DNA of 30,532 nucleotides from a virus: positions 1-30,532 of IMG/VR virus record IMGVR_UViG_3300020401_000061; one strand, given 5' to 3'. Shown here piece by piece: positions 1-30,532 of this stretch. The notes beneath the pieces were generated by a model. The model was not told the origin of the DNA and did not search any database. It saw only the letters and a program-made list of their open reading frames with translations. The position numbers and the translations under genes were made by a program. Every line of letters starts with the position of its first letter. Position 1 is the stretch's first letter.

Positions 1-92
1 AAGCATTTACGTACACTCGTGAAGAGCGTTCGGAGACATTATCTCAAATGACCTCTTGGTGGCTTTATTGGGGGCTGAAAAAGAGCTGCTAG
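1..92 (+). CDS. 3' end of an unidentified gene (possible tyrosine-recombinase tail)
   Basis: Frame 3 is open from the left edge to a TAG at 90-92 and gives 29 residues containing YTREERSETLSQMTSWW. The Tyr-rich, charged helix with a closing Trp pair recalls the C-terminal helix of phage tyrosine integrases, where a pattern like Y-R-x-x-x-x-E-R-R-x-x-M-x-x-W is common. That similarity is from memory and weak. The stretch precedes a good promoter and the terminase gene by only about 15 bases, so it would close an upstream plus-strand gene. Frame 1 is also open for 16 codons, so even the frame is not certain. Confidence 0.3.
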   Translation, partial: AFTYTREERSETLSQMTSWWLYWGLKKSC

Positions 93-105
93 TGAAATTA
101 AGACC

Positions 106-135
106 TTGACATGGTGGATAAGAACGAGGTTAAAT
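106..135 (+). promoter_or_regulatory. Putative sigma70-type promoter upstream of terS
   Basis: A perfect -35 box TTGACA lies at 106-111, followed after 18 bases by TTAAAT (130-135) as a 4-of-6 match to the -10 consensus. It sits 45 bases ahead of the terminase small subunit and just after the stop of the preceding partial gene, which is where a late-operon promoter would be expected. No phage RNA polymerase gene is seen in the window, which fits use of the host enzyme. The -10 match is moderate. Confidence 0.45.
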
Positions 136-179
136 CGTAGCTGGTACAATCTAGCATGATGTAGAAGGAGAGATGGCAA

Positions 180-545
180 ATGACACACAGGCTAACAACA
201 AAGCAGAAAGCATTGGTTGATACACTCGTAGCAAGTGGTGGCTCAATCACAGATGCGAGTAAACAAGCTGGATACAGTGCTGGAGAATCAGGCAGAGTCA
301 CAGCTAGCAAGGCTCTGAGATTGCCACATGTGCAACAGTATATGATGACTTGCATCAACGAACAGCTAAGTATGAATGCTACGAAAGCCCTGAGTAAGTT
401 GGTAAACCTCTCTGATAAAGCAAAGAGTGAGTATGTGCAACTAGAAGCTAGCAAAGATTTACTAGATAGGGCTGGTTTCAAAGCAGTAGACAGAGTAATG
501 CATAATCATATTGGTTCTATATCAGTCAACATAGACCTATCGTAA
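180..545 (+). CDS. terS: Terminase small subunit
   Basis: This 121-residue protein would bind the packaging site and direct the large terminase to phage DNA. The N-terminal third has the helix-turn-helix seen in many small subunits: TTKQKALVDTLVASGGS, then ITDASKQAGYS, then a basic recognition-like helix. A helical middle for oligomerisation follows (NATKALSKLVNLSDKAKSEY), then LLDRAGFKAVDR, a frequent C-terminal motif of this family. The start at 180 is chosen because AAGGAG lies at 165-170; an ATG at 173 gives only a short frame. TerL lies 1.2 kb downstream, separated by five small genes, which is more than is usual for a terS-terL pair. Confidence 0.85.
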   Translation: MTHRLTTKQKALVDTLVASGGSITDASKQAGYSAGESGRVTASKALRLPHVQQYMMTCINEQLSMNATKALSKLVNLSDKAKSEYVQLEASKDLLDRAGFKAVDRVMHNHIGSISVNIDLS

Positions 546-572
546 TTTGCTGGCAGTATGCTGTGGAACATA

Positions 573-613
573 GCTGTAAGTGGGGGTGACCCCAAAAGTC
601 ACACACTTACAGT
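573..613 (+). other. Hairpin downstream of terS, no U-tract
   Basis: CTGTAAGTG at 574-582 pairs with CACTTACAG at 604-612, and an inner TGAC/GTCA pair extends the stem; a G-U pair at 573/613 is possible. It starts 28 bases after the terS stop. No run of T follows, so it is not a standard intrinsic terminator. A structure that stabilises or processes the mRNA, or a packaging or regulatory site, is possible; the sequence does not decide. Confidence 0.6.
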
Positions 614-734
614 TGCAAGGGATAGTTAACTAACATTTATGGAGAAAAAAGCTTGATAAATATTTTTTTACAGTTAAAGGGATTGATTATGCGTGTTGCT
701 GTGTTAATGTCGAATATATTGAGAAGGAGAAAAG

Positions 735-1040
735 ATGCCGAAAACTCCAGCGTGGCAAAGAAAGGCAGGGAAGAATCCGAAGGGCGGCTTGAACGCAAAA
801 GGTCGAGCAAGCTACAAGGGAGGAACTCTAAAAGCTCCAGTAAAGTCAGGGGACAACCCAAGAAGGGCAAGCTTTCTAGCAAGGATGGGGGGAATGCGAG
901 GGCCGGAAAGGGACTCAAAGGGCAGACCAACAAGACTTCTTCTCAGCCTAAGGGCGTGGGGAGCATCAAGCAAAGCCGACGCAAAACGAAAGGCAGCAGC
1001 AATCTCACGAAGAAATAAAGCCAAGAAAAAGAAAGGATAA
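735..1040 (+). CDS. Small highly basic phage protein (DUF6321-like)
   Basis: A 101-residue protein with 17 Lys and 13 Arg against only 4 acidic residues. The pattern PAWQRKAGKNPKGGLNAKGR, then KAPVKSGDNPRRASFLAR, then RLLLSLRAWGASSKADA recurs in many phage and metagenomic proteins, which I recall as DUF6321. The function is unknown; such charge suggests nucleic-acid binding. The start has an ideal ribosome site (AGAAGGAG, seven bases upstream). A second frame (653-1018) is also open through this Lys/Arg-rich DNA, but this frame carries the conserved motifs. It heads a run of four basic genes between the two terminase subunits. Confidence 0.85.
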   Translation: MPKTPAWQRKAGKNPKGGLNAKGRASYKGGTLKAPVKSGDNPRRASFLARMGGMRGPERDSKGRPTRLLLSLRAWGASSKADAKRKAAAISRRNKAKKKKG

Positions 1041-1044
1041 CACT

Positions 1045-1182
1045 ATGCCTATGGGAAAAGGAACTTACGGAAGTAAAAGAGGAAGACCACCAGCGAAGAA
1101 GAATGGTTTGACTGCAAAGCAGAAGACTCTTCCTAAACAACTGCAATCAAAGATTATGGCTTCTAAAAAGAAGAAGAAGTAA
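1045..1182 (+). CDS. 45-residue basic protein with an AT-hook-like motif
   Basis: The frame runs from an ATG with AAAGGA upstream to a TAA at 1180-1182 and encodes 45 residues: 13 Lys, 2 Arg and no acidic residue. Residues 11-19 read KRGRPPAKK, which matches the AT-hook core RGRP flanked by basic residues; AT-hooks bind the minor groove of AT-rich DNA. The protein ends in a lysine run (SKKKKK). Proteins starting GKGTYGSKRGRP occur near terminase genes in other phages (from memory). It lies 4 bases after the previous basic gene and its stop overlaps the next start, so translation is probably coupled. DNA binding is inferred, not shown. Confidence 0.8.
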   Translation: MPMGKGTYGSKRGRPPAKKNGLTAKQKTLPKQLQSKIMASKKKKK

Positions 1183-1346
1183 TGGCAGTCAACGCAGCTG
1201 GAAACTACACCAAGCCAAAGATGAGAGCTGCACTCTTTCGCAGAATCAAGGCTAGTGGTAAAGGTGGAAGACCAGGGCAATGGTCTGCACGAAAGGCACA
1301 GATGTTAGCCAAACAATATAAAGCCAAAGGTGGTGGATATCGCTGA
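1182..1346 (+). CDS. 54-residue basic protein (NYTKP...PGQWSARKAQ family)
   Basis: Its ATG overlaps the upstream stop (TAATG at 1180-1184) and its TGA overlaps the next start (ATGA), as in coupled phage operons. The 54 residues include 8 Lys, 6 Arg and no acidic residue. The core NYTKPKMRAALF followed by GGRPGQWSARKAQMLAKQY is a pattern I recognise from small phage proteins of unknown function. The amphipathic basic helix around RAALFRRIKASGKGG and the QWSARKAQMLAKQYKAKGGG tail suggest nucleic-acid binding or a structural head role. Confidence 0.8.
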   Translation: MAVNAAGNYTKPKMRAALFRRIKASGKGGRPGQWSARKAQMLAKQYKAKGGGYR

Positions 1347-1594
1347 TGGCTTTAGCAAAGAGTCAGAGAAGCCTACGAGCATGGACAAGGCAGAAGTGGC
1401 GAACCAAGTCTGGTAAACCCTCTCTCAAAACTGGGGAGAGGTATTTACCAGAGTCAGCAATAAAATCATTAACAGATGAAGAGTATCGAGCAACAACTCG
1501 AAAGAAAAGAGCAGCCATGCGTAAAGGCAAACAAGTGTCTCGACAACCAAAGAAGATAGCAAAGAAGACAGCAGCACATAGAAAGTTTTCATGA
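1346..1594 (+). CDS. 82-residue basic protein (DUF5872-like)
   Basis: This 82-residue protein has 15 Lys and 11 Arg against 5 acidic residues. It shows the order LRAWTRQKWRTKSGKPS, TGERYLPESAIKSL, then a basic tail with RQPKKIAKKTAAHRKF, which resembles a domain family (DUF5872, from memory) found in phages and large DNA viruses. The function is not known. The start overlaps the upstream stop as ATGA and the stop overlaps the next ATG in the same way. It is the fourth consecutive basic gene in the terminase operon. Confidence 0.85.
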   Translation: MALAKSQRSLRAWTRQKWRTKSGKPSLKTGERYLPESAIKSLTDEEYRATTRKKRAAMRKGKQVSRQPKKIAKKTAAHRKFS

Positions 1595-1791
1595 GTTTTA
1601 TAAACACTCTCAAACCAGAAGAACATCGTATGTTGCGTCAGCTTGTAAGGAAGATACATTTCCAATACTTTGACGAGAAACATACAGCTTCCTTCATCAC
1701 TAATAAAATGCTAGATAATTTTATTGAAGCACAAGGTCAGGAAACTATAGAAAAATTATTGAAGGCTGGAACTGATAAAGGTCTGAGATGA
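1591..1791 (+). CDS. Small protein upstream of TerL
   Basis: A 66-residue protein, mostly helical in appearance (EEHRMLRQLVRKIHFQYF, then MLDNFIEAQGQETIEKLLKAG), not unusually basic. It overlaps both neighbours by the ATGA arrangement, so it is probably co-translated with TerL. I do not recognise a named domain. Small genes at this place in related podoviruses are usually annotated as hypothetical. A packaging accessory role is possible from position alone. Confidence 0.75.
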   Translation: MSFINTLKPEEHRMLRQLVRKIHFQYFDEKHTASFITNKMLDNFIEAQGQETIEKLLKAGTDKGLR

Positions 1792-3311
1792 AGTTTACTT
1801 ACAAGCCTGATGGTAAAGTTCTCAAAGATTTTATGAAGGATAGTAGTTTTTTTCGTGGCATACGAGGTCCAGTTGGTTCTGGTAAATCTGTTGCGTGTTG
1901 TGTTGAAGTATTCCGAAGGGCTCTCGAGCAGAAGCCAAATGATGATGGAGTTCGTAAATCACGCTGGGCTATCATACGAAATACAAACCCACAACTTAGA
2001 ACAACAACAATCAAGACATGGTTGGATTGGTTTCCAGAGAATGAGTGGGGGAAGTTTCATTGGTCTGTTCCTTACACTCACCACATTCTTATGAATGATT
2101 TAGACCTTGAAGTAATTTTTTTAGCGCTTGATAGACCAGAAGATGTAAAGAAGTTATTGTCACTCGAACTTACTGGGATATGGATTAATGAAGCAAGAGA
2201 GATACCAAAGAGTATTGTTGATGCGTGTACTATGCGTGTTGGTCGATACCCAAGTATGAGAGAAGGTGGTTCTAGTTGGTCAGGTGTTATCTGTGATACC
2301 AACGCACCAGAAGAAGACCATTGGTGGGCTATCATGTCAGGCGAAGTTCCGATACCAGACCATATACCTAGAGAGCAAGCAACAATGTTAGTCAAACCTG
2401 AGAACTGGAAGTTCTATACTCAGCCAGCAGCAATGATAGAGAATCTTGGTGAGAAGGGCGAAGTATTATCCTATTCCCCAACACCCAAAGCAGAGAACAG
2501 CAAAAACATATTACAAAGCTATTATCCAAATATTGTGAATGGTAAAACCAAAAGTTGGATAGATGTCTATGTTATGAATCGTCTTGGTATGATTCAAGAA
2601 GGTAAGCCAGTATATCCAGACTTTGTAAGTGATTCACACATTGCACAAGAGGAAATACCAGTTGCTGCTGGTGTACCTTTGTATATTGGTATTGATTTTG
2701 GATTGACTCCATCTGCTGTGTTTGGTCAGAAGGTTCGAGGTCGATGGTTGGTCCAGTCAGAGATAGTTGCAATTGATATGGGTATAGTACGTTTCTCAGA
2801 GTTACTACGACAAGAGATTGCTACACGATTTGGTAATCTTGATGTCTATATCTATGGTGACCCAGCTGGAGATTTTAGGGCGCAGACAGATGAGTCAACT
2901 CCTTTTCAAATACTGCGTGGTGCTGGACTCAAAGCAACGCCAGCTCCTAGCAACAGCATAGACCTAAGACTCGAATCTGTTTCTTCACAACTTAATAAAA
3001 TGGTAGATGGTAAATCTGGTTTCTTAATAGATAGGAGATGTCCACAACTAATAAAAGGTTTTCAAGGTGGCTACTGCTATAGAAGAATGCAAGTATCTGG
3101 AGAAAGATATGAAGATAAACCAGAAAAAAATATGTATTCTCATATTCATGATGCTCTGCAATACTTAATGTTAGGAGCTGGAGAAGGAAGAAGTTTGATG
3201 GCTGGACAAAAACCATTGCAAGCTTTCAATGCAAGAAAAGGCTTTGATTTATTTAAAAGACCTAGTATAGCTAGAAAGAGGAACTTTTTTGGAATGGACA
3301 TAAGGAGGTAA
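1788..3311 (+). CDS. terL: Terminase large subunit
   Basis: This is the 507-residue packaging motor and nuclease that drives DNA into the prohead (T7 gp19 is 586). The Walker A motif GPVGSGKS is at residues 27-34. The Walker B-like GIWINEARE is at 130-138, with E135 as the likely catalytic glutamate. The C-terminal RNase H-like nuclease shows D303 in YIGIDFG, D358 in YGDPAGD and D455 in HIHDALQY, the expected three acidic ligands for two-metal cleavage. The ATG overlaps the preceding stop. It acts with the small subunit at 180-545 and docks on the portal encoded just downstream. Confidence 0.95.
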   Translation: MKFTYKPDGKVLKDFMKDSSFFRGIRGPVGSGKSVACCVEVFRRALEQKPNDDGVRKSRWAIIRNTNPQLRTTTIKTWLDWFPENEWGKFHWSVPYTHHILMNDLDLEVIFLALDRPEDVKKLLSLELTGIWINEAREIPKSIVDACTMRVGRYPSMREGGSSWSGVICDTNAPEEDHWWAIMSGEVPIPDHIPREQATMLVKPENWKFYTQPAAMIENLGEKGEVLSYSPTPKAENSKNILQSYYPNIVNGKTKSWIDVYVMNRLGMIQEGKPVYPDFVSDSHIAQEEIPVAAGVPLYIGIDFGLTPSAVFGQKVRGRWLVQSEIVAIDMGIVRFSELLRQEIATRFGNLDVYIYGDPAGDFRAQTDESTPFQILRGAGLKATPAPSNSIDLRLESVSSQLNKMVDGKSGFLIDRRCPQLIKGFQGGYCYRRMQVSGERYEDKPEKNMYSHIHDALQYLMLGAGEGRSLMAGQKPLQAFNARKGFDLFKRPSIARKRNFFGMDIRR

Positions 3312-3313
3312 GT

Positions 3314-3610
3314 ATGTGCTTTGGTGGTGGTGGTAGCAGCAGAACTCCTGAACCTAGACAAGAGGTAAAGGAAGAAACAAAAGCTGCGCAAAAAGAAGAA
3401 GAAGAGCAGAAGATTGTAAATAGGCAGAAAGCTCTTGATGAAGAAGTAGAAACGTCAGCTCCAGTTAAAACAAGTTTATTCTATGATACTGGTGGTACAG
3501 TATTCAGAAGAAAAGTTGGTAGAGGTTCTTTGTTTACAGGAAGTCAAGGTGGTTCTGGTTTTCTTTCACAGGGTGTTCAGACAACACAGACTGGTTTGAG
3601 AAGGTACTAA
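3314..3610 (+). CDS. Hypothetical protein starting MCFGGGGS
   Basis: A 98-residue protein with a short Gly/Ser-rich N-terminus (MCFGGGGSSRTPEP), a charged, probably coiled middle with a run of Lys/Glu residues, and a Gly-rich tail (GRGSLFTGSQGGSGF). Proteins of this layout sit between terminase and portal in many marine podoviruses (from memory), with no known function. The ribosome site is AAGGAGG at the end of terL, and the portal start follows at once. It may be a minor head or assembly protein. The Cys at position 2 lacks a signal peptide, so a lipoprotein is unlikely. Confidence 0.8.
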   Translation: MCFGGGGSSRTPEPRQEVKEETKAAQKEEEEQKIVNRQKALDEEVETSAPVKTSLFYDTGGTVFRRKVGRGSLFTGSQGGSGFLSQGVQTTQTGLRRY

Positions 3611-3611
3611 T

Positions 3612-5192
3612 ATGCATATTGGTATGCCAACAGAACCAAAAGAGTTAGCAAAATACTACAAAGAAAAGTTTGAAAAAGCTAAGACAATACGTCAGCACTT
3701 TGAAGATGTGTTTGATGATTGCTACGAATATACAATGCCTATGCGAGAAACATTTAAATCGAAGACCATAGGAGAACGTAGAGATGAAAAAATATTTGAT
3801 GAAACTGCTGTCGTTGGAGTACAAGAATTTGCATCAAGACTCCAGCAAGGACTTGTCCCCAACTTTGCTCGTTGGGCTGATTTTGCTGCTGGCTCAGAGA
3901 TACCACTAGATGAACGAGATGAAATAAATAATGAACTGGACTTTATAACTGAGTATGTTTTTGAAGTATTACAAAACTCAAACTTTGCTCAAGAGGTTCA
4001 TGAGTCTTTTATGGATTTGGCTGTTGGTACTGGTATCCTTCATGTTTCTGAAGGTGATGCTATTAATCCAATATCTTTTTCTGCTATTCCATTACCTCAT
4101 GTAGTTCTCGATGTTGGTCCTGATGACAACATAGACCATGTATATAGAGAAAGACAGATACGCTATTCTGACTTGCACATCTTGTTTCCAGATATAACTC
4201 TGCCACAAGAACTTACAAACTCAATGATTTCTAAACCTGATGCTAAAACAAAGTTATTAGAAATTGTTTGTAAAGATTATTCAAAACTAAATGAAGATGC
4301 ATTTATGTATATTTGTATAGAGCTTGATACTCTAAATGTTTTGAAACAAGAATCTCTTACTGGTACTGGTAGCAATCCATATATATGTTTTCGTTGGAAT
4401 ACTTGTGCTGGAGAAGTCTATGGTCGAGGTCCAATCTTTAACTGCTTGAGTGCAATCAAAACTACCAACCTCACAGTAGAATCAATACTTAATAATGCAG
4501 CAATGGCTATCTCCGGAATATATCAAATGGATGATGATGGTGTTATAAATCCAGATACAATTAATCTAGTGCCTGGAACTGTAATTCCAAAAGCACCGAA
4601 CTCTGCTGGGTTACAACCAATCAAACAAGCTGGTGACCTAAACTTCACTAACTTTGTATTAAGTGATATGCGTCAGAATATTAAGAGAGCATTGTATAAT
4701 GATATGCTTGGTAATCCAGATAGAACACCAGCAAGTGCAACTGAAGTTGCAGAAAGAATGGCAGACCTAAGTAGACGTATGGGTTCTGCTTTTGGTAGAC
4801 TGCAAGCTGAGATGGTACAGCCAGTACTACAGCGTGTTGTTTATATCTTGAAGAAACAAGGTCGCATAGAAATACCAACAATCAATGGAAGACAGATAAA
4901 AGTAAAGTCTGTGTCTCCACTAGCACAAGCACAATCTAATCAAGACATATCTGCAATAGCTAGATGGTTAGAACTTGTAGGAGGTTCTTTTGGTCCACAA
5001 ACAATTAACCTATTAGTTAACACAGAAGAAACAGCAGCACATCTTGCAAGAAAGTTTGGTGTACCTGATACTTTGATTAGAGATTTAGAAGAACGCAAAC
5101 TATTAGTACAAACTGCACAGCAGTTAGCACAACAATCAATGATGCAACCACAGAATATGGAGCAAGCACCAAATGAACAAGCAGCAGAGTAA
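3612..5192 (+). CDS. Portal (head-to-tail connector) protein, T7 gp8-like
   Basis: A 526-residue protein close to the T7 gp8 length of 536. It would form the dodecameric ring at the capsid vertex through which DNA is packaged and ejected. The N-terminal helix with YYKEKFEKAKTIRQHFEDVF and YEYTMPMRETF, the central FRWNTCAGEVYGRGPIFNCL, and a long C-terminal helix with NPDRTPASATEVAERM fit the head-tail connector family. The C-terminus is Gln/Asn-rich. The ribosome site is AGAAGG ahead of the ATG at 3612; a second in-frame ATG lies at 3624. Its last 20 bases overlap the next gene. Confidence 0.93.
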   Translation: MHIGMPTEPKELAKYYKEKFEKAKTIRQHFEDVFDDCYEYTMPMRETFKSKTIGERRDEKIFDETAVVGVQEFASRLQQGLVPNFARWADFAAGSEIPLDERDEINNELDFITEYVFEVLQNSNFAQEVHESFMDLAVGTGILHVSEGDAINPISFSAIPLPHVVLDVGPDDNIDHVYRERQIRYSDLHILFPDITLPQELTNSMISKPDAKTKLLEIVCKDYSKLNEDAFMYICIELDTLNVLKQESLTGTGSNPYICFRWNTCAGEVYGRGPIFNCLSAIKTTNLTVESILNNAAMAISGIYQMDDDGVINPDTINLVPGTVIPKAPNSAGLQPIKQAGDLNFTNFVLSDMRQNIKRALYNDMLGNPDRTPASATEVAERMADLSRRMGSAFGRLQAEMVQPVLQRVVYILKKQGRIEIPTINGRQIKVKSVSPLAQAQSNQDISAIARWLELVGGSFGPQTINLLVNTEETAAHLARKFGVPDTLIRDLEERKLLVQTAQQLAQQSMMQPQNMEQAPNEQAAE

Positions 5193-5451
5193 ACCAGTTA
5201 TACAAAGTCAGATAGATGGATTTCCTAGATATCAGGAAGATGATGAAACTATAAGTTTAAATATGCATGCATTGTTTAACTCACCAGTTGGTAAAGAGGT
5301 GTTAAAATATTTGAGAAGTATAACTATAGAAGCAGTGCATGGGTCAGCTGTAACAGATGAAGTCTTACGACATGCTGAAGGTTCAAGATATGTTGTAGGT
5401 GTAATCGAAAGAAGAATTAAAGAAGGTGATAAAATAGCAAGAGAGGACTAA
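5173..5451 (+). CDS. Bbp19-like small structural protein
   Basis: This 92-residue protein overlaps the portal gene by 20 bases in another frame. The central segment ALFNSPVGKEVLKYLRS and the later RHAEGSRYVVGVIERRIKEG match the layout of the Bbp19-type domain, named for Bordetella phage BPP-1: a G-x-x-V-L helix, then an E-G-x-R-x-V helix. The family lies next to portal and scaffold genes in podoviruses and its exact role is not settled. The assignment rests on pattern recognition and position. Confidence 0.65.
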   Translation: MNKQQSKPVIQSQIDGFPRYQEDDETISLNMHALFNSPVGKEVLKYLRSITIEAVHGSAVTDEVLRHAEGSRYVVGVIERRIKEGDKIARED

Positions 5452-5452
5452 C

Positions 5453-6229
5453 ATGAGTGAAGAACAATCATCAACAACAGTAGCGGAACAAGTAGAAACT
5501 AACAATACCCCTACATCCACAGAAGCTCCACAAGCTCCACAAGCTCCACAAGAGGAACAACCTATAGATTCTATGGGTGAACGACCAGCTTGGTTACCAG
5601 AAAAATTTAAGACAGCAGAAGACATGGCTAACTCTTACTCACAACTAGAAAGTAAGATAAGTCAGAAAGAAGATGATATTAAATCACAAGTTATGAAAGA
5701 TTTGGAAGCAGAAGCATATAAAGACAGACCTGAAAAGAAAGGTGATTACATATTACCAGAGGGTATAGATGAAGAGCTTGCAAAGAGTAATGAGTTATTA
5801 GAGTGGTGGGCTGAACAGTCTTTTGAGAATGGATATAGCCAAGATGAGTTTGCCGAAGGTATAGAGATGTATAAAAAGGCGATGAACATTGGCACTACTG
5901 ACCCACAAGCTGAGATGAAGAACTTAGGTGATAATGCTTTGGAAAGAGTGCAAGCAGTAGAGCTATGGTCAAATAAATTTTTTACACCAGAGCAACATGC
6001 ACAAATAGCAAATCTTTGCTCAACTGCTGATGGTGTTAAGGCTATGGAAACTGTAATGAATGCTCTTAAAACTACTACATCTATTGGTGATGCTGCACCT
6101 ACTGGTCAACAAACAGAAGATGGTCTTAGAGAAATGATGAGAGATGAAAGATACTGGAGTATGACAAAGCGTGACCCAAACTATGTTCGTCAAGTAGAAG
6201 AAGGTTTTCAAAAACTATATAACAAATGA
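5453..6229 (+). CDS. Scaffolding (capsid assembly) protein, T7 gp9-like
   Basis: A 258-residue acidic protein lying between portal and capsid genes, where the assembly protein is expected; T7 gp9 is 307. The N-terminus is disordered and includes three copies of APQ encoded by a nine-base repeat near 5525-5553. Then comes the motif RPAWLPEKFKTAEDMANSYS, common in podovirus scaffolds, followed by helical segments. The C-terminus MMRDERYWSMTKRDPNYVRQ with FQKLY is the capsid-binding end typical of this family. It would template prohead assembly and leave before DNA entry. Confidence 0.9.
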   Translation: MSEEQSSTTVAEQVETNNTPTSTEAPQAPQAPQEEQPIDSMGERPAWLPEKFKTAEDMANSYSQLESKISQKEDDIKSQVMKDLEAEAYKDRPEKKGDYILPEGIDEELAKSNELLEWWAEQSFENGYSQDEFAEGIEMYKKAMNIGTTDPQAEMKNLGDNALERVQAVELWSNKFFTPEQHAQIANLCSTADGVKAMETVMNALKTTTSIGDAAPTGQQTEDGLREMMRDERYWSMTKRDPNYVRQVEEGFQKLYNK

Positions 6230-6747
6230 CATATATTCAGAAAGGACAGTTTGAGTTCAGACCATGTAAACTTTCTGATGTAGACCATCTTGTTAATAAT
6301 CTAAGACTATCTGATGTACGAGAATGTGCATTAGTTGGTGCATCTCCAGAGATGGCACTAGCTGTTCCTTTTATGGAAGATGGTGCAAAGGGATTTACAA
6401 TAACACATAAAGGTACACCTATTGCTATGTGTGGTGTTACACCTCTTGATGATGTTATGCATGTTGGTAGAATATGGTTTCTTGGTACAAATACTGTAGA
6501 TAAACACTGGCTTACTATCTTCAAACACAGCAAATTGATACTGTCATTTCTTAAAATAGATTATGATTTTGTGGAAAATTTTGTACCACAAGACCAGATA
6601 CAAACAATAAAATGGCTAGAAAGTATGGGATTTCATCAAGAAGAAGACCCATATTATTTTGATTCTGTACCCTTCATTAAACTTTTCTATTGCAATTTAG
6701 ATAATTTTGAGCAAAGAATTAGTAAGTCAAGACCCACTATGCACTAA
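6226..6747 (+). CDS. T7 gp13-like protein (GNAT-fold)
   Basis: A 173-residue protein of the T7 gp13 type (DUF2833), a GNAT-like fold. Supporting segments are FEFRPCKLSDVDHLVNNLR, SPEMALAVPFMEDG, then GTPIAMCGVTPL, and the late ENFVPQDQIQTIKWLESMGF, which matches the acetyltransferase 'N..N..i.wl..lGF' element. In T7 the 138-residue gp13 helps virion assembly, and catalytic activity is not established. Here the gene overlaps the scaffold by four bases and precedes the capsid gene; in T7 gene 13 follows gene 12, so the order differs. Confidence 0.8.
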   Translation: MTYIQKGQFEFRPCKLSDVDHLVNNLRLSDVRECALVGASPEMALAVPFMEDGAKGFTITHKGTPIAMCGVTPLDDVMHVGRIWFLGTNTVDKHWLTIFKHSKLILSFLKIDYDFVENFVPQDQIQTIKWLESMGFHQEEDPYYFDSVPFIKLFYCNLDNFEQRISKSRPTMH

Positions 6748-6828
6748 GTGACCCCTTGTGGATAATCATGTTGAGGTGCAAAACGGACAATCAGCGACGT
6801 AACTGAAACTTAACAATGGAGCTGAATA

Positions 6829-7644
6829 ATGGCAAATACAATTGACGTAGCCTTTATTAAACAGTTCGAGTCTGATGTTCACATGGCATATCAGCGTATG
6901 GGTTCTAAACTACGGAATACTGTGCGTACTGTTGGCAATGTAGCTGGAAACGTAGTTCGTTTTCAAAAGATTGGAACTGGTACTGCATCTACTAAATCGA
7001 GAAATGGTATGGTAACACCTATGGAGCTAACACATACAACTGTGGAAGCAACCATGAATGATTTCTATGCTGCCGAATATATCGACAAACTAGATGAACT
7101 TAAAACTAACATCGATGAAAGACAAGCAGTAGCACAAAGTGCTGCGGCTGCTCTTGGTCGAAAAACTGACGATATCCTGTATACAGCAATGGATGCTGGA
7201 GCTAACTCAACTCAAATACATGATACAAGTGGTGCTGTTGAAAAAGCAGACTTGTTGACATTGTTTGAAACTTTTGGTTCTGCAAACATTCCTGAGGATG
7301 GTGGTCGTTATCTTGCTATGCACCCAAAGGGATTTGCAGACTTATTTTTAATTAATGAGTTTGCATCATCTGACTTTGTTGGTGAGCAGAATCTACCATT
7401 CGCTGGTGGTATGACAATGAAGCAGTTTCTAGGCTTCAACATATTCTCTACCTCTGCAATTACTGCTGGTAAGAACATGGCTTATCATACTACTGCTGTA
7501 GGATTAGGCGTGAACTCTGATGTTTCTACAGAGATAAATTATATCCCTGAGAAAGCATCTCATCTTGCAACATCTATGATGTCAATGGGTGCTGTTGTTA
7601 TTGATGACAATGGTATCTATGAAGTCTTAGATAATAACACATAG
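6829..7644 (+). CDS. Major capsid protein
   Basis: This 271-residue protein has the signature of a known podovirus capsid family: FIKQFESDVHMAYQRMGSKL, GTASTKSRNGMVTPMEL, then YAAEYIDKLDELKTNIDERQ and AAALGRKTDDIL. It is shorter than T7 gp10A (345) and belongs to a different HK97-fold branch. The later part (LAMHPKGFADLFLINEFAS, MKQFLGFNIFSTSAI) is the domain found near the end of such capsid proteins. An 81-base untranslated leader with a good ribosome site (ATGGAG) precedes it, one of the largest gaps in the late operon, which fits strong separate expression. Confidence 0.92.
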   Translation: MANTIDVAFIKQFESDVHMAYQRMGSKLRNTVRTVGNVAGNVVRFQKIGTGTASTKSRNGMVTPMELTHTTVEATMNDFYAAEYIDKLDELKTNIDERQAVAQSAAAALGRKTDDILYTAMDAGANSTQIHDTSGAVEKADLLTLFETFGSANIPEDGGRYLAMHPKGFADLFLINEFASSDFVGEQNLPFAGGMTMKQFLGFNIFSTSAITAGKNMAYHTTAVGLGVNSDVSTEINYIPEKASHLATSMMSMGAVVIDDNGIYEVLDNNT

Positions 7645-7653
7645 GGGGAAATC

Positions 7654-7959
7654 ATGGCTCTTGATATGAGTAAACTCACTAGATTAGCTGGTGGAAGTGG
7701 TGTCAACCTTTGGTATTATACATCCAATGATGCTTTATCTGTTGTGAGAGCAGCAAACTATTTTTCAACTCCTGATGCTACTGGTGGTGAAATGAATGGT
7801 CAATCTGCTCTTGGTATGATGAACGAGGGTGATGTTATCTTTGTTGTTGATGCTAATTCAACGCATAAAACTTTATCTGCAACTGTTGTTAAATCTGTAT
7901 CTGCTACAGCTATTGACTGTGGTGATGGTTCTGATTTAAGTACAGCAGATAGTGATTAA
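7654..7959 (+). CDS. Small virion protein after the capsid gene (possible head decoration)
   Basis: A 101-residue protein rich in Ser, Thr, Ala and Asp, with LWYYTSNDALSVVRAANYF early and GDVIFVVDANSTHKTLSATVV, a beta-rich pattern, in the second half. Proteins like this follow the capsid gene in many marine podoviruses and are often called head or structural proteins. A decoration or head-fibre role is inferred from position. The ribosome site is GGGGAAATC before the ATG. A stable hairpin follows right after the stop. Confidence 0.75.
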   Translation: MALDMSKLTRLAGGSGVNLWYYTSNDALSVVRAANYFSTPDATGGEMNGQSALGMMNEGDVIFVVDANSTHKTLSATVVKSVSATAIDCGDGSDLSTADSD

Positions 7960-7962
7960 GGA

Positions 7963-7982
7963 TAGGGGGAGCAATCCCCCTA
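7963..7982 (+). other. GC-rich hairpin between head and tail genes
   Basis: TAGGGGG (7963-7969) pairs perfectly with CCCCCTA (7976-7982) over a six-base loop. It fills the 30-base gap between the small head gene and tail tube A. No T-run follows, so full termination is unlikely. The only purine-rich Shine-Dalgarno candidate for the next gene, GGGGGAG, is buried in the stem and lies 19 bases from the ATG. The hairpin may lower tail-gene expression or protect the head mRNA. Confidence 0.65.
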
Positions 7983-7989
7983 CTCTAAT

Positions 7990-8580
7990 ATGGCAGTAGT
8001 CAGTACCAAATCAGATACAGCAATAGACATTTGCAATAGAGGTTTAATCTTTATTGGAGCAGAACCAATTACATCTTTTGATGATGGAACAACAGAAGCA
8101 AGGGTTGCAGCTAATGTATATGAAGATGTAATACAAACATCTCTTACTAATGCTCGATGGAGATTTGCAACCAATCAAGAAGAACTAAATAGAAGAACAG
8201 ATGCACCAACTGCACGATTTGATTTAGCATATCAACAACCAAATGATACGCTAATTATTCATGCAGTAACAGTTAATGATAATCCTATAGAGTATCAAAT
8301 ATATGGTGATATGATTTATGCAGATACTACTACAACAGATACAGTAGTTGCAGATTATACATTTAGACAAGAAGAACAATTTTTTCCAAGTTATTTTATA
8401 ATGGCAGTTGCATATAGTTTGGCTCAGATATTTGCAACATCTATAGCAAGAGATGGTTCTCTTACACAAACAATGGCTACTCTTGCTGATAGGGCTATGC
8501 TAAAAGCAAGAAGTGTAGATTCACAACAGCAGACAACAAGGAAACTAATTACTGGAAGGTTTGTTCAGAATAGGAGATAA
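7990..8580 (+). CDS. Tail tubular protein A, T7 gp11-like
   Basis: A 196-residue protein, the same length as T7 gp11. It forms the adaptor ring between portal and nozzle. The family signature is clear: AIDICNRGLIFIGAEPITSF, then AANVYEDVIQTSLTNARWRF, where the pattern 'Y......L....W.FA' is diagnostic, and the late FFPSYFIMAVAYSLAQIFA. No strong ribosome site lies directly upstream; the purine stretch is inside the hairpin at 7963-7982. The nozzle gene follows after two bases. Confidence 0.9.
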   Translation: MAVVSTKSDTAIDICNRGLIFIGAEPITSFDDGTTEARVAANVYEDVIQTSLTNARWRFATNQEELNRRTDAPTARFDLAYQQPNDTLIIHAVTVNDNPIEYQIYGDMIYADTTTTDTVVADYTFRQEEQFFPSYFIMAVAYSLAQIFATSIARDGSLTQTMATLADRAMLKARSVDSQQQTTRKLITGRFVQNRR

Positions 8581-8582
8581 CC

Positions 8583-10847
8583 ATGAGAAAGTTGAGAGTA
8601 CCTTTATCAAACTTTCAGTTTGGTGAAATAAGTCCTTCTCTAATTTCAAGAACAGACTCAAAAGTATATTCTAACTCAGCACAAAAAGTAGAGAACTTTT
8701 TTATACGAGCAGAGGGTGGTGTAATTAAAAGGTCTGGTCTTAGCAATATCTATGAGTTTGATACGACTGTTGACACCTCTAAAGTTCAGCAACATAGAAT
8801 TGTACCATTTATATTTTCTGATGATGAACGATATATAATATCTCTTGAGAATTTAAAGATAAGAGTATTTAGAGTTGATACATCTTTTAATGTCACTCTT
8901 GCAGCAACAGTTACACAAGATACAAGTAATGCAGCTCTACCATTTACGCATGATAATATACATGAAGTAACTTATGCACAATCAGGTGACACAATGTTTA
9001 TTGCTCACCAAACATTTATGGTGCGAAAACTTGTTAGAACTGGTCTTACTTCTTTCCAAGTTGAGACATATACTTTTGACCAGAACTCAGCAAACACAAT
9101 AGTACATCAACCATACTTTAGTTTTCAAACCCCAGGCATGACATTAGACCCAAGTGCCACAAGTGGTAGTGGTGTTACCTTCACTACGAGTGCAGCATAT
9201 TGGGATACAACTGGGTCACAACAAGGTGGTAACTATCCTGATTCAAAACACATAGGAATAAATTTTAGATATAATGATGCAGAGTTTCAGATTACTTCTG
9301 TGCAATCAGCAACGCAAGCAACTGGTACAGTATTTGGCAATCTTAAAAGAAGATTAAAAGTAGACTCATTCAGAACAAATGAAGGTGTTGGAACTGTAAG
9401 AGTTACCTTGTTAAATCATGGACTATCTGCAAGTGATGCATTTACAATTGCTGATGCGTCTGCTGTTGGTGGTATTGCAAGGTCAAACCTAAATGGAGCA
9501 AGAACAGTAGCAGAAGTTATAGATGATAATACTTTTACATTTACTGCTGGAGCAAATGCAACGTCAGCAACTGCTGGTGGTGGGACGCCAACATTAGAAA
9601 CTCATGCACCAGTTACAGAGTGGGCTGAACAATCTTATTCTGCACTTCGAGGATTCCCATCAGCAGTAGCCTTTCACCAAAATAGATTATGGTATGGTGG
9701 CACTATTGGACAGCCAGATGGATTGTGGGCTAGTAAGACTGCAACATATTTTAACTTTGATGTAGGTGATGCAGAAGATGATGATGCTATTGATATCACA
9801 ACTAGCATTGGAGAAGTGAATACAATACGACACATTATATCAAACAAAGACCTTCATGTATTTACATCAACAGATGAGTTTATTGTACCAGCACTACAAG
9901 GACAAGTTACAACACCAACCAATGCATCTATAGAAAGACAGACTTCTTTTGGTTCTTCTTTTCTTCGACCTTATATATATGATGGAGCAACAGTATTTGT
10001 AGATTCATCTGGTGCGATGGTACGAGAGTTTATCTTTGCTGATGCTGTGAAAGGGTATACCGGTCAACCTATCTCTACATTATCGAGCCATTTAATTAAC
10101 ACACCGATACAGATGAGTATGCTATCAGGTGCTATTGGCAGAGCAGAAAATTATTTGTTTATTGTTGATGCTGATGGTACTCTTGCTGTGTTTAATTCTA
10201 ATAGAGTGGAGCAAAGAGCTGGCTGGACACAATTTACATCTCAAGGTAGTTTCCATTCATGCTGTGTGATTGATACCCATGTTTATGCAGTTGTTAAATT
10301 CGATAAAGGTGACGGCACTAACAAATATTTTCTTTGTGAGTTTAGCAATGTTTTTAATACTGATTTGGCTAAAACTTATTCTGGTACTAATGGGGTCTTC
10401 AGCGTTAGTTCCGATTTCGCAAACGGAGCTGTGGTTGATGTGGTCAATGGGACTTTTTATCTTGGGAGTTTTACTGTGTCTGGTGGTAACGTGGACGTAT
10501 CGTCAGTAGACTCTTCTATATCTTCAGCAGAAATAGGTTTCAAGTTTGATGTTACTCTTAAAACAAATCCAATAGATGCACAAGTTGCAGATGGACCTTT
10601 GACTGGACAACCAAGAACAGTACAAAGAGTTGTTCTTGATTTGAACAATACTCTTTCCGTTACTGTAAATAATACTAACTTAATTATACGTCAGGTAACT
10701 GATGATATGAGCCAGCCGAGAAATGCAGTTACTGGTAAGAAAGAGTTTAGATTGTTAGGGTTTGGAACAGACCCACAAGTAACTATTACACAGAATGCAC
10801 CATTGGCATTACAAATTAATTCAATAGTAGCGGAGATAGCGTTCTAA
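8583..10847 (+). CDS. Tail tubular protein B (nozzle), T7 gp12-like
   Basis: A 754-residue beta-rich protein (T7 gp12 is 794) that would form the tail nozzle below the adaptor ring. The start PLSNFQFGEISPSLISRTD and ENFFIRAEGGVIKRSG is the conserved opening of this family in podoviruses. The middle includes SALRGFPSAVAFHQNRLWYG and DGLWASKTATYFNFDVG, also conserved. The C-terminal part carries repeated beta strands. It lies directly after tail tube A and overlaps the next gene by one base (TAATG), so the order matches T7 genes 11-12-14. Confidence 0.9.
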   Translation: MRKLRVPLSNFQFGEISPSLISRTDSKVYSNSAQKVENFFIRAEGGVIKRSGLSNIYEFDTTVDTSKVQQHRIVPFIFSDDERYIISLENLKIRVFRVDTSFNVTLAATVTQDTSNAALPFTHDNIHEVTYAQSGDTMFIAHQTFMVRKLVRTGLTSFQVETYTFDQNSANTIVHQPYFSFQTPGMTLDPSATSGSGVTFTTSAAYWDTTGSQQGGNYPDSKHIGINFRYNDAEFQITSVQSATQATGTVFGNLKRRLKVDSFRTNEGVGTVRVTLLNHGLSASDAFTIADASAVGGIARSNLNGARTVAEVIDDNTFTFTAGANATSATAGGGTPTLETHAPVTEWAEQSYSALRGFPSAVAFHQNRLWYGGTIGQPDGLWASKTATYFNFDVGDAEDDDAIDITTSIGEVNTIRHIISNKDLHVFTSTDEFIVPALQGQVTTPTNASIERQTSFGSSFLRPYIYDGATVFVDSSGAMVREFIFADAVKGYTGQPISTLSSHLINTPIQMSMLSGAIGRAENYLFIVDADGTLAVFNSNRVEQRAGWTQFTSQGSFHSCCVIDTHVYAVVKFDKGDGTNKYFLCEFSNVFNTDLAKTYSGTNGVFSVSSDFANGAVVDVVNGTFYLGSFTVSGGNVDVSSVDSSISSAEIGFKFDVTLKTNPIDAQVADGPLTGQPRTVQRVVLDLNNTLSVTVNNTNLIIRQVTDDMSQPRNAVTGKKEFRLLGFGTDPQVTITQNAPLALQINSIVAEIAF

Positions 10848-11308
10848 TGGCATTACCATTTTTACAAATATTAGGAGCTGTTGGTTCTGTAATGTCTGTT
10901 GCATCAACAGTTGCAGCTGGAGATGCAGCAAGACAACAAGCAGAATCAAAAGCAAGAGAAGCAGAACAAGATAGAGAAAGAAATAAAATTAAGTTTGCAC
11001 AAATGCATAATGACAGAATTGATAATTTCTTTACAGACAGAGCAATAAATAATGCTCAATTGTTTGGTGGACTTGGTAGAGATAAAGGCACTGATAGAAG
11101 TTTGAAAGCGTTTAGAAGAAAACAAGAAGAGACTGTTGGTAAAGATATTACAAGAATGGATAGACAGGCATTATTTACAGATGATAAGTCAAGAAGACAG
11201 GCTGAACAATTTAGAATAGAAGGTAGAGCAAAACAAAGAGCTTATTATCTTCGAGCAGTATCGCAAGGCATTCAATCTTTCTACAACCTTAATAAGACAA
11301 GTGTGTAA
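10847..11308 (+). CDS. Internal virion protein, T7 gp14-like
   Basis: A 153-residue protein (T7 gp14 is 196) expected to be ejected first and to form a pore in the outer membrane. It has a short hydrophobic N-terminal segment (LPFLQILGAVGSVMSVASTV), followed by a long charged helix rich in Ala, Gln, Arg and Glu (ARQQAESKAREAEQDRERN), and ends in helical QRAYYLRAVSQGIQSFYN. This layout is typical of gp14 homologues. Both ends overlap neighbouring genes through TAATG, so it is co-translated with the nozzle and the large internal proteins. Confidence 0.8.
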   Translation: MALPFLQILGAVGSVMSVASTVAAGDAARQQAESKAREAEQDRERNKIKFAQMHNDRIDNFFTDRAINNAQLFGGLGRDKGTDRSLKAFRRKQEETVGKDITRMDRQALFTDDKSRRQAEQFRIEGRAKQRAYYLRAVSQGIQSFYNLNKTSV

Positions 11309-14300
11309 TGGTAAAGTTAAAAAGACAAACAATAACATTTAGAAATCAACCAATCGGATTGATACAGAGGTCTAATGCTGTGGAGCAATCCTTTGTAAGT
11401 ACAGCAGAAAGTATTAATTCATTAAACAAAATTGTATTTGATGAACTAGCAGCAGATGCAAAAAAGACTGGTGAAGAAAGAGCAAGGTCAGCACCTATTG
11501 AGCAGTTCACTACACTTGGTCCTGATGGAAACTTCAAAGCATACTCAACAGAAGAATTTAAAAGTATGGGTTCAATAGGACAGGAAGCCTATGAAGCGTT
11601 AGCTGAAAAGCGTTATATGAAAAGTGTTGAGAATGATATTAAGTTACGCAGTAAAGAACTACGAGCAAAATACAATACAGTTAATGGTGGTGACCAAGCA
11701 TTTAATAATGCTATGTCTGACTATGTAGACAAGATAGTAGATAATAGTCCTGATGAATTTAAGAATATTATCTCTGATGCTGGTAAAGAGATAGTTCGTG
11801 AGCATGTTGCTGACTTAACTCTTATTAAAGTAAAGAGTCAACAAGCAAGAAATGAAACAATGATAAATGAAGATGTTGCTGAGTATATTTATAATATGGA
11901 CAAAGCACTAGAAACTGGAAATGCAAATTTAATTGCAGCCACTTTGAATACTGGTGATGCAATACTAAAAAGTGCTGAGTTGCATGAAGATACTTCAATT
12001 GAAGCAAGAAGTAAAAACTATGCAGAGAAAATAAGAAGAACAATGGAAGCTGTTGGTATGAAGCAAAGTATAAAATCTTTGTTTGATAAAGAGCTGAGTG
12101 CAGAAGAAGTACCAGCCTTGCAAGTTTATTTATCTACTGGATTTGCAGATACTGTCTTAAAAAATAATGAAGATTTATTTGAAGCTGCAAAAACAGTTAG
12201 AGATAATACAGATTATTATGAGGTAGGTTTTGTTGAAAAGTTTTCAAAACAATTAGCAACAGCAAAAAGTTCTATTCTTTCTAAGTCTGCAACTGGAACT
12301 TCTAAAACAAAAAATGCAGAAAAACAATTAGCTAAAAGTAAAATAAGTATTGTATTTGATAAATTTAACAATGCATCAGATACAAGTGTTCAAAGTTATA
12401 GAAAAACATTAGAAGAAATAGTTAATATAGCAAAAGAAGCTGGACCAAATATTATTGATTCAGAAGCTGTAAAAGAGACATACAAAGAAAAACTAAAAGT
12501 TGCGGTTACACAAGATTTAATAGAAGAAATAAGACAAATGCCTTTGAGTGCAAGAGAACGAAAGGCTGTTATTAAGTACATTACACAAGGTGGTAATGCA
12601 TTAGATAGAGTAGTTACATACGATGGTGTTGACTTTGAAGACTCTATTCCTCCAGAACTCAAAAAACGAATTGAAGAAATAAAGATAGATTTAGAAGACC
12701 AATCATTTTTAGGTTTTAATCAAAAAGGTAAGTTGCTCGAGCAGATACATCAGCAACAAAGAAATGACCAGCAAGATGAATTGTTATTACTCAATGCAGA
12801 AGTAAAAGATGACGATGAAAAAAATAGAGCAGAAAGATTACAAGCTGGTAGAAAATTACTACTTGAAAGACGCAATCTTATTACTGAAATAGATAGAGTG
12901 TCAAAAGATACAACAGTAGCACAAACTGATATTGATGCTCTTGTTGAAAAGAAAAAAGAATTAGTTAATAGAATCAATACTGAGGTTGAGAAAAAAAACA
13001 GTCGTATAACACTTACAAATGCAGAAGCAATAGAGAATGAATTAAACCTTGCAATAACAAATGCTGCTCAAAATGTTTTATATACTATGGCAAGAGATAG
13101 TTTAGAAGATGATGTTAAACTGCTCGTATTTGAAAACAATCAATACAAAGTAAATCCAAAGATAGGTAAAACTATAAGTGCTATTGTTGATTATTTCGAT
13201 AATCCACAAAACAAAGAAGGTGTCCCACAAAATATAATTGACTATAGAAGAAAGGTTTTAGATAGTCCTGATTATTTTATTGATAATGCAGATACACGAT
13301 TATCTACAATGCTTAAGAATTTGCAAAGTGAGATAACTGCTCAAGCAAATGCATACAAAGACATTGCAGAGCAAATGGATTTACAAGCAGCAATAAGAGA
13401 TAGGAATGTAGCATCAAGTGAAAAGACATCAAATGTAGTTAATGATATGTTACATGATGTTCTTGAAAGAGAGATGCCAGAGTTATCTGACTCAAGTAAA
13501 TCAAAAGCACAAAATCTAGAAGATTATATTCTTAGTAAATCGTCACTTGAGATAGGAGCAAAGCCAACACATCACATGTATAAACATATTGGTGATGGTT
13601 ATTTGCCACAATCTTTTATAAGAGTCTTGAATAAAGCATCAAGTTTGAATAATGAACAGCTTGGTGTTCTTATAACACATATAGTAAGAATGCAACATGG
13701 TCACATTCCTGGCACTAAATTCAAAGGAAGTTTCTTTGGATATAGAGGAGCAAGACTTGAAGGTGGTGATTATAAATTTAAAGAAGTAAATGATACGATA
13801 AATAAATTATTATCAGTTCATCAGATATCTAAACTCACTGGTACATCAAGAACAACAAGAAGTGTAAGTGCTGACTTAGATAGAATGGAAACACCTTATC
13901 CAGTTGATGTTGAGATAACAACAAGTGAACCTTTAGTAGAAATATATCAAAGAATGAATCAACAAAGCAGAGAAGATATAAATAACGATTTTGAAGAAAT
14001 ACGAAAAGGTCTTGTTGCATATATGCCACCTTCCTTAAAATCAACAGATAGAACATATAAAAATACTGATGCTGTGATAGAAGCAATAATTACATCAACT
14101 GATGTATTCAAAGGTGGTAATATCCCTCAAGAAATAAAAGAACTTACCGACTATATGTTTAGAGGATTTAAGTTAGGCGGCAGCAACTTAACAGTAGATG
14201 CATTTTATGAAGAATATAAAACTTTCTTAGAAGATTTTGTTGCACAAGAATATATAGAAACAAAAGGTAATATATTAGATTTTACAAATAATGGTCCAAA

Positions 14301-14835
14301 AGAATTTACAAAAACACGCTATGCATTAGAAAGATACTTTAACTCACCACAAAAGTATTATGCAGCAATACAATATATAAATGATTTACTGCCTGATAAT
14401 GTGGTATTTGACCCTGAGACTGTAGTAGATGAACAGTTTACAGAGGGATATAATTCTGTTGATGCTGTTGGTGCTGGTTATGCAAAAGCATACAGAGCTG
14501 GCAAAGCAAAAGAGCAAGCTCTATCTGCACAGCAACTTATAAAAGATTTACCAGAAGATGGTGGTAGAGCAATACTTGTTGCTTATCCTACTGCAAGTAA
14601 TGAAGAAGTTGTGTATCAAGCATTTCTAAGAAAGAATTTTAGATTGATACCAATAAATACAACAGATGAGAATGGTGATGAAGCTCCTGTTGTGTTTTCT
14701 GCTCGAAGCTTAAATAATGCATTGGTACAAGATGGTGTTGTTGATGAAATATTTGAAGATTTGATGAGAGAACACAGAGCAGAAAGAGAAAGAAAAATGA
14801 AAGAATATGAGCAACGTATAGATGGTCAAGACTAA
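11308..14835 (+). CDS. Large internal virion protein, T7 gp15-like
   Basis: A 1175-residue, mostly helical protein, much longer than T7 gp15 (747). By position between the gp14-like and gp16-like genes it should be the second ejection protein, forming the periplasmic tube. The sequence is rich in Glu, Lys, Asn and Ala, with long coiled-coil-like stretches such as RLQAGRKLLLERRNLITEID and VEKKKELVNRINTEVEKK. No enzymatic motif is evident to me. The C-terminus is highly charged (MREHRAERERKMKEYEQR). It overlaps the next gene by 14 bases. Assignment is by synteny, length and composition. Confidence 0.75.
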   Translation: MVKLKRQTITFRNQPIGLIQRSNAVEQSFVSTAESINSLNKIVFDELAADAKKTGEERARSAPIEQFTTLGPDGNFKAYSTEEFKSMGSIGQEAYEALAEKRYMKSVENDIKLRSKELRAKYNTVNGGDQAFNNAMSDYVDKIVDNSPDEFKNIISDAGKEIVREHVADLTLIKVKSQQARNETMINEDVAEYIYNMDKALETGNANLIAATLNTGDAILKSAELHEDTSIEARSKNYAEKIRRTMEAVGMKQSIKSLFDKELSAEEVPALQVYLSTGFADTVLKNNEDLFEAAKTVRDNTDYYEVGFVEKFSKQLATAKSSILSKSATGTSKTKNAEKQLAKSKISIVFDKFNNASDTSVQSYRKTLEEIVNIAKEAGPNIIDSEAVKETYKEKLKVAVTQDLIEEIRQMPLSARERKAVIKYITQGGNALDRVVTYDGVDFEDSIPPELKKRIEEIKIDLEDQSFLGFNQKGKLLEQIHQQQRNDQQDELLLLNAEVKDDDEKNRAERLQAGRKLLLERRNLITEIDRVSKDTTVAQTDIDALVEKKKELVNRINTEVEKKNSRITLTNAEAIENELNLAITNAAQNVLYTMARDSLEDDVKLLVFENNQYKVNPKIGKTISAIVDYFDNPQNKEGVPQNIIDYRRKVLDSPDYFIDNADTRLSTMLKNLQSEITAQANAYKDIAEQMDLQAAIRDRNVASSEKTSNVVNDMLHDVLEREMPELSDSSKSKAQNLEDYILSKSSLEIGAKPTHHMYKHIGDGYLPQSFIRVLNKASSLNNEQLGVLITHIVRMQHGHIPGTKFKGSFFGYRGARLEGGDYKFKEVNDTINKLLSVHQISKLTGTSRTTRSVSADLDRMETPYPVDVEITTSEPLVEIYQRMNQQSREDINNDFEEIRKGLVAYMPPSLKSTDRTYKNTDAVIEAIITSTDVFKGGNIPQEIKELTDYMFRGFKLGGSNLTVDAFYEEYKTFLEDFVAQEYIETKGNILDFTNNGPKEFTKTRYALERYFNSPQKYYAAIQYINDLLPDNVVFDPETVVDEQFTEGYNSVDAVGAGYAKAYRAGKAKEQALSAQQLIKDLPEDGGRAILVAYPTASNEEVVYQAFLRKNFRLIPINTTDENGDEAPVVFSARSLNNALVQDGVVDEIFEDLMREHRAERERKMKEYEQRIDGQD

Positions 14836-17800
14836 TTTTTTATTAGATATTGGATACTTCCCTACTGGATTAGCAGAAACACAAGAGTTTGTACCAAGTC
14901 AAAATATCTCACCTACATTTTGGGAAACAACACAAGCACAACTTGGCTTTAATTACGACAGTCAAATAGAAGCATTCAAAGAAGACCTTGAGTTTGATAC
15001 AAAAGGCATTGCTCGACCAGCAGCATATCTATTTGGATTAGCTGGTACAGTTCCACCAATGTTAGGACAGCCAGAAGATTTTGACCAGTTCAAAGTTTTG
15101 GAAGATATAAAGAATGCACCACCAGTTCCATTTGACCCAGATTTCAATCCATTCGACCAAGAGTTGATTGCTGGATATGAGGAACATGCAGATTACTTTG
15201 CAGATGCAAAAAACTTAGAGCATTTTAATTTTAAGAAAAGAGTTATTGATGAAAATATAAAACGTAGAGAGGTAATTAGATTATCTGGATTCTTTCAAAA
15301 CTTAGGTGCAGCATTCTTTGACCCAATCAATTTTATAGCATTACCTTTTGGTGGTCCAACTGTTGGCATGGCAAGGTCAGCAGTTCGAGTAGGTGCTGGT
15401 ACTGGTGTAATAGTTGCTGCTCAAGAAGCAACAAGATATCCATTTGACCCATTAGCAACACCTGGAGAGGTAGCAACAAGTGTTGCTGCTGCAAGTGTTT
15501 TTGGTGGTATACTTGGTGGTTTTATTGGTATGCCAAGAACTTTACAAGCTAGAAAAGTTAGGCAAACAAGCGACAAGTTTATTAAAGCAGCTCAGAAAAA
15601 TAATGAGGATGTAGATTTTGCTACTCATGCTATGGCAAAGGCACAGGTTGATAACTCAGGACCAAGACCATTAGGTGATGTATTAGCACCTTATAACAAA
15701 GCACAAGTAAATGATGTATTAGCAGAAGCATCAGAGTTATCTGCTGGTATAAGAATGCGTAAAGATTTACTAAGAGGTAATAAGTTTGCTTTGGAAAGAT
15801 TAGCAAGGGATGCTGGTGATACTGTAAAAGATTTTACTGTAAGACTCAAAGACGAGATTGATGACCTTACGCAAAGACAAAAAGAAAATTCTAATGTTCA
15901 GCGAAATAAAATATTTAAAGATTCAAGAAAGCTTGCAGAAGGTAAAATTACAGAAATAAAAATTGGTGGCAAGATATATAAAAATGATGAAATTGAAGGT
16001 CTTGCAAGCAAAGACCAGATTATGGGTAACAAAAAACTATATGAAAATGTTTTACCAAAACTTAAAACGACTCTTGTTAAATTAGATAAAAAATTAAAAA
16101 TAACAAAAAATAAATTTATAAAAGATAATAATCTTTTATTTGGACCTAATACAGACCAGCGTTTTAATCCTAAAAATGAAGGTCATCAAATACAACTTGA
16201 TGGCTATATAAATAGTGAAACTTTAAATGCTAAAGAAGTAAAAACAATTCAAGGTTCTATACAAGCAACAAAGAATAGAATAGATGAAATATCAAATAGA
16301 CAAGCAGATAATAATGTTGCTTTAAGAAATAGACGTAGAGCAATTGATAAGCAGAGTGAACTTTTAGACTTTGACCGGAACACATATATAAATAGCCCAT
16401 TATTTAAGTTTGTTCCTACTCCTATAAAATCTTTACTCTTTGATAAGACAGCTACTGGTACAGCAAAGTATGCATTGCTCAAGATAGGGCATGATAGTGG
16501 CATTGGTCTTGAGATGGTCAAAAGAGGATTGAAGCTAGGCAGCAGTATTTTTCAAAGAAGAAAAACACATGATGGTAAGATATATGATTTTATTCTTACT
16601 ATGAGAAGTTTCTATTTAAGAAGTGTTGGTATGAGTGATTTGAGGGCTACTGGATTATTTTCTATGGAACAAGTTGAGTGGCAAAAACTATATCAAAGTG
16701 CAACTCGTAGAATGGGTGGTGGGTATGTAAAAAGTGAACAAGAGTTTATGCATGATGTTGCTGTTAAGTATATGAAAGATGAAAAAGGTGATACTGAATT
16801 TGAGCAAGCAGCAATAGATTATATGAAACAAAAGTTTAAAGATGAACGTATTGAAAAAGAAGGTGTTGGACTTCTAGGTGGTACAGATTTTTTTAAGAGC
16901 TTGTTAGAAAATAAAAAATTAGATTTAGAAAACAGAATACCAAAAAGAGATAAGTATGTTAATGAGCTTAAGAAGCTCGAGCATTATTCAAATCCAAAGC
17001 TAGGGACAAAAGAAGACCCATATCTTTATCATGGATTTAATTTAAAAAGTGTTCTTGATGACCCAAGTGATGCAAACAAAACACTTGCTAGTTTCATAGA
17101 TGCTAATGGTAATCTTACTCTGAAACAAACTGGTGATGATTTAGTTGGTGATAAACAAGTTGGTCTATCTATGTCAGAAACTTTTGCTGGAGCAAGAGAA
17201 TACACATCAGTAAGAAATAAGATTCTTAAAACAAATAATAGACAAGCTATTGGTGATGAGAACTCTTATGTTATTCAAATAAAAAAGTCTGCTTTACAAA
17301 AACGATATGAAACAAAAGGTGAAGCAATGGATGAAGTAGTTATTACTGGTCCAAAAGATATAAGGATAAAAAAAGGTGACTACGAAATTTTTGACTTCAA
17401 AAGTAAAGCAGCAAAAAGGGCTCGAGATGAAGGGTATATATCTAATTATGAACCATTCTTAGATAAGATACCAAAATATTATAAAGAACGTATACCACAA
17501 CTTAAGTCATATATAGCCAATTATGAAGAACGCATCAATGGTTTGAAAGATGAAGTCAATGAGCTGATTACACGAATTAAAGAACTAGAAGAATCAAAAG
17601 CATTTGGTAAAGAGTATCTTGATGATAACTTTTTTCCAAGAAACTTTGATGCACAAAAGATAAGACAAAACCAAGATAGGTTTATCAACATTCTCACCAC
17701 AGAGTTAATGAAAACAAAGTATAGATTTAATAATAAAAACAAAGGTAAAAAAGGTAACATGAGTGAAGCTGATGCAAGAGCATTGGCAGAGCAGACTACA

Positions 17801-19438
17801 AGAAGAATATTACATGAAGAAGAACCAAAGGTAGATGAAATATTTGTAGGTGTAGGTGTATCAAAACATTTAAAAGGCAGAGTTCTTGATATACCAAATA
17901 GTAAACTAATAGACTTTATTCACACGAATCCTACTGCTGTGTATAAAAAGTATGTGCAGTCAACTGCTGGTCTTGTTGAGTTCAAACGAGAGTTTGGAAT
18001 ATTTAAAGATATAAATAATATACGAGATGATATCTTTGATTCTGCTATTGAAGCTGGACACACTATTGCTGATGCACAAAGACATTTTATGAATGTACGT
18101 TTTATGTATGACAGAGTTGTTACTGGCAGATTGCATGAGAATCCTTACACATTTACTAAAAAGGTTGTGAATGTTGTTAGAAGTGGAGCGCAGCTCAATT
18201 TTCTTGGTAGTGTTATTTATTCTACTATGGCTGAACCAGCAACTATTATGATGAATCATGGAGTTGGTCGAACTCTTTATGGATTGCTGCAAGTGCTTGG
18301 ACCAAATAAAGAACTAAGAAGAACAATAGATAATATTGGTAAAGCTGGCGAAGCCATAGACCTTACACTTGGTTCTTCAAATAATAGATTTGTAAGTGAA
18401 ATGCAGATGAACTCTATGGGTGACCACTTCTTAGATAAAACAAAAAATGTATTTTACATAATGAATGGTTTGACTCCAGTTACAACTGCTTTGAAAAGAT
18501 TAGATGGTATATTGCGTATTGACCATTTTATATCTGCTGCAAATAGGTGGCATAAGGGAGAAGCTACTGCTTTTGATAAAAAATATTTACTTAGATATAA
18601 TATAAATAAAGCTGATGCTGATAAAATTGGTGAGCTTGTAGATAAAAAAATTATTACCAAACATCAAGAAGGTGACAAAGGTTTGTTTCTCGGTGATTTT
18701 GATGAATGGGGTGATGAAGCATTAGTTGATAATTTTAAGTCTGCATTATCTAGTGGTATTCTTAATACTATTTTGATGGGTACTCCAGCAGATAAACCAA
18801 AGATTGTAGATGGTTTGGTTTTTTTGCGTACATCTACTGTAAACAAAGCTGGATTAGGTGGTTTATTTAAAGAGAGTAAAGACTATCCAGGCTATGTTAA
18901 ATTTGATATTCCAATTCTTGGATTGCCTTTCCAATTCTTCTCATATTCTTTTGCTGCTCTGAATAAAGTTACTGCATCTATTGCTCAAGGAACTGTAAAG
19001 AGTAGAGTAATGGCACCAATTATTGGTATTGGATTAGCTTACATGGCATTAAGTATGAGAAAACCTGATTATGTTTGGGATAATATGGAGATACAAGATA
19101 AGATGGCACAATCCATAGAGTATTCCGGTATTGCTGCAATATATATGGATTTATTTTATGAATCACTACATACAATTCTAGCTGTTAATGGTGTTAATAT
19201 TACTGGTGGATTTCTTAGCCCTAAATATAAGGATACTCCACATGAAGCATTGATAGGTATTCTTGGAGCTGGTCCAAGTCATTCATTAAGTGTTGTTCAT
19301 GCTATACATGAGATGATAGCTGGTGATTTTGGTAAAGGAGCTGGTGATATGCTTAAGTTAGCTCCATTTGCTGGACTGCCATATATTAGAAATCATGTAA
19401 AAGACATAGCTTATGTGCTTGATGAGAAGTTTGACTAA
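14822..19438 (+). CDS. Giant internal virion protein, T7 gp16-like, with an ART-like segment
   Basis: A 1538-residue protein (T7 gp16 is 1318) at the gp16 position, expected to be ejected into the cell and to line the DNA channel. Hydrophobic segments occur near residues 150-240 (GAAFFDPINFIALPFGGPT, VAAASVFGGILGGFIGMP) and near the C-terminus (LGLPFQFFSYSFAALNK, RVMAPIIGIGLAYMALSM). No lytic transglycosylase motif like the one at the start of T7 gp16 is seen. Residues of about 733-855 resemble an ADP-ribosyltransferase fold: LYHG with H737, GLSMSETFAGAREY with Y794, and E838 in DEVVITG. The gp16-like role rests on synteny; the ART reading is inference. Confidence 0.8.
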   Translation: MVKTNFLLDIGYFPTGLAETQEFVPSQNISPTFWETTQAQLGFNYDSQIEAFKEDLEFDTKGIARPAAYLFGLAGTVPPMLGQPEDFDQFKVLEDIKNAPPVPFDPDFNPFDQELIAGYEEHADYFADAKNLEHFNFKKRVIDENIKRREVIRLSGFFQNLGAAFFDPINFIALPFGGPTVGMARSAVRVGAGTGVIVAAQEATRYPFDPLATPGEVATSVAAASVFGGILGGFIGMPRTLQARKVRQTSDKFIKAAQKNNEDVDFATHAMAKAQVDNSGPRPLGDVLAPYNKAQVNDVLAEASELSAGIRMRKDLLRGNKFALERLARDAGDTVKDFTVRLKDEIDDLTQRQKENSNVQRNKIFKDSRKLAEGKITEIKIGGKIYKNDEIEGLASKDQIMGNKKLYENVLPKLKTTLVKLDKKLKITKNKFIKDNNLLFGPNTDQRFNPKNEGHQIQLDGYINSETLNAKEVKTIQGSIQATKNRIDEISNRQADNNVALRNRRRAIDKQSELLDFDRNTYINSPLFKFVPTPIKSLLFDKTATGTAKYALLKIGHDSGIGLEMVKRGLKLGSSIFQRRKTHDGKIYDFILTMRSFYLRSVGMSDLRATGLFSMEQVEWQKLYQSATRRMGGGYVKSEQEFMHDVAVKYMKDEKGDTEFEQAAIDYMKQKFKDERIEKEGVGLLGGTDFFKSLLENKKLDLENRIPKRDKYVNELKKLEHYSNPKLGTKEDPYLYHGFNLKSVLDDPSDANKTLASFIDANGNLTLKQTGDDLVGDKQVGLSMSETFAGAREYTSVRNKILKTNNRQAIGDENSYVIQIKKSALQKRYETKGEAMDEVVITGPKDIRIKKGDYEIFDFKSKAAKRARDEGYISNYEPFLDKIPKYYKERIPQLKSYIANYEERINGLKDEVNELITRIKELEESKAFGKEYLDDNFFPRNFDAQKIRQNQDRFINILTTELMKTKYRFNNKNKGKKGNMSEADARALAEQTTRRILHEEEPKVDEIFVGVGVSKHLKGRVLDIPNSKLIDFIHTNPTAVYKKYVQSTAGLVEFKREFGIFKDINNIRDDIFDSAIEAGHTIADAQRHFMNVRFMYDRVVTGRLHENPYTFTKKVVNVVRSGAQLNFLGSVIYSTMAEPATIMMNHGVGRTLYGLLQVLGPNKELRRTIDNIGKAGEAIDLTLGSSNNRFVSEMQMNSMGDHFLDKTKNVFYIMNGLTPVTTALKRLDGILRIDHFISAANRWHKGEATAFDKKYLLRYNINKADADKIGELVDKKIITKHQEGDKGLFLGDFDEWGDEALVDNFKSALSSGILNTILMGTPADKPKIVDGLVFLRTSTVNKAGLGGLFKESKDYPGYVKFDIPILGLPFQFFSYSFAALNKVTASIAQGTVKSRVMAPIIGIGLAYMALSMRKPDYVWDNMEIQDKMAQSIEYSGIAAIYMDLFYESLHTILAVNGVNITGGFLSPKYKDTPHEALIGILGAGPSHSLSVVHAIHEMIAGDFGKGAGDMLKLAPFAGLPYIRNHVKDIAYVLDEKFD

Positions 19439-19465
19439 AATTAAAAAAGAAAGTAGAGTTTCGTT

Positions 19466-21694
19466 ATGACCATATCAGTATCAAATAATACACCAAGAGT
19501 GTCATATTCGGTTGCTCAAGGGCAAACACAGACCTCTTTTACAGTAAATTTTGAGTTCTTTGCAGCAGCAGACCTGAATGTATTTGTAGACAATGTGTTA
19601 AAAACAATCACCACTCACTACACAGTATCAGGTGGCAATGGTTCAACAGGAACAGTTGCCATGAGTGTAACAGGAGCAAGTGGTGGGTCAACTGTAGTCA
19701 TAACAAGGGACATAGCTCTTGAAAGAACAACAGACTTTCCAGTTTCTGGTGCATTTAATATATCTTCTCTAAATACAGAGTTAGATAAACTAGTTGCAAT
19801 AGATGCTGATGTTGATGATACGATTGGAAGGTCAATAAGATTACAAGATTCTGATGCTGCTGCATCTATGGAGCTACCTCTCAAAGCAGCAAGAGTAGGT
19901 ACAGTTATGGCTTTCAATGCTACTTCTGGTGCTGTTGAAGCTGGACCAAGTATTTCTTCCGTAGCGACTGTAGCAACGCAGTCAGCCAACATAAATACTG
20001 TTGCTGGTATAAGTGCAAATGTAACGACTGTGGCTGGTATACACGCAAATGTGACCACTGTAGCTGGTATATCAAGCAATGTTACGACAGTTGCTGGAGT
20101 TTCTAGTAATGTAACGACAGTTGCTGGTATTCACGCTAACGTCACAACAGTTGCTGGCATAGCTAGTGATGTTACAGCTGTTGCTGGCATCTCAAGTGAT
20201 GTAGCTGCTGTTGAAAATATCAAAGCAAATGTTACAACTGTTGCTGGGATTGCAAGTAACGTAACTACTGTTGCTGGAATAGCATCAAATGTAACAAGCG
20301 TAGCTAATATAGCATCAAATGTGACTACAGTTGCTGGCATAAATACAACGCATTTATCTAATGTGTCTGGTGTTGCTTCTAATGTTGCTCTTCTTGGTAC
20401 TTCTGATGCAGTATCTGACCTCAATACTTTGGCGGCAATCTCAAGTGATATAACATCTTTGGCAAATTCTCTTGAGAAGACGTATACAGTTACTGTTGCT
20501 AATGTAGGTGGCTCGAATGTTTTTGTTCTCGATGGTAGTAACTATCCAGCTATCGAGATGTTTAGAGGTAATACTTATATTTTTAATTTAAATGATGCTA
20601 CCAACGATGGTCATCCACTAGTATTTAAGAACGGAAGTTCTGCGTATGAAACTGGTGTTACATATTTTCTTAATGGTTCTACAGCATCACAATCAGACTT
20701 TGTAAATGTCACAACATTTAATGCTGGTCGAAACTCTGGTGATAGAAAAGTACAGATAGAAGTTGCTACTTCTGCTCCTTCTTCTGGATTGAGATACTAC
20801 TGCTATGTGCATGGTAATGCAATGGGTAATACAATCACAGTCAAGGATAGTAATATATCTCTTGTTGCTGGTTCGATTGCAAATGTAAACTCCGTCGGTG
20901 GTGGTTTAACAAATGTAAATACAGTTGCTGGTGCAATAGCGAATGTAAATACTGTTGCGACTAATGTATCTGGTGTAAATAGTTTTGCTGAAAGATATAG
21001 AGTTGGTTCTTCTGAGCCTACTTCAAGTCTTGATGCTGGCGATTTATTTTTTAATACATCAACAAATGAACTGAGAGCATATAATGGTAGTTCGTTCCAA
21101 GCAACTTCTCCTTCTGCTTCTGACCAAAATAATATAAATATTGTTGCTGGTGAAATAACTGCACAGGAAGATTTAGGTTCTATTGCTAATCCTGTGTCTA
21201 CAAGTTCTGGTAATAATATAAATACTGTGGGTCAAGCTATTGCTAATGTAAATACAGTTGCTGGAATATCTGCAAATGTAACCACAGTCGCTGGTATTTC
21301 TTCTAATGTAACATCAGTTGCTGCAATTGCATCTAATGTAACAACAGTTGCAAGTAATATTTCTGGGTTAAATAGTTTTGCTGAGAGATATCGTGTGGCA
21401 AGTTCTGCACCAACCAGTTCTCTTGATGCTGGTGACTTATACTTCAATACAACAGCCAATACTCTGAATTACTATAATGGTTCATCATTTGTGCCAGTTG
21501 TTGCTGGTGCAATGACATCTCTTTTAGTAGATACATCTCCACAACTGGGTGGCAATCTTGACGTAAATGGTCAAAGTATTGTATCTGCATCTAATGGAGA
21601 TATAACTATTGCACCTAATGGTGCTGGAGAGATAAATTTAAATGGTACTGTCAATACTGACAACTTAACAATAGACTTTGGGAGTATAGCATAA
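19466..21694 (+). CDS. Tail fibre with T7 gp17-type N-terminus, decapeptide repeats and cupredoxin-like domain
   Basis: A 742-residue fibre (T7 gp17 is 553). Residues 1 to about 140 are the T7-type attachment domain (VSYSVAQGQTQTSFTVNFEF, IALERTTDFPVSG, LNTELDKLVAIDADV). Residues 173-292 are twelve ten-residue repeats of the form SNVTTVAGIA. Residues 338-461 resemble a cupredoxin, with H383 in DGHPLVF and C446, H449 and M453 in YYCYVHGNAMG. Two 39-residue modules starting FAERYRV follow, sharing 30 identical residues, separated by more VTTVAG repeats. The end carries NGDITIAPNGAGEINLNG, shared with many phage fibres. The last base overlaps the next gene. Confidence 0.9.
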   Translation: MTISVSNNTPRVSYSVAQGQTQTSFTVNFEFFAAADLNVFVDNVLKTITTHYTVSGGNGSTGTVAMSVTGASGGSTVVITRDIALERTTDFPVSGAFNISSLNTELDKLVAIDADVDDTIGRSIRLQDSDAAASMELPLKAARVGTVMAFNATSGAVEAGPSISSVATVATQSANINTVAGISANVTTVAGIHANVTTVAGISSNVTTVAGVSSNVTTVAGIHANVTTVAGIASDVTAVAGISSDVAAVENIKANVTTVAGIASNVTTVAGIASNVTSVANIASNVTTVAGINTTHLSNVSGVASNVALLGTSDAVSDLNTLAAISSDITSLANSLEKTYTVTVANVGGSNVFVLDGSNYPAIEMFRGNTYIFNLNDATNDGHPLVFKNGSSAYETGVTYFLNGSTASQSDFVNVTTFNAGRNSGDRKVQIEVATSAPSSGLRYYCYVHGNAMGNTITVKDSNISLVAGSIANVNSVGGGLTNVNTVAGAIANVNTVATNVSGVNSFAERYRVGSSEPTSSLDAGDLFFNTSTNELRAYNGSSFQATSPSASDQNNINIVAGEITAQEDLGSIANPVSTSSGNNINTVGQAIANVNTVAGISANVTTVAGISSNVTSVAAIASNVTTVASNISGLNSFAERYRVASSAPTSSLDAGDLYFNTTANTLNYYNGSSFVPVVAGAMTSLLVDTSPQLGGNLDVNGQSIVSASNGDITIAPNGAGEINLNGTVNTDNLTIDFGSIA
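19982..20341 (+). repeat. Twelve tandem 30-base coding repeats in the tail fibre
   Basis: The DNA encodes twelve consecutive decapeptides of consensus [SAH]-[AS]-N-V-T-T-V-A-G-I (residues 173-292) without insertions or deletions. Codons vary between copies, so the array is old or kept at the protein level. Single further copies occur near 20870-20965 and 21233-21358. Such short hydrophobic-polar periods fit a trimeric fibre shaft (coiled coil or triple beta spiral). It is not a CRISPR array. Confidence 0.9.
20984..21493 (+). repeat. Duplicated 117-base fibre module
   Basis: Two in-frame copies at 20984-21100 and 21377-21493 each encode 39 residues beginning FAERYRV and including PTSSLDAGDL and YNGSSF; 30 of 39 residues are identical. 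The 276 bases between them hold more VTTVAG-type repeats. The duplication suggests fibre length evolved by module copying. Confidence 0.85.
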
Positions 21695-22668
21695 TGGCAA
21701 AACTTTTAAAATTAAGGGGTGGCACAACTTCCCAACATAGTTCTTTTACTGGTGCTGACAGAGAAGTTACAGTTGACACAGATAAAGAAACATTAGTTGT
21801 GCATAATGGCTCACAAGCTGGTGGATTTCCATTAGCAAGAGCTGATGGTTCTGGTACATCGAACTTTACAATCACTGGCGAACTCGATTGTGCAACGCTG
21901 GATGTAAGTGGTGATGCTGATATAGACGGTACACTTGAAGCTGATGCAATAACAATCGGTGGCACAGCAATAGCATCTGTTCTTAGTCCTGTAGCTGGTA
22001 GCTCAAGCATTGTTACAACTGGTGCTTTGGATAGTGGCTCTATTACAAGTGGCTTTGGAAATATCGATGTTGGGTCATCGTCTGTAACTGCGAATGGTGG
22101 TGTTGTTGTTGATAACATCACAATAGATGGAACAGAGATAGATTTGTCCTCTGGTAATTTAACTATAGATGTTGCTGGAGATATTATTCTTGATGCTGAC
22201 GGAAACAAAGTTAAATTTTCAGATGGTGGAACAGAAATAGGTATGTTTCAAAATTCAAGTTCTGATTTTGTAATCGAATCAAGGGTTCAAGATAAAGACA
22301 TCAAATTATCTGGAAATGATGGTGGCTCTGGTATAACAGCACTCACACTCGATATGTCTGAAGCTGGTGCTGCAACATTTAATAACAACGTAACTGCTTT
22401 TTCTGATGAAAGACTTAAAGATAATATTGAAACTCTTGATGGTGGATTGTCAAAGATATTAAGCATGAGAGGTGTAACATATACTAGAGATGGTAAAGAT
22501 AATGTTGGTGTCATAGCACAAGAAGTAGAAAAAGTTATACCACAAATTGTAAAAACTGCTGATGATGAAATGGGAACAAAGTCTGTAGATTACAGTAGGA
22601 TTACTGCTGTGTTAATTGAAGCAGTTAAAGAACTTACAAAAAGGGTTGAAGAGCTGGAGAACAAATAA
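21694..22668 (+). CDS. Tail fibre with S74 intramolecular chaperone domain
   Basis: A 324-residue fibre. The start LLKLRGGTTSQHSSFTGADR with TVDTDKETLVVHNGS is a common N-terminal fibre module in marine phages. The middle is a beta-strand repeat region (GDADIDGTLEADAITIGGTA). Residues of about 235-324 form a peptidase S74 chaperone domain: FSDERLKDNIETL, GVIAQEVEKVIPQIV, DYSRITAVLIEAVKEL. S237 and K242 fit the Ser-Lys pair, five apart, that cuts just before the serine in endosialidase-type fibres. Mature fibre would be residues 1-236, with an 88-residue chaperone released. It is coupled to both neighbours by TAATG overlaps. Confidence 0.92.
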   Translation: MAKLLKLRGGTTSQHSSFTGADREVTVDTDKETLVVHNGSQAGGFPLARADGSGTSNFTITGELDCATLDVSGDADIDGTLEADAITIGGTAIASVLSPVAGSSSIVTTGALDSGSITSGFGNIDVGSSSVTANGGVVVDNITIDGTEIDLSSGNLTIDVAGDIILDADGNKVKFSDGGTEIGMFQNSSSDFVIESRVQDKDIKLSGNDGGSGITALTLDMSEAGAATFNNNVTAFSDERLKDNIETLDGGLSKILSMRGVTYTRDGKDNVGVIAQEVEKVIPQIVKTADDEMGTKSVDYSRITAVLIEAVKELTKRVEELENK

Positions 22669-23714
22669 TGGCACTACAATCAAGTGGAGCAATAAGTCTT
22701 AATGATATGCACGTTGAGGTTGATGGTACAAGTGGTACAACTTGCTCTATAAATGATAGTGATATTAGAGGTCTTATCGATAAGGCTGATGGTGCGACAA
22801 GTTCATTTAATGAGTTCTATGGTGCCGCTAACATAAAACATATTGTTGCATCTGGTGGCTCAACAACAACATCTGGAAACTACAAGTTTCACTATTTTAC
22901 ATCCTCCGGAACATTTTCAGTCACTCAAGGTGGAGTTGGTGGGTCAGCATACACAACTGTTGACTATATCATTATTGCTGGTGGCGGTGCTGGTGGTCAT
23001 GGTGCTGGAGGAGGTGGTGGCGGTGGTGGTGGTGCTGGTGGCTACCTCACAGGCACATTTACTGCATCTTCAACATTAACGAAAACCATCACTGTTGGTG
23101 GGGGTGGTTCAGACTCAGGAGCGAATACTATCCGAGGGGGGAACGGTAGCAATAGCTCTATATCAGGTGTTGCAACGTCCACTGGCGGTGGAGGTGGCGG
23201 TTCAGGTGGTGGCAGTAGCGTCAACGCATACAATAATGGAGCGGCTGGTGGCTCTGGAGGTGGCGCATCTGGTTCTGCTCAAATGTATACTCTCTATGGA
23301 GGAGCTGGAACATCTGGACAAGGTAATAATGGTGGAGGAAAAGTACAGGAACCAAAAGCTGGCGGTGGCGGTGGAGGAAAAGGTGCTGCTGGAGGAGGTG
23401 CCTATGGCGATGCGTCGTATGGCACAGCGGTCAGTGGTGCTGGTGGTTCTGGTTCTTCTACTGGTAGTGCAAACTATAACGGAGCAACAAGAGCTGGTGG
23501 GGGTTCTGGTGGCGCACAGTTTTACGCTACTATTGGTTCTGGAGGAAGTGGCGGTGGTGGTGTAGGAGGACGAACATATCCTAATCAAACCTCACCAACT
23601 TCTGGCTCAACTAATACTGGCAGTGGCGGTGGGGGAGCGAGAAGCGCCCAAGGAACTACTGCTGGTGTTGGTGGTTCAGGGATAGTTATGCTTCGCTATC
23701 AATATCAAGGATAA
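22668..23714 (+). CDS. Glycine-rich tail protein (putative adhesin)
   Basis: A 348-residue protein. Residues 1-55 (LQSSGAISLNDMHVEVDG, INDSDIRGLIDKADG, SSFNEFYGA) form an attachment module recurrent in marine phage tail proteins. A beta segment with FTSSGTFSVTQGG follows, then TVDYIIIAGGGAGG, which opens a Gly-rich domain running to the C-terminus, with long Gly runs interrupted by Ser, Asn and Tyr. Comparable Gly-rich tips bind receptors in T4-like gp38 adhesins; here that role is inferred. The ending GIVMLRYQYQG is typical of the Gly-rich domain family. The GC-rich Gly codons cause long ORFs in other frames and on the other strand, which are not genes. Confidence 0.88.
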   Translation: MALQSSGAISLNDMHVEVDGTSGTTCSINDSDIRGLIDKADGATSSFNEFYGAANIKHIVASGGSTTTSGNYKFHYFTSSGTFSVTQGGVGGSAYTTVDYIIIAGGGAGGHGAGGGGGGGGGAGGYLTGTFTASSTLTKTITVGGGGSDSGANTIRGGNGSNSSISGVATSTGGGGGGSGGGSSVNAYNNGAAGGSGGGASGSAQMYTLYGGAGTSGQGNNGGGKVQEPKAGGGGGGKGAAGGGAYGDASYGTAVSGAGGSGSSTGSANYNGATRAGGGSGGAQFYATIGSGGSGGGGVGGRTYPNQTSPTSGSTNTGSGGGGARSAQGTTAGVGGSGIVMLRYQYQG

Positions 23715-23718
23715 TACG

Positions 23719-24129
23719 ATGGGACATTGGGCAAGAATAGATGATAATAATATAGTTCAAGAAGTGATTGTAATTAAAGAATCTGAACTCGATACTGGTG
23801 CTTGGGGTGATAAATCTAAGTGGATAAAAACAAGTTATAATACTTTTGAAGGTAAACACTACGTTCCAAAAGAACATCAAGATTTTTCTGAAGAAAGTTC
23901 TGACCAAAGTAAAGCATTGAGATTTAGATTTGCTGGTCAAGGTTTTACTTATGATGCAGAGAATGATGTATTTATTCAACCAAAACCTTATCCAAGTTGG
24001 ACACTCAATAAAACTAATTGGTCTTGGGAAGCGCCAGTAGCAAAGCCAACATTAACTGATGAAGAGATAGGTGCTGGAAAAGACCATGAGTGGAATGAAG
24101 ATACAAAAAAATGGGTAGAGGTTGCTTGA
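23719..24129 (+). CDS. Small tail-associated protein of marine-phage type
   Basis: A 136-residue protein starting HWARIDDNNIVQEVIVIKE, with a Trp-rich middle and FTYDAENDVFIQPKPYPSW followed by LNKTNWSWEAPVAKP. This motif set is widespread in cyanophage and pelagiphage genomes next to fibre genes, and the function is not established. It may be a fibre cap or a fibre assembly factor. It starts four bases after the Gly-rich gene and overlaps the next gene by eight bases. Confidence 0.85.
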   Translation: MGHWARIDDNNIVQEVIVIKESELDTGAWGDKSKWIKTSYNTFEGKHYVPKEHQDFSEESSDQSKALRFRFAGQGFTYDAENDVFIQPKPYPSWTLNKTNWSWEAPVAKPTLTDEEIGAGKDHEWNEDTKKWVEVA

Positions 24130-24619
24130 CCCATTAACAATTAGTGCGGCTGTTGCAACAGCAAACACAGCATTCAATGGGTTGAAGCGTGCCTTTCAGG
24201 TTGGCAAAGATATTCAGAGTATGGGGAATGACTTATCCAAATGGATGAGTGCCGCATCAGATATCGAAAACGCACAGAAGAGAGCTAAGAATCCTTCTTT
24301 CATCACTAAACTTACACGCAGAGGTAGTATCGAACAAGAAGCTGTTGAAGCATTGACTGCAAAGAAACAACTTGAAGCACAGAGATATGAGCTACAACAG
24401 TTTATTAAGTTTAGGCATGGCGTTAATGCATGGAATGAACTTCTTAAAATGGAAGGTGATATTCGCAAGCGTAGGCAGAAAGAGATATACGATAAACAAG
24501 TATTGAAACAAAAGATAATTACAGTTATCGTTGTATTCTTAGCAGTAATAATTGGTATGGGTATATTACTAGCTTTTGTATATGGATTGGTACAACTCGA
24601 TAGAGGGAACATAGGTTAA
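24122..24619 (+). CDS. Membrane-anchored protein of the lysis region
   Basis: A 165-residue protein beginning LDPLTISAAVATANTAFNGL, then a charged helical body (KKQLEAQRYELQQFIKFRHG) and one strong membrane segment at about residues 131-158 (IITVIVVFLAVIIGMGILLA). The start is TTG at 24122, overlapping the upstream stop, with AGAGG just before it; no ATG fits. Homologous-looking proteins with the same N-terminus and tail anchor precede holin genes in other marine podoviruses. The function is unknown. A spanin-like or Rz-like role is possible, but the anchor is at the C-terminus rather than the N-terminus. Confidence 0.75.
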   Translation: MLDPLTISAAVATANTAFNGLKRAFQVGKDIQSMGNDLSKWMSAASDIENAQKRAKNPSFITKLTRRGSIEQEAVEALTAKKQLEAQRYELQQFIKFRHGVNAWNELLKMEGDIRKRRQKEIYDKQVLKQKIITVIVVFLAVIIGMGILLAFVYGLVQLDRGNIG

Positions 24620-24816
24620 TGACACCAGAAACATTAGACAAGTGGCGTATCCTCCCACGCTTGATGATGCTAGCTATGACCTGTGTATACATTCGTTGTA
24701 TCGAGTGGGCGTTGAGTCAGCCTGACCTTACCACTCAACAGGCTGGCTTAGTGTCTGTAGTTACTGGTGCAATGACCGGAGCATTTGCTATCTGGCTTGG
24801 TAAGGAGTCAAATTAA
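24619..24816 (+). CDS. Small holin-like membrane protein
   Basis: This 65-residue protein has two predicted membrane helices, about residues 11-32 (ILPRLMMLAMTCVYIRCIEW) and 43-60 (GLVSVVTGAMTGAFAIWLG), and a short charged C-terminus. The size, topology and position before a second holin-type gene and an endolysin suggest a holin or antiholin. The start overlaps the upstream stop (TAATG) and the stop is one base before the next start. Starts of the form TPETLxKWRxLPRLMM are common in this gene context in marine phages (from memory). Confidence 0.75.
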   Translation: MTPETLDKWRILPRLMMLAMTCVYIRCIEWALSQPDLTTQQAGLVSVVTGAMTGAFAIWLGKESN

Positions 24817-24817
24817 A

Positions 24818-25183
24818 ATGATTTTTAAGGCAATCTCTTTGATTGGTGGCATGGCTTCTACTTGGATAGAATCCAAAGCTGAATCACAAAAGTTAAATCT
24901 TGAGATTAAAAAGAAGCAGCTTACTGGTGATATTGACTGGGATTTGGAAGCTATGAAGGGCTCGCAGTCCAGTTGGAAGGACGAATATCTGGTAATTTTG
25001 TTTAGTATTCCTCTTATCCTATGCTTTTGTGGGTCTTGGGGTAGAAACATAGTAGAACAGGGCTTCAGAGCCTTAGAAACGATGCCTGAGTGGTATCAGG
25101 TAACTTTAGGTTGTATTGTGGCTGCAAGCTTTGGCATACGTTCAGTGACCAAATTCTTTGGGTTACGAAAGAATGGGAAATAA
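24818..25183 (+). CDS. 3TM-type holin
   Basis: A 121-residue protein from the ATG at 24818, one base after the preceding stop and eleven bases after AAGGAG; an upstream in-frame GTG/TTG extension is unnecessary. It has a hydrophobic start (IFKAISLIGGMASTWI), a charged helix, then SSWKDEYLVILFSIPLILCF and a third hydrophobic stretch near residues 92-108 (WYQVTLGCIVAASFGIRS). The SW.DE..... P motif and the final G-x-R-x-x-x-K-F fit the holin family first described in gene transfer agents (GTA_holin_3TM). It would release the endolysin encoded next. Confidence 0.8.
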   Translation: MIFKAISLIGGMASTWIESKAESQKLNLEIKKKQLTGDIDWDLEAMKGSQSSWKDEYLVILFSIPLILCFCGSWGRNIVEQGFRALETMPEWYQVTLGCIVAASFGIRSVTKFFGLRKNGK

Positions 25184-25197
25184 TTGGGAGAAACGTC

Positions 25198-25353
25198 GTG
25201 AGAATCTTCGCATACATAGGGATTGGGATATTAGAAACTTTAGGAGAAAAGATATGGCATTTAAATTATCACAACGGTCGCTGGATAGACTGGATGGAGT
25301 ACACCCTAAACTTGTTGAGACTGTTAAGAAAGCGATTGAGTATACGGATGTAG
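25198..25353 (+). CDS. Candidate 51-residue gene overlapping the endolysin start
   Basis: A GTG at 25198 with GGGAG seven bases upstream opens 51 codons in a different frame from the endolysin, starting MRIFAYIGIGILETLGEKIW and ending in a Leu/Arg-rich helix. The last 100 bases overlap the endolysin. The strong ribosome site, the 14-base gap after the holin stop and the protein-like amphipathic N-terminus favour a real small membrane-active gene. The lack of any recognised family is against it. Confidence 0.4.
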   Translation: MRIFAYIGIGILETLGEKIWHLNYHNGRWIDWMEYTLNLLRLLRKRLSIRM

Positions 25354-25721
25354 ACTTTGGAGTTATCTATGGTGTTCGAGACTTGGAAACTCAGAAGAAG
25401 CTGTTTGATTCTGGCAAGTCGCAGACTATGGCTAGTAAACATTTAATACAAGATGATGGGTATGCACACGCTGTTGACCTTATGGCTTATGATGGCAGTA
25501 ATCCATCTTGGGATATTGTGGATTATGATAATATAGCTGATGCTATGCGAAAGGCTGCAAAAGAAGTTGGTATTGATTTAGTTTGGGGTGCAGCTTGGCA
25601 CAAGTTACTAACCATGTCACCAGATAGTGCAGAGGATTTGATGAATGACTACATCGACACAAGACGAAAAGAATCAAGACGTCCCTTCATCGATGGACCT
25701 CACTTCCAACTCCACACCTAG
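25254..25721 (+). CDS. Endolysin, M15-family peptidase
   Basis: A 155-residue zinc peptidase that would cut peptide bonds of peptidoglycan stems (L-Ala-D-Glu or D-Ala-D-Ala type). The start at 25254 is chosen because TAGGAGAAAAGAT precedes it and FKLSQRSLDRLDGVHPKLVE is the standard opening of this family; an in-frame extension to 25158 exists but overlaps the holin. Residues include SKH with H63, HAVD with D75 and DGPHFQ with H150, the expected His-Asp-His zinc set, and the substrate-loop motif VIYGVRDLETQKKLF. A few extra residues (IQDDGYA) sit between the first two ligands. There is no signal peptide, so it needs the holin. Confidence 0.92.
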   Translation: MAFKLSQRSLDRLDGVHPKLVETVKKAIEYTDVDFGVIYGVRDLETQKKLFDSGKSQTMASKHLIQDDGYAHAVDLMAYDGSNPSWDIVDYDNIADAMRKAAKEVGIDLVWGAAWHKLLTMSPDSAEDLMNDYIDTRRKESRRPFIDGPHFQLHT

Positions 25722-25800
25722 TCAGTTAGCTTTTGACTTTGATGATTACGATGGGCCGCCTGAGTTGTGGCTGGAATACTTGTGGTCACTTCTCCCATAG
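25645..25800 (+). CDS. Candidate small acidic gene overlapping the endolysin end
   Basis: An ATG at 25645, nine bases after AGAGGA, opens 51 codons in another frame than the endolysin, overlapping its last 77 bases and running 79 bases beyond it. The product is acidic, with a Ser/Thr-rich start and a distinctive end: FDFDDYDGPPELWLEYLWSL. The non-overlapping half reads like protein, and its stop meets the stop of the convergent minus-strand gene with a 15-base overlap, which leaves no unexplained gap. No family is recognised. Confidence 0.5.
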   Translation: MTTSTQDEKNQDVPSSMDLTSNSTPSQLAFDFDDYDGPPELWLEYLWSLLP

Positions 25801-25998
25801 ATTTTTTCTTTCTATGTAAAGAGATATGATGTCCTCAAAGTTGTCTGGCTTTCGAGGTGGTATTGTTGTGTAGATATTGTAGGCTTCAAAGCATCTATTC
25901 TCGTTGTAAACTTTTTCGCTTAGTGCCTGGCATTCTCTTGCTGACTCGAGGTCGATTGTAAGCATGAGAATAACTGTGTGTGTCATTTTTGTAATCAT
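25786..25998 (-). CDS. Small unknown protein at the end of the early region
   Basis: A 70-residue minus-strand ORF containing HTVILMLTIDLESARECQAL and IPPRKPDNFEDIISLYIER. The N-terminal beta-like stretch followed by helices could be a small alpha/beta domain. There are two possible starts, at 25998 and at 25983 (five codons later); neither has a strong ribosome site. It follows two inverted repeats after the SSB-like gene and converges on the late operon. I do not recognise the family. Confidence 0.6.
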   Translation of the reverse strand: MITKMTHTVILMLTIDLESARECQALSEKVYNENRCFEAYNIYTTIPPRKPDNFEDIISLYIERKNLWEK

Positions 25999-26018
25999 AT
26001 TCTGTGCTTTCTTTGTAA

Positions 26019-26060
26019 GCTAGGAGGTCTGGCAAGCAGAGCAGTAATAGACCTCCTAGC
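26019..26060. terminator. 12-bp perfect inverted repeat at the convergence of late and early regions
   Basis: GCTAGGAGGTCT (26019-26030) and AGACCTCCTAGC (26049-26060) are perfect complements around an 18-base loop. On the plus strand a short T4 follows (ATGTTTTAGG); on the minus strand there is no T-run. It could stop late transcription weakly, or act as an RNA-processing or protein-binding site. Confidence 0.55.
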
Positions 26061-26063
26061 ATG

Positions 26064-26099
26064 TTTTAGGGCATCTTTGGAGAAAGCACCACCCTAAAA
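26064..26099. other. Second inverted repeat beside the SSB gene stop
   Basis: TTTTAGGG (26064-26071) pairs with CCCTAAAA (26092-26099), with a small inner CTTT/AAAG pairing. It includes the SSB stop codon and is four bases from the 12-bp repeat. The A/T ends mean that either direction would give a few U residues after the stem, so a bidirectional terminator is possible in combination with its neighbour. Confidence 0.5.
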
Positions 26100-26462
26100 A
26101 GGAATATCATCTGATTCAGTATCATTGTCAACAGATGATTGTTCCTGTTCTTGTTTTGGTGATAGCTTAAGAGACAGCATGATACCGTATGAGCCTTGCT
26201 TGACCCATGCTGCAACTCGACTATTGTCCGATGGTAAATCAATCGTACCAGTGAACTGTGGTGCCATTCCGTTAGAGCTTTCATTGTCCCACATACGACC
26301 AACTTTCATGTAGATGTCACGCACTACGCTACCATCTTTCTGTGTTGATTTGACAACGCATACTCGACTCTCGTTGCCATTGTCATTGAGTGTACCAGTA
26401 CCACTTAGTTCTTCATTGTTCGGTTGAAAAACTGCACCAGTATTTGTGTTATCATATTCCAT
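26094..26462 (-). CDS. Single-stranded DNA-binding protein (putative)
   Basis: A 122-residue protein ending DTESDDIPF, the acidic tail with a terminal aromatic that SSB proteins use to recruit partners. The body is beta-rich (SRVCVVKSTQKDGSVVRDIY, KVGRMWDN, PQFTGTIDLPSDNSRVAAWV), which fits an OB fold, although I cannot align it to a named SSB family. It lies directly after the ERF-like annealing protein and overlaps its end by 11 bases, with GAAAGGA upstream of the ATG. It would coat single strands made by the exonuclease encoded upstream. Confidence 0.75.
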   Translation of the reverse strand: MEYDNTNTGAVFQPNNEELSGTGTLNDNGNESRVCVVKSTQKDGSVVRDIYMKVGRMWDNESSNGMAPQFTGTIDLPSDNSRVAAWVKQGSYGIMLSLKLSPKQEQEQSSVDNDTESDDIPF

Positions 26463-26895
26463 AGTTGTCCTTTCTAATTACTTTTCTAGGTTTCTGAAAT
26501 GTACCAGACTTGCTAGATTCATTACCGTCATCATCTGTGCTTTCATCTGGCACTAAGTTAAGCAGTCGTTGCAAAATGTATCGTGTCATATAGGTAATAC
26601 CACTACCAATTTGCTGACTGCCTTTCTTGGTATCGTCCAAGCAAGTACACTCACTCTCGATGAATGTATCGCTAGGTATGTGTCGCAGTTGTATGTTGAG
26701 TATCGGTGAATTGTGTTCATTCACTTTCATAGTACCAATGCAAATGATGTTTTGCTTTTGCAACTCCATTTCAATCATAGGTATGATGTCCTTTACCTTC
26801 ATGTACTTGGCATTGAACATTGCATTGTTACCCTCAACTTTTACTTTTTTGAACTCACACTTCATGAGTGCTGTATATATATTATCTTTGGTCAC
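26452..26895 (-). CDS. erf: ERF-family single-strand annealing protein
   Basis: A 147-residue recombinase that would anneal complementary single strands in phage recombination, like P22 Erf. The diagnostic part is residues 90-113, KKGSQQIGSGITYMTRYILQ and RLLNL, matching the Q-x-x-G-S-x-x-T-Y-x-x-R-Y family core. The N-terminal half gives the expected beta strands (MFNAKYMKVKDIIPMIEMEL). The C-terminal third is Ser/Asp-rich then basic (KPRKVIRKDN). The start is GTG at 26895 with an excellent AAAGGAG. It is shorter than P22 Erf, lacking much of a C-terminal domain. Confidence 0.85.
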   Translation of the reverse strand: MTKDNIYTALMKCEFKKVKVEGNNAMFNAKYMKVKDIIPMIEMELQKQNIICIGTMKVNEHNSPILNIQLRHIPSDTFIESECTCLDDTKKGSQQIGSGITYMTRYILQRLLNLVPDESTDDDGNESSKSGTFQKPRKVIRKDNYGI

Positions 26896-27058
26896 GTTCT
26901 TTCTCCTTTCTTTCTATTTCTATCATCTCAGCTTGTTCTGCTGCTAGCTCCAGTTCAAGCTGATGCTTCTGCTTTGTAATATAGCTTTGTAGTTCTGCTA
27001 ACACTACAAGCTTTGCAAGCAGTTTTCCTTGTCTAATCTGATTGTTTAGTCCGTCCAT
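26882..27058 (-). CDS. 58-residue charged helical protein between exonuclease and ERF
   Basis: An ATG at 27058 (AAAGGAG upstream) opens 58 codons to TAA at 26882. The product DGLNNQIRQGKLLAKLVVLA, then LQSYITKQKHQLELELAAEQ, then EMIEIERKEKERDQR looks like one long coiled-coil helix. The start overlaps the end of the exonuclease gene by 26 bases and the stop overlaps the ERF start by 14. The ribosome site and the tight nesting favour a real gene. Its place between the exonuclease and the annealing protein hints at an adaptor or regulator; no family is recognised. Confidence 0.75.
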   Translation of the reverse strand: MDGLNNQIRQGKLLAKLVVLAELQSYITKQKHQLELELAAEQAEMIEIERKEKERDQR

Positions 27059-27944
27059 TGCTTTCTCCTTTCATTATGTCATAAGCAAGTTGTATTGGCT
27101 TACGCAGCCGAATACTTCTTCTTCCGGTCTTTGATACTGATATTACTAGATAATCATTAAACATCTCATACACATCGTCAGTTACATGACTAAGCAGTCT
27201 TTTCTTTGCATCTGCATGTTTCTCTGCTTCTGCCATAGTCTGTATGTACTCATGTGTATCATTGGTAAACTCATTACTGTGTGCCATATTCTTTTGAATC
27301 TTCCTATCAATGGGGATTGCGTTGACCTCTGGTGGGTCCGCAACCCCATTGTCAGCTGGCTTGACTCTTGGCACAACATGGTTCAACCAAAACTTCTTCA
27401 CTAGCTCCATAATCTTTTCTGCGTACAGTTCGTTGTACTCGATATGGGACTGATGATACTTACTGCCATTACCTTGAATGATTGATATAAATGCACCAGC
27501 ACAATGATGACGAGTTCGTATTGGTCGTTGTTTCATCATGTGTCTGTGTAAGTGCATATAGAATTGTACTTGTGGCATGTATCTCTCGATAACATCTTGG
27601 ATAGAGTTGAATGGATTGGTATGTTTGCACTCGAGAACCCATTGTCTCTGCTCCTGGTACTGTGTAATCAAGCCATCAAGATTTGCAGCACAAGGAACGT
27701 CATCTATCAAATAGATTCCGATACTCTTGTTTCTCTCAATCATATTCATATCAAGATGATTGCTGTGTTGCTTGATAAACCACTCGACATTGAGTTGTTC
27801 TGTTGCGATACCTATCTGAACTTGTAGATTGTCAGACAAATCTTCTGGCTGCTTCTCTCCAATTTTTTCGAGATAGAGACTTTCCCAGTCACCTTTTACT
27901 AATCGGATGGTATCACTACCACCCATGAATTTTGTTCTGTCCAT
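27033..27944 (-). CDS. YqaJ/lambda-type exonuclease
   Basis: A 303-residue PD-(D/E)XK nuclease that would digest one strand of double-stranded ends to give tails for the ERF protein. The start FMGGSDTIRLVKGDWESLY is the G-x-S-D motif of YqaJ-type exonucleases. E49 lies in IGIATEQLNVEWF, D90 in AANLDGLI, and E105 and K107 in VLECKH, which form the catalytic set; Q125 and Q127 in MPQVQFYMHL complete the family helix. The ribosome site AAGGAG precedes the ATG at 27944. The C-terminal third is helical and less conserved. Confidence 0.9.
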   Translation of the reverse strand: MDRTKFMGGSDTIRLVKGDWESLYLEKIGEKQPEDLSDNLQVQIGIATEQLNVEWFIKQHSNHLDMNMIERNKSIGIYLIDDVPCAANLDGLITQYQEQRQWVLECKHTNPFNSIQDVIERYMPQVQFYMHLHRHMMKQRPIRTRHHCAGAFISIIQGNGSKYHQSHIEYNELYAEKIMELVKKFWLNHVVPRVKPADNGVADPPEVNAIPIDRKIQKNMAHSNEFTNDTHEYIQTMAEAEKHADAKKRLLSHVTDDVYEMFNDYLVISVSKTGRRSIRLRKPIQLAYDIMKGESNGRTKQSD

Positions 27945-27978
27945 GTGCTTTCTCCTTATTTATATAGACATCATAGTT

Positions 27979-28473
27979 TCATTGATGCAACTGGTCAAGA
28001 ATTTTATCTATCTGAGCTGCAAAATTTTGTCGTTCATTGACATTGTTTTTCATAATGGCAAACACTTCAGAGAACGACGGAAAGATTTTGTAAGTGCGGA
28101 TTGCCATACCAAGAGCATGATGAACACAATCTGCTGGCAGTTCAGCAAGTTGCTCGAGGATTGCCTGACTCCTTTCTTCAACCTCTTCCATAGTTGAGTT
28201 GTATGGTTTGTAGAAAAGATATTTCCATTTCGATATGCGAGATGCAAGTTCTGCTTTGTTCATAGGTGTCAAGTATGTTTGCAGTACGTCACTTGCTTTC
28301 ATTGCAGCAGTAGAATCTTGACAAGTAATTAGTGTCCCATTTATTTCTACACCATCAATCTCTTTCAGTTCATCTTTCATTTTGATGTTTGCAAAGGTTG
28401 GTGTGCGGAATGAGAGAATGTATTCAACAGCTCCCACTCCGTCTTTTACTAGATGTATTTTGTTTTCAATCAT
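27979..28473 (-). CDS. Unknown protein with a helicase-loader-like signature
   Basis: A 164-residue protein upstream of the exonuclease. The N-terminal part is mixed alpha/beta. The C-terminal helical part, AELPADCVHHALGMAIRTY followed by KIFPSFSEVFAIMKNNVNER, resembles the 'L..W......fPtl.El...i' pattern seen in phage replication or helicase-loader proteins. That is weak similarity from memory. The position among recombination genes fits a replication role. The start has AGAAGGAG and overlaps the upstream gene by four bases. Confidence 0.7.
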   Translation of the reverse strand: MIENKIHLVKDGVGAVEYILSFRTPTFANIKMKDELKEIDGVEINGTLITCQDSTAAMKASDVLQTYLTPMNKAELASRISKWKYLFYKPYNSTMEEVEERSQAILEQLAELPADCVHHALGMAIRTYKIFPSFSEVFAIMKNNVNERQNFAAQIDKILDQLHQ

Positions 28474-28835
28474 GATGACTCCTTCTTTTTGGTTAGTTTC
28501 TTCTCGATAAATCTCTTGTGATAGTTCAAGCTATCCTTCTCAATATTGACTAGCTGTTTGATTAGATTGCTAGCTTTCTCTAACGAGATTGGGAATGAGA
28601 GTTTAGTCATATCTTCCATGATATCTTCCCATTCTGTAATCTCATGGTATTGTTTGTCCTCAATGTGATAGGTGGTACACGCTTTTTTCAGAGTATCAAT
28701 AATGCGTAAGTTACGGAGAACTTGGTTCTGTAACTTCCACAACTGTTTGCCAGTCGCTGGCTTCTCAGAATTTTTTTCCAAGTTCATGTTTAGTGTTTCG
28801 ATTTGAAGGTTGTCAAAATTGATTTGTATTTCCAT
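28470..28835 (-). CDS. Unknown helical early protein
   Basis: A 121-residue protein with IQINFDNLQIETLNMNLEK, then KPATGKQLWKLQNQVLRNLR, and long helices rich in Lys and Glu. The PAT-x-KQLWKL element resembles motifs in some phage proteins upstream of recombination genes but does not allow a named call. The ribosome site is ACAGGAG before the ATG. The stop overlaps the next gene by four bases (ATGA), so the two are coupled. Confidence 0.75.
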   Translation of the reverse strand: MEIQINFDNLQIETLNMNLEKNSEKPATGKQLWKLQNQVLRNLRIIDTLKKACTTYHIEDKQYHEITEWEDIMEDMTKLSFPISLEKASNLIKQLVNIEKDSLNYHKRFIEKKLTKKKESS

Positions 28836-28850
28836 TTGGAACTCCTGTTG

Positions 28851-29186
28851 TTAATTATCGTAATGCTCTATGAGACACGCAAAGACATCTTCCCATACTT
28901 CGTCTTTAATTATGACGCAGTATCTTGGAGAGCCCTTCTTGCGTTTACATACAGCAAGGTCTTTGTCTTCTAGTAAATTAAATACATTAGGGAATTGACT
29001 GCTGTCTCGATACTTAACTTCAACTATTAAGTTTTTGTCACCGATACCAATAGTCAAATCCCCTCTGTACTCACCACCTAAACTGCCCGATAGTGGTTGT
29101 TTCTTTGTCCGTATTCCTAAACTATTAAATAATTTTAGAAACCATCTTTCGTGATAGCTTCCTTTTGCTTTACTTTTACTAACCAT
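28851..29186 (-). CDS. PD-(D/E)XK nuclease, Holliday-junction-resolvase-like
   Basis: A 111-residue nuclease-like protein. It has E13 in GSYHERWFLKLF, the basic GSLGGEYRGDL with D43, then IVEVKYRD with E56 and K58, that is E...D...ExK. The layout, with an N-terminal helix holding the glutamate followed by G/R-rich and E-V-K strands, matches small resolvase- and VRR-type nucleases. It would resolve branched DNA made in recombination or during packaging. The start has GAGGAGGACAA, and that ribosome site lies inside the preceding zinc-ribbon ORF. Confidence 0.75.
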   Translation of the reverse strand: MVSKSKAKGSYHERWFLKLFNSLGIRTKKQPLSGSLGGEYRGDLTIGIGDKNLIVEVKYRDSSQFPNVFNLLEDKDLAVCKRKKGSPRYCVIIKDEVWEDVFACLIEHYDN

Positions 29187-29365
29187 TTGTCCTCCTCATA
29201 ACATTTCATACATATCTTTGTATTTTTGTAAGAGGAGACAACAAAGTATTGCGTTACTTGATTGCACACATCACAGGATACTGATGCTCTGGAATCCAAA
29301 CCTTTATTTTTTTTGGAGTGTCGCAAGCTGTTCAATAGCCTTTTCAATTTTTGCAGCAGTCTCAT
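29135..29365 (-). CDS. Zinc-ribbon-like small ORF
   Basis: A 76-residue ORF with two CxxC pairs: CDVC and, 18 residues later, CMKC in KNTKICMKCYEEDKWL. This fits a zinc ribbon. The first 20 or so residues are basic and overlap the HTH gene by 62 bases; the end overlaps the nuclease by 52 bases. The ATG at 29365 has no good ribosome site (AGAGGA is 15 bases away), so the real N-terminus is uncertain. One possibility is a frameshift fusion with the HTH protein at an A8 run (complement of 29307-29314). Confidence 0.55.
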   Translation of the reverse strand: MRLLQKLKRLLNSLRHSKKNKGLDSRASVSCDVCNQVTQYFVVSSYKNTKICMKCYEEDKWLVKVKQKEAITKDGF

Positions 29366-29513
29366 AACGTAACTCTGTTCCTCTTAGCTGTCGATAGTAT
29401 GTTGTCTTTGATAATCCAGCCCAGTTAAAAGCCTTGCGTAAGTCGACGTTCAGCTGTTCGGATTGTTGCGTAAGCTGCTGCAGATAACTTTTCATAATCA
29501 ACATTATTATCAT
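29304..29513 (-). CDS. Small helix-turn-helix regulator
   Basis: A 69-residue protein with the HTH core LRKAFNWAGLSKTTYYRQLR and then ELRYETAAKIEKAIEQL, matching small XRE-type regulators. The first ATG is at 29513; a second in-frame one, at 29495, removes a hydrophobic run of six residues. Both leave a long overlap (89 or 71 bases) with the winged-helix gene upstream. The stop follows an A8 run. It probably binds DNA as a dimer and could control early transcription. Confidence 0.75.
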   Translation of the reverse strand: MIIMLIMKSYLQQLTQQSEQLNVDLRKAFNWAGLSKTTYYRQLRGTELRYETAAKIEKAIEQLATLQKK

Positions 29514-29814
29514 CTCGCTTTACCATTTGCAAGTACATATTGACTAATTTATTTCCACTTCCGGTAATATAATATTTTCTGATTGTACTTGGTGCTTTTT
29601 TATTTGCATACATAAATCTTGTTACTGAATCACAGGGAAGTGATATTACCAATCCAAGTTTATGCTCGAGAAGATTTAATGCTGCCGATAGTGTTCCTTG
29701 TCTCATATCTGGTATAAGTTTTGAAACGTGATTTGATAATACTATTCTTTGTTTTTTTTCCTTTGATAGATAGTACAAAGCTGATAGTATTCTAATCTGG
29801 TTTTTAGTAATCAT
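29425..29814 (-). CDS. Winged-helix-like protein, putative regulator
   Basis: A 129-residue protein with KNQIRILSALYYLSKEKKQR, then LSNHVSKLIPDMRQGTLSAA with LNLLEHKLGLVISLP, and the wing-like RKYYITGSGNKLVNMYL. That order of helices, recognition helix and wing resembles MarR-type or replication-type winged helices. The ATG at 29814 has GAAGGA upstream. Its last 89 bases also encode the start of the HTH protein. A repressor or a replication initiator are both possible. Confidence 0.7.
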   Translation of the reverse strand: MITKNQIRILSALYYLSKEKKQRIVLSNHVSKLIPDMRQGTLSAALNLLEHKLGLVISLPCDSVTRFMYANKKAPSTIRKYYITGSGNKLVNMYLQMVKRDDNNVDYEKLSAAAYATIRTAERRLTQGF

Positions 29815-29833
29815 GATATTAATCCTTCAAACT

Positions 29834-29863
29834 GGGTGGCTTGTTAGGCCACCCTTTTTTTTT
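29834..29863 (+). terminator. Intrinsic terminator on the plus strand
   Basis: GGGTGGC (29834-29840) pairs with GCCACCC (29848-29854) over a seven-base loop and is followed by nine T residues (29855-29863). This is a textbook intrinsic terminator for rightward transcription. On the minus strand, which carries all nearby genes, the A9 comes before the hairpin and no T-run follows, so it should not stop those genes. Confidence 0.85.
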
Positions 29864-30038
29864 ACAACTTAAGATGTAGTTGCTCATACATTTGTTCTGC
29901 TACATCACGTAAGAAATCATCAAGAACAACTGAGTTCATTCCTAATGTTTCAACCATTGATTGTAGCTCAGATACTGTGAGATTGTCTAGCTCGTCATTC
30001 ACAGTATCTTTGATTTGCTCATTGATTGGGTGACTCAC
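29862..30038 (-). CDS. 58-residue acidic early protein
   Basis: A GTG at 30038 (GGAG seven bases upstream) opens 58 codons ending at TAA 29862-29864. The product, with NEQIKDTVNDELDNLTVSEL, then QSMVETLGMN and DVAEQMYEQLHLKL, is acidic and helical. The start overlaps the previous stop as GTGA, a coupled arrangement. The stop touches the T-run of the plus-strand terminator. No family is recognised. Confidence 0.75.
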   Translation of the reverse strand: MSHPINEQIKDTVNDELDNLTVSELQSMVETLGMNSVVLDDFLRDVAEQMYEQLHLKL

Positions 30039-30292
30039 TTGTCATCTCCGTAATGAATCTCTCGTACCATTACATTAGGTACATTAGATTCATTGCGTGA
30101 GTCATCTACAAAGTGATACATCTCTTTAATACTTTCGAGTGCTTCTTTTACTTTGCCAAACGAATATCGGACGTCCCAACTTTTGATTCGTTCTTCATCT
30201 TCGTGTAGTGATTGATAGAATAGAAAGTCTTTCTGCACTCTTTCTTCTAGTGTTACCATTTGTTTACCTCTTACTGATTTTTGTATACTCAT
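30035..30292 (-). CDS. 85-residue unknown early protein
   Basis: The product includes LEERVQKDFLFYQSLHEDEE and FGKVKEALESIKEMYHFVDD, largely helical and charged. The ATG at 30292 has AAGGAG upstream and overlaps the previous stop by four bases; a second start at 30259 has its own AGAGG. It belongs to a run of coupled small genes that begins beyond the right edge. No domain is recognised. Confidence 0.7.
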   Translation of the reverse strand: MSIQKSVRGKQMVTLEERVQKDFLFYQSLHEDEERIKSWDVRYSFGKVKEALESIKEMYHFVDDSRNESNVPNVMVREIHYGDDK

Positions 30293-30532
30293 AACATTAA
30301 CTCCTTCTGTTGTGGCTCTTCGCCTAGTTGTTGTTGTAGTCCAGACAGAAACTCTTCATTGCTCGTTGGTTCATCACAATGAGTTGTACCTCCGTAATGC
30401 TTTGACTTTCGTGCGAGCATATATGAACGATACCCAGTTTCTGTCAGTGGACTTTTTACTTTGTTACCATTTACATCAGTTACATGCAGTTCAAAGTGGT
30501 CTACCACATAGGGCATACCAGACTCTGAGTAA
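30289..30532 (-). CDS. Early protein open to the right edge (partial or start uncertain)
   Basis: An ORF with YVVDHFELHVTDVNGNKVKS, then LTETGYRSYMLARKSKHYGG and a Gln/Glu-rich end. An ATG at 30516 would give 75 residues, but it has no clear ribosome site and the frame stays open upstream to the window edge, so the gene may be longer. The stop overlaps the next start. The segment 'SPLTETGYRS' looks like a conserved element of small phage proteins of unknown role. Confidence 0.65.
   Translation of the reverse strand, partial: YSESGMPYVVDHFELHVTDVNGNKVKSPLTETGYRSYMLARKSKHYGGTTHCDEPTSNEEFLSGLQQQLGEEPQQKELML

Follow-up and report, generated by a model that had tools for sequence, protein, structure and literature searches.

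A cupredoxin-like domain with a type-1 copper ligand set in an exchangeable part of a viral tail fibre

Tail fibres that bind iron through HxH motifs have been described (T4 gp37; Alteromonas phage R22Y) and form the background of the "Ferrojan" or Trojan horse hypothesis (PMC11705849). The fibre considered here, encoded in a 30.5-kb virus record that was analysed over its full length (the window), resembles these systems in that a metal ion is proposed to sit on the fibre of a marine phage and might target the host's uptake of metal; it differs from them in fold, in metal and in ligands. HxH motifs are missing from this fibre, as no two of its histidines (at residues 51, 193, 223, 296, 383 and 449) are two residues apart; because of this, and because fold and ligands are others, the likeness to the iron Trojan horse is an analogy of role only.

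Cupredoxins have long been known. Plastocyanin, pseudoazurin and azurin (PF00127, TIGR02656) share with the fibre domain the predicted fold class, the order and register of the His-Cys-His-Met ligands and the C-x2-H loop, whereas the fibre domain scores below the curated cut-offs, reads HP, not HN, at the first ligand and belongs to a family with an H-x2/3-M loop in place of the H-x4-M loop of plastocyanin. The plastocyanin family consists of free periplasmic or lumenal electron carriers, whereas the domain is here part of a phage fibre without an export signal. Copper nitrite reductase (NirK) and the multicopper oxidases (CotA, CueO and small laccases) gave the best fold matches in the PDB and likewise hold the domain embedded in a larger protein; they differ in that a second copper centre was not recognised in the fibre, and the matches reach TM scores of only 0.35 to 0.58. 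The At5g54830-like domain (PF25489) was matched by seven relatives of the fibre domain (best E value, 1.9e-7) and not by the window domain itself.

Domains of cyanophage baseplate-wedge and related proteins (PHROG 708, gp7; PHROG 677, gp9 connector; PHROG 30742, tail fibre) are homologous to the fibre domain (phrog_708, E value 3.2e-12). Most copies have all four ligands, and some are accompanied by a second, ligand-less tandem copy. In the records examined they are annotated as baseplate wedge, tail fibre or hypothetical protein, never as cupredoxin. Searches of open papers for cupredoxin, plastocyanin or blue copper in connection with phage tails (subscription papers and preprints being outside the scope) gave no description of the domain, and what is new, as far as the open literature searched is concerned, is a type-1 ligand set within phage fibres and baseplates.

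The fibre gene and the predicted fold of its domain

The product of the fibre gene (Table 1) matched phrog_21412 (E value, 7.9e-52), and phrog_1640 covered residues 4 to 111. Residues 1 to 130 were 72 to 98% identical across 80 fetched viral contigs, and by analogy with T7-type fibre organisation this N-terminal part would attach the fibre to the virion. The original prediction had read a cupredoxin with a blue-copper ligand set into residues 338 to 461 (window positions 20477 to 20848), citing the motifs YTVTVANVGG, RGNTYIFNLND, DGHPLVF and YYCYVHGNAMG. All four motifs are present at these residues of the plus-strand frame, and the numbering given for H383, C446, H449 and M453 (codons starting at 20612, 20801, 20810 and 20822) is right. 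The compact domain that we delimited, at about residues 334 to 463, encloses this stretch. The gene that follows the fibre gene (window positions 21694 to 22668) has, as judged by eye, an end resembling an S74-type intramolecular chaperone (FSDERLKDNI ... GVIAQEV).

Table 1. Features of the fibre gene and of its domain (window positions)
Feature	Position	Strand	Basis
Tail fibre gene, 742 aa, carrier of the domain	19466..21694	+	Open frame; matches to PHROG models of tail fibres and tail proteins
N-terminal part of the fibre, about aa 1-164	19466..19957	+	Comparison with viral contigs and L212
Shaft of decapeptide repeats, type ANVTTVAGI (aa 183-292); the exchangeable part begins	19958..20464	+	Repeat positions; no L212 DNA match
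Cupredoxin domain with predicted type-1 copper site, fibre aa 334-463	20465..20854	+	AlphaFold2; PDB fold search; homologue conservation
H383, predicted copper ligand 1, in loop before strand at model residues 52-56	20612..20614	+	
Insertion of ~29 residues (aa 400-428), two short predicted helices ("long form" of the domain)	20663..20749	+	
C446, predicted copper ligand 2, at strand end (model residue 113)	20801..20803	+	
H449, predicted copper ligand 3 (C-x2-H)	20810..20812	+	
M453, predicted axial ligand	20822..20824	+	

AlphaFold2, supplied with an alignment of 118 relatives from viral and genome contigs, returned a mostly beta model with two short helices at a pLDDT of 95.1 and a pTM of 0.90 (pLDDT of 36.5 without an alignment). 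The model contains ten strands of three or more residues, as for a Greek-key beta-sandwich of about eight strands, with the Cys at a strand end and the second His and the Met at the start of the last strand. Given these positions, the register of all four ligands with those of known cupredoxins and their joint loss (below), the four side chains may be expected to lie close in space, at one end of the barrel. Cupredoxin domains were present in 44 of the best 50 matches of a PDB fold search (best E value, 4.2e-4; TM scores moderate), among them Hyphomicrobium copper nitrite reductase, CotA, bilirubin oxidase, CueO, small laccases, rusticyanin and AcoP; the other 6 were all a single protein, SO1698 of Shewanella. 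Among predicted structures of viral proteins, the named matches were mostly marine phage proteins, including structural and tail-fibre proteins of cyanophages (TM score up to 0.77).

Kinship with cupredoxins was fainter at the level of sequence. The window domain alone gave nothing above cut-off against Pfam, PF00127 with its curated cut-off included, and no usable match among PDB sequences. A search with the family profile reached plastocyanins (E values, 0.074 to 0.084), with Cys, His and Met aligned to the plastocyanin ligands, and pseudoazurin (E value, 1.2), and a profile-profile comparison with nine independently collected PF00127 sequences aligned all four ligands (probability, 78%; E value, 1.8e-5). 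Copper-bind was matched weakly by 10 of the 118 relatives (best E value, 0.0016) and the TIGR02656 plastocyanin model, also weakly, by one (E value, 0.0048). The residue after the first ligand His was Asn in 9 of 9 PF00127 controls (H45 N46) and Pro both here and in 96% of the relatives. The domain is thus a member of the cupredoxin superfamily by fold and ligands and is not to be filed in PF00127, since its fold and ligands match while all matches to Copper-bind and TIGR02656 are weak. A Flavobacteriaceae protein (locus L203, 1501 to 1731) scores above the PF00127 cut-off, is found by the family profile (E value, 8.5e-8) and has HPF at ligand 1; it is a sequence bridge between PF00127 and the fibre-domain family.

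Conservation and joint loss of the ligands

The fibre has the pattern His ... Cys-x(2-4)-His-x(2-4)-Met as H383, C446-x2-H449-x3-M453, with H-x3-M between ligands 3 and 4 where most relatives have H-x2-M. The ligand pattern is no coincidence. In a diverse alignment of 19 sequences only eight columns were invariant, four of which were the ligands H, C, H and M. Among 80 non-redundant relatives, H383, C446 and H449 were each found in 79 and M453 in all 80. Codons at the His and Cys positions varied synonymously only (CAT/CAC, TGT/TGC), and dN (0.07 to 0.31) was several-fold lower than dS (0.5 to 2.4, with some dS values saturated).

A wider set of 97 non-redundant domains, in which more cyanophage baseplate proteins were included, held all four ligands in 91. 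The expectation of the original prediction that homologues would keep the Cys and His therefore stood for these 91 and failed for the other six, in which H383 and C446 were gone together; the second His was gone as well in five and seemingly present, at an uncertain place of the alignment, in the sixth. Loss of a single ligand was not seen among the 97 domains. Ligand-less copies occupied at least three places in a 90-row tree and comprised second tandem copies in cyanophage gp7 (one clade), a small protein of PSS2 and, in a Flavobacteriaceae protein, one of the tandem copies; with related copies taken as one, the six stand for about three or four independent losses. In these alignments, the all-or-none pattern fits what a metal site would predict. 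The persistence of ligand-less copies also means that the site is dispensable for the fold. Two domain copies, one with all ligands and one without the site, occur side by side in the proteins of loci L074, L075, L192, L295, L298, L299, L300 and L301, which lend themselves to a natural comparison between versions with and without the site.

The helical insertion of the long form (about 25 to 29 residues, Y-x-(I/L)-(N/D)-G ... F-x-x-A) is common to pelagiphage-like fibres and cyanophage gp7 (the window and loci L053, L074, L076, L193 and L294) and is missing in about 85% of non-redundant relatives.

Occurrence in phages and cells and behaviour as a cassette

Ocean viruses often carry the domain. 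At least 572 relatives were found in IMG/VR, among the 600 pattern matches listed, and 281 phage records contained a domain match, nearly all of them from phages of Synechococcus, Prochlorococcus, Pelagibacter and Methylophilales. Annotated carriers are the baseplate proteins gp7 and gp9 and the tail fibres of Pelagibacter phages Baldr and HTVC028P and of P-SSM2 and Bellamy; the statement in the original prediction that similar domains occur in structural proteins of marine phages is hereby borne out for baseplate proteins and tail fibres of cyanophages and for tail fibres of pelagiphages. Cultured carriers include Pelagibacter phages Hodr, Baldr and HTVC028P, cyanophages P-HM2, S-TIM5 and P-SSM2, and Methylophilales phage Melnitz. 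The capsid protein of the window was, among phage records, nearest to that of Pelagibacter phage EXVC031P Hodr (53% identity), and Hodr, the nearest cultured relative found, carries the domain with four ligands in a gene that spans the start of its circular record. The locus tags of Hodr and Baldr appear to be swapped between their GenBank records (OQ414636.1, locus L072, and OQ414635.1, locus L208). The capsid protein of "Dunaliella viridis virus SI2" (HQ332136.1/NC_023841.1) is marine-podovirus-like and 31% identical to that of the window, and this virus may be a bacteriophage and not an algal virus.

Cellular copies were found when genomes were scanned with a four-sequence alignment as query (a single-sequence query gave no match). 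Loci with phage-type genes, such as T7-like fibres in Pelagibacteraceae assemblies (L165-L190), were counted as phage or prophage and not as cellular, and lipoprotein and secretion signals of the cellular carriers were read by eye. The domain is carried by lipoproteins of SAR86, by lipoproteins of marine Euryarchaeota and, in Opitutae and Flavobacteriaceae, by large secreted proteins. One SAR86 lipoprotein with a lone cupredoxin domain (locus L183) lies on a 471-kb contig with metabolic genes adjoining, and its gene neighbourhood gave no clue to function; within positions 3764 to 7231 it is followed, after 18 bases and on the same strand, by the gene for a 966-residue, apparently secreted protein. 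In a marine archaeal lipoprotein (locus L164, 3230 to 4327), the domain comes last, at the end of a collagen-like stalk of Gly-x-x repeats. Phage and cell copies were interleaved in the 90-row tree, which has too few columns to show whether the domain passed from cells to phages or the other way; because they interleave, the domain is an extracellular module common to marine microbes and their viruses.

Within fibres, the domain behaves as an optional cassette of the exchangeable region: of 64 complete fibres whose N-termini are related, only 6 had it. A domain-less fibre (locus L212) has an N-terminus 98% identical to that of the window fibre, and at the DNA level the two were 83% identical up to position 19957, a point ahead of both the shaft repeats and the domain, and not again until 20942, where a short common stretch (20942 to 21067) begins. 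Similarity to loci L214, L218 and L219 also ends sharply at 19957 (about residue 164), a recombination boundary inside the fibre gene. Conversely, domains 80 to 90% identical to that of the window sit behind very different N-termini. The domain lies near the C-terminal end of the fibre in Baldr (residues 603 to 711 of 759) and HTVC028P (residues 613 to 719 of 767). Cassette behaviour and distal position together put the domain in the portion of the fibre exchanged between phages, which normally decides host contact, and it is this position and shuffling that point to a possible role of the domain in host contact. An obligatory aid to folding, suggested in the original prediction beside metal sensing and the binding of a surface ligand, is disfavoured, since 58 of those 64 fibres do without the domain and ligand-less copies persist in cyanophages.

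Proposed copper loading and host contact, and competing explanations

The presence in the fibre of a cupredoxin-like domain with a type-1 ligand set, all four ligands being in register with PF00127 proteins, is confirmed. Probably, residues 334 to 463 are an optional-cassette cupredoxin with an intact type-1 set that is loaded with copper after lysis and serves host contact. The fold, the conservation and joint loss of the ligands and the cassette behaviour are computed results; copper is the presumed metal, most likely one ion per domain. Free copper in the host cytoplasm is kept extremely low. Because the fibre is made there, loading would probably take place after lysis, outside the cytoplasm, in the lysate or in seawater. 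The loaded domain would then most likely act in adsorption, either because the metal fixes the ligand loop as a rigid binding surface or because copper is offered to a copper-binding or uptake protein on the host surface, as proposed for iron-loaded fibres. Cytoplasmic phage assembly is an unusual place to make a type-1 copper protein and counts against this explanation, as do the moderate TM scores, the failure to reach any Pfam cut-off and the Pro in place of the second-sphere Asn.

The same cytoplasmic synthesis and the same Pro would suit a metal-free cupredoxin-like fold, a plain adhesion module in which the ligand residues are inherited and the site is empty on the virion. We regard this as improbable, as purifying selection holds four otherwise functionally unrelated residues together across many phage and cell lineages, and the four vanish jointly and not singly. 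That copper, or some other soft metal, does no more than rigidify the domain, as a decoration resistant to seawater and proteases without a part in receptor binding or redox chemistry, is unlikely. Beta-sandwich modules are frequent decorations of fibres, the domain is also found in baseplate gp7 and gp9, away from the fibre tips, and its relatives are virion proteins, lipoproteins or secreted proteins, all of which would agree with a structural metal; however, the ligand-less copies in cyanophage gp7 and PSS2 indicate that the fold needs no metal, and the occasional loss of a single ligand might be expected with a structural metal and was not seen.

A redox function, with Cu(I)/Cu(II) cycling at the host surface that would, for example, oxidise a surface group or sense redox state before DNA ejection, would draw on the type-1 ligand set and on C-x2-H-x2/3-M loops resembling those of electron-transfer cupredoxins such as amicyanin and plastocyanin. 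However, the fibre showed neither a recognisable partner domain nor a second copper centre or haem protein, the open literature searched gave no precedent for such a role, and we consider it very improbable. It is most unlikely that the domain is immunoglobulin-like with a chance YYC...H motif. Sequence profiles did touch antibody V domains (E values, 0.003 to 0.06), and the structural matches among phage proteins include one that bears the name of an Ig-domain protein; yet none of the best 50 fold matches was an antibody or Ig protein, Ig domains lack a conserved H...C-x2-H-x-M set, and the fibre, with C446 as the only cysteine in its 742 residues, can form no Ig disulfide. With no Ig protein among those 50 fold matches, the V-domain profile matches were put down to effects of composition and of the YYC motif, and the immunoglobulin-like reading is contradicted at the level of the predicted fold.

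Returning to a copper-loaded domain in host contact, we think it doubtful, though worth stating, that marine phages widely display type-1 sites, loaded with copper after lysis, on their fibres and baseplates and so engage copper-binding or uptake proteins on host surfaces. If they do, this would be the copper counterpart of the iron Trojan horse, and phages would be a pool of copper ligands in seawater. The domain gives a name to what hundreds of records now list as hypothetical, baseplate wedge or tail fibre proteins, and the cultured phages that bear it make the copper question testable now. If the site holds copper, phages of very abundant ocean bacteria (SAR11, Prochlorococcus and Synechococcus) would bear, on the apparatus with which they contact the host, a class of cofactor known from electron-transfer enzymes; copper availability would be a possible factor in adsorption, virions would count among the organic ligands of copper in seawater, and the iron Trojan horse hypothesis would gain a testable partner.
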